From Pseudolabrys sp. (GTDB lineage: Bacteria > Pseudomonadota > Alphaproteobacteria > Rhizobiales > Xanthobacteraceae), in contig JAFIGS010000014.1 in NCBI GenBank assembly GCA_017849615.1, positions 1 to 64,000 of the forward strand: a stretch of 64,000 nt of DNA, read 5' to 3'. Of this stretch, positions 1-64,000 are shown piece by piece. The translations under genes were made by a program, and so were the position numbers. Position 1 is the first letter of the stretch, and every line of letters starts with the position of its first letter. Under the pieces are notes generated by a model. It was given only the letters and a program-made list of their open reading frames with translations, was not told the DNA's origin and made no database searches.

Positions 1-160
1 ACGGCTACCCGCGGCCTCCCGGGAGCGGGGTTACGAGCCCCGCCCGCAGGCGCCACATCCTGCCCCGTCATCAAGACGTCTCTAGATGACGTCCCCGGCC
101 GGGCCGGACGGATGAAGCCTATCCTATCGTAGGAATAACAGTCAAGGACTATTTTCTACT
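1..160. other. intergenic sequence downstream of phoB, no gene seen
   Basis: No convincing coding sequence is visible. An inverted repeat CGTCATC (66-72) / GATGACG (85-91) could form a short hairpin on the downstream side of the phosphate operon, but no T-run follows it in either direction. The interspersed palindromic repeat at 161-265 begins immediately after this stretch. Confidence 0.4.
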
Positions 161-265
161 GTCATTCCGGGGCGGCCTGAAAGCGCGAACCCGGAATCCA
201 GACCAAGCGCAGAGCGTGCCGCTGGATTCCGGGTTCGCTCGCTAAAGCGAGCGCCCCGGAATGAC
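161..265. repeat. nested palindromic repeat, family A copy 1
   Basis: The outer ends form a perfect 14-bp inverted repeat, GTCATTCCGGGGCG and its complement. Inside lies a second perfect 16-bp inverted repeat (186-201 and 222-237, CGAACCCGGAATCCAG and its complement). Three more copies with the same plan occur at 27509, 30788 and 40444. The element sits just after phoB, lies between genes and carries no reading frame of its own. It could fold as a cruciform or RNA double hairpin. Confidence 0.85.
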
Positions 266-288
266 CGAGAAAGGAGATGCCGGAACGG

Positions 289-993
289 CTAGCCCGCCGC
301 GCGGCCGAAGCGGTCGTCCAGCGCATAGCCGGCGCCGCGCACGGTGCGGATCGGGTCGGCCTGCTGGCCGCGGTTGATGGCCTTGCGCAGCCGGCCGACG
401 TGAACGTCCACGGTGCGCTCGTCGATATAGATGTCGGAGCCCCAGACACCGTCGAGCAACTGCTCGCGCGAGAACACGCGGCCGGGCCGCTCCATCAGGA
501 ACTCGAGCAGGCGATACTCCGTCGGCCCCAGATCGACCGCCTTGCCGCTGCGCGACACGCGCTTCTTGTCGCGATCGAGTTCGATGTCGCCGATGTTGAG
601 TACGGTGGCGACGCGGTCGGGGTGGGCGCGGCGCAGCAGCGCGCGCACCCGCGCCAGCAATTCCGGCACCGAGAACGGCTTGACGATGTAATCGTCGGCG
701 CCGGTGGCGAGGCCGCGGATCTTTTCGCTCTCCTCGCCGCGCGCCGTCAGCATGATGATCGGCAGGCTCTGCGTTTCCGGCCGCGCGCGCAGCCGCCGGC
801 ACAATTCGATGCCGGACAGGCCGGGCAGCATCCAGTCGAGCACCACGAGATCCGGCACGCGCTCCTTCAGCTTGGTGTCGGCGTCGTCGCCGCGCGCCGC
901 GGTCTCGACGTCGTAACCTTCCTTTTCCAGATTGTAGACCAGGAGCATCGTGAGAGGCTCCTCGTCTTCGACGATCAGGATTCGCGCGCTCAT
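289..993 (-). CDS. phoB: phosphate regulon response regulator PhoB
   Basis: OmpR/PhoB-type response regulator of 234 aa, a normal full length. The receiver domain (about 1-120) has the acidic pocket E9/D10, phosphoacceptor D53 in VVLDWMLPG, T83 and K105. The C-terminal winged-helix DNA-binding domain (about 130-228) ends in the typical EYRLLEFL and RTVRGAGYAL segments. It should receive phosphate from PhoR and bind Pho boxes such as the one found upstream of pstS. It is the last gene of the minus-strand operon, 14 bp after phoU, the usual alphaproteobacterial arrangement. Confidence 0.96.
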   Translation of the reverse strand: MSARILIVEDEEPLTMLLVYNLEKEGYDVETAARGDDADTKLKERVPDLVVLDWMLPGLSGIELCRRLRARPETQSLPIIMLTARGEESEKIRGLATGADDYIVKPFSVPELLARVRALLRRAHPDRVATVLNIGDIELDRDKKRVSRSGKAVDLGPTEYRLLEFLMERPGRVFSREQLLDGVWGSDIYIDERTVDVHVGRLRKAINRGQQADPIRTVRGAGYALDDRFGRAAG

Positions 994-1007
994 AAGTCAG
1001 CGGCCCT

Positions 1008-1724
1008 TCAGACGTTGGTCCCGGCCAGCGCGGATATTTCGGTCTCGCCCTTGGGCCGGCGTTCGGTGATCGGCGCGCCACCCACGATGTAGTGGACGGT
1101 CTCCGCGATGTTGGTGGCGTGATCGCCCATGCGCTCGATGTTCTTGGCGCAGAACATCAGATGAATGCAGAAGGTGATGTTGCGCGGATCTTCCATCATG
1201 TAGGTGAGGAGTTCGCGGAACACCGACGTGCACACGGCGTCGATTTCCTCGTCGCCGCGCCACACCGCCATGGCCTTGGCGTCGTCGCGCCGGGCATAGG
1301 CATCGAGCACCGCCTTGAGCTGGCCGAGCACGAGATCGGTCATGTGCTCGACGCCGCGGATCAGCTTCGGCGGCGGAAATTCGGCGTTGAGCGCGATGAC
1401 GCGCTTGGCGATGTTCTTGGCCAGATCGCCGACGCGCTCGAGGTCGTTGGCGAGGCGCAGCGCGCCGACGATTTCGCGCAGGTCCACCGCCATGGGCTGG
1501 CGGCGGGCGATGGTGAGCACCGACCGTTCCTCGATCTCGCGTTGCAGGACGTCGATGGCGTTGTCCGAGTCGGTGACACGCTGCGCCATGTTGGTGTCGC
1601 GCTTGGCCAGGGCATCCACCGCATCGGCGACCTGCTTCTCGGCGAGGCCGCCCATCTCGGCGACCATCCGGGACAGTTCCTGGAGGTCGATATCGAAGGC
1701 CTTGGCGGTATGCTGCTCGTTCAT
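1008..1724 (-). CDS. phoU: phosphate transport regulator PhoU
   Basis: PhoU family, about 238 aa, with the two repeated three-helix bundles expected of the family and the E/DxxxD-type metal-binding stretches around RVGDLAKNIAKR and RMGDHATNIAE. In characterised bacteria PhoU links the Pst transporter to PhoR and keeps the regulon off when phosphate is plentiful. Two ATG codons lie at 1730 and 1724. GGAAGG is three bases before the first and nine before the second, so the second (MNEQ) is preferred. It lies between pstB and phoB in the operon. Confidence 0.95.
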   Translation of the reverse strand: MNEQHTAKAFDIDLQELSRMVAEMGGLAEKQVADAVDALAKRDTNMAQRVTDSDNAIDVLQREIEERSVLTIARRQPMAVDLREIVGALRLANDLERVGDLAKNIAKRVIALNAEFPPPKLIRGVEHMTDLVLGQLKAVLDAYARRDDAKAMAVWRGDEEIDAVCTSVFRELLTYMMEDPRNITFCIHLMFCAKNIERMGDHATNIAETVHYIVGGAPITERRPKGETEISALAGTNV

Positions 1725-1753
1725 GATCATGATCCTTCCCTTGCGGGCGCGGC

Positions 1754-2569
1754 CTAGCCGAAGCGGCCGGTGATGTAGTCCTGGGTGCGGCGATCGTTCG
1801 GCGCGGTGAAGATCTTGGTCGTCTCACCGTATTCGACCAGTTCGCCGAGATACATGAAGGCGGTGAAGTCGGAGACGCGCGCCGCCTGCTGCATGTTATG
1901 GGTGACGATGGCGATGGTGTAATCTTCCTTGAGCTCGTCGATCAGCTCTTCGATCTTCGCGGTGGAGATCGGATCTAGCGCCGAGCACGGCTCGTCGAAC
2001 AGGATGACTTCGGGACGCACGGCAACGGTGCGGGCGATGCACAGGCGCTGCTGCTGGCCGCCCGACAGCGACTGGCCGTTGGCGCCGAGCTTGTCCTTGA
2101 CCTCGTTCCACAGGGCGGCGCGCTCGAGCGCGTGCTGGACGCGGCCGTCGAGCTCGGACTTCGGCAGCTTCTCGTAGAGGCGGATGCCGAAGGCGATGTT
2201 CTCGTAGATGGTCATCGGGAACGGCGTCGGCTTCTGGAACACCATGCCGACCTTGGCGCGCAGCAGGTTGAGGTCCTGCGACGGCGACAGGATGTTGTCG
2301 TGATCGAGCTGGACCGTGCCGGTGGCGCGCTGGTTCGGATAGAGGTCGTACATGCGGTTGAGAACGCGCAGCAAGGTGGACTTGCCGCAGCCCGACGGCC
2401 CGATGAAGGCCGTGACCTTGCCGTGATACAGCGCCACGTTGATGGTCTTGAGCGCGCGGTGATCGCCGTAGAAGAAGTCGAGATTCCGCACGCTGATCTT
2501 TTCGGTCAGGCCGTCGGCCGAGGTCACGGTGCTGGTGACGGTCGGAACAGTGAAATTGGCCATTGTCAT
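1754..2569 (-). CDS. pstB: phosphate ABC transporter ATP-binding protein PstB
   Basis: ABC ATPase of 271 aa that powers the PstSCAB high-affinity phosphate importer at the inner membrane. Walker A is GPSGCGKST (57-65), the Q-loop is at Q112, the signature LSGGQ at 168-172 and Walker B with catalytic E193 at 188-193. A switch histidine follows in IVTHNMQQA. The start overlaps the pstA stop by four bases (ATGA), implying translational coupling. A second in-frame ATG two codons downstream (2563) is an alternative start. Confidence 0.97.
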
Positions 2570-3429
2570 TGTGATTTACTCTGCGAAGCGAGGGCGCGGG
2601 CAACGATACTCAAGGTCAGAACCGACAAGGTGATGATGAGCGCGCCGGTCCAGGCGAGTTCCTGCCAGTCCTTGTAGGGGCTGAGCGCGAACTGGAAGAT
2701 GACGACCGGCAGGCTCGCCATCGGCGCGTTCATGTTGGTGCTCCAGAACTGGTTGTTCAGCGCGGTGAACAGCAGCGGCGCGGTTTCGCCGGAGATGCGC
2801 GCCACCGCCAGCAGCACGCCGGTGATCATGCCGGCGCGGGCGGCACGGTAGGCGACCTTCTGGATCATCAGCGCGCGCGGCAGGCCGATCGAGGCCGCGG
2901 CCTCGCGCAACGTGTCGGGCACCAGGATCAGCATGTCCTCGGTGGTGCGCACCACCACCGGCACCACGATGACGGCGAGCGCGATGGCGCCGGCCCAGGC
3001 CGAAAAGTGGCCCATCTGCGCGACCATGATCTCGTAGATGAACAGGCCGATGACGATCGAGGGCGCCGACAGGAGAATATCGTTGATGAAGCGGACGACG
3101 GCCGAGAGTTTGTCGTAACGGCCGTACTCCGCCATGTAGGTGCCGGCGAGAATGCCGAGCGGCGTACCGATGATCACGGCAATGCCGGTCATCACGATGC
3201 TGCCGAGGATCGGGTTGAGCAGGCCGCCCGCCGCGCCGGGCGGCGGCGTCATTTCGGTGAACACGCGCAGCGACAGGCCGCTGAAGCCGTTCCACAGCAG
3301 CACGGCGAGGATGAGCACCAGCCAGGTCAGGCCGAAGGCGGTGGCGGCATAGGCCAGGGCCATGGCGATGCCGTTCCGGCGCCGGCGCTGCGCGTAAAGC
3401 GGACTTTTCGCGCCAGATACGAGTGCCAT
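2566..3429 (-). CDS. pstA: phosphate ABC transporter permease PstA
   Basis: Inner-membrane permease of 287 aa, with about six hydrophobic helices and the conserved cytoplasmic EAA loop ([18 protein letters not shown]). With PstC it forms the phosphate channel. The reading frame stays open far upstream through pstC, but the start MALVSG at 3429 is chosen because it directly follows the pstC stop and gives the normal family length. The stop overlaps pstB. Confidence 0.95.
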
Positions 3430-3431
3430 GA

Positions 3432-4427
3432 TCAGGCTCCGACGCGGGCGTTGAGGCGCATCAGCAGCAGACGCGCGCAGGCGAGCACGATGAAGGTGAT
3501 CGCGAACAGGATGAGGCCGAGCAGGATCAGCGACGAGGTGTAGATCGGCTCGACGGCTTCGGTGAATTCGTTCGCGATGGTCGCCGAGATGGTGGTGCCC
3601 GGCGCCATGATCGAAGCGGAGATGCGGTGCGCGTTGCCGATGACGAAGGTGACCGCCATGGTCTCGCCGAGCGCGCGGCCGAGGCCGAGCATGACGCCGC
3701 CGATGACGCCGACGCGGGTGAACGGCAGCACGACATAGCGCGACACTTCCCAGGTGGTGCAGCCGAGGCCGTAGGCGGCCTCCTTCAGCACCGGCGGAAC
3801 GGCCGAGAACACATCGCGCGAAATCGACGTGATGAAGGGCAGCACCATGATCGCCAGGATGAGCCCGGCGGTGAGCACGCCGATGCCGTAGGGGGGGCCG
3901 GCGAACAGGCCGCCGATGCCGGGCACGTTGCCGAGCGTGTTGATCAGGAAAGGCTGCACGTGCTGCTGCAGGAAAGGCGCGAACACGAACAGGCCCCAGA
4001 TGCCGTAGATGATCGAGGGAATGCCGGCGAGGAGTTCGATGGCGATGCCGATCGGACGGCGCAGAAACATCGGGCACAATTCGGTGAGGAACAGCGCGAT
4101 GAACAGGCCGATCGGAACCGCGATGACCATGGCGATGATCGAGGTGACGATGGTGCCGTAGATCGGCGACAGCGCGCCGAACTGCTCGGTGACCGGGTTC
4201 CAGCTTTCGGTGACCAGGAAGCCGAAGCCGAATTTGCCGATGGCTTCCAGCGAGCCCCAGACCAGCGAGACGATGATGCCGCCGAGGATCAGGAGGACCG
4301 CGATGGCCGCGCCGCGCGTCAGCCAGCGAAAGCCGATATCGGTCATTCGCAGTTTTTGCAGAACCTTGCCGCGGTCGGCCACTTCCGCGACCGCTATATT
4401 ACCGCCTTGCAACGCGACATCCGCCAC
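3432..4427 (-). CDS. pstC: phosphate ABC transporter permease PstC
   Basis: Permease partner of PstA, 331 aa from the chosen start, with about six membrane helices and the EAA loop [21 protein letters not shown]. An ATG at 4451 opens the frame, but a GTG at codon 9 (4427) is preceded by GGGGGAGG with six bases of spacing, so GTG is taken as the start (VADVALQGG). A later ATG (4346) would also precede the first membrane helix. pstA follows after 2 bp. A 194-bp gap with a hairpin separates it from pstS. Confidence 0.93.
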
Positions 4428-4580
4428 AGGTTGCCTCCCCCGGCTCTCCATTCCGACACGCTCCCGAAGCTGATGTTCCTGCGGGCAGCCGGTAGTCGAT
4501 AAGCCGTCGGGCCATGAGCGAAGCCGTCAGGCCGGTTCCGGCCGCCACCTGCGATGATGGCCGGATACTAACGTGAAGAA

Positions 4581-4609
4581 GGAAGGGGCACCAGAACGGC
4601 GCCCCTTCC
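4581..4609 (-). terminator. hairpin between pstS and pstC, possible attenuator
   Basis: GGAAGGGGC (4581-4589) and GCCCCTTCC (4601-4609) form a perfect 9-bp stem with an 11-base loop, 13 bp after the pstS stop. On the minus strand it is followed by TTCTTCACG, a poor T-run, so it is more likely a partial terminator or an mRNA-stabilising 3' hairpin than a full stop. Such an element fits the usual need for far more PstS than permease. Confidence 0.5.
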
Positions 4610-4621
4610 GAGCGATGTGGA

Positions 4622-5671
4622 TCAGTTGGTGACGGCGTAGACCGGCTTGCCGCTGGCGTCGGTGACTTCCTTGGCCCAATAGGCCTCGATGTCCTTCACG
4701 ACCTTATCCGGCATGCCGACATAGTGCAGCTCGTCGGCCATCTTGCCGCCGTTCTTGTAGCTCCAGTCGAAGAACTTGAGCGCTTCGGCGGCAGCCGTGG
4801 CGTCGGCCGGCTTCTTGTACATCAGGATCCAGGTCGCGGCCGTCATCGGCCAGGAGCTGTCGCCGGGCTGGTTGGCGAGGATCACGCCGTAGCCGGGCTG
4901 CGAATTCCAGTCGGCATTGGCGGCGGCGGCCTGGAAGGCTTCCGCGGTCGGGCCGACGTTCTTGCCGGCCTTGTTGATCATGTTGGTGTGGGTCAGGTTG
5001 TTCTGCAGCGCGTAGGCGTATTCGACGTAGCCGATCGCGCCCTTGGTGTTGGCGACGTTGTTGGCGACGCCTTCGTTGCCCTTGGCGCCGATGCCGACGG
5101 GCCACTGCAGGGCGGTGTTGACGCCGACCTTGGACTTCCACTCGGCGCTGGTCTCACCGAGGTAATAGGCGAAGTTGAAGGTGGTGCCCGAGCCGTCCGA
5201 GCGGTGCACGACGGCGATGGCCTGGTCGGGCAGCTTGACCTGCGCGTTCAGCTTGGCGATGGCCGGATCGTTCCACTTCTTGATGTCGCCCATGAAGATC
5301 CTGGCGAGGGTGGCGCCGTCGAGGACGACTTCGCCCGGCTTGACGCCGTCGACGTTGATGACCGGCACGATGCCGCCCATCACCATCGGGAACTGCACGA
5401 GGCCGCTTTCGTCGAGGTCCTTGCCGGTGAGCGGCGCATCGGACGCGCCGAAGGTCACGGTCTTGGCCTTGATCTGCTTGATGCCGCCGCCCGAGCCGAT
5501 GGACTGATAGTTCAGACCCACGCCGGTCGCCTTCTTATAGGCGTCGGCCCACTTGGTGTAGATCGGATAGGGGAAGCTGGCGCCGGCACCCGAGATGTCG
5601 GCGGCGTTGGCCGGAAGCGAAACGGCGGCGGCCAGAAGGCCGGCGGCTGCCAGTACGGTCCAGTGTTTCAA
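4622..5671 (-). CDS. pstS: phosphate-binding periplasmic protein PstS
   Basis: Solute-binding protein of 349 aa that captures phosphate in the periplasm and delivers it to PstCA. A Sec signal peptide (about 1-23, cleaved after NA) precedes the mature start [13 protein letters not shown]. The phosphate-binding loops are recognisable: [27 protein letters not shown] and RSDGSGTTF. It is the first gene after the Pho box on this strand, about 195 nt downstream of it, and is followed by a hairpin that may uncouple its level from the permease genes. Confidence 0.97.
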
Positions 5672-5853
5672 GGAATCTCTCCATGTTTGCGGCAGACGGG
5701 ACCACGACAGTCGCGATCCTCCTCGCGCCCGGTAATTGGGCGGCCGCTGTTGTTAGACGCACCCGAGAAGGCTTCGGTTCGGGAGTTTTCTGGTCGTCGG
5801 TCAGGTTCGTTTTCCGAAGCCCGCGGTCAGCCATAGAGTTGGCCTGTCATGGT

Positions 5854-5885
5854 TTTATAAAGCTTCCATGACAATCACATGACAG
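5854..5885 (-). promoter_or_regulatory. Pho box and -10 element upstream of pstS
   Basis: Read on the minus strand, 5885-5868 is CTGTCATGTGATTGTCAT: two TGTCAT half-sites whose starts are 11 bp apart, the standard PhoB-binding Pho box. TATAAA follows eight bases later (5859-5854), close to the place expected for a -10 in Pho-activated promoters, where the box replaces the -35. A further single CTGTCAT half-site lies on the plus strand at 5844-5850. The predicted transcript has a leader of about 175 nt before pstS. Confidence 0.8.
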
Positions 5886-5911
5886 CGTAAGCAATTGAAA
5901 AATAAGTATTA

Positions 5912-7120
5912 TTATCCTGACGACGCGGGATCGGTGTGCAAAGGCAGGTGCATTGTGAAGGTCGCGCCCTGCCCCAAAACGCTCTCCACCGCCACCCGTC
6001 CGCCGTGGCGGTTGAGGATGTGCTTGACCAGCGCCAGGCCGAGCCCGGTGCCGCCCTGCGAGCGGCTGTCGGCGACATCGACCCGGTAGAAGCGCTCGGT
6101 CAGGCGCGGCAGATGCTCCGGCGCGATGCCGGGGCCGAAATCGCGCACCGCGATGCGCGCTTCCGGCGCGCCGGCGCGGGTCTGGCCGCGCGACAAGGTG
6201 ACATCGACGCGCTTGCCGGCGGCGCCGTATTTGAGCGCGTTCTCGACGAGGTTCTCCAGTCCGCGGATGAGTTCGTCCCGGTCGCCGAGCACCGTCAGGG
6301 GCTCGGGCGGTATCACCTGGCGGATCTCGACCTTCCGGTCGCGTGCAAGCGTCTGCAGGCCGTCGGTCACCTGCCGCACCAGCGAGGCCAGATCGACCGG
6401 CGTCGAGGGCGGCAAGTGGGCGTTGAGCTCGATGCGCGACAGCGACAGCAGATCGTCGATCAGCCGCGCCATGCGCGCCGCCTGCTGCTGCATGATGGCG
6501 AGGAATTTCTCGCGCGCGGCGGTGTCGTTCTTGGCCGGCCCCTGCAGCGTCTCGATGAAACCGAGCAGCGCGGCCAGCGGCGTGCGCAATTCGTGGCTGG
6601 CGTTGGCGACGAAGTCGGCGCGCATTTCCTCGACCCGGCGCAGCGGCGTCAGATCGTTGAAGGTGAGAAGCAGAAGATCGATATGCGCGCCGTCGGCCTC
6701 CGGCAGAGACACGGGCGCGACAAAGGCTTCGAACCAGCGATCCCGCGGCACACGCTCGATGAACTCGACGCGCTGCGGCTCCCGTCGGCGGGTGGCGCGG
6801 CGCACCGCATCCACCAGTTCGGGCATGCGCAGCGCGATCAAAGCGGGCTCTCCGGCGCGCAAGGCCGGCGCAATGCTGCGGGCCGCCTGGTTGAAGGCGA
6901 CCACGCGGCCGTCGCGATCGAGCACGATCGCCGGCGCCGACAGGCCCCGGATCAACGCGTCGATGAGGCTGACCCGCCGGGCCAGACGGCTGCCGCGGCG
7001 GGGCGACGGCTGCGCCGGCGTGGTATCGGCGCCGCGGCCAATCAGCGCCTGCCAGGCGCCGCGCAGGCGACCCGGCCGGGTATTGTCGCTGGAATCGTCG
7101 GAACCGTTATCGCTCGCCAT
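5912..7120 (-). CDS. phoR: phosphate regulon sensor histidine kinase PhoR
   Basis: Sensor kinase of 402 aa, expected to phosphorylate PhoB. A PAS-like domain (about 51-155) is followed by the dimerisation/phosphoacceptor domain with H176 in VANASHELRTPL. The HATPase domain carries N-box LVENALKYG, G1 box DFGPGIAP and G2 box GGTGLGLALVK. No membrane helix is visible in the first 50 residues, which are charged and Arg/Ser-rich, whereas most PhoR proteins carry one or two there. It lies 25 bp after a membrane-protein gene and upstream of the Pho box and pstS. Confidence 0.92.
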   Translation of the reverse strand: MASDNGSDDSSDNTRPGRLRGAWQALIGRGADTTPAQPSPRRGSRLARRVSLIDALIRGLSAPAIVLDRDGRVVAFNQAARSIAPALRAGEPALIALRMPELVDAVRRATRRREPQRVEFIERVPRDRWFEAFVAPVSLPEADGAHIDLLLLTFNDLTPLRRVEEMRADFVANASHELRTPLAALLGFIETLQGPAKNDTAAREKFLAIMQQQAARMARLIDDLLSLSRIELNAHLPPSTPVDLASLVRQVTDGLQTLARDRKVEIRQVIPPEPLTVLGDRDELIRGLENLVENALKYGAAGKRVDVTLSRGQTRAGAPEARIAVRDFGPGIAPEHLPRLTERFYRVDVADSRSQGGTGLGLALVKHILNRHGGRVAVESVLGQGATFTMHLPLHTDPASSG

Positions 7121-7145
7121 CGCGCCATACTACCTTACGCGCGCA

Positions 7146-8201
7146 TCACTTGGTATTTGAACCGCCGCCTTCGAGCTCGGTGCTGATCGGCTTGATCACG
7201 GTCGGCACCGGATGCAGTTCGATCTTCTGCCGCGAGCCCTTGAGGCTCAGCCAGACTTCGCGCACGCCGACAACGGTCACCGCGAGCGCGAACGGCACGA
7301 GATAATAGAGCAGCCGGAACAGCAGCAGCCCGGCCAGCAACTGCTCCTTGTCATATTGCCACAGCGCCACCAGCATCGCGGCGTCGAAGACGCCGAGGCC
7401 GCCGGGCGAATGGCTGGCGAAGCCGAGCAAGGTCGCGGTGACGAAGATAACCGCCAGCGTGATGAAGTCGATATGCGGCTCGCCCGGCACCAACATGTAC
7501 ATCGCCAGCGCGCAGAACATCAGGTCGAAAATGCCGATGACGATCTGCAACAGCGTTGTCGGCCCGTTCGGCAAGGTCACGGTCCAGCCGCCCCGGCCGA
7601 TCTCGCGCGGCGCGGTGAACACCCACAGGAGATAGCCGGTCAATATGGCAAGCAGGCCGATGCCGATCGTGCGGTTGACGCCCGGTCCGAGCTGATTGAT
7701 GGCGCCGGCGGCTTCCGGATGAATGGAAATGCCGATGCCGAGCACGGTGACGTTGCCGAGCCAGAAAGTCAGGCCGGCGACGAAGCAGATCTTGGCGACG
7801 TCGATCGCATCGAGGCCGTATATCGAATAGATGCGGTAACGCACCGCGCCGCCGGTGAACACCGTGGCGCCGATATTGTGGCCGATCGAATAGCTGGTGA
7901 AGCCGGCGAGCGCGGCGATGCGGTACGGGATGTGCGGCTTGCCGATGGTCCGCAGCGCGAACAGATCGTAGAAAGTCAGGGTGAAATAGCCGCCGGCGAC
8001 AAACAGGGCGGCGATCCCCACATCCGTCATGCTGGTGGCCTGGACCGCGCGCCAGACTTCGGCGACCTCGATCTTGTGCAGCATCCGGTACAGGACGGTG
8101 CAGGCGGTGCCAATGATGACGAGGCTCAGCACAAAGCCGACGCGGTGCCAGCCGATATAGCGATTGAAGAAGCGCGCCACCGCGCGCAGAACATCGAGCA
8201 T
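7146..8201 (-). CDS. YbhN/UPF0104-type integral membrane protein (lysyl-PG synthase TM-domain family)
   Basis: A 351-aa polytopic membrane protein with about eight hydrophobic helices, matching the flippase-like membrane domain of MprF and the YbhN/UPF0104 family. Diagnostic stretches are SYSIGHNIGATVFTGGAVRYR and the C-terminal SHSPGGLGVFDAAML. No soluble synthase domain is attached, so it is not a complete lysyl-phosphatidylglycerol synthase. Related proteins act in lipid or hopanoid movement or membrane stability, but the substrate here cannot be read. It ends 25 bp before phoR and may be cotranscribed with it. Confidence 0.8.
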   Translation of the reverse strand: MLDVLRAVARFFNRYIGWHRVGFVLSLVIIGTACTVLYRMLHKIEVAEVWRAVQATSMTDVGIAALFVAGGYFTLTFYDLFALRTIGKPHIPYRIAALAGFTSYSIGHNIGATVFTGGAVRYRIYSIYGLDAIDVAKICFVAGLTFWLGNVTVLGIGISIHPEAAGAINQLGPGVNRTIGIGLLAILTGYLLWVFTAPREIGRGGWTVTLPNGPTTLLQIVIGIFDLMFCALAMYMLVPGEPHIDFITLAVIFVTATLLGFASHSPGGLGVFDAAMLVALWQYDKEQLLAGLLLFRLLYYLVPFALAVTVVGVREVWLSLKGSRQKIELHPVPTVIKPISTELEGGGSNTK

Positions 8202-8264
8202 CTTTCCTCCGCGACGTCGTCCCCTAACGGCACATGGCGGGCTTAAAAGAACCCCAGAGTCTCA

Positions 8265-8293
8265 AATGAGGCGGCCTGTCCGGCCACCTCATT
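8265..8293. repeat. imperfect inverted repeat in divergent intergenic region
   Basis: AATGAGGCGGCC (8265-8276) and GGCCACCTCATT (8282-8293) pair with one mismatch around a five-base spacer. It lies between the divergent membrane-protein and reductase genes. No T-run follows on either strand, so a terminator is unlikely. It could be an operator or a repeat remnant. Confidence 0.35.
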
Positions 8294-8486
8294 CTCGCCA
8301 TGCGCCTTTCGCCGGCGCGGCTCTCACGTAGCAGAACCGGGACGCGGGCGCGAGAGGCGAAGCGCCGCTCGCCCGCCGTCCTCCGGGGCCGCATCGCCGC
8401 GCCACCGATCCGCCCGCAGAACAGCCCGGCAATGCACCTGCGGGACTTGATGCCGCGCCCGGCAACAGTCACCTCTCGACACAGGA

Positions 8487-9503
8487 ATGCCAAATGCGAG
8501 AGCGCCCTTGACCCAAGCTTTGAACCAGACGCCGGACCGGGAATTGCGCCAGACCCCTCATATGATGGGGCTGCGCATCACGCGCAACGACCGGATCGCC
8601 GACGGTATTCACCTTTTCGAGTTCCGGGAGCCCGGCGGGATGGCATTACCGGAATTCTCCGCCGGCGCGCATATCGCCGTTCGCACACCGGGCGGCGCGA
8701 TCCGCAAATACTCACTCTGCAACGACCCGGCCGAGCGCGACCGCTATCAGGTTGCGGTCAAGCGCGAGACCAGCGGCAGCGGCGCCTCAGCCGATATGAT
8801 CGACCGGATCAAGCCCGGCGACATCGTCATGGTCGGCGAGCCGGTCAATGTCTTTGCGCTGCCGTCGCGCGCCGCGCACTTCCTGTTCATCGCCGGCGGC
8901 ATCGGCATAACCCCGATCATGTCGATGATCCGGCAGGTGCATCGTGCCGGCAAGCACTTCCGCCTGATCTACATCGCGCATTCGCCGGAGCTGGCGCCGT
9001 TTCGCGACGATTTGTCCGCGCCCGAATTGCGCGACTTCGTCACCATCCATTATGACCACGGCGATCCCGCCCGCGGCTTCGACTTCGGGCCGTATCTGAA
9101 AGAACGTCATAACCGCGAGCATCTTTACTGCTGCGGCCCGCGCCCGCTGATGGAGACCGTGCGCGAACTGACCGACCATTGGTCGCCGGCGGCGCTTCAC
9201 TTCGAGGCCTTCGCCCCGGCAGCCAGGCCGCCCGGAGGCGACCACGCCTTCCGCGTCAGATTGGCGAAGACCGGCAGCACGATCGATGTGCCGGCCGACA
9301 AGTCCATCCTCGATGTCATGCGCGACGCCGGCCTCGAAGTGCCGAGTTCATGCGAGACCGGCACCTGCGGCACCTGCCGCGTCAAGGTTCTCGCCGGCGA
9401 GATCGATCACCGCGACCTCGTGCTGTCGCGCGCCGAAAAGGCGAACACGATGATGATCTGCGTTTCACGCGCCAAGGGCGACGAGATCACGCTGGATCGG
9501 TGA
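8487..9503 (+). CDS. PDR/VanB-family ferredoxin reductase (oxygenase electron-transfer component)
   Basis: A 338-aa flavin plus iron-sulfur reductase. The FMN/FAD-binding domain with RKYSLCNDP (about 70) comes first, then the NAD-binding domain with FIAGGIGITPI and YCCGPRPLM. A C-terminal plant-type [2Fe-2S] domain has the pattern CETGTCGTC plus a distal Cys. This order matches phthalate dioxygenase reductase and vanillate O-demethylase reductase (VanB), which pass electrons from NAD(P)H to a Rieske oxygenase. No oxygenase gene is adjacent, so the partner and substrate are unknown. AGGA touches the ATG at 8487, a tightly spaced ribosome site. Confidence 0.85.
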   Translation: MPNARAPLTQALNQTPDRELRQTPHMMGLRITRNDRIADGIHLFEFREPGGMALPEFSAGAHIAVRTPGGAIRKYSLCNDPAERDRYQVAVKRETSGSGASADMIDRIKPGDIVMVGEPVNVFALPSRAAHFLFIAGGIGITPIMSMIRQVHRAGKHFRLIYIAHSPELAPFRDDLSAPELRDFVTIHYDHGDPARGFDFGPYLKERHNREHLYCCGPRPLMETVRELTDHWSPAALHFEAFAPAARPPGGDHAFRVRLAKTGSTIDVPADKSILDVMRDAGLEVPSSCETGTCGTCRVKVLAGEIDHRDLVLSRAEKANTMMICVSRAKGDEITLDR

Positions 9504-9509
9504 CTTCAG

Positions 9510-9839
9510 CTACTGCTGGATCGTGCGCAGATAGGCGACGACGGCGTTGGCATCGTCGTCGTTGAAGGTGAATTCCGGCATATCGGGATGCGACGACGCC
9601 AGCCCCTGACGCAGCTTGCGTGCGAAGCCATCGAGGTCGAAACTCTCGCCGATGACGCGGAAGGGCGGCGCGGCGCGATGCGGGCTCGTGTCGAGCTTGT
9701 CGATCGCGTGACAGTTCGCGCAGTTTTCCTTGAGCAAGGCGCGGCCGCGTTCGGCCGGCTCCTGGGCGCGAGCACTGGCGGAGGCCGTGACGAGCACAGC
9801 GGCGGAAAAGGCGGCGAGAATGTGTCGTGCGTGGCTCAT
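9510..9839 (-). CDS. small class I cytochrome c
   Basis: 109 aa from the chosen start MSHARH at 9839. The frame opens 22 codons earlier, but those residues are basic and precede a clear signal peptide. After the signal peptide (about 1-26, ...ASARA) a single heme-attachment motif CANCH is present. A Met in HPDMPEF is a candidate sixth heme ligand, and the domain closes with the typical VVAYLRTIQ helix. It is a periplasmic electron carrier with unknown partner, convergent with the reductase (6 bp apart) and downstream of hutX. Confidence 0.85.
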   Translation of the reverse strand: MSHARHILAAFSAAVLVTASASARAQEPAERGRALLKENCANCHAIDKLDTSPHRAAPPFRVIGESFDLDGFARKLRQGLASSHPDMPEFTFNDDDANAVVAYLRTIQQ

Positions 9840-9867
9840 GGCGACGACACGTCTAGCAGAAAGACCG

Positions 9868-9898
9868 GCCGCCGCCTTGACCTTTGTCAGGCGGCGGC
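9868..9898. terminator. strong GC hairpin between hutX and cytochrome c
   Basis: GCCGCCGCC (9868-9876) pairs with GGCGGCGGC (9890-9898), extended by TGAC/GTCA around a CTTT loop with one bulged T. The stem is strong. The sequence after it on the minus strand (CGGTCTTTC) is only weakly T-rich, so it is a likely but not classical terminator of the hmuR-hmuQ-hutX transcript. Confidence 0.4.
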
Positions 9899-9943
9899 GT
9901 GGCATTTTTCAGACGCGTTTTCTTAACGCGAAAACGCTACGTT

Positions 9944-10465
9944 TCAGCACATTCTGTCGGCAAGCTTGCGGAACGCCGCAAGCTGATCGGGCAGCAGTTC
10001 GCGCTTGTCGTCGCGGCCGACGAAGATCTTGAACATGATGCCGCCGTCGCGGTTGAACAGCAGGATCGACGCCGACAGCCGTCCGAAGAACGGCCGCTCC
10101 ATGAAGCAGATGCCGGCGCAACGCTCGGCGCGCAGGTGGCCGTGCAGGCCCTTGGCGCCGGAGAGATTGTAGTAGTTGCGCGCTTCCGAGCCCGGCGGGA
10201 TGGGGCCGCCGAACTCGAAGATGCCGTCGTCGGTGTGGACGATGAAGGTGACATCGCCCCAGGTGGCGACATCGCCCATCACCTCGACGAAAGCCGCCGT
10301 GGTGGTGAAATCGCCTTTGGCGAAGCGGATCATCGAAGCGGGCATCGCCTCGACGACGTCGCGGCAGGTGACGCCGTTTTCGTCGGCGAATGTTTCAATG
10401 ACGACGCCCGGCTCGGCTTCGAGTTTAGCCTTGAGGTCGGGCGCCGCCGTCATGGTGCTGGACAT
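9944..10465 (-). CDS. hutX: heme utilisation cytosolic carrier HutX/HugX family
   Basis: A 173-aa protein of the HutX/HugX/HuvX family, cytoplasmic heme-binding proteins thought to hand imported heme to degrading or using enzymes. Family-typical parts are WGDVTFIVHTDDGIFEFGG and the ARNYYNLSG/LHGHLRAERCAGICFMERPFFGR block. There is no signal peptide. It is the third gene of the leftward set hmuR-hmuQ-hutX, 21 bp after hmuQ, so receptor, degradation enzyme and heme carrier are probably cotranscribed and iron-regulated. Confidence 0.85.
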   Translation of the reverse strand: MSSTMTAAPDLKAKLEAEPGVVIETFADENGVTCRDVVEAMPASMIRFAKGDFTTTAAFVEVMGDVATWGDVTFIVHTDDGIFEFGGPIPPGSEARNYYNLSGAKGLHGHLRAERCAGICFMERPFFGRLSASILLFNRDGGIMFKIFVGRDDKRELLPDQLAAFRKLADRMC

Positions 10466-10486
10466 GATGCTTGTCTCGCGCCACCC

Positions 10487-10831
10487 TCAGGCGACGGCGG
10501 CCTTGTTGGTCTGCGTGAGCTTCACCTCGAAGCCCTCGAACTGCGGGTGGCCGATATAGAGCGGCGCGTTGCTCGAGGTGTTGCTGGCGCGGGCATGCGA
10601 GGCGCGGAATTCGTCCGACGTGGTCCAGGCCTCGAAGTTGGCCTTGCTCTGCCACACCGTGTGCGACGAATAGAGCGTGTGGTCTTCCGCTTCCGGGCCC
10701 TTGAGCAGGTGGAATTCGACGAAGCCCGGCATGCGGTCGAGATAAGACTCGCGGCTCGACCAGACGTTCTCGAAGGCCTCCTCGGAGCCCTTCTTCACCT
10801 TGAAACGATTCATCGCGATAAACTGGGACAT
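10487..10831 (-). CDS. hmuQ: heme-degrading monooxygenase, IsdG/HmuQ family
   Basis: 114 aa from ATG 10831 (MSQFIAMNRF), preceded by AAAGGGG. The longer frame start at 10888 has no ribosome site. It is an ABM-fold protein with the residues expected of IsdG-type heme oxygenases: N8, W69 and H79 (the Asn-Trp-His set). The sequence closely follows what is known for rhizobial HmuQ. It should open the heme ring in the cytoplasm to release iron. It sits between hmuR and hutX on the same strand. Confidence 0.88.
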   Translation of the reverse strand: MSQFIAMNRFKVKKGSEEAFENVWSSRESYLDRMPGFVEFHLLKGPEAEDHTLYSSHTVWQSKANFEAWTTSDEFRASHARASNTSSNAPLYIGHPQFEGFEVKLTQTNKAAVA

Positions 10832-10905
10832 GGCATTACCCCTTTGGCTGGCGCTTGCTGGCGCGGGTTGGTGTGGCGGAACTTTCAATCCGGTTGTGGG
10901 TCAAC

Positions 10906-13116
10906 TCACACCCCGCCGAAGTGAACCTTGATGGCGGCCTTGTAGGTGATGCCCGGTCCGGAGCTGGTCCACAGCACGTCGTTCTGCGTCGTGCCGTCGG
11001 TCGAGGAGCCCGGAATGGCGTAAGGCCGGTAGTATTCGTTGAAGACGTTGTCGATGCCGAGATTGATCAGCACGTTCTTGGTCGCCTGGTAGCTCGCGTA
11101 GAGATTGACCAGGTTGTAGGACGTCGACGGGATGTAACCCGCCGGCAGATCGTTATTGGCCGCGACCGCCGACCACTGCGCCGACAAGGTCAGCGTGCGA
11201 TCGATGAGACGCACGCCCGCCGTGGTGGTGACGCGCGCCGGCTGGATGGTGGAGAGCCCGATGCCGGTCTGCGTGTTGGTGCCCTTCTGCAAGGTGCCGT
11301 TGACGCCGATGAACCAGCCGCCGGCATCGTAATTGGCTTCGGCCTCGAGGCCGCGAATGCGGGCGGTCGGAATGTTCTGGTACTGGTAGTACTGCGAGAA
11401 CGTGCCGAACGGCGGCACCGCAACCGGGGTCGACGCCACCAGATCGATGTAGTCATCGACGTCGTTCTGGAAGCCGTTGATCTTGGCGCGGAACGTATCG
11501 CCCTTGGCGAACAGGCTGTCGAACTTGAAGTTGACGCCGACTTCCTTGTTCTTGCCGACCTCGGGACGCAGGTTCGGGTTCGGCAGGAAGCAGAACAGGC
11601 CGGTGGTGCCGTCCGGGCAGGTGAAGAAGGCCGGGCCGCCGCCGGTGGCATGCGCGCCGGCAATGAGCGTTTCCGTGATCGAGGGGGCGCGGTAGCCTTC
11701 CGCGTAGCTCACATAGGGCGTGACGCCCGGCAGCGGCGTGACGCCGATGGTGATCTTCGGCGAGATGCGGCTGCCGTCCGTCGTCGTGGTCGCCGACTCG
11801 AGGCGATAGTGATCGTAACGCGCCGCGCTGACGATCTCGAGCCAGCTCGCGTAATTCGCCTTCCATTGCAGGAAGCCGCCGGACACGGTGCGCCGGCCGC
11901 CGGGCGTCGTGATGTTGGAGTTGCCGCGCGAATCCGCGGTCGCGACTTCGTCACGGAAACCGTCGATGCCGTAGGTGAAGGCATTCTCCCAGCCGCCGAC
12001 CGCAACGCGCGAGGTGTTGCTGAAGTCGAAGCCGAGCGTGTCGATCTGATAGCTGCGCGGATCGCCGACGCAGCCGGAGATGTTGTTGCCTGTACCGCCG
12101 TTGCAGTAGGCGGCGCCGGACGTGCTGTAGTGATAGGACTTCCACTGGTCGGTGGCCGTGCGCGTGGCGTAAAGGCCGAGGTCGAAGTCGAACAGCCGAT
12201 CCTCGGGCCGGCTGTACTTCCAGCGCAAGGTGCCCTGGTAGTTCTTGGTGACGGAATCGTACACCGACGAGCCCTGGTACAGCGCGCGCTGCGCCGCCGT
12301 CGCCACCGGGCCGCGGTTGAACTGGCCGGTCGAATACAGATCCTCCTGGAACAGGCCGCCGAGCTTGACCTCGTGGCCGTCCGCCGGACGCACCGTCACC
12401 TTGAACAGACCGCTCGACGCCTTCAGGGCGGTGTTGCCGACTTCGGTGCCGGCGCCGTCCACGTAGTTCTGCTGCGAGCGATAAACGGCGCCGCCGAACA
12501 GATCGAGGTTCGGATTGACCCGAATGCCGGTGAACGCGGAGATGTTGCCCTGCTGGCGGTTTGAGCCGGCGGCGGCGCCGACATCGGCGCCCCACTTTTC
12601 GCCGGGGCGCAGGACGTCGTTGATGTCCTTGGTCTGGAACGACGCCACGCCGCCGATGGCGCCGGAGCCGTAGATATTTGCAGTCGGGCCGCGCACGACA
12701 TCGACGCTGCCGATCAGCTCGGGATCGAGAAAGAACGAGCCCTGCGCGCCGTGACCGGAGCGCTGATAGTTCTGACGCGCACCATCGACGATCGTGGCGA
12801 CGCGGCCGAAGTCCTGCAGGCCGCGGATGTTGATGGTGGTCGCCGGATCGTCGCCGCGATCCTGCGTCCACAGGCCGGGCACGTAATAGAAAAGGTCGGA
12901 CACCCGCTTGGGCTGGACCGTCTGGATCTTGTCCTGGCCGATCACGGTGACCGGGGCGAGCGCATCGGCCGCCTTTTCCGGCGTCTTGGTGGCCAGAACG
13001 GTGATCGGATCGAGCACCAGCGCTTCCTGGGCGACGGCGGACCGCTCCCCGAGTGTCAACGCAAACAATGAAACGGAAACAAGAAGCGCGAACGCGCTCC
13101 CGCGAAGCACAGTCAT
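10906..13116 (-). CDS. hmuR: TonB-dependent heme receptor HmuR
   Basis: Outer-membrane receptor of about 736 aa. A signal peptide (about 1-30, ending SAVAQ) precedes the plug domain with LYGSGAIGG-like NIYGSGAIGGV and VRGPTANIYG. The beta barrel ends in the expected aromatic-rich KVHFGGV. The NIRG, QNYQRSGHG and NPNLRPE segments are typical of heme/hemoglobin receptors. Starts are possible at TTG 13128, GTG 13119 and ATG 13116; the ATG is chosen because GGGGG lies five bases upstream. No tonB/exbBD genes are in the window, so energy coupling must come from elsewhere. Confidence 0.92.
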   Translation of the reverse strand: MTVLRGSAFALLVSVSLFALTLGERSAVAQEALVLDPITVLATKTPEKAADALAPVTVIGQDKIQTVQPKRVSDLFYYVPGLWTQDRGDDPATTINIRGLQDFGRVATIVDGARQNYQRSGHGAQGSFFLDPELIGSVDVVRGPTANIYGSGAIGGVASFQTKDINDVLRPGEKWGADVGAAAGSNRQQGNISAFTGIRVNPNLDLFGGAVYRSQQNYVDGAGTEVGNTALKASSGLFKVTVRPADGHEVKLGGLFQEDLYSTGQFNRGPVATAAQRALYQGSSVYDSVTKNYQGTLRWKYSRPEDRLFDFDLGLYATRTATDQWKSYHYSTSGAAYCNGGTGNNISGCVGDPRSYQIDTLGFDFSNTSRVAVGGWENAFTYGIDGFRDEVATADSRGNSNITTPGGRRTVSGGFLQWKANYASWLEIVSAARYDHYRLESATTTTDGSRISPKITIGVTPLPGVTPYVSYAEGYRAPSITETLIAGAHATGGGPAFFTCPDGTTGLFCFLPNPNLRPEVGKNKEVGVNFKFDSLFAKGDTFRAKINGFQNDVDDYIDLVASTPVAVPPFGTFSQYYQYQNIPTARIRGLEAEANYDAGGWFIGVNGTLQKGTNTQTGIGLSTIQPARVTTTAGVRLIDRTLTLSAQWSAVAANNDLPAGYIPSTSYNLVNLYASYQATKNVLINLGIDNVFNEYYRPYAIPGSSTDGTTQNDVLWTSSGPGITYKAAIKVHFGGV

Positions 13117-13230
13117 CACAACCCCCAACCCGTTACCGGTGTTTTTTGGAATTTTCGGCGGGCTGGCGTGCGGACAGGGTCCGCGGGCTGGCTGGCTTTC
13201 GGCTGCCCGAGAGGCAGCAACTATTTGCCT

Positions 13231-13259
13231 TTGTAACCACCGTGTATTACTGAGGTCAA
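13231..13259 (-). promoter_or_regulatory. candidate sigma70-type promoter for hmuR
   Basis: On the minus strand TTGACC (13259-13254) is followed after exactly 17 bases by TTACAA (13236-13231), about 115 bp before the hmuR ATG. The fit to -35/-10 spacing is good and the -10 is weak, as expected for a regulated promoter. The palindromes at 13272 and 13288 lie just upstream. Confidence 0.5.
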
Positions 13260-13271
13260 GGCATGAATACC

Positions 13272-13285
13272 GAAGTTATAACTTC
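13272..13285. promoter_or_regulatory. perfect 14-bp palindrome in hmuR-hemP intergenic region
   Basis: GAAGTTATAACTTC reads identically on both strands. It lies 13 bp upstream of the candidate hmuR -35. A dimeric regulator site is the simplest reading; which regulator is not known. Confidence 0.5.
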
Positions 13286-13287
13286 TC

Positions 13288-13320
13288 TAAACTACGAAAT
13301 AGCTATGTATTCGTAGTTTA
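13288..13320. promoter_or_regulatory. 11-bp inverted repeat, candidate operator
   Basis: TAAACTACGAA (13288-13298) and its exact complement TTCGTAGTTTA (13310-13320) flank an 11-base AT-rich spacer. The right arm overlaps the iron control element at 13317-13333. The two arms are centred 21-22 bp apart, two helical turns, suiting a dimer or pair of dimers on one DNA face. Confidence 0.55.
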
Positions 13321-13333
13321 AAACGCTTCAAAA
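13317..13333 (+). promoter_or_regulatory. iron control element (Irr-box-like)
   Basis: The sequence is TTTAAAACGCTTCAAAA. Against the rhizobial ICE consensus TTTAGAA-N3-TTCTAAA it matches 12 of 14 fixed positions. It lies 52 bp upstream of the hemP ATG in the divergent heme-uptake promoter region, the place expected for Irr-dependent iron control. The assignment rests on the consensus match; binding is inferred. Confidence 0.6.
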
Positions 13334-13384
13334 TTACAAGTAATTACATGGCATAACATATTGAATACTATAAGAGTCACGGCG

Positions 13385-13591
13385 ATGAGTGATGAAAAGG
13401 CCTCCGACGGCGCAAGCAATGCGGCAATGCGCGCAAGTCAAACGGACGGCACGCGCGGCGTTTCACTTCACGACAACCGCATCGATAGCCGCGCGCTGTT
13501 TGCCGGCGCCCGCGAAATCACCATCGCACATGGCGACGAGACTTACCGGCTGCGGCTGACCGCACAGAACAAACTCATCCTGACGAAGTAA
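13385..13591 (+). CDS. hemP: hemin uptake protein HemP
   Basis: A 68-aa protein of the HemP/HmuP family. The conserved C-terminal half is present: IDSRALFAGAREITIAHGDETYRLRLTAQNKLILTK (given here as one family motif region, residues about 33-68), with the family's RLT..NKLIL ending. In Bradyrhizobium HmuP acts as a co-activator of the heme uptake operon. The frame opens with TTG at 13361, but ATG 13385 is preferred. It leads the rightward operon hemP-hmuTUV and starts 16 bp before hmuT. Confidence 0.88.
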   Translation: MSDEKASDGASNAAMRASQTDGTRGVSLHDNRIDSRALFAGAREITIAHGDETYRLRLTAQNKLILTK

Positions 13592-13607
13592 GGCTGCGAG
13601 AAAGCCG

Positions 13608-14534
13608 ATGCACTGTCACTTCATCACGACACGGCTCGGGCTGGCCGCCATCCTCGCCGCCGCCGTCATCGCCTCGCCGGCGCGGGCCGCCACCGACGTC
13701 AGCCGCATCGTCTCGATCGGCGGCGCGGTGACCGAAATTCTCTATGAGCTCGGCCACGACAGGGAGATCGTCGGCGTCGATACGACCAGCCTCTATCCGG
13801 CGCGGGCGATGAAGGAGAAAGCCAATGTCGGCTATATGCGGCAATTGTCGGCGGAAGGCGTGCTTGGCCTCAATCCGAGCCTGATGATCGCCATTGCCGG
13901 CGCCGGCCCGAAGGAAACGATGAATGTGTTGGAAGCGGCCAAGGTGCCGCTCATCGTCGTTCCCGACTCCTATAGCGAGCAAGGCATCGTCGAGAAGATC
14001 GCCCTGATCGGCAAATTAGTCGGCGCAACCGAGCGCGCCGCCTGCCTCGCCGCGCAGGTTCACGGCGACATCGCCGCGCTGGACAAGATCCGCACCGGCA
14101 TCAGGACGCCGAAGCGCGTGCTGTTCATGCTGTCCTTCATCAACGGCCGCGTCATGGCCGCGGGACGCGGCACGGCCGCCGACGGCATCATCAGGATGGC
14201 CGGCGCGGTCAATGTGTTCGGCGAGCACGAAGCCTACAAGCAGATCAACGACGAAGCGGTGATCGCGGCGCGTCCCGACATGATCGTCACCATCAGCCGC
14301 GGCGGCCCCGCCGAACTGACCGCCGAGACCGTGTTCGAGCAGCCGGCGCTCGCCGCCACCCCGGCCGCCGCCACCAGGGCCTTCGTCTCGATGGACGGGC
14401 TTTATCTGCTCGGCTTCGGCCCGCGCACGGCCCGCGCCGCGCGCGATCTGGCGCTGACGCTTTATCCCGACCTCAAGGACGCCGCGCCGCTGCCATCCGA
14501 ACAGGCCAACGGCAAGGGCGTGTGCGCCGAATGA
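13608..14534 (+). CDS. hmuT: heme ABC transporter periplasmic binding protein HmuT
   Basis: 308 aa with a signal peptide (about 1-27, ...SPARA) and the helical-backbone binding-protein fold of class III solute-binding proteins. Recognisable parts are RIVSIGGAVTEILYELG at the mature start and RPDMIVTISRGG near the C-terminal lobe. It binds heme in the periplasm and docks on HmuU. The stop overlaps the hmuU start by four bases (ATGA), so the transporter genes are translationally coupled. Confidence 0.93.
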   Translation: MHCHFITTRLGLAAILAAAVIASPARAATDVSRIVSIGGAVTEILYELGHDREIVGVDTTSLYPARAMKEKANVGYMRQLSAEGVLGLNPSLMIAIAGAGPKETMNVLEAAKVPLIVVPDSYSEQGIVEKIALIGKLVGATERAACLAAQVHGDIAALDKIRTGIRTPKRVLFMLSFINGRVMAAGRGTAADGIIRMAGAVNVFGEHEAYKQINDEAVIAARPDMIVTISRGGPAELTAETVFEQPALAATPAAATRAFVSMDGLYLLGFGPRTARAARDLALTLYPDLKDAAPLPSEQANGKGVCAE

Positions 14535-15619
14535 CCGACGTCGCCGTCAGCGGATCGATCGCGGAGGCCGCCGGATCGCGGCTGCGCGGGCTGCTGAAAG
14601 GGCCGCTGCTGTTTCCGATCCTGCTCGGAGCGCTGCTCATCGTCGTGATCGCGGCGACGTCCGTCGGCGGTGCCGGCATTCCGCTTGCGCGCATTCCCGC
14701 CGCGCTCGGCCTTGCCGATCCGGTCGCCATGACCGAGCGCGACCGCCTCGTATTGCTGTCGGTACGGCTGCCGCGCATCGCCATTGCCATCATCATCGGC
14801 GCCTTGCTGGCAGCAAGCGGCGCCATCATGCAGGGCCTGTTTCGCAATCCGCTGGCCGATCCGGCGCTGGTCGGCGTCTCCAGCGGCGGCGCGCTGGCTG
14901 CGGCGACCACGATCGTCATCGGCGACCGCATGACGGGGCACACGACGCCCCTGCCCTTCGCCGTGCTGCCGATCGCCGCCTTCGGCGGCTCGCTTATCAC
15001 CACAGCGATCCTGCAACGGCTGGCGAGCCGCGGCCGCACCACATCGATTGCCATTTTCCTGCTGGCCGGCCTCGCCATTGCCGCGCTCGCCGGCGCCGGC
15101 ATCGGCCTTCTGGTCTTTATCGCCGATGACCGCGCCCTGCGCGACATCACCTTCTGGATGCTCGGCTCGCTGGGCGGCGCAACCTGGGAGAAAGTATCGC
15201 TGATCGCGCCGTTCCTGCTTGCCATGTTCGCCGCCGTGCCCTTCCTCGGCCGCGGCCTCGATCTTCTGGTGCTCGGCGAGTCCGAAGCCTTCCACATGGG
15301 CATCGCTGTCGAACGCTTGAAGCGCATCTGCATCGTGCTGATCGCGGCGATGACCGGCGCGGCCGTGGCTTTCGCCGGCGTTGTCGGCTTCGTCGGCATC
15401 GTCGTGCCGCATCTTCTGCGTCTCGTCATCGGCCCCGGTCACCGCAAATTGCTGCCGGCCTCGGCCATTCTCGGCGCGATCCTGCTGCTCGGCGCCGACA
15501 CCGCGGCGCGCACCATCGCCGCGCCCGCCGAAGTGCCGATCGGCGTACTCACGGCGCTGGTCGGCGCGCCGTTCTTCCTCGTACTGCTGCTGCGCCAGCG
15601 CGGACTGGCCGGGCTATGA
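14531..15619 (+). CDS. hmuU: heme ABC transporter permease HmuU
   Basis: FecCD/BtuC-family permease of 362 aa with about ten membrane helices. Family landmarks are RLPRIAIAIIIGALLAASGAIMQGLFRNPLADP (residues about 80-110) and GFVGIVVPHLLR. ATG 14531 is chosen over an earlier GTG because it overlaps the hmuT stop as ATGA. It forms the inner-membrane heme channel with HmuV as motor. The stop again overlaps the next start. Confidence 0.93.
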   Translation: MTDVAVSGSIAEAAGSRLRGLLKGPLLFPILLGALLIVVIAATSVGGAGIPLARIPAALGLADPVAMTERDRLVLLSVRLPRIAIAIIIGALLAASGAIMQGLFRNPLADPALVGVSSGGALAAATTIVIGDRMTGHTTPLPFAVLPIAAFGGSLITTAILQRLASRGRTTSIAIFLLAGLAIAALAGAGIGLLVFIADDRALRDITFWMLGSLGGATWEKVSLIAPFLLAMFAAVPFLGRGLDLLVLGESEAFHMGIAVERLKRICIVLIAAMTGAAVAFAGVVGFVGIVVPHLLRLVIGPGHRKLLPASAILGAILLLGADTAARTIAAPAEVPIGVLTALVGAPFFLVLLLRQRGLAGL

Positions 15620-16413
15620 GCGTGCTCGACGTTCAAAACCTCTCGGTGAAGATCGGCGCCAAGCGCCTGCTCGACGGCGTTTCTTTCTCCGTCGCGCAAG
15701 GCGAGACCGTCGCCGTGATCGGGCCGAACGGCGCCGGTAAATCGACCCTGCTGCGCGCGCTGTCCGGCGAAATCGCGCCGAGCGACGGCGCCGTCCTGCT
15801 GGGCGGCCGCGCGCCGCAGGCCTGGCAACCGCGCGAACTGGCGCTGCGCCGCGCCGTGCTGTCGCAGCACGTTGCCGTGACGTTTCCCTTCACCGTGCTC
15901 GAAATCGTGCGCATGGGCGCCGGCGATCGCCGCGGCAAATCCATCGACGCGATGGCGGAGGCCGCGCTCGCCGCCGTGGACCTCGCCGGCTTTCACAGCC
16001 GCATTATCGGCACCTTGTCGGGCGGCGAACAGCAGCGCGTGCATTTTGCCCGCGTGATGGTGCAGCTTGCCTGCGGCGAGGAAGCGCACGGACCCGGCAT
16101 TCTCCTGCTCGACGAGCCGACGGCGAGCCTCGACCTGCGACATCAGCTCGATCTCGTCGCGGTGGCGCAACAATGCGCCGCCCGCGGCACCACGGTGATC
16201 GCCATCGTCCATGATCTCAACCTCGCCGCGCTGATGGCCGAACGCGTCATCGTGCTCGCAAACGGCCGCCTCGCCGCGGACGGCCCGCCCGCCGTGACGA
16301 TCAATGACGCCACGCTCAGTGACGTGTTCGGGGTGTCATCCGCCGTCGGGCTCACGCCGCAGGCAGGCGCGCCCTTCGTGCTGCCGCACCGCGCAGAGCG
16401 GCTGCGCGCCTGA
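15616..16413 (+). CDS. hmuV: heme ABC transporter ATP-binding protein HmuV
   Basis: ABC ATPase of 265 aa, the motor of HmuTUV. Walker A is GPNGAGKST (36-44), the signature LSGGE at 133-137 and Walker B at 161-166 with the catalytic Glu, followed by a switch His in AIVHDLN. The ATG overlaps the hmuU stop (ATGA). The gene ends 3 bp from the convergent lysR stop, with no room for a separate terminator. Confidence 0.94.
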   Translation: MSVLDVQNLSVKIGAKRLLDGVSFSVAQGETVAVIGPNGAGKSTLLRALSGEIAPSDGAVLLGGRAPQAWQPRELALRRAVLSQHVAVTFPFTVLEIVRMGAGDRRGKSIDAMAEAALAAVDLAGFHSRIIGTLSGGEQQRVHFARVMVQLACGEEAHGPGILLLDEPTASLDLRHQLDLVAVAQQCAARGTTVIAIVHDLNLAALMAERVIVLANGRLAADGPPAVTINDATLSDVFGVSSAVGLTPQAGAPFVLPHRAERLRA

Positions 16414-16416
16414 GCG

Positions 16417-17349
16417 TCAACGCGATTTGCCGGCGCGCTCCTTGCGGGCCTGCTTCACCGCGTCCGGCACGTTGCGCCGCATCAGATCGAGCAGATACTC
16501 GGCGGCCGGTGTCAGCGGCAGACCGGCGCGGCGGATGGTAACGATCGACGGCGCGCGCAGACTCTCGCGGATCGGGATGCGCTCGAGCTGGTCGCCGACC
16601 CACGGCGATTGAATCCACTGGATCGGCACCATCGCCAGCAGATCCGACGCGGCGAGCGACGACATCAAGGTGAGCGCCGATTGGCTGCGGAGCGCGATCT
16701 TCGGCGGCGGCACCTCGAAGCGGCTGAAGAGCTCGCTGAACTCTTCCTCCGCCTTGAAGGTGACCGACGTTGTCGCCCATTCGGCGTCGACAAGCTGCGA
16801 CAGCGAACGCGCGCCGCCGAGCGGATGACCCTTGCGGCCGAGCACGATACGGACATTCTCGAACAGCAATTCCTGCACGAGATCGCCGGGCGGCGCCTGC
16901 ACCGGCTCGGGACCGACATAGAAATCCATGCTGCCGTCGCGCAGCGCATTCTCCAGGGTCGTGTACCAGCCCTCGATGAGATGGAGTTGCACATTGGGAT
17001 AGCGCGCTCGAAACAGCGACAGCGCCTTTGGCAGCAACGCCGTCAGCGCCACCATCGACAGGCCGGCGACGACTTCGCCGCGCGTGCCCCCATGCAGCTG
17101 CTCGACCTCCTCGCGGGCGCGGCGCACTTCGCTCAGCACGGCATTGGCGCGGCGCACGAAGGCGGCGCCCATCGGCGTCAGCACCATGCCGCGCGCGCGC
17201 CGCTCGAACAAAGGCGCGCCGAGCTCGCGCTCGAGATCGCGCACGCTGCGCGTCAGCGCCGGCTGGGCGAGATCGAGATGGCGGGCGGCGGCGCGCAAAC
17301 TGCCGCGCTCGGCCACCGCCACGATGTCGCGCAACTGATTCAGCTTCAT
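16417..17349 (-). CDS. LysR-family transcriptional regulator
   Basis: 310 aa from ATG 17349 (MKLNQLRDIV). The open frame runs much further upstream, but this start gives a classical LysR N-terminus with the winged helix-turn-helix at about 5-63 (ERGSLRAAARHLDLAQPALTRSV). The effector-binding domain follows (about 90-295). It is transcribed away from the FAD hydroxylase gene across a 208-bp region with two GATACC/GGTATC inverted repeats. It therefore probably controls the hydroxylase-TRAP genes in response to an aromatic acid. Confidence 0.9.
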   Translation of the reverse strand: MKLNQLRDIVAVAERGSLRAAARHLDLAQPALTRSVRDLERELGAPLFERRARGMVLTPMGAAFVRRANAVLSEVRRAREEVEQLHGGTRGEVVAGLSMVALTALLPKALSLFRARYPNVQLHLIEGWYTTLENALRDGSMDFYVGPEPVQAPPGDLVQELLFENVRIVLGRKGHPLGGARSLSQLVDAEWATTSVTFKAEEEFSELFSRFEVPPPKIALRSQSALTLMSSLAASDLLAMVPIQWIQSPWVGDQLERIPIRESLRAPSIVTIRRAGLPLTPAAEYLLDLMRRNVPDAVKQARKERAGKSR

Positions 17350-17366
17350 TGGCTCTGTCCGGCTCC

Positions 17367-17430
17367 GATACCATTTTGGTATCACCCGGACGCATCTCAC
17401 ATCTATCGGTGATACCTGTCCAGCGGTATC
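17367..17430. promoter_or_regulatory. LysR-type operator: two GATACC...GGTATC inverted repeats
   Basis: Site 1 (17367-17383) is GATACCATTTTGGTATC, a perfect 7-3-7 palindrome containing the T-N11-A pattern of LysR boxes. Site 2 (17411-17430) repeats the half-sites GATACC and GGTATC with eight bases between. They lie 18 bp from the lysR start and 128 bp from the hydroxylase start. A strong recognition site plus a second activation site is the normal layout for LysR regulators. Confidence 0.65.
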
Positions 17431-17557
17431 GCTTGAAGGAACAGAACAACGAAAGCTGCGGGACGAAACCTGAGGGCAACGGAAAGACGGCTGTTTGCCG
17501 TGCCTTATCCGGAACGTCCCGGCCGGTCCCGCCACGGGTGAGGGAAGCCGGGACGCC

Positions 17558-19222
17558 ATGAGCGGCTCATACGATACCGAAGTGCTCATCGTCGGCGCCG
17601 GGCCCGCTGGCCTGTCGCTCGCCACCGAACTCACGATGCGCGGCGTCACGGTCATCGTGGTCGAGCAGAACGAGCGCGTCGGCGTGCAGCCGCGCGCCAA
17701 GACCACCAATGTCCGCACCATGGAGCATATGCGGCGCTGGGGCCTGGCCGCCAAGGTACGCAGCCTGTCGCCGATCCCGGCGGAAGTGCCGCGCCGCGTG
17801 CGCTTTGCCACCTCGCTGTTCGGCGGCGACATCTGGCTGTTCGAGAATTCTTTCTGCGCCGCGCGGCAGCGCGACGACCGCTTCTCGGAAAACGCCGAGT
17901 GGATTCCGCAATACACCATCGAGAAGGTGCTGCTCGATCACGTCACCAGCCAGCCCAAGGCGGCGGTGAAGCTGCGCCACCGCTTCATCGACTTCACGCA
18001 GGACGATGACGGCGTCACCACGCGCGTCGCCGATCTCGCCAGCGGCGAGACCCGCACCATCCGCGCGCGCTATCTGGTCGGCGCCGATGGCGGCCGCTCC
18101 CCGGTGCGCACGCAACTTGGCATCGCCATGCAGGGGCAATCCGGCATCGCCTCCTTCGTGACGCTGATCCTGAAAGTGCCCGGCCTTGGCGCCGATCCGG
18201 CGCTGCAGCCGGCCCTGATGCACTGGCTGGTCGATCCGGCCTCGCCCTGCATCATGGGTCCGATGGATCGCGACGACACTTGGTTCTACAATCCGAGCCC
18301 CAAGCCGACCGGCCCCGGCGACGACGCGCAGATCCATGACGAGATCCGCCACATGCTGGGCGGCCGCTACGACTTCACCGTGCTGGCCAAGGATCTGTGG
18401 ACCGCGCACAAGCTGCTCGCCGACCGCTACAGCGAAGGCCGCGTTTATCTCGCAGGCGATGCCTGCCATCTGCATTCGCCGTTCGGCGGCCACGGCATGA
18501 ATTTCGGCATCGGCGACAGCGTCGATCTTGGCTGGAAGCTCGCCGCGACGCTGCAAGGCTGGGGCGGACCGGGCCTGCTCGCCTCCTATGAGACCGAGCG
18601 CCGGCCGGTGCACCAGCGCGTGCTCGACTCCGCGACCGAGAACCTTGCGACCTTGAGCGGCAATTTCTCCGCCCCGGAACTCCTCGAACGCTCCGAACGC
18701 GGCGAACACGCCCGGCAAGTCGCCGGGAAGTCCGTCGAGAAAGCCAAGACGCCGGAATTCCGCTCGCTCGGCCTCGTGCTCGGCTACTCCTATGCCGGCT
18801 CGCCGATCGTGGCGCGCGAGGACAAAGCGCCGCCGCAGCCCAACGTCGTCGAACTGCGGCCGAGCGGCTATCCCGGCGAGCGCGCGCCGCATGCCTGGCT
18901 TGCCGACGAACGTTCCGTCTACGACACGTTCGGCCTCGGCTTCACGCTGCTGGTGACGGGCGAGGCCGACGCCAATGCCATCGCTGCCGCCAGGAGCGAA
19001 GCCGCGCGGCAGAACGCGCCGCTCGATGTCGCGATGCCGAACGAGCCGCGCCTCAACGCGCTCTATGGCGCGCGTTACGTGCTCATCCGCCCCGACCAGC
19101 ATATTGCCTGGCGCGGCGATACGCTCGATGACATTGCCGCCGTACTGACCATGGCGCGCGGCGGCTTCAAGAACGACAACGAACAGGCGTCTGCACAAAG
19201 CGGACGCCGGCAAAACGCTTAA
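17558..19222 (+). CDS. FAD-dependent aromatic hydroxylase (PheA/TfdB/MhpA-like)
   Basis: Class A flavoprotein monooxygenase of 554 aa. The dinucleotide fold GAGPAG is at 13-18, a DG motif appears in LVGADGGRSPVR, and the second FAD motif is YLAGDACHLHSPFGGHGMN. A C-terminal thioredoxin-like domain (about 430-535) is typical of phenol-hydroxylase/TfdB and MhpA types rather than the shorter PobA. ATG 17558 is chosen because the earlier codons are low-complexity. It should hydroxylate a phenolic acid using NAD(P)H and O2; the substrate is not readable. A TRAP transporter follows 12 bp later. Confidence 0.85.
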   Translation: MSGSYDTEVLIVGAGPAGLSLATELTMRGVTVIVVEQNERVGVQPRAKTTNVRTMEHMRRWGLAAKVRSLSPIPAEVPRRVRFATSLFGGDIWLFENSFCAARQRDDRFSENAEWIPQYTIEKVLLDHVTSQPKAAVKLRHRFIDFTQDDDGVTTRVADLASGETRTIRARYLVGADGGRSPVRTQLGIAMQGQSGIASFVTLILKVPGLGADPALQPALMHWLVDPASPCIMGPMDRDDTWFYNPSPKPTGPGDDAQIHDEIRHMLGGRYDFTVLAKDLWTAHKLLADRYSEGRVYLAGDACHLHSPFGGHGMNFGIGDSVDLGWKLAATLQGWGGPGLLASYETERRPVHQRVLDSATENLATLSGNFSAPELLERSERGEHARQVAGKSVEKAKTPEFRSLGLVLGYSYAGSPIVAREDKAPPQPNVVELRPSGYPGERAPHAWLADERSVYDTFGLGFTLLVTGEADANAIAAARSEAARQNAPLDVAMPNEPRLNALYGARYVLIRPDQHIAWRGDTLDDIAAVLTMARGGFKNDNEQASAQSGRRQNA

Positions 19223-19234
19223 AGGGAGGCCATC

Positions 19235-20266
19235 ATGATCTCACGCCGTACACTTCTGGGCACGGCCGCGGCCGGCGCCACCGTCATCGCCATGCCAGGC
19301 GTGCTGCGCGCGGCGCCGGTGAAGCTCAAGCTGTCGCACTATCTGCCGCCGCAGCACCAGATCAACACCGAGCTCAAGCGCTGGGCCGACGAACTGCGCC
19401 AGAAGAGCAATGGCGAACTCGACATCGAGGTGTTCCCGGCCGGCCAGATGGGCCCGCCGCCGCGCCAGTTCGATCTCGCCCGCACCGGCGTCGCCGACAT
19501 TTCGTTCTTCTTCACCGCCCTTGTGCCGGGCCGTTTCCCGTTGTCCGAAGTGCTCGGCGCGCCGTTCCTGTTCACCAACTCCGCCGGCAAGCCACTCAGC
19601 GCCGCGCAGGCCTCCTTCATCGGCACCAATCTGCGCGAGGACCTCGCCGCCGAGTTCGCCGGCACCGAATTGCTCTATTCGGTGTTGTCGCCGACGGTCG
19701 GCTTCTTCATGCGCGACAAGCAGGTGAAGACGCCCGACGATATCAAGGGCCTCAAGGTCCGCCCGACATCAACCACGATGGGCTCGCATCTCAAATCCTG
19801 GGGCGCCGTGCCGACCACGATCGCGCCGGCCGAAGTCTCCGACGCCATCGCCAAGGGCGTGGTCGACGGCGCGATCTTCAACTGCGAAGGCGGCGCAGCC
19901 TTCCAGCTCCATCACTCGGTCAAGAAGGTGTCGATGTTCGGCGATTCCGCCGCGCCCTTCGCGCTGGTGATGAACTCCGGCGTGCTCAAGGGCCTGCCGA
20001 AAGACATGCAGAAGCTGATCGCCGACACCACGGGCCCCGAAGGCGGCCGCCGCGTCGGCCAGCTCTATGACGACGCCGAGGCCGCGGGCCGCAAGGTGTT
20101 CGTGCAGGCCGGCGTCGAAGTCATCGACATCGACGGCGCCGCCATCGAGCCCTTCAAGAAGCTCGCCGACGTCCCGACCGAAGAACAGGTCGCGGCGCTC
20201 GAGGCCAAGGGCATCAAGGCGCGCGCGCTGATGACCAAGGTCCGCGGCCTGGTCGCGCAGGCTTAG
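19235..20266 (+). CDS. dctP: TRAP transporter substrate-binding protein DctP
   Basis: 343 aa, with a twin-arginine signal (SRRTLLG, cleaved around APV) and the DctP fold. Landmarks are HYLPPQHQINTELKRWADEL at the mature start and the IKGLKVRPTS hinge with the conserved Arg that contacts the substrate carboxylate. It binds an organic acid in the periplasm for DctQM. The context (hydroxylase upstream, 4,5-cleavage-type enzymes downstream) suggests an aromatic acid, but this is inference. Confidence 0.9.
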   Translation: MISRRTLLGTAAAGATVIAMPGVLRAAPVKLKLSHYLPPQHQINTELKRWADELRQKSNGELDIEVFPAGQMGPPPRQFDLARTGVADISFFFTALVPGRFPLSEVLGAPFLFTNSAGKPLSAAQASFIGTNLREDLAAEFAGTELLYSVLSPTVGFFMRDKQVKTPDDIKGLKVRPTSTTMGSHLKSWGAVPTTIAPAEVSDAIAKGVVDGAIFNCEGGAAFQLHHSVKKVSMFGDSAAPFALVMNSGVLKGLPKDMQKLIADTTGPEGGRRVGQLYDDAEAAGRKVFVQAGVEVIDIDGAAIEPFKKLADVPTEEQVAALEAKGIKARALMTKVRGLVAQA

Positions 20267-20277
20267 TGAGATTTGGC

Positions 20278-20763
20278 ATGACCCTCGAGCGCGCGCTCGC
20301 GCACACGGCGAGAGCCTGCACCGCGCTCGGGGCGCTCGCCCTCGCGGTGATGATGTTCGCCACCAATTACGACGTGGTGGCGCGGTCGCTGTTCCGCGCC
20401 CCGCTTTATGGCGCGGTCGATATCGTCGAGATGATGGTGCTGTGCAGCGCCTTCCTCGGCCTGCCGGAAATCTGCCTCCGCGACGAGCAAATCCGCGTCG
20501 ATATCGTCGACAGCTTCGTGCCGCCGCAGGTCATCGCCGCGCTCAAGGTGCTGGCGCTGCTGGCGACCATCCTGTTTCTCGGCATTCTCGCCGCCAACGT
20601 CACGCATCCTATGGTGGACTCCTGGCGCTTCGGCGACATCAAGCCCGACACCGGCTTCCCGACCTATCCGCTCTACGCGCTGACCTTGTTCACGCTCATT
20701 GCCTCCATCGCGGCGACCGCCGTCGTTCTCATCCGCACCTTCCGCGGAAAGGATGCGTCATGA
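20278..20763 (+). CDS. dctQ: TRAP transporter small permease DctQ
   Basis: Four-helix membrane protein of about 161 aa, family DctQ, with the conserved helix-2 segment AVDIVEMMVLCSAFLGLPE and the following charged DEQIRVDI. Two starts are possible: GTG 20266, overlapping the dctP stop by one base, and ATG 20278. The ATG is listed but the choice is not certain. The stop overlaps the dctM start as ATGA. Confidence 0.88.
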   Translation: MTLERALAHTARACTALGALALAVMMFATNYDVVARSLFRAPLYGAVDIVEMMVLCSAFLGLPEICLRDEQIRVDIVDSFVPPQVIAALKVLALLATILFLGILAANVTHPMVDSWRFGDIKPDTGFPTYPLYALTLFTLIASIAATAVVLIRTFRGKDAS

Positions 20764-22067
20764 CGGCAACCACCATCGGCGTTCTCGGGCTCGCCAGCCT
20801 CGTCCTACTCATCCTGCTGCGCATTCCGGTCGCGGTGGCGCTCGGCCTTGTCGGCTTCTTCGGTTACGCGGCGCTCGACGGCTTTGCCCGCGCCAATCTG
20901 ATGATCAGCGGCGTGCCGGTCGAATTCGGTTCGACTTATACGTTGTCGGTGGTGCCGCTGTTCACGCTGATGGGCGCGGTGGCGGCGAGCGCCGGCCTGT
21001 CATCCGACCTGTTCCAGGCCGGCCGCGTGCTGTTCCGCGGCGCGCGCGGCTCGCTGGCGATCGCCTCGATCTTCGCCTCCGCCATGTTCGGCGCGGTGTG
21101 CGGCTCCTCGGTCGCGACCGCGCTCACGATGAGCAAGGTGTCGATCCCGGAAATGCTGCGCGCCAAATACCCGCCGGCGCTGGCGGCCGGCGCGGTCGCG
21201 GCGGGCGGCACGCTCGGCATTCTCATTCCGCCGTCGCTGATCCTGATGATCTACGCCATCATCGCGCAGCAGTCGGTCGCCAAGCTGTTCATGGCGGCGC
21301 TGGTCCCCGGCATCATCCTCACCGTGCTCTACAGCATCACGGCGCTGATCTATTACCGCTGGCTCACAGGAAACGCGCCGGAGCCGGAATACGCGCAGCG
21401 CCAGAGCGACACGCTGGTGCGCTCCTTCGCCCGCATCTGGCATGTCATCGTGCTGTTCGGCATCACGCTCGGCGGCATCTACGCCGGCTGGTTCACGCCG
21501 ACGGAAGCCGCCGCCATCGGCGCGTTCGGCGCCATCCTGCTCGGCCTCGTGCTCGGCCGCCACAAGCTGTCCGACACCTTCACCTGCTTCTTCGAGACCA
21601 TCCGGCTGGTATCCAGCCTGGTGTTCATCGTCATCGCGTCGGCTGTGTTCTCCTATTTCGTGGTGCAGACCGGCGTGTCGAATCAGCTCATCGGCGCAGT
21701 CAAGGGCATCGGGCTCGGCGCGCTCGGCGTCATCGTGGCGGTGTGCGTGTTGTACATCGTGCTCGGCGCCTTCCTCGAAGGCATCGGCATGCTGCTGATC
21801 ACGGTGCCGATCACGTTGCCACTGGTTTTGTCCTACGGCTACGACCCGGTGTGGTTCGGCGTGCTGCTGGTGATCCTGATCGAGCTCGGGCTCATTCACC
21901 CGCCGATGGGCATGAACCTGTTCGCCATCAATGCGGTGAGCAAGGAGATCAACATCATCGACATCTACAAGGGATCGGCGCCGTTCCTGATCGCGCCGCT
22001 CCTGCTGATCGTGCTGATGATCGCCTTCCCGCAGATCGTGCTGTGGCTGCCGGCGCAGATGAATTGA
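20760..22067 (+). CDS. dctM: TRAP transporter large permease DctM
   Basis: 435-aa DctM-family permease with about twelve helices that moves the substrate in symport with sodium or protons. Family landmarks are VVPLFTLMGAVAASAGLS, GTLGILIPPSLILMIYA and GWFTPTEAAAIGAFGA. The frame is open further upstream through dctQ, but ATG 20760 overlaps the dctQ stop and gives the normal length. It ends 10 bp before the convergent aldolase gene. Confidence 0.93.
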   Translation: MTATTIGVLGLASLVLLILLRIPVAVALGLVGFFGYAALDGFARANLMISGVPVEFGSTYTLSVVPLFTLMGAVAASAGLSSDLFQAGRVLFRGARGSLAIASIFASAMFGAVCGSSVATALTMSKVSIPEMLRAKYPPALAAGAVAAGGTLGILIPPSLILMIYAIIAQQSVAKLFMAALVPGIILTVLYSITALIYYRWLTGNAPEPEYAQRQSDTLVRSFARIWHVIVLFGITLGGIYAGWFTPTEAAAIGAFGAILLGLVLGRHKLSDTFTCFFETIRLVSSLVFIVIASAVFSYFVVQTGVSNQLIGAVKGIGLGALGVIVAVCVLYIVLGAFLEGIGMLLITVPITLPLVLSYGYDPVWFGVLLVILIELGLIHPPMGMNLFAINAVSKEINIIDIYKGSAPFLIAPLLLIVLMIAFPQIVLWLPAQMN

Positions 22068-22077
22068 GCCGGCGGGC

Positions 22078-22770
22078 TCACACGTCTTCCGGATTATCGA
22101 CGTAGACGAGGCCGGCCTTCGCCAGCGGCTCGCGCATATTGTACATGTCGAGGCCGAGCACGCCGGAAGCGAGCTTCTGCCGCTTGGCGTCCTCGTCGTC
22201 GAAGCGCTTCTGCGCCTTGGCGGCGACCTCGGCGCAATACTTCTTCGGGATGACGACGACGCCATCGTCATCGGCGACGACGGCGTCGCCAGGCTCGACA
22301 TTGACGCCGGCGCAGACCACCGGAATGTTGACCGAGCCAAGCGTCGCCTTGACCGTACCCTTCGATGAGATCGCGCGCGACCACACCGGAAAGCCCATCT
22401 CCTTGAGCGTCGCGACATCGCGGCAGCCGGCGTCGATGATGAGGCCCTTGACGCCGCGCGCCTTCATCGAGGTGGCGAGCAGATCGCCGAACATGCCGTC
22501 GGTGTTGTCGGCGGTGACGCCGAGAACGACGATGTCGCCGGGTTTGCACTGCTCGACCGCGACATGGATCATCCAGTTGTCGCCGGGCTGCGCCAGGATC
22601 GTGACGGCCGGACCGGCGATGCAGGCGCCGGGATAGATCGGTCGCATATAGGGCTTCATCAGGCCGTAACGGCCATGAGCCTCATGCACGGTGGTGGCGC
22701 CGAGCTTCTCGAAGGTCTCGATGGCCCTGGGATCGGCGCGCTTGATGTTGCGAACGACGACGTTTTTCAT
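22078..22770 (-). CDS. 4-carboxy-4-hydroxy-2-oxoadipate aldolase-like protein (RraA fold)
   Basis: 230 aa from ATG 22770 ([10 protein letters not shown]), RraA-like fold. The metal/substrate site is recognisable: [31 protein letters not shown] and [10 protein letters not shown]. The family includes LigK/GalC, which split 4-carboxy-4-hydroxy-2-oxoadipate into pyruvate and oxaloacetate in the protocatechuate 4,5-cleavage and gallate pathways. The neighbouring GalB-like gene makes exactly that substrate in known pathways, which supports this role over other RraA-like functions. Confidence 0.75.
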
Positions 22771-22781
22771 TTTCGTGCTCC

Positions 22782-22907
22782 CTTGTCCCGGACGCGGCGC
22801 AGCGCGCAAGCGGTGCGTCGCAGAGCCGGGACCTTCACAAATTCAGAATGCGCAACGGTCCCGGTTCTGCGGCGCGGCACTTTGTGCCGCACCGCGCCCG
22901 GGACAAG
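22782..22907. repeat. nested palindromic repeat, family B
   Basis: The outer ends CTTGTCCCGG (22782-22791) and CCGGGACAAG (22898-22907) are perfect inverted repeats. An inner pair CAGAGCCGGGACC (22821-22833) and 22857-22869 is inverted with one mismatch. The plan is like that of the family A elements but the sequence differs. It fills the gap between the aldolase-like and GalB-like genes. Confidence 0.65.
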
Positions 22908-22910
22908 CCC

Positions 22911-23636
22911 CTAACCCAGCGCATCCGTGACAACCCGCGGGAACAGCGTCTGGTACGCCTCGCCGTAGGTCATCGGGATGCCGGTGTTGCGCGAGCCCTG
23001 GATGCCGCGGTTGAGCGCGACGCGCTCGTAGTAGCCCCACAGGTGCTTCTGCGCGGCGAGGATCTGGAACGCCTTGTATTTCTGCTCCCAGATATCGTCG
23101 ATCTTCAGAATGAGGTCCGGCTTGTAGTTGCACTGCTCCGGCTGGTGCGGCTCGAACATGTAGAACGGCGGTGCCGAATACTTGTACTGCGCGCCGGGCT
23201 TGTGGCCCATGGCCTGCGCGACGACACGCGTTTCCTGCGCGAAGTGGCAGGCATTCGGGTGATCGAAATTATAGGGGTCTTCGAGCGCGTGGCTGAGCAC
23301 GAAGCTCGGATTGAGCTCGCGGTAGATATCGACCATGCGGTCGAAATGCTCTTCGTTGAGCTTGAGCGGATAATCGCCGCAGTCGAAGAACTCGATCTCG
23401 GCCCCGAGCAGGTCGGCGGCGCGCTGCGCCTCGTCCTTGCGGCCGGCCTTGACGCTCTCCATGGTCGCGCCCTTTTCCTTCCAGGCGAACTGACTTTCGC
23501 CGCGCTCGCCGAAGGACAGGCACACGATCTTGACCTTGTAGCCGTTCCTGACGTGCAGCGCGATCGCGCCGCCGGCGCGCCACACGAAATCGCCCGGATG
23601 AGCGGTGACAACAAGACCTGTTTTCTGATCCGGCAT
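22911..23636 (-). CDS. galB: 4-oxalomesaconate hydratase-like protein (GalB, PIG-L fold)
   Basis: 241 aa from ATG 23636, with AGGAG eight bases upstream. PIG-L/LmbE-type zinc enzyme with the metal motif AHPGD (H13, D16) and a distal HPNACH. Its length and the segments DCGDYPL and SHALEDPYNFDHPNA match GalB, the zinc hydratase that converts 4-oxalomesaconate to 4-carboxy-4-hydroxy-2-oxoadipate. The aldolase-like gene on the same strand downstream fits the next step. Ring-cleavage genes are not in the window. Confidence 0.75.
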   Translation of the reverse strand: MPDQKTGLVVTAHPGDFVWRAGGAIALHVRNGYKVKIVCLSFGERGESQFAWKEKGATMESVKAGRKDEAQRAADLLGAEIEFFDCGDYPLKLNEEHFDRMVDIYRELNPSFVLSHALEDPYNFDHPNACHFAQETRVVAQAMGHKPGAQYKYSAPPFYMFEPHQPEQCNYKPDLILKIDDIWEQKYKAFQILAAQKHLWGYYERVALNRGIQGSRNTGIPMTYGEAYQTLFPRVVTDALG

Positions 23637-23723
23637 GACGTTCACTCCTGTTCGGGGACGCTTAATAGCCGCCGTGCCCGGCGGCGTCGATGGCCTGATG
23701 CGGACGTCACCCTATTTGGGATG

Positions 23724-24152
23724 CTAGAAGGTCGCGGCGCCGGGCAGCGCCTTCAGCGCCACATTGGCGACTTCGAGATCCTGGTCGCCCGTCCCCGAGC
23801 CGACACCGATACCGCCAATGACCTGCCCATCGACGATGATGGGCAGACCGCCCTTGAGGTTGACCATGTCGCCGTCGGTGGCCAGCGCGAGCTTGGTCTC
23901 GATATCCGCGGCAAGGCCGCCGGTCGGCCGGCCGCTATTGGCCGCGGTCATTGCCTTGCGCTGCGACGAGCGGATGCTCAGCAGCCGCGAGCCCTCCATG
24001 CGCAGGAAGGCCATCAGGTTGCAGCCTTCATCGACGATGGCGATACACTGCGGCACGCCCATCTTGCGGGCGTGCGCCACGGCGGCTTCGAGCAGCAGGC
24101 GCGCGCCTTCGTCGGTGAGTTTGATGGCGGAGCGGGTCGTGGTCATGGTCAT
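23724..24152 (-). CDS. GlcG/HbpS-family protein
   Basis: 142 aa from the chosen ATG 24152 (MTMTTTRSAI); another ATG is two codons later. The GlcG/HbpS fold is shown by CIAIVDEGCNLMAFLRMEG, SSQRKAMTAAN, GGLPIIVDGQVIGGIGVGSGTGDQD. Members bind heme or corrinoids, or are found without assigned role in many catabolic operons. It lies upstream of galB on the same strand and may belong to the aromatic operon. No signal peptide is seen, unlike secreted HbpS. Confidence 0.75.
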   Translation of the reverse strand: MTMTTTRSAIKLTDEGARLLLEAAVAHARKMGVPQCIAIVDEGCNLMAFLRMEGSRLLSIRSSQRKAMTAANSGRPTGGLAADIETKLALATDGDMVNLKGGLPIIVDGQVIGGIGVGSGTGDQDLEVANVALKALPGAATF

Positions 24153-24267
24153 GGTCAGGATCTCGTCGTTCGGAAAGGGGGGGCCTACTATCCTATCCCA
24201 ATTCCGACATTGACGAGCCGTTTCATGCAGACCGACCAGGCGGCCGTGTCGCAACGAAGTCTTCGCG

Positions 24268-24453
24268 CTACGCTTCCGGTCCGTCGTCAGGCGGCGGAAG
24301 TTGCTGCTCCCGCATGCTGGTCTTGCCACACCCGTCGCAACTGAAAAGATCGACGAAGCCGGGCCCGGATAGCTTCGCAATGCCGCCGGCAGCGAGTTTA
24401 AGCTCGCCTCCGCAGCCTTCGCATGCATGCGCCGCTGGATTTGTTTCGGACAC
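24268..24453 (-). CDS. small zinc-ribbon-like protein
   Basis: A 61-aa frame starting with GTG 24453, preceded by GAGAG. Two CxxC pairs (CEGC near residue 11 and CDGC near 39) separated by about 24 residues suggest a zinc ribbon, and the ends are disordered (PPPDDGPEA). No family is recognised. The cysteine spacing and in-frame ribosome site support a real gene, but its small size leaves doubt. Confidence 0.5.
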   Translation of the reverse strand: MSETNPAAHACEGCGGELKLAAGGIAKLSGPGFVDLFSCDGCGKTSMREQQLPPPDDGPEA

Positions 24454-24640
24454 GTCGTCTCTCTCACCATACGAAATTGGCGGGAGCGCGGTCGCGTCTC
24501 TCAGTCGCCGACGCCAGGACCTGTCGGCAATATCGTCTTAATACCGCAACCCACCTGTCATTTGAAGCGCGCAAGAGTGGAAGTCGCGACCATGTGAAGT
24601 CTCGGAAGAGTTCCCGCGCGCAACCGGAAACGCGGGGGCA

Positions 24641-25243
24641 CTACGCTTTCAGGCCGATCGCCACGCGGAACCGGTTCTTGAGGACAACGCCGTCGCGTTC
24701 GGGCAGCACGCGCGGCGCCTCGGCCGCCGAAATCGCCAGCCGCGCGAACAGCGGCCCCTCCCCGCCCAGCGTTTTGACGCGCTCCACCAGCCCGGCAAGC
24801 CCCGCCTCGTCCCGGACATCCAGCGCTGTCCCGATGCCGCAGCCCTTCGCCACCGCGACCAGATCGACGCCGCCCTGATGCGTGTGGCTCGGTTGCATGC
24901 CGGTCTCGCCGTAGTGGCCGTTGTCGAACACCACGACGGCGAGATTGGCCGGTTTCTTGTTGCCGATGGTGGCGAGCGAGCCCATGCCCATCAGCATCTC
25001 GCCGTCGCCGGTCACGACCAGCACGCGCCGCCCCGGCTGCGCCAGCGCGAGACCCAGGCCCACCATCGCCGCGCCGCCCATGGCGCCCCAGAGATAGAAG
25101 TTGCGGTCGTTGTCGCCGGCCGCGGCGAGATCCCAGCAGGTCGAGCCGAGGCCGGGAATGGCGACCAGATCGTCGCCGCGATCCACAAGCAGGGCCGCCA
25201 TGGCGGCGCGACGGTCGAGACCGTGTGTCGGTTGCGCGGTCAT
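24641..25243 (-). CDS. TPP-dependent decarboxylase, beta (PP-domain) subunit
   Basis: 200-aa C-terminal half of a thiamine-pyrophosphate enzyme resembling sulfopyruvate/phosphonopyruvate decarboxylase beta subunit (ComE-like). The TPP motif runs from GDGEML to FDNGHYGETG. The start overlaps the stop of the alpha-subunit gene by four bases, so the two are made together. The substrate is unknown; the acyl-CoA ligase nearby and the aromatic genes downstream give a catabolic context only. Confidence 0.75.
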   Translation of the reverse strand: MTAQPTHGLDRRAAMAALLVDRGDDLVAIPGLGSTCWDLAAAGDNDRNFYLWGAMGGAAMVGLGLALAQPGRRVLVVTGDGEMLMGMGSLATIGNKKPANLAVVVFDNGHYGETGMQPSHTHQGGVDLVAVAKGCGIGTALDVRDEAGLAGLVERVKTLGGEGPLFARLAISAAEAPRVLPERDGVVLKNRFRVAIGLKA

Positions 25244-25770
25244 TTGGTCCACACCTTCTTGCCGATCAGCTGCTGCGACAGGATCAGCGCCGCGATGCGC
25301 TCGTCGCCGAACACGTGCTGCACGGCGCGCTCGGCGAGGCCCTCGACGTCTTCCGGCTTCGTCGCGCGATAGATCTCGGCCTCGTTGAGCTTCATCACCG
25401 GCTCGACGATGGAGCCCATCGGCTGCTGCCACGGATTGAACTCTTCCCACTCGCCGCGCATGGTGATCATCATCAGCAGCGGAAAGCGGCAGGTGCGCGC
25501 CAGCGACAGCATGTTGACGCAGTTGCCGACGCCGCTCGACTGCATCAGCAACATCGCGCGCTGGCCCCCTAACCAGGCGCCGGCAGCGAGCGCGATGCCC
25601 TCTTCTTCGGTGGACAGCACAACGTCGTGGATATCCGGATCGGCGCGGACGCGATCGATCAGCCGCGCATGGCCGGCGTCGGGCACGTAGCCGACCTGAC
25701 GCACATCGGCGCGTTTAAGCGTGGCGTAAAGCTGGTCGGGCCAGTCGATCGCGGCCACGGGTGCGTTCAT
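25240..25770 (-). CDS. TPP-dependent decarboxylase, alpha (PYR-domain) subunit
   Basis: 176 aa, the pyrimidine-binding half of the same enzyme, ComD-like. The conserved Glu that activates TPP is in STEEEGIALAAGAWLGG, and MQSSGVGNCVNMLSL is typical of the sulfopyruvate/phosphonopyruvate decarboxylase alpha family. It overlaps yacG upstream and the beta gene downstream by four bases each. True sulfopyruvate decarboxylase is one option, but no coenzyme M or taurine genes are nearby. Confidence 0.75.
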   Translation of the reverse strand: MNAPVAAIDWPDQLYATLKRADVRQVGYVPDAGHARLIDRVRADPDIHDVVLSTEEEGIALAAGAWLGGQRAMLLMQSSGVGNCVNMLSLARTCRFPLLMMITMRGEWEEFNPWQQPMGSIVEPVMKLNEAEIYRATKPEDVEGLAERAVQHVFGDERIAALILSQQLIGKKVWTK

Positions 25771-25976
25771 TCGTTGCGTTCCTCGATGCCGTCGGCCGGG
25801 CGAGTGCCGTCTTCATCTTCGTCTTCTTTGACGGGTACGGCGTAGACCCCGGTGAGCCAGCGGTTCAGGTCGATGTCGGCGCAGCGCTTGGAGCAGAACG
25901 GCTTCAAGGCGACATCGGTCGCCTCGCCGCAGATCGGGCAGCGCATGATGGCGGTCTTTCGGATCGGTTTGTTCAT
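25767..25976 (-). CDS. yacG: DNA gyrase inhibitor YacG
   Basis: 69-aa zinc protein with C13, C16, C28 and C32 in the CPxC...CSxxC arrangement of YacG, then an acidic tail. YacG binds GyrB and inhibits gyrase in E. coli. In many Hyphomicrobiales it follows maf directly; here an acyl-CoA ligase gene separates the two, and the TPP decarboxylase genes are fused to its 3' side by overlap. Confidence 0.88.
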   Translation of the reverse strand: MNKPIRKTAIMRCPICGEATDVALKPFCSKRCADIDLNRWLTGVYAVPVKEDEDEDGTRPADGIEERNE

Positions 25977-25989
25977 GGACCCAATATAG

Positions 25990-27498
25990 TTACGAGCGCC
26001 GCGCGTCGCGCGCGCGCAGTTCGGTTTTCAGGATCTTGCCGTAATTGTTCTTCGGCAGGGCGTCGACAAAAACATAATCCTTCGGCCGTTTGAAGCGGGC
26101 AATGTGCGCCAGGCACAGGGCGTCGAGTTCCGCGAGCGGCGCGGCGCCCACCACATAGGCCACCACCGCCTCGCCCCAGTCCGCATCCGGGCGGCCGATC
26201 ACCGACACCTCGCGCACGGCCGGGTGCGTCAGCAGCACCTCCTCGACCTCGCGCGGATAGATGTTGGAGCCGCCGGAAATGATCAGGTCCTTGGAGCGGT
26301 CCTTCAGCGTCAGGTAGCCCTCGGCGTCGGAGGCGCCGACATCGCCGGTGTGCAGATAGCCGCCGCGCAGCGCGGCGGCCGTCGCCTCCTCGTTGCGCCA
26401 GTAACCCGCCATGACGACATCGCCGCCAACCAGGATTTCGCCGGTCTCGCCCGGCGGCAACGGCTTGTCATTGGCGCCGGCGACGACGACATCGACGCAG
26501 GCATAGGGCCTGCCGGCGGAGCCGAGGCGCTCGCGCCAGCGCGGATGATCGCGGTTCGCGATGTCCTGCTTCGACAAGGTGGTGATGGTCATGGGCGACT
26601 CGCCCTGGCCGTAGATCTGCGCCAGCCGCGGGCCGAAGCGGTCAAGCGCCCTGAGACAATCCTCGACATACATCGGCGCGCCGCCCCAGATGAGGGTGCG
26701 GATATTGGCGGCGTTGCAATTGGCGGCGCTGTCGACGAGGCGCTTGATCATGGTCGGCGCGGCAAACATCGAGACGCTCGGCCAGCGATCGAACAGCGCG
26801 AAAATCTCGTCCGGCTCGAAGGCGCCCGATTCCGGCACAACCTGCACGCCGAGCCGCGCCACATGCTGCATGATGTAGAGCCCGGAGCCGTGGCTCATCG
26901 GCGCCGCGTGGAGGATGGCGTCGCCCGGCGTCACCGGATCGACCTCGGCGCCGTAGGCGTGGCTTGCCCAGGCAAGGTTGCGATGGGTCAGCATCGCGCC
27001 TTTCGGCTTGCCCGTGGTGCCGGAGGTGTAGAACAGCCAGGCGAGATCGTCGCCCGCGCGGGGCGCCACAGCGATGGCGTCGGCGTCGAACAGCGCGTCG
27101 TAGTCGGCGCTGCCGATGGTAATGAGACGCTCCAGCGAGCGCGGCGCATGCGGCGCGATCTCGGCGTCGATGCCCGGCGAGGCGATGCAGACCCGCGCGC
27201 CGGAGTGCTCGAGGATATAGCCGAGTTCGGCGCCGTGCAGCTTGGCGTTGGCCGGCACCGCGGCGAGACCCGCGTGCCAGACGCCGTAGAGCAGCGCGAG
27301 ATAATCGGGCGAGTTCTTCGCGGCGATGGCGACGCGGTCGCCGGGCTGGAGTTTGAGTTTATGGCGCAGCGCGCCGGCCAGTTTGGCCGCGCGCAGCGCG
27401 AGTTCGCCATAGGTCATCACCACGCGCGAGCCGAGCGCCGCGGCAGGCATCGACGGATGCGACAGACCGGAGCGGGAGAGCCAGGAAGCGAGGTTCAT
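25990..27498 (-). CDS. acyl-CoA synthetase / AMP-dependent ligase
   Basis: Class I adenylate-forming enzyme of 502 aa from ATG 27498 (MNLASWLS), preceded by AGAGAA. An ATG at 27513 lies inside the palindromic repeat and is rejected. The phosphate loop YTSGTTGKPKG, GGAPMYVEDC, the hinge LKDRSKDLIISGGSNIYPRE (residues about 400-420) and the catalytic Lys in NYGKILK are all present. It activates a carboxylic acid to its CoA ester; substrate unknown. It lies between yacG and maf, an unusual place. Confidence 0.88.
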   Translation of the reverse strand: MNLASWLSRSGLSHPSMPAAALGSRVVMTYGELALRAAKLAGALRHKLKLQPGDRVAIAAKNSPDYLALLYGVWHAGLAAVPANAKLHGAELGYILEHSGARVCIASPGIDAEIAPHAPRSLERLITIGSADYDALFDADAIAVAPRAGDDLAWLFYTSGTTGKPKGAMLTHRNLAWASHAYGAEVDPVTPGDAILHAAPMSHGSGLYIMQHVARLGVQVVPESGAFEPDEIFALFDRWPSVSMFAAPTMIKRLVDSAANCNAANIRTLIWGGAPMYVEDCLRALDRFGPRLAQIYGQGESPMTITTLSKQDIANRDHPRWRERLGSAGRPYACVDVVVAGANDKPLPPGETGEILVGGDVVMAGYWRNEEATAAALRGGYLHTGDVGASDAEGYLTLKDRSKDLIISGGSNIYPREVEEVLLTHPAVREVSVIGRPDADWGEAVVAYVVGAAPLAELDALCLAHIARFKRPKDYVFVDALPKNNYGKILKTELRARDARRS

Positions 27499-27508
27499 GT
27501 CGTTCTCT

Positions 27509-27611
27509 GTCATTCCGGGACGTGCATGAAATGCGCGGGCCCGGAATCCATACACCGCAGCGCCGGGGATATGGATTCCGGGCTCGCACCTTCGGTGCGC
27601 CCCGGAATGAC
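27509..27611. repeat. nested palindromic repeat, family A copy 2
   Basis: Ends GTCATTCCGGG and CCCGGAATGAC are inverted. The inner pair CCCGGAATCCAT / ATGGATTCCGGG repeats the family A plan. It lies exactly between the acyl-CoA ligase start and the maf stop, so it marks the border of the gene that interrupts the maf-yacG pair. Confidence 0.8.
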
Positions 27612-27619
27612 GGCAGAGC

Positions 27620-28249
27620 CTACGCCACCACCGTGTTCAGCCATCCGAAGCGGATCGGGTAGCCTTCGCCGCCAAGCAGATTGATCGTCTCATAGAGCGG
27701 CAGGCCGACGACGTTCGAGTAAGAGCCGACCAGCTTGACGATGAAAGTGCCGCCAATGCCCTGCGCGGCATAGCCGCCGGCCTTGCCGCGCCATTCGCCG
27801 CAAGCGAGATACGATTCGATGTCTTCCGAGGTCAGCCGCTTGAAGCGCACGCGCGTTTCGACCAGCCGCTGGCGGAACGCTTCGCGCGGCGTCACCAGGC
27901 AGATCGAGGTGTAGACGCGGTGATTGCGGCCCGACAGCAGGCGCAGGCACTGCTGCGCCTCGTCGAGCAACTCGGCCTTCGGCAGGATGCGGCGGCCGAC
28001 AGCGACCACGGTGTCGGCGGCGAGGATATAGGCGCCGCGCAGTTCGTCATCGAGGCGCACATTGTCGAGCGCGACCTGCGCCTTCTCCTTGGCCAGCCGG
28101 TTGGCATAGGCGCGCGGGATTTCGCCGCGCTTCGGCGTCTCGTCGACGTCGGACGGCTTGAGCGCGTCGGGCTCGATGCCGGCCTGGTTGATCAGGGCGA
28201 GACGCCGCGGCGAGCCGGAGGCGAGGACGAATTTCGGACGGCCGATCAT
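27620..28249 (-). CDS. maf: Maf-family nucleoside triphosphate pyrophosphatase
   Basis: 209 aa with the Maf signature [12 protein letters not shown] at 9-20, the catalytic region AADTVVAVG and the E/K-rich [13 protein letters not shown] loop. Maf proteins hydrolyse non-canonical or modified NTPs to monophosphates and limit their use in nucleic acids. It is in the murA-to-yacG block on the minus strand. The low-Mr phosphatase gene upstream ends 164 bp away across a gap with a palindromic hairpin. Confidence 0.9.
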
Positions 28250-28364
28250 GGGGTTAGAGATACCGTCAGGGGAATGAACAAAGCGTTGGAATGGCCGCGG
28301 AAACTAGCGGATGGCCGGGGCGAGTGCAAACGAGGGGCCGGACAGGCGCGGCCTTCTGCCTTTT

Positions 28365-28395
28365 CTTCCCCTCTCCCCTTGGGGGAGAGGGGAAG
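28365..28395. repeat. perfect 14-bp stem hairpin between phosphatase and maf genes
   Basis: CTTCCCCTCTCCCC (28365-28378) and its exact complement GGGGAGAGGGGAAG (28382-28395) with a TTG loop. On the minus strand it is followed by AAAAG, so it is not an intrinsic terminator. It resembles the short CCCCTCTCCCC palindromes scattered in many rhizobial genomes. Confidence 0.7.
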
Positions 28396-28413
28396 CGCGC
28401 TCGGCGCAACGCC

Positions 28414-28869
28414 TTACTCATTCCCGCCGCCGGCCGCGCCGAAGCGCTTCCTGATCTGCGCCATCAACTGATCGCGGACCCCGCGGTAAGCCTCGAGCTT
28501 TTGCTCGCGGCTGCCCTCGATGCCGGTCGGATCGACCGTCGGCCAGTATTCGACATCGGCGGCCACCGTGCGCGTGAGGTCGAGCGCCTTGTGATGCGCC
28601 GGCGGCGACAGCGTGACGATGAGATCGAAGTTGAGGCCCTCGAGGTCTTCCAGTTCCTCGAAATCGATCGGCTTGTGCCGCGAAATATCGATGCCGATTT
28701 CGTCCATCACCGCGACGGCGAAGGGATCGAGATCGCCCTTCTGGACGCCGGCCGACTGCACATAGACCGTCTTGCCCAAGAGCTGTTTGAACAGACCTTC
28801 GGCCATCGGCGAGCGCACGGCGTTATAGCCGCACGAAAACAGCACGGCCTGCGGCCGCGAGGGCGCCAT
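28414..28869 (-). CDS. low-molecular-weight phosphatase family protein
   Basis: 151 aa with the P-loop CGYNAVRS, matching the CX5R(S/T) motif of the low-Mr tyrosine phosphatase / arsenate reductase superfamily near the N-terminus, and a DP pair in TVDPTG near 110. In rhizobial genomes this gene regularly follows UPF0262, and its substrate is not established. It lacks the extra cysteines needed for an arsenate reductase relay, so the phosphatase name is safer than ArsC. Confidence 0.82.
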   Translation of the reverse strand: MAPSRPQAVLFSCGYNAVRSPMAEGLFKQLLGKTVYVQSAGVQKGDLDPFAVAVMDEIGIDISRHKPIDFEELEDLEGLNFDLIVTLSPPAHHKALDLTRTVAADVEYWPTVDPTGIEGSREQKLEAYRGVRDQLMAQIRKRFGAAGGGNE

Positions 28870-28909
28870 TACCCGTCATTCCGGTGAACGGAGGCGCAAC
28901 GCATCAGCG

Positions 28910-29401
28910 TCAGCCCTTCCAGTGCAACACGCAGATCAACGTGAACAGGCGGCGTGCGGTGTCCATATCCACCGTCACCTTGTCCTTGAGCCGCTCCATC
29001 AGGATGCGCGAGCCGTCGTTGTGGATGCCGCGCCGGCCCATGTCGATGGCCTCGATCTTGTCCGGCGTCGCGGTGCGGATGGCCTGATAATAGCTGTCGC
29101 AGATCATGTAGTAGTCCTTCACGATCCGGCGCAAAGGCGACAGCGAGAACAGATGCGCGACCACCGGCGTGCCGTCCTCACGGCGGATGTCGAAGACGAG
29201 GCGGTTGTCGTTGATGCTCAGATGCAGCGTATAAGGCCCGCCGTCGTGGCCGACCGGCGCAAAGCTGTTGAGTTCGAGCAGGTCGTAAATGGCGATGGCG
29301 CGCTCGTGCTCGACATCCGGGTTGGAGCGGCCGATCGATGCCTCGTCCAGAGTAACGCCGACCAGGCGCTGCTTCATCGCGGGCTTCGTCTTGTCGCTCA
29401 T
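28910..29401 (-). CDS. UPF0262 family protein
   Basis: 163 aa from ATG 29401 ([10 protein letters not shown]); the frame is open far upstream inside hisD, but this start lies 2 bp after the hisD stop. The sequence matches UPF0262, a family of unknown function confined largely to Alphaproteobacteria, with [10 protein letters not shown] and [25 protein letters not shown] (residues about 95-120). It shows no catalytic motif, signal peptide or membrane helix. The tight link to hisD is conserved in the order. Confidence 0.87.
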
Positions 29402-29403
29402 GG

Positions 29404-30705
29404 TCACGCTCCCGGCAGGTTGAGCCTGATCGCCACCGAACGCGCATGCGCGTCCAGCCCTTCGGCCTTGCCGAGCGCGATGGCGGCCGGGCCGAGCGCG
29501 CGAAGCTGCTCGGGCCCGCACTTCAGCAGCGACGTGCGCTTCATGAAATCGAGAACGCCGAGGCCCGACGAGAACCGCGCCGAACGCGCCGTCGGCAATA
29601 CATGATTGGAGCCGGCGACATAATCGCCGATGGCTTCCGGCGTATGCGCGCCGATAAAGATGGCGCCGGCATTGCGGATGCGGGCGACGAAACGCTCCGG
29701 ATCCTCCGCGGCAATCTCGAGATGCTCCGGCGCGAGACGATCGGTGAGCGCGATGGCGTCGTCGAGCTGGCCCACCATGATGATGGCACCGAAATCGCGC
29801 CACGACTGGCTGGCGGTGGACGCGCGCGGCAAAGTCTTGAGCTGCGACTCGACCGCCTTCTCCACCGCGGCGGCGAGCGGGGCATCGTCGGTGATCAGGA
29901 TCGACTGCGCGCTGACATCGTGCTCGGCCTGCGCCAGCAGATCGGCGGCGATCCAGTCCGGGTTGCCGGTCCTGTCGGCGATGATCAGCACTTCGGACGG
30001 GCCGGCGATCATGTCGATGCCGACCTGGCCGAACACGACGCGCTTGGCCGCCGCGACATAGGCGTTGCCCGGGCCGACGATCTTAGACACCGGCCTGATC
30101 GTATCGGTGCCATAGGCCAGCGCCGCCACCGCCTGCGCGCCGCCGATGCGGTAGACCTCATCGACGCCGGCGATCTTCGCCGCCGCCAACACCAGCGGAG
30201 CCAATTTGCCGTCCGGCGCCGGCACCACCATGACGAGGCGCTCGCAGCCGGCGACCTTGGCCGGCACGGCATTCATCAGCACCGACGAGGGATAGGCGGC
30301 GGTGCCGCCCGGCACATAGAGGCCGGCGGCTTCGATCGCGGTCCAGCGCGTGCCGAGTTCAACACCGAGCGCGTCCGTGAAACGGTCGTCCTTCGGCTTC
30401 TGGCGCAGGTGATAGGCCTCGATGCGATCGCGGGCGAGCTTCAGGGCATCGAGCGCCTCGCCGTCGCAGGCGGCCAGCGCCGCATCGATCTCGGCCGCCG
30501 ATACCCGGAGACCGGCCTTCGACAGGTCGACCCGGTCGAGTTTCCGGGTGAGTTCGATCAGCGCCCGGTCGCCGCGCGCCTGGACGTCGGCGATGATGGC
30601 GCGCGCGGCAGCCTCGACATCGGCCGCGGCCTCGCGCTTGGCGCCGAGGAAGGCACGGAAACGCTCGTTGAAATCGGCATCGCGGGCGTCGAGGCGCAGG
30701 GGCAT
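29404..30705 (-). CDS. hisD: histidinol dehydrogenase HisD
   Basis: 433 aa, the normal length. It catalyses the last two oxidations from L-histidinol to L-histidine with NAD+ and Zn2+. The signature region [13 protein letters not shown], the [11 protein letters not shown] stretch and catalytic-site EHLEI (Glu/His pair) are visible. The gene belongs to the murA-DUF2948-hisD-UPF0262 block. A family A repeat separates it from DUF2948. Confidence 0.96.
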
Positions 30706-30787
30706 GGGTCAATCCGGCCGAAAGGAAAGGCGTTCAGAGAAGACCCAAGGTCAATGGCGCGCAGGGGCCGATCCGTCAACCTTCGCA

Positions 30788-30890
30788 GTCATTCCGGGGC
30801 GCGCTGCAAGCGCGAACCCGGAATCTAGCCACAAATTCCGAGCCCGTTTCTGGATTCCGGGTCCGCACCTACGGTGCGTCCCGGAATGAC
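30788..30890. repeat. nested palindromic repeat, family A copy 3
   Basis: Ends GTCATTCCGGG and CCCGGAATGAC are inverted. The inner arms CGAACCCGGAATCTAG and CTGGATTCCGGGTCCG are diverged at two or three places. It occupies the hisD-DUF2948 gap, within an otherwise conserved gene block. Confidence 0.8.
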
Positions 30891-30895
30891 CGTTA

Positions 30896-31351
30896 CTAGT
30901 CCTTGGCCTCGACGGCGTGGACCGGCCTCCCGGTGCAATTCCACACCGGGCCGAGATCGACCAGCTCGGCCTCCAGACATTCGACATCGAGCCGCATCGC
31001 GGCGTCGCCTGAAAAAATGAGGGTCACGGTGCCGGAAGGCGCCTCGGTTTCCGTGAATTCGACGGTCAGCAGGTTGAGGACGCCGTCCTTCACGGCCGGA
31101 TCGACGCCCCGGCACTTGAAGGTCTGCACCCGCTCGAAGCGCAGGGCCGAGCGGCGGCGGCAGCTCTGCGGCTTGTCGGCAATCGCCTGCTCCCAGTCGA
31201 AACGGTTGACCCCGAACACCAGGCGCTTGGCCTCAGGCTGCCAGATCACGTCGGCGACCTTGATCACCGCGTCCTGCAGGTGGGTCGAGACGATTTCGAG
31301 GTCCTCCTCGTCGAGGACGGTGAGTTTCAGGGGTTCGGCTACCCGGTCCAT
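30896..31351 (-). CDS. DUF2948 family protein
   Basis: 151-aa protein of unknown function, family DUF2948, known mainly from Alphaproteobacteria next to murA and hisD. It has FEDLEI-like DEEDLEIVSTHLQDAVIKV near the N-terminus and the central WEQA...RRRSALRFERV stretch. It is predicted soluble and cytoplasmic, with no enzyme motif. It is transcribed with murA, 55 bp downstream of it. Confidence 0.85.
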   Translation of the reverse strand: MDRVAEPLKLTVLDEEDLEIVSTHLQDAVIKVADVIWQPEAKRLVFGVNRFDWEQAIADKPQSCRRRSALRFERVQTFKCRGVDPAVKDGVLNLLTVEFTETEAPSGTVTLIFSGDAAMRLDVECLEAELVDLGPVWNCTGRPVHAVEAKD

Positions 31352-31406
31352 GGCGGTCGCTCCGTTGCCGACAAGCTAGGCAGCGGCGAGGCGGGCCGCA
31401 AGATCG

Positions 31407-32696
31407 CTAGCCGCTGATGCGCTCGATCCTGGCGCCGCAGCGCCCGAGCTTTTCCTCGAGCTTTTCGAAGCCGCGATCGAGGTGATAGACGCGGTTGACG
31501 ATGGTCTCGCCCTCGGCGGCGAGCGCCGCGATCACCAGCGACACCGAGGCGCGCAGGTCGGTCGCCATCACCGGCGCGCCCTTGAGCTTCTTGACGCCTT
31601 CGATGGTGGCGCGCATGCCATCGAGCTGGATGCGGGCGCCGAGACGCGCCAGTTCCTGCACATGCATGAAACGGTTTTCGAAGATGGTTTCGGTGATGTG
31701 CGAGGTGCCTTCGGCGCGCGTCATCAGCGCCATCAACTGCGCCTGCAGATCGGTCGGGAAGCCGGGGAACGGTGCGGTCGTCACATCGACCGGCTTGATG
31801 CCGGCGCCGTTGCGGGTGACGCGGATGCCTTCGTTCGTTGTCGTAACGGTGGCGCCGGCCTGGGCGATGACGTCGAGCGCCGCCCGCAGCAATTCCGGGC
31901 GCGCGTTCTGCAGCAGCACGTCGCCGCCGGTCATGGCCACCGCCATGGCATAGGTGCCGGTCTCGATGCGATCGGGCAGCACGCTGTGGCGCGTGCCGTT
32001 GAGCTTGGCGACGCCCTCGATCACAAGCCGCGAGGTGCCGATGCCCGACACCCTGGCGCCCATCTTGTTGAGGCAATCGGCGACATCGCCGATCTCCGGC
32101 TCCTGCGCCGCGTTGTCGATGACGGTGGTGCCGCGGGCCAGCACGGCCGCCATCAGCGCGGTATGCGTGCCGCTCACCGTCACCTTGGGGAAATTGATCT
32201 CGCCGCCGCGCAGGCCGTTCGGCGCGCGGGCGATGACATAGCCGCCTTCGATCTCGATCTCGGCGCCGAGTTTCTCCAGCGCCATGATGAGGAGATCGAC
32301 CGGCCGCGTGCCGATGGCGCAGCCGCCCGGCATCGACACCTTGGCGATGCCCATGCGAGCCACCAGGGGCGCGATGACCCAGAAGCTGGCGCGCATGGTC
32401 GAGACCAGTTCGTAGGGCGCGGTGGTGTCGGCGATGGTCGCGGCGGACAGTTCGATGGTGCGCCCGGCATTGGCGTCGGCGCCGGCGCGCTTGCCCGCGA
32501 TCAGGACATCGACGCCGTGATTACCGAGGATACGCTGGAGCTGGATGACGTCGGCGAGCCGCGGCACGTTTTCGAGAACAAGCTTGTCCGCAGTGAGGAG
32601 GCTCGCGATCATCAGCGGCAGCGTGGCGTTCTTGGCACCGGAAATCGGAATGACGCCGTTCAGCGTCTCGCCGCCGACAATACGAATTCGATCCAT
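31407..32696 (-). CDS. murA: UDP-N-acetylglucosamine 1-carboxyvinyltransferase MurA
   Basis: 429 aa, full length. It transfers enolpyruvate from PEP to UDP-GlcNAc, the first committed step of peptidoglycan synthesis. K22/N23 of the SGAKNATLP motif and catalytic C126 in [11 protein letters not shown] are present; the Cys means the enzyme should be of the fosfomycin-sensitive type. It heads the minus-strand housekeeping block. Confidence 0.97.
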
Positions 32697-32893
32697 CGTC
32701 GTCCCCCGGCCCGCAGGCCCCGGCTCATGTCACAGGCCGGCTCGCGTCAAAAAGTAAGTGCGGCTGGATAGAGGGCGGTCTAGACCGGCCGCCCCGCCCC
32801 CGCAAAGCCAAATTCGGCCGACGGTTACCACCTCCGGCCCACGGCCTTGATCACCCGCCAATAAGGCGAAAGTCCGGTTCCGGTTCCGCCGTC

Positions 32894-33076
32894 CTAACTC
32901 TCGTCATCCGATTCGCCGGCGGCAGGCGTCTCGGTGGAGCGCCTGGCTCTCTCCTTGTCGCGGATTTGCGCCTTGCGGCGCTTGAGATTTTCCCGCAAGG
33001 CGGCCGCCAGCCGCGCCTCGCGGGCGGCATTGGCGGCATTCTTGGGCGTTTTCGGCGGGTCGTCGGGGCCGGTCAT
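32894..33076 (-). CDS. small conserved-type basic protein, function unknown
   Basis: 60 aa, ATG 33076. The sequence is rich in Ala, Arg, Lys and Glu (LRENLKRRKAQIRDKERARR), predicted helical and soluble, with a disordered acidic tail. Short proteins like this often precede murA in rhizobial genomes, but no named family is recognised. The distance to murA (197 bp) and absence of motifs leave its role open. Confidence 0.5.
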   Translation of the reverse strand: MTGPDDPPKTPKNAANAAREARLAAALRENLKRRKAQIRDKERARRSTETPAAGESDDES

Positions 33077-33224
33077 GGGCAGGTATGTATCGGGGCCGGC
33101 TCGACTTTCGCAAGTTCACGTTATCTTCAGCCCTTGCGGCCAAGTTGCCTTGCGTTTAAAGGGGCGCCTGTGGCAGTTTCCGCCGCGTTCGCGAACCGGG
33201 CCTTCGGCCCTTTGCGTCCCTTCA

Positions 33225-33299
33225 GCTGCCGTAGCTCAGTGGTAGAGCACGTCATTGGTAATGACGAGGTCGAGTGTTCAATCCACTCCGGCAGCACCA
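33225..33299 (+). tRNA. tRNA-Thr (anticodon GGT)
   Basis: A complete cloverleaf: acceptor GCTGCCG/CGGCAGC, D-arm GCTC...GAGC, anticodon stem CGTCA/TGACG around loop TTGGTAA (anticodon GGT, reading ACC/ACU), T-loop GTTCAATC and an encoded CCA end. It stands alone between the murA block and higBA. Confidence 0.97.
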
Positions 33300-33368
33300 T
33301 TCAACTCTCTCAAATCCACGCCTTGAGACGCCGACGGCACGCCAACCGCCCGGCCGGCCCCTCACCTT

Positions 33369-33420
33369 TCGTATCCTCGTAAGATACGATAAACTTGACT
33401 TCGTATCTCGATAGGATACG
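33369..33420 (+). promoter_or_regulatory. twin operator and promoter of higBA
   Basis: Two copies of CGTATC-N7-GATACG lie at 33370-33388 and 33402-33420, centred 32 bp apart (three helical turns). A -35-like TTGACT (33395-33400) lies between them, and the second site covers the expected -10. The toxin ATG is at 33428. This is the arrangement for cooperative autorepression by a HigA dimer. Confidence 0.75.
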
Positions 33421-33427
33421 TTAGATC

Positions 33428-33715
33428 ATGATCAGGAGCTTCAAGGGCAAATTCGCCGAGGCCATTTTGAGGGACCGCGCCGTTCCGAAGGGCTTTCCGG
33501 CGGATATCGCCAAGGTGGCCCGCCGCAAATTGATCATGGTGGACAGCGCGACCGTTCTCGACGCTCTCAAATCACCGCCCGGAAACCGGCTTGAAGCCTT
33601 GTTGGGCGAACTGGCCGGAAAGCATTCGATTCGCATCAATGATCAGTGGCGCATCGTTTTCACCTGGAACGGCGGCGACGCCGAGGACGTGGAAATTGTG
33701 GACTACCACAGGTGA
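33428..33715 (+). CDS. higB: HigB-family toxin (RelE/ParE superfamily)
   Basis: 95-aa type II toxin. The RelE-like fold is shown by LKSPPGNRLEALLGELAGKHSIRINDQWRI (about 48-77) and the C-terminal VEIVDYHR. The RINDQWRIVF stretch holds the Arg residues used for ribosome-dependent mRNA cleavage in HigB. The toxin precedes the antitoxin, as in other higBA loci and unlike most TA pairs. The leader is only 7 bp after the operator, suggesting a short or absent 5' UTR. Confidence 0.88.
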   Translation: MIRSFKGKFAEAILRDRAVPKGFPADIAKVARRKLIMVDSATVLDALKSPPGNRLEALLGELAGKHSIRINDQWRIVFTWNGGDAEDVEIVDYHR

Positions 33716-33765
33716 TGGCGCTGCTCGGCCAAGCCGAGCGCGGTTCAGGAAGGAGCCCAAGGGCT

Positions 33766-34062
33766 ATGTCGAAGAAACTGACACCCGTTCATCCCGGCGA
33801 GGTTCTGCGGGAGGAATTTCTCAAGCCGCTGAAGCTGACGCCCTATGCCGTAGCGGCGGCGCTCGGCGTTCCGCGCACGCGGATCGAGCGGCTGGCGCGT
33901 GAGGAGCGGCCGGTGACGGCGGACACTGCCTTGCGACTCGGAAAGTTTTTCAGCACCGGCGCCGCGTTCTGGATAAATATTCAATCGCGCTTCGATCTTG
34001 AGGTCGCGGAAGACGAACTGGCCGGACAGATCAAGAAAATCGCGGCCTACGAAGCAGCGTAA
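33766..34062 (+). CDS. higA: HigA-family antitoxin
   Basis: 98 aa from ATG 33766 (MSKKLTPVHPGEVLREEF). It is an XRE-type helix-turn-helix protein with VHPGEVLREEFLKPL and the HTH at about 25-60 (TPYAVAAALGVPRTRIERLAREE), the HigA/VapI pattern. It neutralises HigB and represses the operon through the twin operator. The start is 50 bp after the toxin stop, and a longer frame from 33646 overlapping higB is less likely. Confidence 0.88.
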   Translation: MSKKLTPVHPGEVLREEFLKPLKLTPYAVAAALGVPRTRIERLAREERPVTADTALRLGKFFSTGAAFWINIQSRFDLEVAEDELAGQIKKIAAYEAA

Positions 34063-34071
34063 CGCCGGCTC

Positions 34072-36201
34072 TCAGCAACGCTCAAGCCGCTCGATCCCCG
34101 CCGCCAGCCTTGGGGACCAGAGGATGCCGGTGACCCGCGCCATGAGCGCCGGGTAACGTTGCGCCAGCCACGGAAAGCCGACCCGCTGCATGAAAGCGGC
34201 GGCGACCAGCAGCGTCAGGAACCAGGTCAGGAAGTGGTAGCGCGGCGTCTCGACGTAGAACATCGCGACCAGATGCTGCGCCAGCGCCGCGCCGCCGATA
34301 AGCCGCAGCCACGGATCGAAGGCGCGCCCGCGCGCCACGACATAGATCAGCATCACGACGCCGGCAGCGTTGAAGGGGATCGTCCAGTCGGCCTCGCCCG
34401 GTCCCGCCAGCCAGTTCGCGATATGCGCAAGCGCGCGGTGCATCAGCCCGCCGCCGAAGTCGAACGTCACGAGTTCGCGCAACGCGCCGGCCCAGGCCGA
34501 CGGCGGCATCACCAGCACCAGCGGATGGCTGGCATTGTCGCTGAACAGCACGAAGCGGCCGCCGAAGGCCCAGTTGTGCCACGCCATCGAGAACACCGGC
34601 AGGAAGCCGATGCACATTCCGGCGAGCCGCAGCCACTGCCGCCCGTACAGCGCGGCCAGGCCGGCGCCGCCGAGAAACACCGCCGCCGCCGGCGCGACCA
34701 GCGGCTTCATGCCGATGCCGAGCGCGATCAGCAGCGCGCCGAAGAAAGCAGGCCAGAAGCGGTCCTCCGGCGCCGATTGCCTTGAACCGAGAAGCGGCAC
34801 CAGCCCGGCCATGAACAGGATGTAGCAGGCCGGATCGGCAAAGCCCCGTGCCGCCCATTTGGCGTAATGCACGAATGTCGTGCCGAAGACTTCGCCGAGC
34901 GGCACGGCGACGAACAGCAGCGCCAGAACGAGCGGCCAAGGCCGGTCGAGAAAACGCCTGAACAATGCCAGCGCGATGAACGGCAGCGCCAGAACGAGCG
35001 ACAGATAGCCGAGAAACGTGTCGCCGAACACGACATGCTCGAGCGCGCGGAAATAACGCAGCGCCGGGCCGCCGTAATAGAACACGCTCTCGCCGCCTTC
35101 GAGGAAGCCGCGCCAGTTTCCGGCCAGCAGCTTCTGCAGCATGTCGCGGCCGACGCTGTCGTAGAACATGCCGTCGTCGCCGCCGTCGAAGGGGCGCACG
35201 CCGCCAAGGAAGCTCGCGTCGTCAATGGCGATGACGGCGACGGCCAGCGCCAGCAGAAGAAGCGGCGCGGCGGCGCGGCGCGGCCGCGGGCGTATCAGCA
35301 GCAGCAGCAGCGCGCCGATGGTGAGGATCTTGATGAGCGGCTGCGACCATTGTTTGAGCCGGACATCCACCGGGCCCCGCAAATGCATGGCCAGCGTACC
35401 GGGCTTGATGGCGACGCCGACGACGCGGCGGCCCGCATCCTCGGGCGCGATGGCGCGGCAATTGCTGCTTTGCCCAGTTGCCGGCGCGAACGTCTCCCCC
35501 GCGCCTTCCCACAGGATGTCGCCGCTCCAGCACAAGCGGCCGCCGACATAAGCCGCCGGCAACCGGACCATCGTGAACCAGGGCATGGTAAGCTGCCAGC
35601 GATCGTAGCCTTTCCAGGCCCGCCCATCGCGGCGCGCACGCTGCACATCGCTCACCGGAAACCAGTTGAACCGCATCTCGTTGATGAAGCCGAGCCGGTG
35701 CCAGACCGGATCGGTGAAATCGAGCCGCGCCACCGATCGCGACAGATCGGACTTGTTGACGATGCCGTCGCCAGAGAATGCGTAAGCGCGCTCGGGCAAG
35801 CCGACCCCGCGCCAGCAGCCGGTCGCGGCGGGATCGCAGCGCTTGTCCAGCGGGTATTGCCTGTCGAATTCGGCCGACAGATGGCGGTACACATCCGCCG
35901 GCAGGTCGCGTTCCAGCGTACCGCCCGGCAGAAACGCGTTGAAGCCCTCGTCGATGCGCGGCGGCGCCAGCACCGCCAGCGCGCCGATCGCCACGGCGAC
36001 CACGGCAACAGCAGCGACCCACCGCCCAAGACCCAAGCGAACGGTTCCGGTGAAAATGGCGACCGCGGTAAGCACCAGCGCGACATAAATCGCGACGTCA
36101 TGAAGCGGCAGCCCTGCGACGGCGACGGCAAGCCCAAATATGGCGAGCTTCGCCCCGGTCCGGGACGGCGACGGCTCGGCTTCAAGGCTGGCATCCTGCA
36201 T
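34072..36201 (-). CDS. large polytopic membrane protein, function unknown
   Basis: About 709 aa from ATG 36201 (MQDASLE); ATG 36213 is nearly as good. The frame continues upstream as an artefact opposite the methyltransferase. Two N-terminal helices are followed by a periplasm-like domain (about 85-290) with paired cysteines (KRCDPAATGCW, RLCWSG, SNCRA). Then come about ten helices resembling the multi-helix part of GT-C glycosyltransferases or ArnT-like proteins, with DGGDDGMFYDSVGRDML at the first loop. The acidic loop suggests lipid-linked sugar use, but no family is recognised with confidence. Confidence 0.72.
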   Translation of the reverse strand: MQDASLEAEPSPSRTGAKLAIFGLAVAVAGLPLHDVAIYVALVLTAVAIFTGTVRLGLGRWVAAVAVVAVAIGALAVLAPPRIDEGFNAFLPGGTLERDLPADVYRHLSAEFDRQYPLDKRCDPAATGCWRGVGLPERAYAFSGDGIVNKSDLSRSVARLDFTDPVWHRLGFINEMRFNWFPVSDVQRARRDGRAWKGYDRWQLTMPWFTMVRLPAAYVGGRLCWSGDILWEGAGETFAPATGQSSNCRAIAPEDAGRRVVGVAIKPGTLAMHLRGPVDVRLKQWSQPLIKILTIGALLLLLIRPRPRRAAAPLLLLALAVAVIAIDDASFLGGVRPFDGGDDGMFYDSVGRDMLQKLLAGNWRGFLEGGESVFYYGGPALRYFRALEHVVFGDTFLGYLSLVLALPFIALALFRRFLDRPWPLVLALLFVAVPLGEVFGTTFVHYAKWAARGFADPACYILFMAGLVPLLGSRQSAPEDRFWPAFFGALLIALGIGMKPLVAPAAAVFLGGAGLAALYGRQWLRLAGMCIGFLPVFSMAWHNWAFGGRFVLFSDNASHPLVLVMPPSAWAGALRELVTFDFGGGLMHRALAHIANWLAGPGEADWTIPFNAAGVVMLIYVVARGRAFDPWLRLIGGAALAQHLVAMFYVETPRYHFLTWFLTLLVAAAFMQRVGFPWLAQRYPALMARVTGILWSPRLAAGIERLERC

Positions 36202-36330
36202 GGCGCCTGCCATAGCACCAAGGCGCCGGCGCCGCCAATCGCGCGCGGGGTTAACCGGCTTGAAAAACTCGACAAATCGCCGCCGCCCGAAACATTGTCG
36301 GCGCCGAAAAGCCCGTGCTAGAAGCCGCCC

Positions 36331-37080
36331 ATGTCGGCCATTCTGTCGCAAAACAAGGCGAGCGAAATCGCGTTCTTCGACAGCCACGGGGCGTCGAAGG
36401 CCTATGACGTGTTCACGCCCGACACCAACCAACGCATCATCGATATCGTGGCGCGGCTCGGCGGATTTACGCCGGGCGCACGCATCGCCGATCTCGGCTG
36501 CGGCTCCGGAGTCTTCACTGGCCTGCTCAGCCGTCGCGGCTACAACTGCACGGGCGTCGATCTCAGCCCCAAGCTGATCCGCATCGCGCGCGAGGCGCAT
36601 CCGGGCATCGACTTTCAGGAAGGCGACATCGAGCGCCTGCCCTTCGCCGACGGCAGCTTCGACGGCGTGCTGCTGGCCGGCGTGTTGCACCACCTGCCCG
36701 AACTGTCGAAATGCGCCGCCGAGATCAAACGCATCCTGCGGCCGGGCGGGCGCTTCGTCGCCTTCGACCCCAACCGCATGAACCCGGCGATGTATCTTTA
36801 TCGCGATCGCTCTTCGCCGCTTTATTCCCCGGTCGGCGTCACCGAGAACGAGCGGCCGGTGATCGCGCGCCACCTCGCCGACGCTTTCACCGCCGCCGGA
36901 TTCGACACCGGCACCGAATTTCATTCCGGCATGAAATATCGCTATCTCGCCTCCGGCGCACTGCGCTGGCTGCTGCCGGCCTATAACCTCGCCGACTCAG
37001 TGCTGTTCGCGCCCGCCTTCATGGCGCGGTGGCGTTCTTTCGTGTTCACCTGGGGCGAGAAGCCGAAGGCGGCGCCGTGA
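36331..37080 (+). CDS. class I SAM-dependent methyltransferase
   Basis: 249 aa with motif I ADLGCGSGVFTGLL, an acidic post-I residue in GVDLSPK and motif IV GVLLAGVLHHL, the UbiE/Methyltransf_11 type. The substrate cannot be read. It is the first gene of a plus-strand run of four (methyltransferase, Gfo/Idh, SDR, C-methyltransferase) and its stop overlaps the next start as GTGA, so they form an operon. Confidence 0.85.
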   Translation: MSAILSQNKASEIAFFDSHGASKAYDVFTPDTNQRIIDIVARLGGFTPGARIADLGCGSGVFTGLLSRRGYNCTGVDLSPKLIRIAREAHPGIDFQEGDIERLPFADGSFDGVLLAGVLHHLPELSKCAAEIKRILRPGGRFVAFDPNRMNPAMYLYRDRSSPLYSPVGVTENERPVIARHLADAFTAAGFDTGTEFHSGMKYRYLASGALRWLLPAYNLADSVLFAPAFMARWRSFVFTWGEKPKAAP

Positions 37081-38150
37081 TCCGGCAGCATCCGATCAGG
37101 CTCGGCATCGTCGGCGTGAATTACGGGCGCACGGTGCTGATGCCCGCGTTCCGCGCCGACGCGCGCTGCGAGGTCGCGGCGCTCGCAGGCAGCAATGAAG
37201 CGCGCACCGCCGATCACGCCCGCGCGGCCGGCGTGCCGAAGGCCTACGGCGACTGGCGCGCGCTGATCGCCGACAAGGACATCGACGCCATCGCCATCGC
37301 CACGGTGCCGAGTCTGCAAACCGAGATCGCGCTCGCGGCCTTGAGCGCCGGCAAGCCGGTGTTCGCGGAAAAGCCGATGGCCTCGACGCTCGATGATGCG
37401 CGCGCGATGCTCGCGGCCGCGAACAAGAGCGGCCTGCCGACCGGCATCGACTTCAACTTTCACCAGATCATGGCCTGGCTGAAGGCCAGGGCGATGCTGA
37501 ATGACGGCGCCATCGGCAAACTGCGCCATGTCACCGTGCACTGGCATGTCGAGAATTATTCGATCCAGAACCGCATGCGGAACTGGAAGACCTTGCGCGA
37601 CGACGGCGGCGGCGTGCTCGGCAACTTCATCTCGCACTGTTTCCATTACCTCGAATGGTTCTGTGGCCCGCTCGCCGGCCTGCAGGCGCGGGTCGGCGGC
37701 CTGCCCGGCGACACCGAACTCGACACCACCGTGGCGATGGCGCTGCAATTCGCCGCCGGCCCACTGGCCAGCCTGAGCATGAGCTGCGCCTCGTTCCGCG
37801 GCTCCGGCCATCGCATCGAACTCTACGGCGAGGACGGCACCCTGGTGCTGGAGAATCGCACTCCCGACTACATGCGCGGCTTCGTGTTGACTTACGCCAA
37901 ACGGCCGGGCGAGTTGGCGCCCGTTGCGGTCGAGGATCCGGCGGACGCCGGACAACCCGACGGGCGCATCGCGCCGGCGGCGCGGCTGGCGGCCAAATTC
38001 CTCGATGCGATCGGGGACGCGTCCGGCTATAAGCCCAACGCCGCGCCGGATTTCGCGGCCGGTTACCGCGTGCAGCAACTGATCGATGCGGCCCAGCGCT
38101 CGAACCGCGAGGGCCGTTTCATCAGCGTCGCGCCGGGCGAGATGAAATAG
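37077..38150 (+). CDS. Gfo/Idh/MocA-family oxidoreductase
   Basis: 357 aa from GTG 37077, which overlaps the preceding stop as GTGA; the frame opens further upstream inside the methyltransferase. An N-terminal Rossmann fold (GIVGVNYGRTV) and the EKPMA motif with the catalytic Lys identify the family. Members oxidise or reduce sugars or inositols with NAD(P). The neighbours suggest a sugar-nucleotide or cyclitol substrate. Confidence 0.85.
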   Translation: MIRQHPIRLGIVGVNYGRTVLMPAFRADARCEVAALAGSNEARTADHARAAGVPKAYGDWRALIADKDIDAIAIATVPSLQTEIALAALSAGKPVFAEKPMASTLDDARAMLAAANKSGLPTGIDFNFHQIMAWLKARAMLNDGAIGKLRHVTVHWHVENYSIQNRMRNWKTLRDDGGGVLGNFISHCFHYLEWFCGPLAGLQARVGGLPGDTELDTTVAMALQFAAGPLASLSMSCASFRGSGHRIELYGEDGTLVLENRTPDYMRGFVLTYAKRPGELAPVAVEDPADAGQPDGRIAPAARLAAKFLDAIGDASGYKPNAAPDFAAGYRVQQLIDAAQRSNREGRFISVAPGEMK

Positions 38151-38165
38151 GCACAAGGACAAAGA

Positions 38166-39149
38166 ATGAGCGCGCGCAAGGTTCTGGTCACCGGCGGCTC
38201 GGGCTTCATCGGCTCGGGCCTCGTCAAGGCGCTGGTCAAATCCGGCGCGCGGGTGCGCGTGCTCGACGACAATTCGCGCGGCCGACCGCGCCGCCTTACC
38301 CAAGTCGAGGAAGAGATCGAGTTCATCGGCGGCGACATCCGCGATGCCGAGACGGTGGCGAAGGCCACACAAGGCATGGACGAGGTGCATCACCTCGCCT
38401 TCGTCAACGGCACCGAGTTTTTCTATTCGCAGCCCGACCTCGTGCTCGATGTCGGCGTGCGCGGCATGATCAATGTCATCGACGCCTGCCGCAAGCACAA
38501 TGTCGGCAATCTCATTCTTGCCTCGTCCTCCGAGGTCTACCAGACACCGCCGGTGATCCCGACCGACGAGAGCGCGCCGCTGTCGGTGCCGGACGTGCTC
38601 AACCCGCGCTACTCCTACGGCGGCGGCAAGCTGATCAGTGAACTGATGGCGATCAATTACGGCCGCAAATATTTCGAGCGCGTGCTGATCTTCCGCCCGC
38701 ACAATGTCTACGGACCGGACATGGGCTTCGAGCACGTCGTGCCGCAATTCGCGCTCCGCCTGAAGAAACTCGCCGACGCCCAGCCGACCGGCACCCTGCC
38801 CTTTGAAATGCAGGGTACCGGCGTCGAGACCCGCTCGTTCTGCTACATCGACGACCTGGTCGCCGGCGTCATGGTGATGCGCGACAAGGGCGAGCATCTC
38901 GGCATCTATCACGTCGGCACCACCGAAGAACTGTCGATCGCCGACGTCGCGCGCCTGGTCGCCGCCGAAGCCGGCCGCGACATCGAGATCGTGCCGGGCA
39001 AGCTGCAGGCCGGCGGCACGCCGCGGCGCTGCCCCGATATTTCCAAGCTCGGCGCGCTCGGCTACAAGCCCGCCGTGCCGCTCAAGCAGGGCCTCAAGCC
39101 GACTTTGGACTGGTACTGGAAGAACGCCGACCTGGCGCCGAAAAGCTAA
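38166..39149 (+). CDS. NAD-dependent epimerase/dehydratase (extended SDR)
   Basis: 327 aa with the NAD motif GGSGFIG (G10, G13, G16) and an active-site YGGGK (Y151, K155) preceded by SSSEVY. The extended SDR family holds UDP-glucose 4-epimerases and sugar-nucleotide dehydratases. Its place before a C-methyltransferase suggests a step in making a modified sugar. Start ATG 38166 follows the previous stop by 15 bp. Confidence 0.87.
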   Translation: MSARKVLVTGGSGFIGSGLVKALVKSGARVRVLDDNSRGRPRRLTQVEEEIEFIGGDIRDAETVAKATQGMDEVHHLAFVNGTEFFYSQPDLVLDVGVRGMINVIDACRKHNVGNLILASSSEVYQTPPVIPTDESAPLSVPDVLNPRYSYGGGKLISELMAINYGRKYFERVLIFRPHNVYGPDMGFEHVVPQFALRLKKLADAQPTGTLPFEMQGTGVETRSFCYIDDLVAGVMVMRDKGEHLGIYHVGTTEELSIADVARLVAAEAGRDIEIVPGKLQAGGTPRRCPDISKLGALGYKPAVPLKQGLKPTLDWYWKNADLAPKS

Positions 39150-40433
39150 GTGGAGAACTCTGTGGTAGGTCCCACCAAAATCGCGCGCGGCGCCGGCACC
39201 GGCGGCAGCGTTCCGGTCGAACAGTGCCAGATCTGCGGCTCCGAGAAGCTCGATTACGTGCTCTCGCTCGGCTACATGCCGCCGGTGAACCAGATGGTGC
39301 CGATCGGCCAGGTGCCGCGCCAGCAGCCGTGGTTTCCGACCGACGTCCTGCATTGCCGGCAATGTGACCTGGTGCAGCTCGGCCTCGCGGTCGATCCGGT
39401 CATCATCTTCCCGCCGGAATATCCTTACACCAGCGGCATGACCAAGCTGCTGCGCGACAACTTCGCCGACCTGCAGCGCGAGAGCTGGGCGATGCTCGGC
39501 CTGACCGAGAAAGATCTCGTCGTCGACATCGGCTCCAATGACGGCACGCTGATCTCGAACTTCCAGAAAGCCGGCAATCGCATTCTCGGCATCGAGCCGA
39601 CCGACGTCGGCGATATCGCCAATTCGCGCGGCATCCCGACCATCAAGCGCTATTTCGGCAAGGCCGCGGCGGAGGAAGTCGCCGCTTCGCATGGCAAGGC
39701 CAAGCTCATCACGGCAGCGAACTGCTTCGCGCATATCGAGGATGTTCATGCGATCGTCGAGGGCATCCTCGCCATGCTCGACGACGACGGCGTCTTCATT
39801 TCGGAATCGCACTACCTCATCCCGCTGCTCGACACGCTGCAGTACGACACCGTCTATCACGAGCACCTGCGCTACTATTCGCTGAGCAGCCTGAAATACC
39901 TGCTTGAGATGCACGGCCTCGAGGTTTTCCACGCGCGGCCGATCCCGAGCCATGGCGGCTCGATCCGCGTTTATGCCGGCCGCAAGGGCAAGCGGAAGGT
40001 CGAAGCGAGCGTGCAGCAGATGCTCGACGCCGAGCCCAAGGGCGACGCGATGGCGCAACGCCTCAAGAAGTTCAAACACGATGTGCTGCTGAGCAAGCTG
40101 CGGCTGTTGTCGATGCTGCGCGACCTCAAGGAACAGAACGCCCGCGTTGTCGGCATTTCGGCGCCGTCACGCGCCTCGACCCTGTTCAACTATGTGGGGC
40201 TCGATGACGGCATCATCGACTATGTCTGTGAGATCAAGGGGTCGCTGAAGATCGGCAAATGCATGCCGGGCACCTCGATTCCGGTCGTCGACGAAGAACG
40301 CCTGTTCACCGACCAGCCGGAAGCGGCCGTGATCTTCTCCTGGCATATCGCCGACGAACTGGCGCCGAAGCTGCGCGCCAAGGGTTACAAGGGCAAACTG
40401 ATCTCGCCGCTGCCCGAGCCGCGGTATTTGTGA
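39150..40433 (+). CDS. SAM-dependent C-methyltransferase (TylC3/NovU-type three-domain)
   Basis: 427 aa with three parts: an N-terminal zinc domain with CQIC (26-29) and CRQC (about 71-74), a central SAM domain (VVDIGSNDGTL, LGIEP) and a C-terminal domain with GISAPSRAST. Proteins of this type C-methylate NDP-keto-sugars at C3 in branched deoxysugar pathways. The start is GTG 39150 directly after the upstream stop; GTG codons a few residues in are alternatives. The N-terminus before CQIC is poorly conserved. Confidence 0.85.
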   Translation: MENSVVGPTKIARGAGTGGSVPVEQCQICGSEKLDYVLSLGYMPPVNQMVPIGQVPRQQPWFPTDVLHCRQCDLVQLGLAVDPVIIFPPEYPYTSGMTKLLRDNFADLQRESWAMLGLTEKDLVVDIGSNDGTLISNFQKAGNRILGIEPTDVGDIANSRGIPTIKRYFGKAAAEEVAASHGKAKLITAANCFAHIEDVHAIVEGILAMLDDDGVFISESHYLIPLLDTLQYDTVYHEHLRYYSLSSLKYLLEMHGLEVFHARPIPSHGGSIRVYAGRKGKRKVEASVQQMLDAEPKGDAMAQRLKKFKHDVLLSKLRLLSMLRDLKEQNARVVGISAPSRASTLFNYVGLDDGIIDYVCEIKGSLKIGKCMPGTSIPVVDEERLFTDQPEAAVIFSWHIADELAPKLRAKGYKGKLISPLPEPRYL

Positions 40434-40443
40434 CGACGAATCC

Positions 40444-40553
40444 GTCATTCCGGGGCAGCGCGCAGCGCTGAACCCGGAATCCGGATCGTCGCTCAGGCCT
40501 TGCTATCAGTCTGGATTCCGGGTTCGCTTGCCATGCAAGCGCCCCGGAATGAC
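40444..40553. repeat. nested palindromic repeat, family A copy 4
   Basis: Outer ends GTCATTCCGGGGC and GCCCCGGAATGAC are inverted. The inner AACCCGGAATCC / CTGGATTCCGGGTT pair matches the other copies, with a slightly longer middle. It sits between the C-methyltransferase and NUDIX genes and supplies false upstream start codons for the latter. Confidence 0.85.
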
Positions 40554-40563
40554 GGAGATCAGC

Positions 40564-41124
40564 ATGGGCGAATATCCCAAGATCAAATCGCGCCGCGAGC
40601 TCGATATCTCGCCCTGGATGAAAGTGATCGAGCGCGAGGTCGAGTTTCGCGCCGGCGCCAAGCCCGAGCTGTATCACGCCATCGGCCAGCAGGATTACAT
40701 CGCCATCGTCGCGCTGACGCCGGACGGCCGCATCCCGATCGTTCAACAGTACCGCCCGGCGGTCGAGCGCAAGACCTGGGAATTGCCCGCCGGCATGACC
40801 GAGGCGGGCGAGGATCCCGCCAAGAGCTGCGAGCGCGAGCTGTTCGAGGAGACGGGCTATCCGGCTAAGGCGGTGCATGCCCTCGGCTCGTTCTCGCCGT
40901 GCACGGCCCGGCTGTCGAACAAGATCCATTCGTTCTTCGTCGAGACGGCCCCGCGGCCGCCCGGCGCGGGGATCGAGGCCGCCATCGAACTCAACCTGGT
41001 CAGCCCGGCGGAGCTCGGCGCCATGATCTACACGGGCGAATTCTCGCTCCAGCTCCACATCGGCGCGCTGATGCTGGCCGGCATGCGAGGCTTCCTGGAT
41101 TTGTCCTCTTTCCGCTCGGCCTGA
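40564..41124 (+). CDS. NUDIX hydrolase (ADP-ribose pyrophosphatase-like)
   Basis: 186 aa from ATG 40564 (MGEYPKIK), with GGAGA seven bases upstream. Earlier in-frame ATGs fall inside the palindromic repeat. The Nudix box GMTEAGE...RELFEETGY is complete. The segment ELPAGMTEAGE resembles the ADP-ribose/ADP-sugar branch. It hydrolyses a nucleoside-diphosphate-linked compound with Mg2+; substrate not fixed. Confidence 0.85.
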   Translation: MGEYPKIKSRRELDISPWMKVIEREVEFRAGAKPELYHAIGQQDYIAIVALTPDGRIPIVQQYRPAVERKTWELPAGMTEAGEDPAKSCERELFEETGYPAKAVHALGSFSPCTARLSNKIHSFFVETAPRPPGAGIEAAIELNLVSPAELGAMIYTGEFSLQLHIGALMLAGMRGFLDLSSFRSA

Positions 41125-41143
41125 CCATCCAAAACCGGCGCCT

Positions 41144-41157
41144 TTGACCTCGGTCAA
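41144..41157 (+). promoter_or_regulatory. FNR/FixK-like box upstream of hemA
   Basis: TTGACCTCGGTCAA is a perfect palindrome of the form TTGAC-N4-GTCAA, fitting the FNR/FixK/CRP-family consensus TTGAY-N4-RTCAA. It is centred 103 bp before the hemA ATG. An activator at -41.5 would place transcription start near 41192. Oxygen control of hemA through such boxes is known in Rhodobacter and Bradyrhizobium. Confidence 0.65.
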
Positions 41158-41253
41158 TACCGCCATGCTGGATTTGGACGAATCTTGGCTCGACAACTGG
41201 GCTGGAACCCCTCTAAAAAGGGCCGAGCTCTGGGGCGAGAGAGTAGAAACCTG

Positions 41254-42483
41254 ATGGATTACAACGCCTTCTTCGTGTCCGCCCTGGATCAGTTGCGCCA
41301 CGAACGCCGCTACCGCGTCTTCGCCGACCTCGAGCGCATCGCCGGCCGCTTTCCCTATGCCTACTGGCACGCCCCGCAGGGCAGGCGCGAAGTCGTGATC
41401 TGGTGCTCGAACGACTACCTCGGCATGGCCCAGCATCCGCAGGTCATCGGCGCCATGGTGGACGTGGCAGCGCGCATGGGCACCGGCGCCGGCGGCACCC
41501 GCAATATCGCCGGCACCAACCATCCGCTGGTCGAGCTGGAGCGCGAGCTCGCCGACCTGCATGGCAAGGAAGCGGCCCTCGTTTTCACGTCCGGCTACGT
41601 CTCGAATCAGACCGGCATTCCGACCATCGCCAAGCTGCTGCCGAACTGCCTGATCCTGTCGGACGCGCTGAACCACAATTCGATGATCGAGGGCGTGCGC
41701 CAGTCTGGCTGCGACAAGGTGATCTGGCGCCACAACGACCTCGGCCATCTCGAGGAACTGCTCAAGGCCGCCGATCCTGACCGGCCGAAGATCATCCTGT
41801 TCGAGAGCCTGTATTCCATGGACGGCGACGTCGCGCCGCTGCACGCGATCTGCGATCTCGCCGCCAGGTATAACGCCATGACCTACGTCGATGAGGTGCA
41901 TGCCGTGGGCATGTACGGGCCGCGCGGTGGCGGCGTCACCGAGCGCGACAAAGCGGCGGACCGCGTCGACGTCATCGAAGGCACACTGGCCAAGGCGTTC
42001 GGCTGCCTCGGCGGTTACATCACCGGCTCGGCGGCGCTGATCGACGCCGTGCGCTCCTATGCGCCAGGCTTCATCTTCACCACCGCGCTGCCGCCGGCGA
42101 TCTGCGCCGCGGCCACCGCCGCGATCCGTCACCTCAAGACGTCGCAGTGGGAGCGCGAGCGCCATCAGGATCGCGCCGCGCGCGTCAAGGCGGTGCTCAA
42201 CGCCGCCGGCCTGCCGGTGATGCCGTCGGATACGCACATCGTCCCGGTGCTGGTCGCCGATCCGGAGAAGGTCAAGATCGCGAGCGACATGCTGCTTGAG
42301 GATCACGGCATTTATATCCAGCCGATCAACTATCCGACCGTGCCGCGCGGCCTGGAGCGCCTGCGCATCACGCCGTCGCCCTATCACGACGACGTCCTGA
42401 TCGACCGGCTCGCCGAGGCCCTGGTGGACGTCTGGGAACGGCTGCAACTGCCGAAAAACCGCCCGCAGCTCGCGGCCGAATAG
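41254..42483 (+). CDS. hemA: 5-aminolevulinate synthase HemA
   Basis: 409-aa PLP enzyme making 5-aminolevulinate from glycine and succinyl-CoA, the first step of tetrapyrrole synthesis in Alphaproteobacteria. The PLP lysine is K247 in GTLAKAFG, with D213 and H216 in [12 protein letters not shown] 41254 gives the normal N-terminus MDYNAFF. The last 73 bp recur almost exactly at 43410-43482, so this 3' end may have been supplied by an inserted element. The encoded protein is unchanged, as all four differences are synonymous. Confidence 0.97.
42411..42483 (+). repeat. direct repeat, left copy (hemA 3' end in use)
   Basis: 73 bp ending with the hemA stop. It matches 43410-43482 at 69 of 73 positions, with 42430-42479 (50 bp) identical. 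The four differences all fall in third codon positions and keep the amino acids (GCC/GCG, GTG/GTC, GAC/GAT, GAA/GAG). Homology ends exactly at the stop codon. Confidence 0.95.
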
Positions 42484-42500
42484 CTACCGCGCAGATTAGC

Positions 42501-43310
42501 CTAGAGTGTTTCGCTCGGTCGCACCCATGGTTCGACGCTTGTGGGCCATTCCGGCGGCACCGCATCGTGAAATACCATTCCACAATCAACTTCCAATGAG
42601 CTTGACTGGAATTCCGGCCAAGCTTGCTTAAACGCCCAGACCTCCAAGAATTCTCTGACAATATTCGGGACCTCTCCCATATCCATCGTCAATTGAATGC
42701 CAAAATATGGATGGGCAGCGTCTAGCGCGGCTTTTCCAGGAATTGAGCAAGTGAGGATAACCGGCCGCCCATCCGCCTCGAGCAAGCTCAGTGCTTCATC
42801 GGAAACAACATGCTGCAGAACGCGCTGATCAAATTCGGACCCGTACAGCAAATAATGATTAAAGCCTGACGAAAGCCCATTCCTCGACAGCGTCAAATGA
42901 ACCTGTCCTTCGCGAGCGCCCATTCTCTCTCCGGGTCCAAGCTCGTCAATCGCCGCTTTTAGCTTCGCCTCCATATCAGGCCAATCTGCTCGCGCCTTCA
43001 ATACCCTCTCGATCCTCACAAGACGGTCACTCGCCTGCAGCGGCAACAGACCTCTTCGTTCAATAGAATCCAGTTCCTCTTCGTTCACCCTGGTCCCATG
43101 AAAGCCTGCAATTCTGTTCGCAGACAACCATGCAATAGTGGCGGCTATCACGCGGGGGCGATCGGCAAGTCCGAATAAGATTTTCAGCGAATCTTCGACA
43201 TATCTTGGCTTCGCCGCTTCAAGTAACTTAGGTGCATTCTTTGGCAAAACGTCAGATAACGTCGCAGCGAGGCTCGGACACCACTCCTGGGCCTTATCAA
43301 AAACAATCAT
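42501..43310 (-). CDS. uncharacterised protein with FHGTR motif, in hemA insertion
   Basis: 269 aa, ATG 43310; no family is recognised. The N-terminal 65 residues look helical. Then GFHGTRVNEEELDSIERRGL (69-88) is followed by a charged helical linker and GQVHLTLSRNGLSSGFNHYL with YGSEF. The HGT...I...GL spacing is reminiscent of the first motif of ADP-ribosyltransferase (H-Y-E) folds, and Tyr and Glu residues follow, but this is only a resemblance. Base composition is lower in GC than the neighbours, a sign of transfer. The gene overlaps the stop of a truncated upstream ORF by four bases, so it was once the second gene of an operon. Confidence 0.72.
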   Translation of the reverse strand: MIVFDKAQEWCPSLAATLSDVLPKNAPKLLEAAKPRYVEDSLKILFGLADRPRVIAATIAWLSANRIAGFHGTRVNEEELDSIERRGLLPLQASDRLVRIERVLKARADWPDMEAKLKAAIDELGPGERMGAREGQVHLTLSRNGLSSGFNHYLLYGSEFDQRVLQHVVSDEALSLLEADGRPVILTCSIPGKAALDAAHPYFGIQLTMDMGEVPNIVREFLEVWAFKQAWPEFQSSSLEVDCGMVFHDAVPPEWPTSVEPWVRPSETL

Positions 43311-43409
43311 GCTCCACTGACCCTTCGGCCATCAATCGTAAAGTTGCACCGCTCGTCCGAGCACACTACCTGCAACGGCCCCAGCTTCAAGCCACAAGAC
43401 TTCGCTATC
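43307..43409 (-). pseudogene. 3' fragment of an upstream operon gene, cut by the hemA repeat
   Basis: Reading leftward from the junction with the hemA copy, a frame ends ...CGLKLGPLQVVCSDERC then NFTIDGRRVSGA, and stops with TGA (43309-43307). That stop overlaps the ATG of the 269-aa gene as ATGA, the usual sign of an operon partner. No start codon or body is present to the right because the native hemA tail begins there. About 30 codons remain; the family is unknown. Confidence 0.45.
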
Positions 43410-43482
43410 CGCCGAGGCGCTGGTCGATGTCTGGGAACGGCTGCAACTGCCGAAAAACCGCCCGCAGCTCGCGGCCGAGTAG
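43410..43482 (+). repeat. direct repeat, right copy (orphan hemA 3' end)
   Basis: A second 73-bp hemA terminus including the stop codon, not connected to a hemA body. It lies 3 bp from the abrB stop and is therefore probably the original chromosomal hemA end, or the element's copy brought in with it. It differs synonymously from the left copy at four positions. Confidence 0.95.
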
Positions 43483-43485
43483 CCG

Positions 43486-44622
43486 CTAGTCGTCGATCGA
43501 ATCCGGCGAGCGCGGCACCGCCGGGCCCTTGTCGCCGCCGCGGGCCACCAGCCGCACCACGAACGGCATCGCGCCCATCACGAAAAAGATGCGCACCAGA
43601 TGGTGCGTGCCGACATAGACGAGGTCGAAACCGAGCGCGAGCGCCAGCAGCAGCATGGCGTCGGCCGCGCCGGGCGCGTAGGCCACCATGACCTCGGCCA
43701 CCGGGATATCGAGAAGCAGCAGCACCAGCCCGGCGCAACCGGCGGTGACCGCCATCGTCACCGCGAAAGCGCCGAAGGCCGCGCCGGTGAATTGCAGCAG
43801 CAGCCGCACCGGCGTATCGGCGAAACGGGCGCCGCTCACCGCGCCGAACGCGATCATCGCCGCGTAGGATATCCACCACGGCATCACGACGCGCAACGTG
43901 TCGGTGCCATGCAGCACCGCAGACGTCATCATGGCGCCGAACAAGAGCCCGCCTGGCAGGCGCAGGCGATGCGCGACGATTGCCGCGAGCGACGAGACGA
44001 CGACAAGAATGACGAGCTCGCCGGTCTGCGACGGATCGAACGATGCGCGCGCCGGCGCCGCCACATGCTCGACGAGTCCCAGCCCCGTGAACAAGGCCGG
44101 CAGGCCGATGGCGAGGATCATGACGCGCACGGTCTGCACGATGGCGATGCCCCGGACGTCGGACTTGAACTCGACGGCCAGCGCCATCACCTGCGACAGC
44201 CCGCCGGGCACCGAGCCGAGATAGGCCGCCAGGCCGTCCCAGCCATGGACCGCGCGCAGATAGATGGTGCCGGAGGCGCTGATAACGACGGTGGCCGCCA
44301 GCATCACCGCGATGCTCACCGGATAGCTGGCCATGCCGCGCAAGGTTTCGGGCGTGACCATCGCGCCGAGCGAAATGCCGATCAGCACAATGAGCACGCG
44401 CATCATCGTCGTCGGCACGCGCATCGGCCGGCCGGCGAGCGCGGCAATGGCGACCACCAGGATCGAGCCGGACAGATAGCCCGCCGGCATGCCGAGCAGG
44501 CCGAAGGTCAGACCACCGATGGCGGCGAAGACCATTGTTTCCGCGATGTTGCGGAACAGGATCATGCGGTCGGGTTTCGGAGCAGCGGACAAAGGCGAGA
44601 CTTCCAGGACACGACGCGACAC
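43486..44622 (-). CDS. AbrB-family membrane protein (putative ammonia monooxygenase / transporter)
   Basis: 378 aa with about ten membrane helices in two similar halves, the AbrB duplication family. The repeated motif appears as GLPAGYLSGS-like GMPAGYLSGSILV near 45-58 and LPGGLLFGAMM in the second half. Old records call it ammonia monooxygenase without evidence; a transport role is more plausible. The GTG at 44622 is taken as start; ATG 44565 (MILFRN) is an alternative. It converges on the hemA locus. Confidence 0.82.
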   Translation of the reverse strand: MSRRVLEVSPLSAAPKPDRMILFRNIAETMVFAAIGGLTFGLLGMPAGYLSGSILVVAIAALAGRPMRVPTTMMRVLIVLIGISLGAMVTPETLRGMASYPVSIAVMLAATVVISASGTIYLRAVHGWDGLAAYLGSVPGGLSQVMALAVEFKSDVRGIAIVQTVRVMILAIGLPALFTGLGLVEHVAAPARASFDPSQTGELVILVVVSSLAAIVAHRLRLPGGLLFGAMMTSAVLHGTDTLRVVMPWWISYAAMIAFGAVSGARFADTPVRLLLQFTGAAFGAFAVTMAVTAGCAGLVLLLLDIPVAEVMVAYAPGAADAMLLLALALGFDLVYVGTHHLVRIFFVMGAMPFVVRLVARGGDKGPAVPRSPDSIDD

Positions 44623-44674
44623 GCGCCGTTCCGGGGCCCTCCATGCGCCAGTCCGGCGGTGCGGTCAAACCGCT

Positions 44675-46795
44675 TCAGTACAGAAGATCCTGCGTCAATG
44701 TCGACAAATGCTGCACGGCGCCGAGCGCGGCCTTCAGACTGGCGCGCTGTTCGGTGTTCAGCGACCTGACCTCGACCTTGTTGCCGGGCGGCTGCCCCGC
44801 ATGCATGTCAGCCAGTTGCTGCGCGAGGATCAGATCGAGGAACGTGGCCTGGGCGCGGCCGAGCGCCTCGAGGTCGCCAACGCTGCGCCCGAGCGCAATG
44901 GCGGCCGCAAGTCGCGCCGGCGTCGAGCGCTCGACGAAGTGGTAGCGAACCGCCAGCACGCGGGCGAGCGTGACGATACCGAACAGACCCGCACGCTTGA
45001 GATCGATGCGACCGCCTTCGGTGCGGATGCCGCCGAGGATCGTCAGGCCCGGCGTCACCTCGCCGCCAGCCTCGGCGAGCAGCTTGGCGAACACGACATT
45101 GCCCTCCGCCGCGTCGAAACCATCGCGCCAGATCCGATTGGCCAGACGCGCATCGCCATGCACGGCGAGCAGATCGAAGAAGATATCGACGGCGAGCAGG
45201 TCGGCCGGCGACGATCGTGTCAGCCACGAACCGAGCCGCGCGCGCCACGTCGCCAGCGAGCCGCGCCAGGCGTCGTTCCTGGCCATGACGCCGCCGGTGC
45301 AATACGGCACGCCGACCTCGTGCAGGATGTCGGCGACGATAATGGCGTAGTCCTTGAACCAGAGATCCTCGGCGCCGCCCGGTTCGCCCTCGGCAAACAC
45401 CAGTGCATTGTCCTGATCCATGGCCAGCAGGCTTTCGCCGCGCCCGGCCGAACCGAGCACGCATAGCGCATAGGGGCACGGCGGCTTGCCTTTGCCCTCG
45501 GCCAACATGCGCCGCTCCGCGAGCACGCCGGCCCGCCGCGTCAGCGCGCCGAGCTCGCGCGAAATCACCGCGGCGATGTCGCGGGCGCAGACGCCCTCGG
45601 CCAGCAGCCCCTCCGCCGCGCGCGGCAGTCGGGACCAGGCGGCGCCGAGATCTTGCACGTCTTCGGCGTGGTCGAGGAGGTCGCCGAGGATGGTGAGTTC
45701 CTGCGCGCGCAGCTTCAGCAAATCGCGCGAACTGACGATGCCGCAAACCTCGCCGTCCTCGTTCTCGACGACGAGGTGGCGCAGTCTGTGCCGGCTCATA
45801 CGCCCGAGCGCGCGATAGACGAAGGCCGCGCGCGGCAGGGCGACCACCGGCCGGCTGGCGATATCGCCGACCGGCCGCGCGAGCGCATCGACGCCACGCT
45901 CGCCGATCGCGCGCATCACGTCGCGCTCGGTGACAATGGCGGCGTCCGCCACGCGCAGCGGCCCCGCCAGATCCGCCGGCGCGACCAGCAGCGACGAGAT
46001 CTTGTCGCGCACCATGACATCGAGCGCCTCGGACAACGGCGCCGTCGCGGCAATGCTCCGCACATCGGCCGTCATGACATCCGCGACGCGATGCCGGTAC
46101 GGATAGGTGTCGATGCGGTCGAGCGAGCCGCGCACGCGGCCGCGCGGCTGCGCCACGGCCTGTTCCCAGCCGGCGCGATGCTGATCGTCGAGCACCTCGG
46201 ACAGCGCGAGGCAGGCCTTCTCGGCTTCCGCCAGCGTGCGGATATTGCCCTCGCGCAGCTTCGGCAGCAGCGCGAGGAAGATGCGCGCGGTGAGAATGGC
46301 GTCGCCAACGGCCGAATGTCGGTCGGACACGGTGACGCCCAGCCAACTGGCGAGATGTTCAAGCGTGTAGCCGCCGAGGCGCGGCTCGACCACCTGCGCC
46401 AGCAGCTGCGTGTCGAGCGTGCGCGGCGCGCGCCATGTCAAACCCGCGCGTTCGCATTCGCGCTTGAGCACGGCAAGATCGAAGCCGAGCGTGTGCCCGA
46501 TCCAGACCGCTTCGCCGAGCGGCTGCGAAGACGCCGGCCAGACCGCCGCGAACCGGGGCGCGTCGGCCACCGCCGCGTCGTCGATGCGATGGATTTTCGT
46601 GGCCGCCGGCGGGATCGGCTCGCCGGGATTGATGAGCCGGCGCAGAGCCGCGGCCTCGTCGAGCTTGCCGCTCTTGAGCGGCACCGTTCCAATGTCGATC
46701 ACCCGCGCCTTGGCCGGATCGAGCCCGGTGGTCTCGGTGTCCACGACCACGGCGTTGAGCGAAATCAGTGGCGTTGCGCTGCCGCTTATCGCCAT
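44675..46795 (-). CDS. DnaQ-like exonuclease - CBS pair - DUF294 nucleotidyltransferase fusion
   Basis: 706 aa from ATG 46795, with GGGGGAG eight bases upstream; the earlier open frame is rejected. Residues 14-175 form a DEDDh exonuclease with D19/E21 (VVVDTETTG), D106 and H160/D165 (HSAVGD). Two CBS domains occupy about 237-360. A DUF294 nucleotidyltransferase follows, with GSAGRGE at 448-454 and D460/D462, then DUF294_C to the end. CBS-DUF294 proteins and separate exonucleases occur next to acetate symporter and CrbS-like genes in other bacteria; here all are in one chain. The catalytic residues look intact in both enzymes. Confidence 0.88.
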   Translation of the reverse strand: MAISGSATPLISLNAVVVDTETTGLDPAKARVIDIGTVPLKSGKLDEAAALRRLINPGEPIPPAATKIHRIDDAAVADAPRFAAVWPASSQPLGEAVWIGHTLGFDLAVLKRECERAGLTWRAPRTLDTQLLAQVVEPRLGGYTLEHLASWLGVTVSDRHSAVGDAILTARIFLALLPKLREGNIRTLAEAEKACLALSEVLDDQHRAGWEQAVAQPRGRVRGSLDRIDTYPYRHRVADVMTADVRSIAATAPLSEALDVMVRDKISSLLVAPADLAGPLRVADAAIVTERDVMRAIGERGVDALARPVGDIASRPVVALPRAAFVYRALGRMSRHRLRHLVVENEDGEVCGIVSSRDLLKLRAQELTILGDLLDHAEDVQDLGAAWSRLPRAAEGLLAEGVCARDIAAVISRELGALTRRAGVLAERRMLAEGKGKPPCPYALCVLGSAGRGESLLAMDQDNALVFAEGEPGGAEDLWFKDYAIIVADILHEVGVPYCTGGVMARNDAWRGSLATWRARLGSWLTRSSPADLLAVDIFFDLLAVHGDARLANRIWRDGFDAAEGNVVFAKLLAEAGGEVTPGLTILGGIRTEGGRIDLKRAGLFGIVTLARVLAVRYHFVERSTPARLAAAIALGRSVGDLEALGRAQATFLDLILAQQLADMHAGQPPGNKVEVRSLNTEQRASLKAALGAVQHLSTLTQDLLY

Positions 46796-46991
46796 GTGCC
46801 GACTCCCCCCGCGATTCTCGTTTCCCCTGAAGCTAACCCGGCAGCGGGCCAACCCTGAATGCCCCTGAGGAGGCTCGATTGCCGCAGGCAGAGCCGCCTA
46901 CCGGCCCTGAATCCGCCGCTACCCTTCCCCGGCCAAGACGGATAAAATAGCCGTCCAATGAGGGAGTTTAGCTCCCCATCCGGAGCGTTGG

Positions 46992-49900
46992 ATGCTGCAA
47001 GGCTGGGTCGTTATAGCGGTCGCGCTGGGCTACATCGGCCTTCTGTTCCTGATCGCGAGCTATGGCGACCGCCGGCGCGGCCGCAGCCGCGTGCTGGGCG
47101 GCGCAACGGCCGGCGATTCCGGCCAGGGCCAAAGCCAGGGACTTTCTCAAGGTCTTGGCGCCACCGGCCGCGCGCGGCTGATGATCTATCCGCTGTCGCT
47201 GGCGATCTACTGCACGTCATGGACATTCTTCGGCTCGGTCGGCTCGGCCTCGCGCACCGGCTACGAGTTCCTCACCATCTATATCGGCCCCGTGCTGATG
47301 ATCGGCCTGTTCTCGCCGCTGCTGGTGCGCATCGTGCGGCTGGCGAAGGCGCAGAACATCACCTCCATCGCCGACTTCATCGCCGCGCGCTACGGCAAGG
47401 GCCAGGCGGTCGCGGCCGTCGTCGCGCTGATCGCGATCATCGGCACCATTCCCTACATCGCTCTGCAGCTTAAGGCCGTCTCGGCGTCGCTCGAAACGAT
47501 CCTCGCCCATGTCACGCCGGCCGACGATATGTCGCGGCCGCTGCTCGGCGACATCGCGCTGTTCGTGGCCTTGTCCATGGCGACCTTCGCCGTGCTGTTC
47601 GGCACCCGCCATATCGACGCGACCGAACACCAGGACGGCTTGATGCTGGCCATCGCGGCCGAATCCATCGTCAAGCTGTTCGCTTTCCTCGCGGTCGGCA
47701 TCTTCGTTACCTTCTGGATGTTCGACGGCCCCGACGCCCTGTTCGAGGCGGCTCGGGCGAACCTGCAAACGGCGGGACTGCTCACAAGAGAGCCTGCCTT
47801 CGACGTGTTTATCGCCACGACCTTCCTGTCCTTCATGGCGATCATCCTGCTGCCGCGACAGTTCCACGTCGCGGTGGTCGAGAACAACAACGAGGGCGAA
47901 ATCCGCCGCGCGGCGTGGATGTTCCCGCTCTATCTCGTGCTCATCAACATCTTCGTGGTGCCGATCGCCATCGCCGGGCTGCTGACCTTCAAGGGCGGCC
48001 CGACCGACAGCGACATGTTCGTGCTGGCCCTGCCGCTGCAAACCGGCTCCAACGTGCTGACCATCGCCGCTTTCGTCGGCGGATTGTCGGCGGCGACCGC
48101 GATGGTCATCGTCGAGTCGGTGGCGCTGTCGATCATGATCTCGAACGACCTGATCATGCCGCTGGTGCTGCAGCGGCGCAGCACGCTGCTGGCCGGCCGC
48201 GAGAATGTCGGCTCGCTGCTGCTGACGGTGCGGCGGCTGTCGATCTTCGCCATCCTGATCCTCGCCTATTTCTATTACCGCGCCGCCGGCCCCGCGCAGC
48301 TCGCGTCCATCGGCCTCCTGTCCTTCGCCGCGGTGGCGCAGCTTGCGCCAGCGTTTTTCGGCGGCCTGTTCTGGCGTCGCGCCACCGCGACCGGCGCCAT
48401 CGCCGGCATGGTCGTTGGCACCGTGATGTGGGGCTACACCTTGCTGCTGCCGACCTTCGCCGACATCGGCGTCATCGGCCAGCGCATCCTCACCGATGGA
48501 CCCTGGGGCATCGCCATGCTGCGGCCCCAGCATTTCCTCGGCCTCGATCTGTCACCGCTCGTTCATGGCGTGGTGTGGAGCCTCTCACTCAATATCCTGT
48601 TCTACATCGGCTTCTCGCTGCGCCGGGAGCCGACACCGATCGAGCGGCTGCAAGCCAACACTTTCGTGCCGACGGACCTGACGCCGATCGCGCCGAGCTT
48701 CCGCCTGTGGCGCTCCGCCGTGACGGTCGAGGAGCTGACCGGCACGGTAGCGCGCTATCTGGGCGAAGCGCGCACGCGCGCCTCGTTCGAGGAATTCGCC
48801 AGCACGCATCGCATCAGCCTCGACGCCAAGGACGAGGCCGACTTCCGGCTGGTGCGGCACGCCGAGCACATTCTCGCTTCCGCCATCGGCGGCCCGTCGT
48901 CGCGGCTCGTGCTGTCGCTGCTGCTGCGCAAGCGCACCGTGTCCACCAAGGCGGCGCTCAAGCTGCTTGACGATGCGTCGGCGGCGATTCAGTACAACCG
49001 CGAAATCCTGCAGACCGCGCTTGATCACGTGCGCCAGGGCATCGCCGTGTTCGACCGCGACCTGCAACTGATCTGCTGGAACCGGCAGTTCGGCGAAATT
49101 CTCGACCTGCCGCCGAGCCTGATCCGCGCCGGCAACAGCCTCGCCGACATTCTGCGCTTCAACGCGCAGCGCAGCGATGTCGCGCCGGACCGCGTCGAAG
49201 GCCTCGTGCGCGCGCAGATCGAGCGTTACATCTCCGGCAACGATGTGTTCATGGAACGCTCCGCCAGCGGCGACCTCGTCATCGAGGTGCGCGCCAACCA
49301 TATGCCCGACGGCGGCATCGCCACCACCTTCACCGACATCACCGCCAGCGTCGAAGCCGCCGAGGCGCTGGAGCGCTCCAACGAAACGCTGGAGCGCCGC
49401 GTGCGCGAGCGTACCGAAGAGCTCGAGGCCCTCAATGCCGAACTCGCCCACGCCAAGGGCGAAGCCGACGCCGCCAACATCTCCAAAACCAAATTCCTCG
49501 CCGCAGCCAGTCACGACATCCTGCAACCGCTCAACGCCGCGCGGCTTTACGTCACCAGCCTGATCGAGCGCGGCAGCCGCGACGACCGCAAGCTGGTCGA
49601 CAACATCGACGCCTCGCTCGAGGCGGTCGAGGAGATTTTCGGCGCGCTGCTCGACATGTCGCGGCTGGACACCGGCGCGATGCGGCCGGAGTTGTCGTCG
49701 TTCCGCATCGACGACATGATGCGGCAGATCGAACTGGAATTCGCGCCGCTCGCTGCCGCCAAGGGCCTGGAGCTGAAATACGTGCCGTGCTCGCTGGTGG
49801 TGCGCTCGGACCGCCGTCTGCTGCGCCGCGTGGTGCAAAACCTCGTTTCCAACGCCATCAAGTACACGCCCGCCGGCAAGGTGCTGATCGGCTGCCGCCG

Positions 49901-50579
49901 CAAGGGCGAGGAACTGCGCATCGACGTCTACGACACGGGCGTCGGTATTCCGGAGTCCAAGCGCCGCGACATCTTCCTCGAATTCCACCGCCTCGGTCAG
50001 GGCGCGCGCATCGCCCGCGGCCTCGGCCTCGGCCTGTGCATTGTCGAGCGCATCGCCCGCGTGCTGTCGCTGGCGGTCGACGTCGAAGGCACCGGGCGCG
50101 GCGGCTCGCATTTCGCCGTCTCGGTGCCGCGCTCGAACGCCACACCGGTCGCGCTGCCGGCGCGCAATGAAAGCCGCGTCGATCCAGGCCAGTTCGCCGA
50201 CACCACGGCGGTCTGCATCGACAACGAACCGGCGGTGCTCGACGGCATGTCGGTGCTGCTGCACGGCTGGGGCTGTGAAGTCATCAAGGCCGACGGTCTG
50301 GAAGCGGCATTGCAAGCGGCCGGCGACAGCGCGACGCCGCCGAACGGGCTGCTGGTCGATTATCATCTCGATAACGGCAACGGCATCGACGCCATCATCG
50401 CGCTGCGCGAGAAGCTGGGCCCGCTGCCGGCGATCCTGATCACCGCCGACCGCACGCCGGCGGTGCGCGACCGCGCCCGCGCCGAGGACATTCAGTTGTT
50501 GAACAAGCCGCTCAAGCCGGCGGCGCTCCGCGCGCTGCTGGCGCAATGGCGCGTGATGCGAGTGGCGGCGGCGGAGTGA
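46992..50579 (+). CDS. symporter-coupled hybrid histidine kinase (CrbS/MxtR-like)
   Basis: 1195 aa. The N-terminal half (about 1-560) is a sodium:solute-symporter-like domain with about 13 helices. A PAS-type domain (about 670-785) and coiled coil (ERRVRERTEELEALNAEL) follow. H841 in AAASHDILQPLN is the phosphoacceptor, then the HATPase boxes NLVSNAIKYTP, DTGVGIPESK and GLGLGLCIVERI, and finally a receiver domain with D1123 (LLVDYHL). This architecture is that of CrbS/MxtR, sensors governing acetate use. It converges with its probable partner, the LuxR-type regulator. Confidence 0.93.
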   Translation: MLQGWVVIAVALGYIGLLFLIASYGDRRRGRSRVLGGATAGDSGQGQSQGLSQGLGATGRARLMIYPLSLAIYCTSWTFFGSVGSASRTGYEFLTIYIGPVLMIGLFSPLLVRIVRLAKAQNITSIADFIAARYGKGQAVAAVVALIAIIGTIPYIALQLKAVSASLETILAHVTPADDMSRPLLGDIALFVALSMATFAVLFGTRHIDATEHQDGLMLAIAAESIVKLFAFLAVGIFVTFWMFDGPDALFEAARANLQTAGLLTREPAFDVFIATTFLSFMAIILLPRQFHVAVVENNNEGEIRRAAWMFPLYLVLINIFVVPIAIAGLLTFKGGPTDSDMFVLALPLQTGSNVLTIAAFVGGLSAATAMVIVESVALSIMISNDLIMPLVLQRRSTLLAGRENVGSLLLTVRRLSIFAILILAYFYYRAAGPAQLASIGLLSFAAVAQLAPAFFGGLFWRRATATGAIAGMVVGTVMWGYTLLLPTFADIGVIGQRILTDGPWGIAMLRPQHFLGLDLSPLVHGVVWSLSLNILFYIGFSLRREPTPIERLQANTFVPTDLTPIAPSFRLWRSAVTVEELTGTVARYLGEARTRASFEEFASTHRISLDAKDEADFRLVRHAEHILASAIGGPSSRLVLSLLLRKRTVSTKAALKLLDDASAAIQYNREILQTALDHVRQGIAVFDRDLQLICWNRQFGEILDLPPSLIRAGNSLADILRFNAQRSDVAPDRVEGLVRAQIERYISGNDVFMERSASGDLVIEVRANHMPDGGIATTFTDITASVEAAEALERSNETLERRVRERTEELEALNAELAHAKGEADAANISKTKFLAAASHDILQPLNAARLYVTSLIERGSRDDRKLVDNIDASLEAVEEIFGALLDMSRLDTGAMRPELSSFRIDDMMRQIELEFAPLAAAKGLELKYVPCSLVVRSDRRLLRRVVQNLVSNAIKYTPAGKVLIGCRRKGEELRIDVYDTGVGIPESKRRDIFLEFHRLGQGARIARGLGLGLCIVERIARVLSLAVDVEGTGRGGSHFAVSVPRSNATPVALPARNESRVDPGQFADTTAVCIDNEPAVLDGMSVLLHGWGCEVIKADGLEAALQAAGDSATPPNGLLVDYHLDNGNGIDAIIALREKLGPLPAILITADRTPAVRDRARAEDIQLLNKPLKPAALRALLAQWRVMRVAAAE

Positions 50580-50589
50580 GATACTTCTA

Positions 50590-50612
50590 TCCCTCCCGTC
50601 GTCGGGGAGGGA
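50590..50612. terminator. hairpin between convergent kinase and regulator genes
   Basis: TCCCTCCC (50590-50597) pairs with GGGAGGGA (50605-50612) around a seven-base loop in the 42-bp gap between the two stops. Flanking T-runs are poor on both sides, so it may act as a weak bidirectional terminator. Confidence 0.4.
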
Positions 50613-50621
50613 CAAAACAAC

Positions 50622-51296
50622 CTACCCCTCCATGCCCGCGCCTTGCGGGAAGTGGCCGGCCTCGATCTTGGCGGCGGCGATCACGGCCTGGGTGCGGCTT
50701 TCGACGCCGAGCTTCTGCAGGATAGCCGAGACATGCGCCTTCACGGTCGCCTCCGACACGCCGAGCTGATAGGCGATCTGCTTGTTCAGCAGCCCTTCCG
50801 ACAGCATCATCAAGACGCGCACCTGCTGCGGCGTCAAAGTCGCCATGCGCGCCATCAGCGCCGCGGTCTCCGCGTCGGAGCCGGCGGACAGATCAACATC
50901 GCTCGGCGTCCACACGCCGCCCTTGAGAATGTCGGAGATCGCGGTGCGGATGTCGTCGACCGGCAAGGTCTTCGGGATGAAGCCCGAGGCGCCGAATTCC
51001 ATACAGCGGCGGATCGCCGCCGGATCGTCATTGGCCGAGACCACGATCACCGGCACCGCCGGATACTCGGCGCGGATATACATCAGCCCGGAAAAGCCGC
51101 GCGCGCCGGGCATGCTCAGATCGAGCAGCACGAGATCGGTGTCGCCGCGGTCGAGCAGCGCCACGACCTCATCGAAAGTGCCGGCTTCCTGGATGCCCGC
51201 CGGGTTGAGCAGACCGGACACGGCCTCGCGCAACGCGCCGCGAAACAGCGGATGGTCATCGGCAATGACCAGTCTGTAGATTTCGGTTTTCTCCAC
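50622..51296 (-). CDS. LuxR/NarL-family response regulator (CrbR/ErdR-like)
   Basis: 224 aa from GTG 51296 (VEKTEIYRL); GTG 51347 would add 17 residues without conserved content. The receiver domain has D59 (VLLDLSMPG) and a Lys in FIPKTLP. The C-terminal LuxR helix-turn-helix is LTPQQVRVLMMLSEGLLNKQIAYQLGV (about 150-176). It resembles CrbR/ErdR/AgmR, which respond to CrbS-type kinases and activate acetate genes such as acs and actP. The symporter genes 1.4 kb away are likely targets. Confidence 0.9.
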   Translation of the reverse strand: MEKTEIYRLVIADDHPLFRGALREAVSGLLNPAGIQEAGTFDEVVALLDRGDTDLVLLDLSMPGARGFSGLMYIRAEYPAVPVIVVSANDDPAAIRRCMEFGASGFIPKTLPVDDIRTAISDILKGGVWTPSDVDLSAGSDAETAALMARMATLTPQQVRVLMMLSEGLLNKQIAYQLGVSEATVKAHVSAILQKLGVESRTQAVIAAAKIEAGHFPQGAGMEG

Positions 51297-51528
51297 GATC
51301 CGCTCTTTCTCTCGCGCCCGCCCGCGGCCCGGCAGAACCGCAGCCACAAGCGGCTAACGCCGGCGGCCTTGCCACAACGCCCGAAGCCGTCCGGCGGCCC
51401 TGTTAAATAGCCGCCTCGCGCCCGGCAAGGGGCCTTTGCGTCCGGGGCCGGGCGCTCAGGCGTCGTCATGCCGCAAGCTAGCGGAAATCGGGTTTAGATT
51501 CAACGCGATGACAGCCGGGCGGAGCCGA

Positions 51529-52137
51529 TCAGTTCGCGGCGGCCAGTGCCGGGAAGCTCAGCCCACCCGAGGCCTTGGTCAGTTCGTCGTGGATGTTGCA
51601 CAACGTGACCTTGAGATAATTGCGCGTCGTTTCCAGATCGCGCCCGCGCAATTTCTCGTGGATCGGCATCAGGTCGAAATACGGCTTGGCGAAGGGCTCG
51701 GGGATATCCATCGCCCGCTTCGGCGGATGCAGGGCGATCTGCTGCAGCCGAAGCGCCAGATCGGCCCGCAGCGCCTCCCACTCGGCGCTCTCCACCACCG
51801 CCGGCACGGGATAACGGTCGAACACCGACAAGACCACCGCCACCAGGTGGTCGAACTCCTCCGGAGTCGGACGGCGGCCCTCGCGACAAAGCACCGCAAA
51901 CACGACCTCGGCGACCATCACGAGGCCGAGCGGATAGGCCCGCCAGCGCGACACCTCGACCGCCGCATGGAAGCCGGGCTCCTTAAACAGCACTTTCGAG
52001 TAGTGGCCGGCGCGCGCGCGTGAATATTCGTAGATCGCCTTCTGAACGAGAAAAGCCGCGTTGCGATCGATGAAATCGGCGAGCGCCTCGCGATCGCGAA
52101 CCGCGGGGCGGCGACGGAAAATGTCAGAGAACGCCAT
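51529..52137 (-). CDS. conserved alphaproteobacterial hypothetical protein
   Basis: 202 aa from ATG 52137 (MAFSDIFRRRP); a longer frame to 52383 has AT-rich codons and no ribosome site. The sequence has DREALADFIDRNAAFLVQK, YEYSRARAGHYSKVLF and IPEPFAKPYFDLMPIHEKLR, and is predicted all-helical and soluble. I know similar proteins only as unnamed neighbours of DUF4212/symporter genes. It is divergent from them across a 297-bp AT-rich region and may share their control. Confidence 0.8.
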   Translation of the reverse strand: MAFSDIFRRRPAVRDREALADFIDRNAAFLVQKAIYEYSRARAGHYSKVLFKEPGFHAAVEVSRWRAYPLGLVMVAEVVFAVLCREGRRPTPEEFDHLVAVVLSVFDRYPVPAVVESAEWEALRADLALRLQQIALHPPKRAMDIPEPFAKPYFDLMPIHEKLRGRDLETTRNYLKVTLCNIHDELTKASGGLSFPALAAAN

Positions 52138-52434
52138 CTGTTTGTTTTTCCATGTCGCGAGAAAAGCTGTTTCTTTCGCAGTTGCGAAATAAACTCTATC
52201 AAAAAATGCCTTATGAATCATAGCCGAAATAGCAATGGATAGTTCTAAAGTATTATAAAGACTCACTAAGTCGAGATGGTACCTTCCCTTTACGACAAAT
52301 CCGCCGAAAGAGCGGACGCGAGCGGCAGCTTGGGGGATGCCGCGCCATTTCATTTCCTGTCGCCCCCTCAGAACGTCCAGCAACGTCCGATCCGCCGCCC
52401 GGCGGACGGCCTTTCGAGGGAGAGGCAGCGCCCC
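52138..52434. other. AT-rich divergent promoter region before the symporter operon
   Basis: 297 bp without a supported gene between the divergent hypothetical gene and DUF4212. The part 52140-52270 is markedly AT-rich for this genome (for example AGTATTATAAAGACTC), as expected for a regulated promoter or upstream activation site. No exact operator repeat stands out. Confidence 0.45.
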
Positions 52435-52719
52435 ATGAGTTCACCGACAAACTCGACGACAAACGAGAACGACAAGGCACACTGGGATAAAACAACGCGC
52501 CTGATGTACATGCATCTCGGCGCCTGGTTCTTCTTCGGCTACGTGGTCCACTTTTTCGTGGTCCCGCTGAACAAGATCACCATCCCGATCCTCAACTTCC
52601 CGCTCGGCTTCTACATGGCCGCTCAGGGCTCGCTGATCGCCTTCGTGGTCATCCTCTTCCTGTTCGCCAAGCAGCAGGATGCGATCGACCGCGAATTCGG
52701 CGTCGCCGAAGACGAATGA
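52435..52719 (+). CDS. DUF4212 small subunit of sodium/substrate symporter
   Basis: 94 aa from ATG 52435. Two membrane helices (WFFFGYVVHFFVVPL and the PLGFYMAAQGSLIAFVVILFLF region) and a short N-terminal polar part match DUF4212 (YjcH-like). These proteins always accompany an ActP-like symporter, whose gene starts 10 bp later. GGGAGAG upstream is a good ribosome site. The role is probably a small accessory subunit. Confidence 0.9.
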   Translation: MSSPTNSTTNENDKAHWDKTTRLMYMHLGAWFFFGYVVHFFVVPLNKITIPILNFPLGFYMAAQGSLIAFVVILFLFAKQQDAIDREFGVAEDE

Positions 52720-52729
52720 GGGGCGCCCC

Positions 52730-54703
52730 ATGACAACAGCAACGGGCGGAAGCTCGGATTTCATCAAGAACCTGGGAAAGATGTACGCCACTTACACTGG
52801 CACCTTCCTTGGTTTCATCATCTTGCTCGCCGTCCTCGAACAGGTCGGCGTGCCGAACAAGATTCTCGGCTATCTGTTCGTCGGCTTCACCATCGCGGTT
52901 TACGCCGTCATCGGCGTGATGTCGCGAACCGCGGAAGTGTCCGAGTATTACGTCGCGGGCCGCCGCGTTCCGGCGCTCTATAACGGCATGGCGACCGGCG
53001 CCGACTGGATGTCGGCGGCGTCGTTCGTCGGCATGGCCGGCACCCTGTTCCTGCTCGGCTATGACGGCCTGGCCTGGGTGCTCGGCTGGACCGGCGGCTT
53101 CGTGCTCGTGTCCATCCTGATCGGCCCCTACCTGCGCAAGTTCGGCGCCTATACGGTTCCGGACTTCATGGCGTTCCGCTTCGGCGGCAACACCGCGCGC
53201 ATGGTGGCGGTGATCGTGCTGGTGTGCTGCTCGTTCACCTACGTGACCGCGCAGATCTTCGGCACCGGCATCATCGCCTCGCGCTTCCTCGGCATGCAGT
53301 TCGAGGTGGCGGTGTTCGCGGGCCTCGCCGGCATCCTGCTCTGCTCGATGCTCGGCGGCATGCGCGCGGTGACCTGGACGCAGATCGCCCAGTACATCGT
53401 GCTCATCATCGCCTACCTGACGCCGATCATCATCCTGTCGACGAAGAAGTACGGCATTCCGATCCCGGAACTGACCTACGGCAATGCCATCGCCGACATC
53501 ACCGCGCGCGAACAGCAGATGCTGGCGACGGGCCTGGCCACCGCGGCCGGTCTCAAGCCGCACATCCAGCCGTTCATCAACTACACGCCGCTGAACTTCT
53601 TCGGCATCGTGATCTGCATGATGATCGGCACCGCGTCGCTGCCGCACATCCTGATGCGCTACTTCACCACACCCACCGTGCGTGAAGCGCGCCAGTCCGT
53701 CGCCTGGTCGTTGCTGTTCATCTTCCTGCTTTACTTCTCGGCGCCCGCTTACGCCGCGTTCTCGAAGCTGGAGGTGTACACCAACATCATCGGCCGCGAT
53801 CTGACCGAGGTCCGTCCCTGGATGTTCACCTGGGGCGAGCTCGGCCTGATCCAGATCTGCGGCAAGAACGCCGCTTCGATCGATGCCATCGTCGCCGCCT
53901 GTAAGGCGATCGCCGGGCATACGGGCGTCGTGCGTCTGCAGGACTTCGTGATCAACACGGACGTCATCGTGCTCTCCACGCCGGAGATCGCGGGCCTTCC
54001 GTACGTGATCTCGGGTCTGGTCGCCGCCGGCGGTCTCGCCGCCGCGCTGTCGACCGCCGACGGCCTACTGCTCGCCATCGCCAACGCGCTCAGCCACGAC
54101 ATCTACTACAAGATGGTCGATCCCGCCGCGCCGACGGTCCGCCGTCTGCTCGTCGCCCGCATCTTGCTGCTGATCGTCGCCGTGGCCGCCGCCTACACCG
54201 CATCGACGCGGCCGGGCGACATCCTCGCGATGGTCGGCTGGGCGTTCTCGCTCGCCATGGCCGGCAACTTCCCGGCGCTCATCATGGGCGTCTGGTGGAA
54301 GCGGACCACGGCGGTGGGCGCGGTCTCGGGCATGATCGCGGGCTTCGGCCTGTGCGTGTTCTACCTCGTCGTGACCCGTTACTTCCCGGGCGCGGGCGTG
54401 GCGTACTTCGGTATGTCGTCGCTCGCCAACCCGGCCACGGGTCTGCCGCTGGTCGATCTCGCCAAGGCCATGGCCGCTCCGAACGCGATGGATAGCTGGG
54501 TGCTCGTCTCGCACCCGCTGGCCAGCAAGGTCGGCTGGTTCGGGCTCAACAACATCGCGGCGGGCCTCCTCGGCATGCCGGTCGGCTTCCTGGTCATCTA
54601 CGTGGTCAGCCTGATGGGCAAGGAGCCGTCGAAGGAAATGCAGGCCTATGTCGACGAGATCCGCAAGCCGCGTGGCCGTACGGTTCTCGAAGAAAAGACC
54701 TGA
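52730..54703 (+). CDS. sodium/solute symporter, VC_2705/ActP-like (acetate type)
   Basis: 657 aa from ATG 52730, SSS family, with about 13-14 helices. It has the VAGRRVPALYNGMATGADWMSAASFVG region (about 80-107) and the AAALSTADGLLLAIANALSHDIYY sodium-site region. An insert of about 80 residues (about 340-420, with paired Cys in ICGKN...AACKA) is typical of the VC_2705 subfamily. It likely takes up acetate or another short carboxylate with sodium. It is cotranscribed with DUF4212 and ends in a strong terminator. Confidence 0.92.
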   Translation: MTTATGGSSDFIKNLGKMYATYTGTFLGFIILLAVLEQVGVPNKILGYLFVGFTIAVYAVIGVMSRTAEVSEYYVAGRRVPALYNGMATGADWMSAASFVGMAGTLFLLGYDGLAWVLGWTGGFVLVSILIGPYLRKFGAYTVPDFMAFRFGGNTARMVAVIVLVCCSFTYVTAQIFGTGIIASRFLGMQFEVAVFAGLAGILLCSMLGGMRAVTWTQIAQYIVLIIAYLTPIIILSTKKYGIPIPELTYGNAIADITAREQQMLATGLATAAGLKPHIQPFINYTPLNFFGIVICMMIGTASLPHILMRYFTTPTVREARQSVAWSLLFIFLLYFSAPAYAAFSKLEVYTNIIGRDLTEVRPWMFTWGELGLIQICGKNAASIDAIVAACKAIAGHTGVVRLQDFVINTDVIVLSTPEIAGLPYVISGLVAAGGLAAALSTADGLLLAIANALSHDIYYKMVDPAAPTVRRLLVARILLLIVAVAAAYTASTRPGDILAMVGWAFSLAMAGNFPALIMGVWWKRTTAVGAVSGMIAGFGLCVFYLVVTRYFPGAGVAYFGMSSLANPATGLPLVDLAKAMAAPNAMDSWVLVSHPLASKVGWFGLNNIAAGLLGMPVGFLVIYVVSLMGKEPSKEMQAYVDEIRKPRGRTVLEEKT

Positions 54704-54725
54704 GCGAAACTACGATCCCAACCGG

Positions 54726-54754
54726 AGCGGGGCCTCTCGAGGCCCCGCTTTTTT
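54726..54754 (+). terminator. intrinsic terminator after the symporter gene
   Basis: GCGGGGCC (54727-54734) and GGCCCCGC (54741-54748) form an 8-bp GC stem, extendable to 10 bp, with a TCTCGA loop and six Ts directly after. It lies 23 bp past the stop and is a textbook Rho-independent terminator on the plus strand. Confidence 0.93.
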
Positions 54755-54816
54755 ATCCGGTTGCGGCAGCGTCTTTCGCTTGCCATTGTCGGAGGACGAG
54801 CGGAGGAAGCCGGCCC

Positions 54817-55128
54817 GTGGATACGAGTAACCCGTCCTTCTGGATCTACCAGGTCCCGAATTTCGCGCTCGCCGTGGTGATGTACACCATGCTCGGCCGC
54901 GTGCTGCTCGGCCTGTTCGTCGACGCCGACTCGCCGAATTACATCTGGCGTTTTTTCTGCCGGCTGACCGACCCCTTCGTCGCCCTGATTTCCCTCGTCA
55001 CGCCGAAAGCGGCGCCACCCGTGATCGTGTGGCTGTTCGGCTTCGTCTGGCTGTTCTGGCTGCGGGTCGGGCTGCTCTATCTATTCCTGCTGCTCGGCGC
55101 CATTCCGAAGACGGGCGTGACGCAATGA
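54817..55128 (+). CDS. small membrane protein, YggT-like
   Basis: 103 aa, GTG start 54817 preceded by GGAGGA. It has two long hydrophobic segments with a linker NYIWRFFCRLTDPFVALIS that resembles the first YggT/CcmD-like repeat (TDPFL.LI.P). Only one repeat is present, whereas many YggT proteins have two. Its stop overlaps the next gene as ATGA. No function is known. Confidence 0.6.
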   Translation: MDTSNPSFWIYQVPNFALAVVMYTMLGRVLLGLFVDADSPNYIWRFFCRLTDPFVALISLVTPKAAPPVIVWLFGFVWLFWLRVGLLYLFLLLGAIPKTGVTQ

Positions 55129-55451
55129 ACAAGAACCATTTCTATATCGGCATCGCCTTCTTCGGCATGATCAACGGCATCTTCAATCAGCTCGCGCTGC
55201 TGTTCGCGCTGATCCATGTGCAGATCCTGGCCCCGGCGCTGCTGTTCGGCTCGACCGGGCTGACGCTGATGTTTTCCTCGCTGATGGTCTCGACCGCCAC
55301 CATCATTATCGCCGGCATTCCGGCCGCCCTGTATGAGCGCTTCGCCGGCGCCGCGGATGAGTCGACACCGACCTCGCTCTGGATATGGCTTGCCGGTACC
55401 GCGCTACTGACACTGCCGGCGATCGGAAACTTCCTCGAATACGGCCTTTAA
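55125..55451 (+). CDS. small integral membrane protein, function unknown
   Basis: 108 aa, starting at ATG 55125 within the ATGA overlap with the YggT-like gene. Three hydrophobic helices are seen (FYIGIAFFGMIN..., TGLTLMFSSLMVSTATIIIAGIP, LWIWLAGTALLTLPAIG). No recognised motif is present. The overlap shows the two small proteins are made together and may form a complex. Confidence 0.7.
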   Translation: MNKNHFYIGIAFFGMINGIFNQLALLFALIHVQILAPALLFGSTGLTLMFSSLMVSTATIIIAGIPAALYERFAGAADESTPTSLWIWLAGTALLTLPAIGNFLEYGL

Positions 55452-55641
55452 CCCAGGCTCCGGAACGCTCAGATCAAAGAAGTCCGGCGGCCGGAACGGA
55501 CCGCCGATCACAGGGTTGTGCTTGCCGAAGCCTGTCCGGGTCAAAGGCTCGCTGGCATATATATTGCTAGTTTAAACACTGACATCCGAACTGCAGAAAC
55601 GTCCGGGGGATTCGTCGGAGGCTCTTCAAAGGAGAGACGCC

Positions 55642-56022
55642 ATGATCCCGTGCGAGCGCTATGCTCATTTCACTCTGGTCCGCGACGCCAGCCTGTTCGG
55701 CGTCGCCGCCGTGATGTTCATGATCGGCTTCAGTTTCGAACCGGCGCTGGCGCTCGATCTGGCGGCGACGATCGCGCTGATCTTCGCCGTGGTCCAGATC
55801 GTGCGCTTCATCCTGCTCACCGAGGATCGCTTCCGGCATGGCGAAGTCTGGCGGTCGTTGCGGCCCGACGAGCGCCCGGCCGGGGTCCATGGCATCCAGG
55901 TCGCGCTCAATGCGATGCAGACCCTGATGCTGCGCTTTGCCAAGAAGGCCGCCGGCACGGCGGTGATGCTTTACGGCTCGGGCCTGCTGCTGTCGCTGAC
56001 CTTCGGCTTCGACGGGATTTGA
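55642..56022 (+). CDS. small membrane protein, paralogue A
   Basis: 126 aa, ATG 55642 with GGAGAG upstream. Two N-terminal helices (SLFGVAAVMFMIGFSF and DLAATIALIFAVVQIV) and one C-terminal helix are seen. The middle carries WRSLRPDERP. It aligns along its length with the next gene (LFG...MIG.SF, W..L.PDERP), so the pair is a tandem duplication. No family is recognised. Confidence 0.75.
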   Translation: MIPCERYAHFTLVRDASLFGVAAVMFMIGFSFEPALALDLAATIALIFAVVQIVRFILLTEDRFRHGEVWRSLRPDERPAGVHGIQVALNAMQTLMLRFAKKAAGTAVMLYGSGLLLSLTFGFDGI

Positions 56023-56104
56023 TTCAGCACACCGGTTTGTGAGGACGGCGGCCGAAATGGTCGGTTAATCTCGGCGCACCGACAACAGGTCGCGAGCCTT
56101 TGCC

Positions 56105-56473
56105 ATGGAGCCGATGCGGCGGATCGCCTACGAGGTGGTGCAGCGCGCCTGTCTCTTCGGATCGCTGGCGATTTTCTGCGTCATGATCGGGATGTCGTTC
56201 GATGCGCGGCTGGCCTTCCAGACCGGCGGCACGCTGACCGCGGTCATGGCGCTCACGCTGATCTACAAGGCGCGCGAAGCGCCGACCAAACCCTACAAGA
56301 AAACCGAGTTGTGGCTGTATCTGCCGGAGGACGAGCGCCCTCCGGCCGCGCAGGCGCAATGGGCCAGCGCCACGGTGCTCCGCGAGACCTATCTGACATT
56401 CGCGCTGTGGACCTCGGCGATATCGATCGCCATGTGGGTGCTCGCGCTCCTGTTCCGGCTCGCCGGATTCTGA
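56105..56473 (+). CDS. small membrane protein, paralogue B
   Basis: 122 aa, ATG 56105, 82 bp after paralogue A. It shares LFGSLAIFCVMIGMSF, the second helix and LWLYLPEDERP with it, and has a C-terminal helix ISIAMWVLALLFRL. A second ATG three codons on is also possible. Function unknown. It converges with yjbQ, 9 bp apart. Confidence 0.75.
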   Translation: MEPMRRIAYEVVQRACLFGSLAIFCVMIGMSFDARLAFQTGGTLTAVMALTLIYKAREAPTKPYKKTELWLYLPEDERPPAAQAQWASATVLRETYLTFALWTSAISIAMWVLALLFRLAGF

Positions 56474-56482
56474 AAGCGACGC

Positions 56483-56944
56483 CTAGCGCCGGCTGCCGAC
56501 GTACTGAAAAATCACCTCGCGTGTATGCGGCGCGCTGCGGTGCTCGATGAGATAAAGCCCCTGCCAGGTGCCGAGCGCGAGCTTGCCGCCGGCGACCGGC
56601 ACATGCAGCGTGACCCCGCTGAGCATCGCCTTCACATGCGCCGGCATGTCATCGGGTCCTTCGGCATCATGCACCCAGGGCGCCGACTGCGGAGCCAGCC
56701 GGTCGAGCGCCGTCATCAGATCGGTCTGCACGTCGGGATCGGCATTTTCCTGGATGGTCAGCGACGCCGACGTGTGGCGGATGAAGGCGAGAAACACACC
56801 GTCGCCCGCGCCGGCCTGCGCCACGAAGTCGCGCGCCGCGCCCGAGATCTCGGTAAAGCCGGCGCCACGCGTGTCGACCCGCAGCGTGGCGCTGAAAACC
56901 GACTGCACGGTGGCTTCGCTGATGGGAGAGAGACGTCCCGGCAT
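56483..56944 (-). CDS. yjbQ: YjbQ/UPF0047 family protein
   Basis: 153 aa with the UPF0047 core: FIRHTSASLTIQENADPDVQTDL (about 54-76) and HVPVAGGKLALGTWQGLYLIEHR near the C-terminus. The conserved His/Asp/Glu residues form a metal-like site. YjbQ shows weak thiamine-phosphate synthase activity in E. coli, but its real role is not settled. It is transcribed after the periplasmic protein gene. Confidence 0.9.
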   Translation of the reverse strand: MPGRLSPISEATVQSVFSATLRVDTRGAGFTEISGAARDFVAQAGAGDGVFLAFIRHTSASLTIQENADPDVQTDLMTALDRLAPQSAPWVHDAEGPDDMPAHVKAMLSGVTLHVPVAGGKLALGTWQGLYLIEHRSAPHTREVIFQYVGSRR

Positions 56945-56953
56945 CCGGCGTCA

Positions 56954-57448
56954 CTAGTCCTTCTTGGTCACGTCTTTCTGGAAGTCGTAGACCATATCGA
57001 CGAAATGCCGCCACGCCCGCTCGACGGCGGCGCGGGCCCTTTCCATTTCCTCGCGGGTCGGGAATCGCAATCCGCCATCGTCCTTGCCGGCTCGCGGCGT
57101 CAGTTCGGCCTGCGGCCTTGGCGGCTCGGCATTGGTGCTCGCCGTTTTCAGCCTGTCGATTTCGCCCTGCAGCCGCGCGATTTCGGAGTCGAGAGCGGCG
57201 CGGTCATCGGGCGCAAGTTGGCAGGCCCAGCCGGCGCTGCGTTCGCTGCAGAAGCTGACCTGCCCCGTCGTGTTGTCGAGGCGGAGGTAGCCGCCCTCGG
57301 CCGGCGCGAAACTGAAGCGGCCGCCGGTCTGCGGCCCAAGCTCTTTCGGCATTTCGGCCGGCCCGGGGCTCTTTGGCGCCTCCTGGGCAACGGCCCCGCT
57401 CGCGCCCCACAGCAGGCCGGCGGCAAGGGCAATGGATGCAACTCGCAT
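56954..57448 (-). CDS. secreted protein with coiled coil, function unknown
   Basis: 164 aa from ATG 57448 (MRVASIAL), GGGGAT upstream. It has a signal peptide (about 1-22, ...GAVAQ), then a domain with one Cys pair (FCSERSAGWAC), a predicted coiled coil (DSEIARLQGEIDRLKTAS) and a C-terminal helix (ERARAAVERAWRHFVDMVYDF). It is probably periplasmic. No family is recognised; the cysteines may form a disulfide. Confidence 0.72.
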   Translation of the reverse strand: MRVASIALAAGLLWGASGAVAQEAPKSPGPAEMPKELGPQTGGRFSFAPAEGGYLRLDNTTGQVSFCSERSAGWACQLAPDDRAALDSEIARLQGEIDRLKTASTNAEPPRPQAELTPRAGKDDGGLRFPTREEMERARAAVERAWRHFVDMVYDFQKDVTKKD

Positions 57449-57642
57449 GGAAATCCCCAAGGATCGACGTGAAACGCCTGCGCGCGGCAGCGATGCTAGC
57501 ACCACATCAAGGCGGCCTCGCGTCGGCGGTTCGCCGGTTGTCCACCGGCCTTTCCGCAGCGCAACCAACGGCACCGCAGACCGCCCGCCGAATCGCGACT
57601 TTCCGACGCAATATCATACATTTACAGCAAGCCCCCAGTTTC

Positions 57643-57671
57643 TTGACTCGGGGTAGTGTCATCAGTATGGT
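57643..57671 (+). promoter_or_regulatory. sigma70-type promoter of the F0 ATP synthase operon
   Basis: TTGACT (57643-57648) and TATGGT (57666-57671) are separated by exactly 17 bases, a good match to the housekeeping consensus. It lies 58 bp upstream of atpI, in the divergent region facing the secreted protein gene. Confidence 0.7.
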
Positions 57672-57728
57672 CCGCGCGGCTTTAAGGGCGGCGGTACACA
57701 AAACCCCACGAAATCGCGGGTCAGAAGC

Positions 57729-58079
57729 ATGTCTGATGGCACGCGGAATCAGGGAACACCTCCGGACGACGAAGCCGCTCTCACCGCGAGACTCCAGCGT
57801 CTCGGCGATCGGTTGGCGCAAGCCGACCGGCCTTCCGAACACGAAACTGGTTCTCGGCAGACCGCGAACAACGCCGCCGGGTTCGCCCGCGGTTTCAGGC
57901 TGTCTTCCGAACTTGTTGCTGGCGTGCTTGTGGGGGCGATGATCGGCTGGCTGATCGACCGCTGGCTGGGCATTTCGCCCTGGGGGCTTATCGTGTTTCT
58001 GCTGCTCGGCTTCGCCGCCGGCGTCCTCAACGTGATGCGGGCTGCGGGCGTTGTCCGCGATCCAAACCGGAACGACTAG
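57729..58079 (+). CDS. atpI: ATP synthase accessory protein AtpI
   Basis: 116 aa. The hydrophilic N-terminus (about 1-55) is followed by two membrane helices, SELVAGVLVGAMIGWLIDRWLG and GLIVFLLLGFAAGVLNVM (about 60-105), typical of AtpI/Uup type. AtpI helps assemble the c-ring or handle Mg2+. It heads the F0 operon, 9 bp before atpB. Confidence 0.9.
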   Translation: MSDGTRNQGTPPDDEAALTARLQRLGDRLAQADRPSEHETGSRQTANNAAGFARGFRLSSELVAGVLVGAMIGWLIDRWLGISPWGLIVFLLLGFAAGVLNVMRAAGVVRDPNRND

Positions 58080-58088
58080 AAGACAGAT

Positions 58089-58838
58089 ATGGCCGACCCA
58101 ATCCACCAATTCCAGATCGTGAACCTGTTCCCCGTCGCCAAGGTCGGCGACACCCAGATCATGTTCACCAACTCGGCCGCCTTCATGGTCGCCGCGGTCA
58201 CGGTCATCTCGATCTTCCTGATCGCCGGCTCCGCCAGCCGCAGCCTGGTGCCGGGCCGCCTGCAGTCGATGGTGGAACTCAGCTACGAGTTCGTCGCCAA
58301 CGCCATAAGAAGTACGGCCGGCTCGGACGGCATGCGCTTCTTCCCGTTCGTGTTCTCGCTGTTCATGTTCGTCCTCACGGTGAACCTGCTCGGCCTCATC
58401 CCCTACACCTTCACCGTCACGTCGCACATCATCGTCACCGTGACACTCGCGATGTCGGTGTTCCTGACCGTGCTGGTCTACGGCTTCTACAAGAACGGCC
58501 TGCACTTCTTTAATCTGTTCGTGCCGAAGGGCATTCCGATCTACATCCTGCCGCTGATCGTCGTGATCGAGGTCATCTCCTTCCTCTCGCGGCCGATCTC
58601 GCACAGCGTGCGTCTGTTCGCGAACATGCTGGCCGGCCACATCACGCTGAAGGTGTTCGCGGGCTTCGTGACGCTGCTCGGCAGCGCCGGCGCCGTGGGT
58701 ATTGCCGGCGCAGTGCTGCCTCTCGGCCTCGTCGTCGCGATTACCGCGCTGGAGCTTCTGGTCGCATTCCTGCAGGCCTACGTCTTCGCCATCCTCACCT
58801 GCATCTATCTCAACGATGCTATTCACCCGGGCCACTAA
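58089..58838 (+). CDS. atpB: ATP synthase F0 subunit a (AtpB)
   Basis: 249 aa, five to six helices. The essential Arg is in the [13 protein letters not shown] segment, and the last helices contain [21 protein letters not shown]. Subunit a provides the half-channels for protons against the c-ring. ATG 58089 follows atpI closely; atpE follows 32 bp later. Confidence 0.96.
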
Positions 58839-58870
58839 GGGCCCGACATACCTCGAAAGGGAGTCTTCCT

Positions 58871-59098
58871 ATGGATCCAGTCGCAGCAAAGTACATCGGT
58901 GCCGGCATCGCTTGCATCGGCATGGCGGGCGCCGGTCTCGGCCTCGGCAACATCTTCGGCAGCTTCCTTCAGGGCGCGCTGCGTAACCCGTCGGCCGCGC
59001 AGAGCCAGTTCGGCAACCTGATTTTCGGCTTCGCCGTGACCGAAGCGCTCGGCATCTTCTCGCTGCTGGTCGCCCTCATCCTGCTGTTCGCCGTCTAA
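58871..59098 (+). CDS. atpE: ATP synthase F0 subunit c (AtpE)
   Basis: 75 aa, two helices with the polar loop GALRNPSA (Arg-Asn-Pro is typical). The proton-carrying acid is E58 in AVTEALGIF. The absence of the extra sodium-site residues points to proton use. AAGGGAG before the start gives a strong ribosome site, as expected for the most abundant subunit. Confidence 0.97.
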
Positions 59099-59144
59099 GC
59101 GGCATTCGGCCGGCCGTTAAGGGCAGCCTTTTTAAGAGAGCGTC

Positions 59145-59681
59145 ATGGCAACCTCGACCCACACCGAAGTGCCGTCGGAGCATGGCAAGGGCGTGTTTCC
59201 GCCCTTCGATCCGACGACGTTTCCTTCGCAGCTGGTGTGGCTGATCCTCACCTTCGCCATCCTCTACGCATTGATGGCGAAGGTCGCGTTGCCGCGGATC
59301 GGCGGCATCATCGAGGACCGGCACAAGCGAGTCGCCGACGACGTCGCCGCGGCCGGCAAGCTGAAAGCTGAATCGGAAGCGGCGGTCGCCGCCTACGAGA
59401 AGGCGCTGGCCGAGGCCCGCGCCCGCGCCCAGGTGATCGCGGCGGAAACCCGCGACAAGCAGGCGGCGGAAGCGGAAACCTCGCGCAAGACGCTGGAAGA
59501 TCAGCTCAACATCAAGCTGGCCGATGCCGAGAAGACCATCGCCGCCACCAAGCAGAAGGCGATGGCCGAGGTTCGTGGCATCGCCACAGACGCCGCCAAG
59601 GCGATCGTCGAGCGTCTGACCGGCAAGGCGCCGGCCGATGCAGCGGTCTCATCCGCCGTCGACACCGCGCTCAAGAGCTGA
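59145..59681 (+). CDS. atpF': ATP synthase F0 subunit b' (AtpF2/AtpG)
   Basis: 178 aa with one N-terminal helix (LVWLILTFAILYALM, about 28-45) and a long helical stalk rich in Ala, Glu and Lys. It is the b' partner in heterodimeric b/b' stalks of photosynthetic-type and alphaproteobacterial synthases. It precedes the b gene by 10 bp. Confidence 0.93.
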   Translation: MATSTHTEVPSEHGKGVFPPFDPTTFPSQLVWLILTFAILYALMAKVALPRIGGIIEDRHKRVADDVAAAGKLKAESEAAVAAYEKALAEARARAQVIAAETRDKQAAEAETSRKTLEDQLNIKLADAEKTIAATKQKAMAEVRGIATDAAKAIVERLTGKAPADAAVSSAVDTALKS

Positions 59682-59691
59682 GGACTCATCG

Positions 59692-60183
59692 ATGCAACTT
59701 CTCGCCGCACCTGAGACCTGGGTTGCCGTCGGCTTTGTCCTCTTCCTCGGCGTTCTCGTCTATTTCGGCGTGCCGAAACTGATCGCCAAGGCGCTCGACG
59801 ACCGCGCCGTGCGCATCAAGGCCGAGCTCGACGACGCCCGCAAGCTCAAGGAAGAAGCGACCGCCCTGCTGGCCGAGTATCAGCGCAAGCGTTCGGCCGC
59901 CGAAGCCGAGGCCCAGAGCATCATCGCCGGCGCCCAGGAAGAAGCGGTCCGCATGGCCGCCGAAGCCAAGGCCAAGATCGAGGAGTTCGTGGCCCGCCGC
60001 ACCAAGATGGCCGAGGCCAAGATCGCCCAGGCGGAGGCGCAAGCCGCCGCCGACGTCCGCGCCGCAGCCGCCGAAGCTGCCGTTGCTGCCGCCGAAAAGA
60101 TCCTCACCGCCGACGCCAAGGGCGCGCTGGCCGGCGAGCTGATCTCCAAGGGCATCGAGGACGTGCGCAAGAAGCTCAACTGA
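59692..60183 (+). CDS. atpF: ATP synthase F0 subunit b (AtpF)
   Basis: 163 aa from ATG 59692 (MQLLAAPETW). A single membrane helix (WVAVGFVLFLGVLVYFGVP, about 10-28) precedes a long coiled coil with repeated AEAEA/KAK segments, the peripheral stalk. The open frame upstream overlaps b' and is rejected. It is the last gene, followed by a terminator, so F1 genes are elsewhere. Confidence 0.94.
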   Translation: MQLLAAPETWVAVGFVLFLGVLVYFGVPKLIAKALDDRAVRIKAELDDARKLKEEATALLAEYQRKRSAAEAEAQSIIAGAQEEAVRMAAEAKAKIEEFVARRTKMAEAKIAQAEAQAAADVRAAAAEAAVAAAEKILTADAKGALAGELISKGIEDVRKKLN

Positions 60184-60209
60184 GCGCCCGTCCCGATCGA
60201 ATTTGCAGA

Positions 60210-60235
60210 ACGGCGCCTTCGGGCGCCGTTTTTTT
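60210..60235 (+). terminator. intrinsic terminator of the F0 operon
   Basis: ACGGCGCC (60210-60217) and GGCGCCGT (60222-60229) form an 8-bp stem with a stable TTCG tetraloop and a T-run just after (60229-60235). It lies 27 bp past atpF and is a textbook Rho-independent terminator. Confidence 0.95.
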
Positions 60236-60456
60236 GTCGCGGACGCGGCCCACCCTTATCCCCCGGTAGTACGATCCTGCTCCATTGCCTTCGGGCAATT
60301 CCGGTGCCTTGCATACCGATTCGCCGGGACTATGCTTTCCTCAAGCGATTCGTTTGTGGCGTCCCGCGTCGCGGCGTTTTGTCGCCGCCCTTTGTAAGCG
60401 TCAGCATCGACACAATTCGAGCTTGCCGGAGTGTCCGGCCACGTTTCGGGGGACCC

Positions 60457-61113
60457 GTGGTCATCTTCGATTGCAACGGCGTGCTTGTGGACAGCGAGCC
60501 GCTCGCCACCGCCGTCGTATCGCGGGAATTCATGCGCGCCGGCTTCGCGCTGACGCCGGACCTTGTCGCGCGATATTTCGCCGGCCGGCGCCAGGCCGAC
60601 ATGTTCGCCGAGGTCGAGATCGCGGCCGGCCGCAAGCTGCCCGCCGGCTTCGCGGACACCGTCACCGCCGCCACCGTGCAGAGGTTCCGCGCCGAACTGC
60701 GCGCCACTGCCCACATGGCCCATGCCCTGTCCTGGCTGCGCGGACCCAAATGCGTCGCCTCGTCAGCGCCGCTCGAGCGCATCCGCGCCAGCCTTGAAAC
60801 CACCGACCTGATCCGCTTCTTCGAACCTAACCTGTTTTCGGCAAGCGATGTGCCGAACGGCAAGCCCGCGCCGGACCTGTTCCTGCACGTCGCGGGACAA
60901 ACGCGCGTCAATGCCGGCGACTGCCTGGTGGTCGAGGATTCGCCGGCCGGCGTCACCGCGGCGGTGACGGCCGGCATGACGGTGATCGGGTTCGTCGGCG
61001 GCAGTCACGCCGGCGCGCGCCTTGGCCAGCAGTTGACCGAGGCCGGCGCCCGCGCCGTGATCTCCGACATGCGGGCGCTCAAGAGCACCGTGATTGATCT
61101 GCGCGGTTGGTAG
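60457..61113 (+). CDS. HAD-family phosphatase-like hydrolase with Asn in motif I
   Basis: 218 aa from GTG 60457, preceded by GGGGGA; the frame opens at 60304 with low-quality residues. Motif I reads FDCNGVLVDSE, so the usual DxD is DxN (D5, N7). Motif II is near SSAPLERI, the Lys is in NGKPAPDLF and motif IV is VVEDSPAGV. The fold is that of the YieH/beta-phosphoglucomutase group of sugar-phosphate phosphatases. With the acid/base Asp replaced, activity may be lowered or altered. The codon AAC is clear. Confidence 0.82.
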   Translation: MVIFDCNGVLVDSEPLATAVVSREFMRAGFALTPDLVARYFAGRRQADMFAEVEIAAGRKLPAGFADTVTAATVQRFRAELRATAHMAHALSWLRGPKCVASSAPLERIRASLETTDLIRFFEPNLFSASDVPNGKPAPDLFLHVAGQTRVNAGDCLVVEDSPAGVTAAVTAGMTVIGFVGGSHAGARLGQQLTEAGARAVISDMRALKSTVIDLRGW

Positions 61114-61117
61114 CGAT

Positions 61118-61148
61118 TGTCACGGCCGGGCTTGTCCCGGCCATGACA
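61118..61148. repeat. inverted repeat between convergent genes
   Basis: TGTCACGGCCGGG (61118-61130) pairs with CCCGGCCATGACA (61136-61148) with one mismatch and a CTTGT loop. It lies between the HAD and lipoprotein stops. The GGCCGGGCTTGTCCCGGCC core resembles scattered repeats of rhizobial genomes, and it may also end transcription from both sides. Confidence 0.6.
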
Positions 61149-61158
61149 GAGTTTGACG

Positions 61159-61788
61159 TTACCGCCTTCTGCTGCGCGGCGCCGGCTTCTTCTGCTGGGC
61201 CATGGTGTCAAAGCCGATATAGACCACGTAAGCGTCGAGCAGGCCCGGCGGCGTCGGGACCGGAAAGCTCAGGCCTTCCTCGACATGGGTGAAGGTGACG
61301 CGATCCACCGCCGAGGTGATCTCCACCGGAATCGACACGAATTTCGAGGCGACCGGCTTGGGCGTCACGCCTTCCTGCACCACCGCCATGCGCAGCGGCA
61401 CATCGAGCTTGCCCGGACCGCCCGCGGGCCCGGTAATCACGCGCCCCTCGACGCCGACCTTCATGGTCATGACGCCGGCCGCGACATGGCATTCGCGGGC
61501 AAAGCGGATGATCGTGCCCTGATAGCGCAGGTTGAGCGCACCGGGCTCGCCCTCAGCAGTCGCCTTGGTCTCGTTGCCGATGGTCAGAACGGCGGCACCG
61601 GTGCGCACTTGAACCGGCGGGCACTCATATTCGGTATTGGCGGCCGCCGCCGGGGCCCCATCGAGGGCGGCTTCCGTGGTCGCCTTGTTGGAATCGAAAA
61701 TGTTGAGCGATGACAGGCTCGCGCCGCAGCCGGCCAGCAGCAGCGTCAGGGCTGCCGCAGCCGGCAGCGCGGCCATCCGCCTCGGCAT
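61159..61788 (-). CDS. putative lipoprotein, function unknown
   Basis: 209 aa from ATG 61788 (MPRRMAAL), with GAGGG six bases before. The signal peptide ends in the lipobox LLAGC (Cys about 21), so it should be lipid-anchored. A following domain (about 50-195) has YECPPVQVRTGAAVL, a conserved Cys in RECHVAAG and beta-rich sequence. It is probably an envelope protein of a broad alphaproteobacterial type, unnamed. It has an in-frame earlier ATG (61821), less likely. Confidence 0.75.
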   Translation of the reverse strand: MPRRMAALPAAAALTLLLAGCGASLSSLNIFDSNKATTEAALDGAPAAAANTEYECPPVQVRTGAAVLTIGNETKATAEGEPGALNLRYQGTIIRFARECHVAAGVMTMKVGVEGRVITGPAGGPGKLDVPLRMAVVQEGVTPKPVASKFVSIPVEITSAVDRVTFTHVEEGLSFPVPTPPGLLDAYVVYIGFDTMAQQKKPAPRSRRR

Positions 61789-61923
61789 TCCCTGCCCTCG
61801 TTCGTTCAAATCCCCGGCCATTATGATGCTCGCGTCTCGTTCAGGAAGAATGATGGGCTAACGCCCTGCGCTCTATAGCAAATCAAGCATGGCAAGCCCA
61901 AGGCCGCCGTGCCGCACCGGCCC

Positions 61924-62505
61924 TCAAGGGTCGTCGATCAGCCGGGCATAGAGCAGATGGTCCTGCCAGACGCCGTTGATGCACAAATAGCGCCTGGCAT
62001 AGCCTTCGCGGGTGAAGCCGCACTTCTCCAAGAGCCCGATCGACGGCTTGTTGGTCGGGATACAGGCGGCCTCGACCCGGTGGAGGCGCAGGGCGCCGAA
62101 CGAGTAGGTCAGCAGGGCCCGGACCGCGGCGCTCATGTGGCCCTTGTGGGCAAATGGCGCGCCGACCCAGTAGCCAAGGCTGCCGGCCTGAGCGACGCCG
62201 CGCCGGATATTGGCCAAGGTCAGCCCACCCACCAGCGCGCTGTCGCCGCTGCGGAACACCAGGAAGGCATAGGCCAGATCGTTGCGCTGGTCGTCCTGAT
62301 AGCGGCGCAGCCGGCGGCGGAAGGAGCCGCGGCTCAGGTCATCCGGAGGCCAGATGGGCTCCCACGGGGTGAGGAACTCCCGGCTCTGCTCCCGTAGCGC
62401 GGCCCAGGCCGCAAAGTCGCCGAGCAGCGGCGCCCGCAAATAGACGCCGTCTCCGGTAATCGCCGGCGCCGCTTCGGTGAAGCCGACGGTGCGGAAAAAC
62501 GCCAT
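61924..62505 (-). CDS. GNAT acetyltransferase, RimJ-like
   Basis: 193 aa with the GNAT core: a GVYLRAPLLGD start, LVGGLTLANIRRGVAQAGSLGYWVG and HRVEAACIPTNKPSIGLLEKCGF (about 140-163) for acetyl-CoA binding. RimJ/RimL-type enzymes acetylate protein N-termini, such as that of ribosomal protein S5. The thrC-M16-rimJ order is seen in many Hyphomicrobiales; the target here is not proved. Confidence 0.88.
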   Translation of the reverse strand: MAFFRTVGFTEAAPAITGDGVYLRAPLLGDFAAWAALREQSREFLTPWEPIWPPDDLSRGSFRRRLRRYQDDQRNDLAYAFLVFRSGDSALVGGLTLANIRRGVAQAGSLGYWVGAPFAHKGHMSAAVRALLTYSFGALRLHRVEAACIPTNKPSIGLLEKCGFTREGYARRYLCINGVWQDHLLYARLIDDP

Positions 62506-62536
62506 GGCCCTAAACCTGCCCGGCCGTCATGAAGGC

Positions 62537-63808
62537 TCAGGCCGCCGGGCGAACCAGACTTTCGGCAATCGCGGCGGTGCTTTCAAGCCCGTTGCCCGGC
62601 CCGAGCGCGGCGATCGCAGGCCGGCCGCGGCTGATGAGGGCCCTGCCGGCGGCGCGGGCACTGTCGACGGTTACGGCTTCGACCTTGGCGACGATCTCGT
62701 CCAGCGGCACCGGACGGCCATAGGCCAGCATCTGGCGGGCGAGCTGGCCAAGCCGGGCTTCCGAGCTTTCCAGCGTCATCAAAAGGCCGGCCTTCATCTG
62801 CGCCTTGGCGCGGGCGACTTCGGCCTCGTTGAGGGTCTCAGTGGCGCTCTCGATCTGGTCGATGACGACGCGCATCAATTCCGGCGCGTCAGCTTCGTCG
62901 GTTCCGGCGTAAAGCCCGAACATCCCCGTGTCCGAATAGGGCATGTGGAAGGCCTGGATGGTGTAGCAAAGGCCGCGGATTTCGCGCACTTCCTGAAACA
63001 GCCGCGAGGACATGCCGCCGCCGAGCACGCTGGTGAACACCTGCAGGCTGTAGAGTTGCGGGTCCTTCACCGGCACGCCTTCCAGCGCCAGCGCGATATG
63101 CACCTGCTCGAGATCGCGCGACTCCACCCTGGTGCCGCCGCCGAAGCGCGCGGCCTGATGCTCCGGCGCATCCGGCCCGGCGAAGCTCTCGAAACGCTTC
63201 GTCACATCCTCGACGATCTGCTGATGATCGACGGCGCCCGCCGCCGCGACCAGCATGTTCGGCGCGCGATAATTGCGGTTGAGATAGGCGCGCAGGCTCT
63301 TGGCGCTGAAGCCGCGCACGGTCTCCGGCGTGCCGAGAATGGAGCGGCCGATCGGCTGGTTGGGAAACGCGGTCTCCTGCAAGCGATCGAACACCAGATC
63401 GTCCGGCGCGTCTTCGGTGGCGCCGATTTCCTGCGTGATGACGTTCTGCTCGCGGCGCAGCTCTTCCGGATCGAAAGTCGGTTCCGACAGAATGTCCGAC
63501 AGCACGTCGAGCGCCAGCGGCACATCGGCCTTCAGCACGCGGGCGAAGTAGCCGGTGTTCTCGATCGAGGTCGCGGCATTGAGATCGCCGCCGACCGCTT
63601 CGATGGTCTCGGCGATCTGGCGCGCGGTGCGGCGCTTGGTGCCCTTGAAGGCCATGTGCTCGAGAAGATGCGAAATGCCGTGCTCATCGGGCGCCTCGTC
63701 ACGGCTGCCGGCGCCGATCCACACGCCGAGCGACGCCGATTCCAGATGGGGCATGCGGTCGGTCACGACAGCGAGGCCCGACGGCAATTGGGTGACTTCG
63801 ACGGTCAT
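62537..63808 (-). CDS. M16 family zinc metallopeptidase
   Basis: 423 aa with the inverted zinc motif HLLEH (H47, E50, H51) and the third ligand in the EIGATEDAPDD region. The C-terminal half carries the family's GGGMSSRLFQEVREIRGLCY. It resembles mitochondrial processing peptidase beta. Bacterial members are soluble peptidases of unclear target. The ATG overlaps the thrC stop as ATGA, so the two are coupled. Confidence 0.92.
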   Translation of the reverse strand: MTVEVTQLPSGLAVVTDRMPHLESASLGVWIGAGSRDEAPDEHGISHLLEHMAFKGTKRRTARQIAETIEAVGGDLNAATSIENTGYFARVLKADVPLALDVLSDILSEPTFDPEELRREQNVITQEIGATEDAPDDLVFDRLQETAFPNQPIGRSILGTPETVRGFSAKSLRAYLNRNYRAPNMLVAAAGAVDHQQIVEDVTKRFESFAGPDAPEHQAARFGGGTRVESRDLEQVHIALALEGVPVKDPQLYSLQVFTSVLGGGMSSRLFQEVREIRGLCYTIQAFHMPYSDTGMFGLYAGTDEADAPELMRVVIDQIESATETLNEAEVARAKAQMKAGLLMTLESSEARLGQLARQMLAYGRPVPLDEIVAKVEAVTVDSARAAGRALISRGRPAIAALGPGNGLESTAAIAESLVRPAA

Positions 63809-64000
63809 ACGGCAGCTCCTTCACGCGCGGCGCGCGAGGCGCCGGCGACGAATTCCTCGATTTTGGCCTGATCGGCCGGCAGCACGGTAAAGCGCTCGGC
63901 CTTGGTGGGCAGATCAGACAGCCAATCTGGGAGCCCGGGATCGACCCCGCAAGCCGCCTTGACCGCGTCCGGGAACTTGGCCGGATGGGCCGTCGACAGC
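63805..64000 (-). CDS. thrC: threonine synthase ThrC, C-terminal part
   Basis: Only the last 65 codons are in the window; the gene continues past the right edge. The visible sequence LSTAHPAKFPDAVKAA, then LPDWLSDLPTKAERF, is the usual end of ThrC, which makes L-threonine from O-phosphohomoserine with PLP. The stop (63805-63807) overlaps the M16 peptidase start by four bases. Confidence 0.88.
   Translation of the reverse strand, partial: LSTAHPAKFPDAVKAACGVDPGLPDWLSDLPTKAERFTVLPADQAKIEEFVAGASRAAREGAAV

What the first reader, a model, noticed from the sequence alone, without database searches (positions are those of the whole stretch)
42411..43482. 999-bp insertion that duplicates the 3' end of hemA
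Two 73-bp copies of the end of hemA (42411-42483 and 43410-43482) lie exactly 999 bp apart. They agree at 69 of 73 positions, with a 50-bp identical core, and all four differences are synonymous. Homology stops sharply at the stop codon. Between them lies DNA that looks less GC-rich and holds an unknown gene. The right copy abuts the convergent abrB gene as an uninterrupted hemA would. This is what integration into a protein-coding 3' end leaves behind: the reading frame is restored by a slightly different copy carried in by the element. hemA is not among the commonly cited integration sites, and no integrase remains.
Basis: partly seen in the sequence, partly recalled or inferred. Interest (0 to 1): 0.85.

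Follow-up and report, generated by a model that had tools for sequence, protein, structure and literature searches.

The report
Foreign gene behind a duplicated hemA tail
A bacterium carries about 1 kb of foreign DNA inserted at the end of its haem-synthesis gene hemA, with what is probably the gene's old last 73 bases left stranded on the far side; the same genome shows a second such scar at another gene, which points to a general recombination accident more than to a special landing site in hemA.

Summary
In detail: 42411-42483 and 43410-43482 agree at 69 of 73 bases, 999 bp apart, the only such repeat in the window. The 926 bp between has unusually low GC and holds one unnamed gene, found in 1 of 43 genomes of the genus. 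In 24 of 29 relatives hemA abuts abrB without an insert, so this is an insertion. The right copy is probably the displaced native tail, the left an imported one; the evidence is modest. A hemA attachment site is not supported: no integrase in the insert, one tblastn hit in 61 fetched regions, 4.3 kb from hemA. Two other hemA inserts strand tails of other lengths (124 bp; about 18 bp, weak). The same genome has a like case at a lyase gene: 155-bp tail, 1,078-bp low-GC insert, no second tail in 11 relatives within the 1.5 kb held. I favour one-sided homologous recombination: incoming DNA anchored by a related hemA end, its other end joined illegitimately inside the old tail. A decayed site-specific element (CIME-like) is the main rival. 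Cargo function unknown. New member of a known kind.

The parts
41254..42483 (+). hemA, 5-aminolevulinate synthase, intact 409 aa, ending in the left (probably imported) tail
   Evidence: TIGR01821 E 5.2e-202, 671 bits against a cut-off of 338.55
42411..42483 (+). left copy of the hemA 3' end; in-frame end of the working gene
   Evidence: 69 of 73 identical to the right copy; private at 42426, 42429 and 42480, beyond sites shared with the right copy, where the two nearest relatives agree
42484..43409 (.). inserted DNA, 926 bp, 52.9% GC
   Evidence: no insert in 24 of 29 relatives, gene X in 1 of 43 genomes; lower GC than all 631 sampled windows
42501..43310 (-). cargo gene X, 269 aa, unnamed family; relatives on plasmids, in a few Alphaproteobacteria and in one IMG/VR contig
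   Evidence: no Pfam, NCBIfam or PADLOC match, one PHROG at E 0.34 in one of four members; relatives
43410..43482 (+). right copy of the hemA 3' end; probably the displaced native tail, in a 46-aa open frame
   Evidence: right allele in 20, 24 and 16 of 27 relatives at the first three differing sites, 11 of 27 at the fourth; next to abrB as in relatives
43486..44622 (-). AbrB-family membrane protein gene, native convergent neighbour of hemA
   Evidence: PF05145 E 5.1e-66, TIGR03082 E 5.2e-55

Best explanation
A one-sided recombination scar. DNA from a close relative, carrying the end of its hemA followed by foreign DNA with gene X, entered the cell. Its hemA part recombined with the resident hemA upstream of base 42411 (inferred). 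Its other end was joined without homology into the resident hemA 73 bp before the end (inferred from the joint at 43409/43410, where the match extends 0 bp to the left). The incoming hemA end replaced the resident one, so the enzyme stays whole; the resident's last 73 bp was left stranded next to abrB. Shown: insertion, empty sites, two tails, no recombinase found in the insert, a second locus of like build in the same genome. Inferred: direction of replacement, RecA, route of entry, donor.
For: Empty sites in 24 of 29 relatives. At sites where the two nearest relatives agree, only the left tail is private at 3 and only the right at 0 (hemA), 4 and 1 (lyase locus). The two tails are closer to each other (69/73) than either is to any of 27 relatives (best 66/73), as an anchor for homologous recombination should be. 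A like build recurs in the same genome at an ADSL-family lyase gene: 155-bp tail copies at 94%, insert 1,078 bp at 52.7% GC, homology ending 6-9 bp before the two stop codons, a convergent MFS gene beyond, and no second tail in the about 1.5 kb held downstream of the gene in 11 relatives. Other inserts at the hemA end strand a 124-bp tail (G501), an 18-bp remnant (G010) or no detectable tail (G036, G032, G020), as joints at variable places would. The mechanism exists: passages of PMC5361080 describe it, name Pseudomonas, Streptococcus and Acinetobacter, and propose it for displaced downstream genes; start of the abstract of PMC3240628 in a listing.
Against: No donor with hemA directly followed by gene X was found. 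Entry routes such as competence were not examined. Passages of PMC5361080 call the process rare, several orders of magnitude below ordinary recombination. A donor tract should extend upstream of the repeat, yet the 98 bp there show no private base against a 5-of-6 majority (4 of 15 hemA windows have none) and one, 42408, against the two nearest relatives. Over 27 relatives the fourth differing site favours the left allele, 16 to 11. In G501 the relatives match the left copy at least as often as the right in four of five. The G010 remnant rests on 15 of 18 bases (1 of 200 shuffles).
Confidence: 0.48

Rival explanations
1. A decayed site-specific element (CIME-like): an integrative element once inserted in the 3' end of hemA, bringing a replacement tail; integrase and most of the element were later deleted, leaving gene X between attL and attR.
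For: Kept reading frame, probably displaced native tail, sharp end at the stop codon, low GC. Relatives of gene X sit on two conjugative plasmids and, in two of the contexts read, beside a serine resolvase. A passage of PMC5704250 defines such remnants; passages of PMC4482086 show islands in a protein gene that restore it with an element-borne end. In G501 the first 46 bp of the repeat are identical and the rest diverges, as an att core with a carried tail would.
Against: No integrase hit better than E 0.02 in four inserts; one hit in 61 regions, 4.3 kb from hemA (only 14 query integrases, by tblastn). Joints differ among the hemA cases, while dusA islands share a 21-bp site. Two remnants of about 1 kb with both ends kept would be needed in one genome. 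No hemA tail beyond chance in phage records.
Confidence: 0.34
2. Single RecA crossover of a small circular DNA that carried gene X and a hemA fragment (Campbell-type).
For: Gives the same two-tail product; gene X relatives occur on plasmids.
Against: With a crossover inside the 50-bp identical core, the upstream left alleles would have to be the resident's own and the downstream one the circle's. No record with both a hemA tail and gene X was seen, but 101 of the 141 records were not listed.
Confidence: 0.08
3. The tail was duplicated in place together with the insertion and the copies diverged afterwards.
For: Both copies share four bases that differ from a 5-of-6 majority of relatives, so they are closely related.
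Against: Changes fall mainly on the working copy: 3 to 0 at hemA, 4 to 1 at the lyase; a freed copy should change at least as fast. The numbers are small.
Confidence: 0.07
4. Assembly error.
For: No reads available.
Against: The tails differ at four places, the site lies inside a 214-kb contig of an assembly given as 99.99% complete and 0.2% contaminated, and an unrelated locus shows a like build.
Confidence: 0.03

Closest known systems
Homology-facilitated illegitimate recombination and the orphan gene ends it is thought to leave (Vibrio effector-immunity arrays, Rhs loci)
   Same: One homologous flank, one non-homologous joint, old downstream sequence kept and displaced (passages of PMC5361080).
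   Different: There the targets are variable toxin loci; here a housekeeping gene whose replaced end encodes the same residues. Donor and entry route unknown.
CIME, a decayed ICE or IME that keeps only attL and attR (defined in a passage of PMC5704250)
   Same: Short insert between two copies of a gene end, no recombination or transfer gene found.
   Different: No functional relative found at this site; joints vary; a second case at another gene in the same genome.
dusA-specific genomic islands (passages of PMC4482086)
   Same: Protein-coding target restored by an element-borne copy; imperfect direct repeats.
   Different: 5' end of the gene, 21-bp semiconserved site, integrase common to all 94 compared, 4.8-185 kb.
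Small variable segments of bacterial genomes (passage of PMC2884548)
   Same: Short strain-specific segments; 10-18% there are flanked by direct repeats.
   Different: Most repeats there are under 30 bp and are discussed as a route to deletion.

Membership tests
Homology-facilitated illegitimate recombination product | one flank continuous with homologous resident DNA | tested here: met
   hemA is intact and runs without a break into the left tail
Homology-facilitated illegitimate recombination product | other joint without homology | tested here: inconclusive
   0 bp of match between the two copies to the left of 42411/43410; homology between the lost donor and the resident at this joint cannot be seen without the donor
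Homology-facilitated illegitimate recombination product | donor in which the anchor gene is linked to the foreign DNA | tested here: inconclusive
   gene X in 1 of 43 genomes of the genus, 2 of 385 of the class, 4 of 398 of the phylum (two of them weak and partial), each count including the window's own; no donor found
Homology-facilitated illegitimate recombination product | depends on RecA | not testable with these tools
   needs experiment
CIME / site-specific integrative element | direct repeats formed by the target gene end | tested here: met
CIME / site-specific integrative element | integrase in the insert | tested here: not met
   one gene, no family match; no tblastn hit better than E 0.02. 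A CIME by definition has lost it, so this does not exclude a CIME
CIME / site-specific integrative element | same att position used by related elements | tested here: not met
   stranded tails of 73, 124 and about 18 bp in three hemA cases; the three inserts are not shown to be related to one another
CIME / site-specific integrative element | larger functional elements at the site | tested here: not met
   one integrase hit in 61 regions, 4.3 kb away; a strong DNA-level second tail in 1 of 50 hemA ends, one of the 50 having no downstream sequence. Regions were short and several end at contig ends
CIME / site-specific integrative element | excision | not testable with these tools
   needs experiment
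Transposon | terminal inverted repeats | tested here: inconclusive
   none of the 25 longest of 34 inverted pairs in 41000-45000 joins the two ends of the insert; the other nine were not shown

The most novel reading that the evidence does not exclude
A class of roughly 1-kb integrase-less cassettes that travel with a copy of the 3' end of whichever gene they sit behind, so that each insertion heals its target and leaves a stranded native tail; the two in this genome, and perhaps the inserts behind hemA in two further genomes, would be examples.
Probability: 0.1. Interest if true: 0.75.

Novelty: new member of a known kind. Interest (0 to 1): 0.36.

Why it matters
Stranded gene ends are readable scars of how single foreign genes may enter chromosomes without an integrase. 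Two in about 1.65 Mb of one genome suggest that they can be counted genome by genome, which would allow one-sided recombination in nature to be measured. It also warns against calling every duplicated gene end an integrase attachment site.

Tried and rejected
Larger islands with integrases at the hemA end: not found in the regions fetched. The single hit, in L150, lies 4.3 kb from hemA and was not followed up. The integrase queries were 14 kept by a motif filter out of 25 frames taken from 30 loci.

G033 as a further case: two contigs begin with the same hemA end, about 140 bp, and part exactly at the stop codon, but hemA itself was not found in that genome at the threshold used; a strain mixture or a full second hemA explains it as well, so it was dropped. 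G032 was dropped because its contigs merely overlap. G1155 is a contig end.

TGTTTCA triplet in the lyase insert as an integrase arm site: seen in 1 of 43 genomes of the genus, but an integrase lay within 1.5 kb in only 1 of 71 IMG/VR loci with a similar pattern, against 1.2% of random positions (3 of the 71 hold any integrase by this test). No support.

C28 repeat (83 bp, insert GC 57.5%): not a gene tail by the frames seen.

Strand folding of the tails: no unusual structure. Structure of gene X: mean pLDDT 34.4 and 43.6, unusable; no fold search was run. A profile hit to PDB 6nyr (E 1.7e-5) has no stretch that passes on its own and was not used.

First allele counts failed through my own regular expressions; one search is the corrected one: 27 of 29 loci used, L013 and L032 without a usable tail.

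Full report
What is there. The two tails are as described: 42411-42483 and 43410-43482, 69 of 73 identical, 999 bp apart. They are the only repeat of this kind in the window. The four differences are all synonymous. The insert of 926 bp has lower GC than any of 631 sampled windows (52.9% against 65.6% for the window). It encodes one 269-aa protein on the minus strand. The protein matches no Pfam, NCBIfam or PADLOC model, and among four family members one has a PHROG match at E 0.34.

It is an insertion. The genus is probably Pseudolabrys: contig lengths of three searched genomes of the genus (G002, G024, G030) equal those of records named Pseudolabrys, while other genomes of the same genus correspond to records with other submitter names, such as Rhodopseudomonas, Rhizobium or unnamed Proteobacteria. 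Of 37 relatives with a hemA match 29 had their hemA locus fetched; in 24 of these the hemA and convergent abrB alignments end 10-139 bp apart. The five others are G036 and G032 (about 1.9 kb of other genes), G010 (2.4 kb), G020 (1.3 kb) and G028 (no abrB in the 14 kb fetched). Gene X is in 1 of 43 genomes of the genus, the window's own.

Which copy is native. Among 27 of 29 relatives with a usable tail the right allele is commoner at the first three sites (20 against 4, 24 against 3, 16 against 10) but not at the fourth (11 against 16). The nearest relatives give all four right alleles in G001, G012 and G024, three in G007, G002 and G013. Using only sites where G001 and G007 agree, the left tail alone is private at three sites and the right alone at none. 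So the right copy is probably the old end and the left the imported one; the evidence is modest. The two copies are closer to each other than to any of the 27 (best 66 of 73), so the imported end came from something closer than the relatives compared.

The arrangement is not peculiar to hemA. About 1.65 Mb of the 4.4-Mb genome was scanned for direct repeats (864 kb, a further 782 kb). One other gene-tail case appeared, in contig C27: 155 bp at the end of an ADSL-family lyase gene (PF00206 and ADSL_C) recur 1,242 bp downstream at 94% identity. The 1,078 bp between has 52.7% GC and no frame over 112 aa, with no Pfam match for the two frames tried. Homology stops 6-9 bp before the two stop codons, and beyond the second copy lies a convergent MFS gene. 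Of 12 relatives searched 11 have this gene (the lower-identity second matches, 49-53%, were left aside), and none of the 11 shows a second tail in the about 1.5 kb held downstream. Polarity there is 4 left to 1 right. The remaining repeats were judged by eye to be dispersed families or shared protein motifs; only one, an 83-bp repeat in C28, was looked at more closely, and it is not a gene tail by the frames seen.

Other insertions behind hemA. A 31-residue tail query over 391 genomes of the family gave hits in 349; the row list was cut at about E 2e-6. Twenty stretches with second or short-frame matches were fetched and most proved to be contig ends, frame breaks or whole second genes; the one clear orphan tail near a full hemA, besides the window's, is in G501. 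Three short-frame rows (G015, G035, G659) were not fetched. In G501 124 bp at 94% recur 5,364 bp downstream; the insert carries an IS-type transposase and a MarR-type regulator among other genes. The relatives compared do not say which copy is native there. In G010 a 2.4-kb insert with two haem-oxygenase-like genes (one above, one below Pfam's cut-off) ends in 18 bp resembling a hemA end, 15 of 18 bases, reached by 1 of 200 shuffles, 63 bp before the end of abrB. G036, G032 and G020 show no such remnant. A DNA-level search of 50 fetched hemA ends found a strong second tail only in G501; seven other regions gave 14-19-nt matches at E 0.002-0.008 that I take as chance, and one had no downstream sequence; this test does not find the G010 remnant. 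Over the order, 129 of 140 genomes matched a tail consensus; in the cut list only the window's genome has a confirmed orphan; G1155 is a contig end, and short-frame rows in G806, G1144 and G1198 were not fetched.

Is there an integrase? None was found in the insert. Fourteen integrases from five genomes gave one tblastn hit in 61 fetched regions (55 of them at hemA, five around relatives of gene X), 4.3 kb from hemA in L150. Phage records hold no hemA tail beyond chance (best E 4). Plasmids hold matches in 141 records; of the 40 listed, those with a gene named under the match have hemA, the rest show none or are unannotated. IMG/VR has no exact match to a genus-level pattern.

Mechanism. With the anchor crossover anywhere upstream of 42411 and the far joint at 43409/43410, one-sided homologous plus illegitimate joining gives this product in one step. 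It replaces the gene end, keeps the protein, strands the old tail, makes homology stop near the stop codon, and lets the joint fall anywhere. This fits two genes in one genome and three tail lengths at hemA. A site-specific element fits the anatomy of one locus equally well and fits the G501 pattern of an identical first 46 bp. I therefore give it about a third. Literature: passages of PMC5361080, PMC2884548, PMC5704250 and PMC4482086; passages of PMC3784515 on duplications made by transformation and the outline with abstract of PMC10214605 were seen but carry no weight here; the rest are search listings. Searches for hemA or 5-aminolevulinate synthase as an integration site (0 papers; 28, 20 listed; 1; 16, 10 listed) showed nothing relevant by title and start of abstract; none was opened for that question.

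Gene X. Relatives: two conjugative Roseobacteraceae plasmids (37-38%) and a partial match in a Thauera plasmid, G190 (44%, followed by a serine resolvase), G1024, and an IMG/VR contig where an X relative is followed by a second, distantly related protein and then a serine resolvase. Single-sequence scans of genome contigs and IMG/VR found none, nor did phage records. Conserved H-G-T/C-R, H-Y and G-S/A-E motifs recall ADP-ribosyltransferase-like folds; that label is recalled, not tested, and the structure models were too poor to use.

Noticed in passing
G000 contig C27 (L172) 13464-17349: Second insertion of like build: lyase gene end duplicated (155 bp, 94%) around 1,078 bp of low-GC DNA before a convergent MFS gene.
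   Followed up: yes
L172 14970-14999: Three TGTTTCA repeats in 30 bp inside that insert, found in 1 of 43 genomes of the genus; role unknown.
   Followed up: partly
L165 5980-8246: IMG/VR contig with an X-family gene, a second distant member directly behind it, and a convergent serine resolvase; G190 (L037 6674-8138) has one X gene and a resolvase.
   Followed up: partly
L170 8674-13673: G1024: X relative a few kilobases from two genes that look by eye like an AbiEi/AbiEii pair (label recalled, not searched).
   Followed up: no
window 161-201, 30788-30828, 40444-40484: Dispersed repeat GTCATTCCGGGG...CCCGGAATCCAG; similar repeats appear in other stretches of this genome.
   Followed up: no
L087 end and L088 start (G033): Two contigs share about 140 bp of the hemA end and split exactly at the stop codon: a second hemA or a strain mixture.
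   Followed up: partly
L038 2971-5205 (G010): Insert behind hemA with a small gene and two haem-oxygenase-like (Haem_oxygenas_2/TENA) genes.
   Followed up: partly
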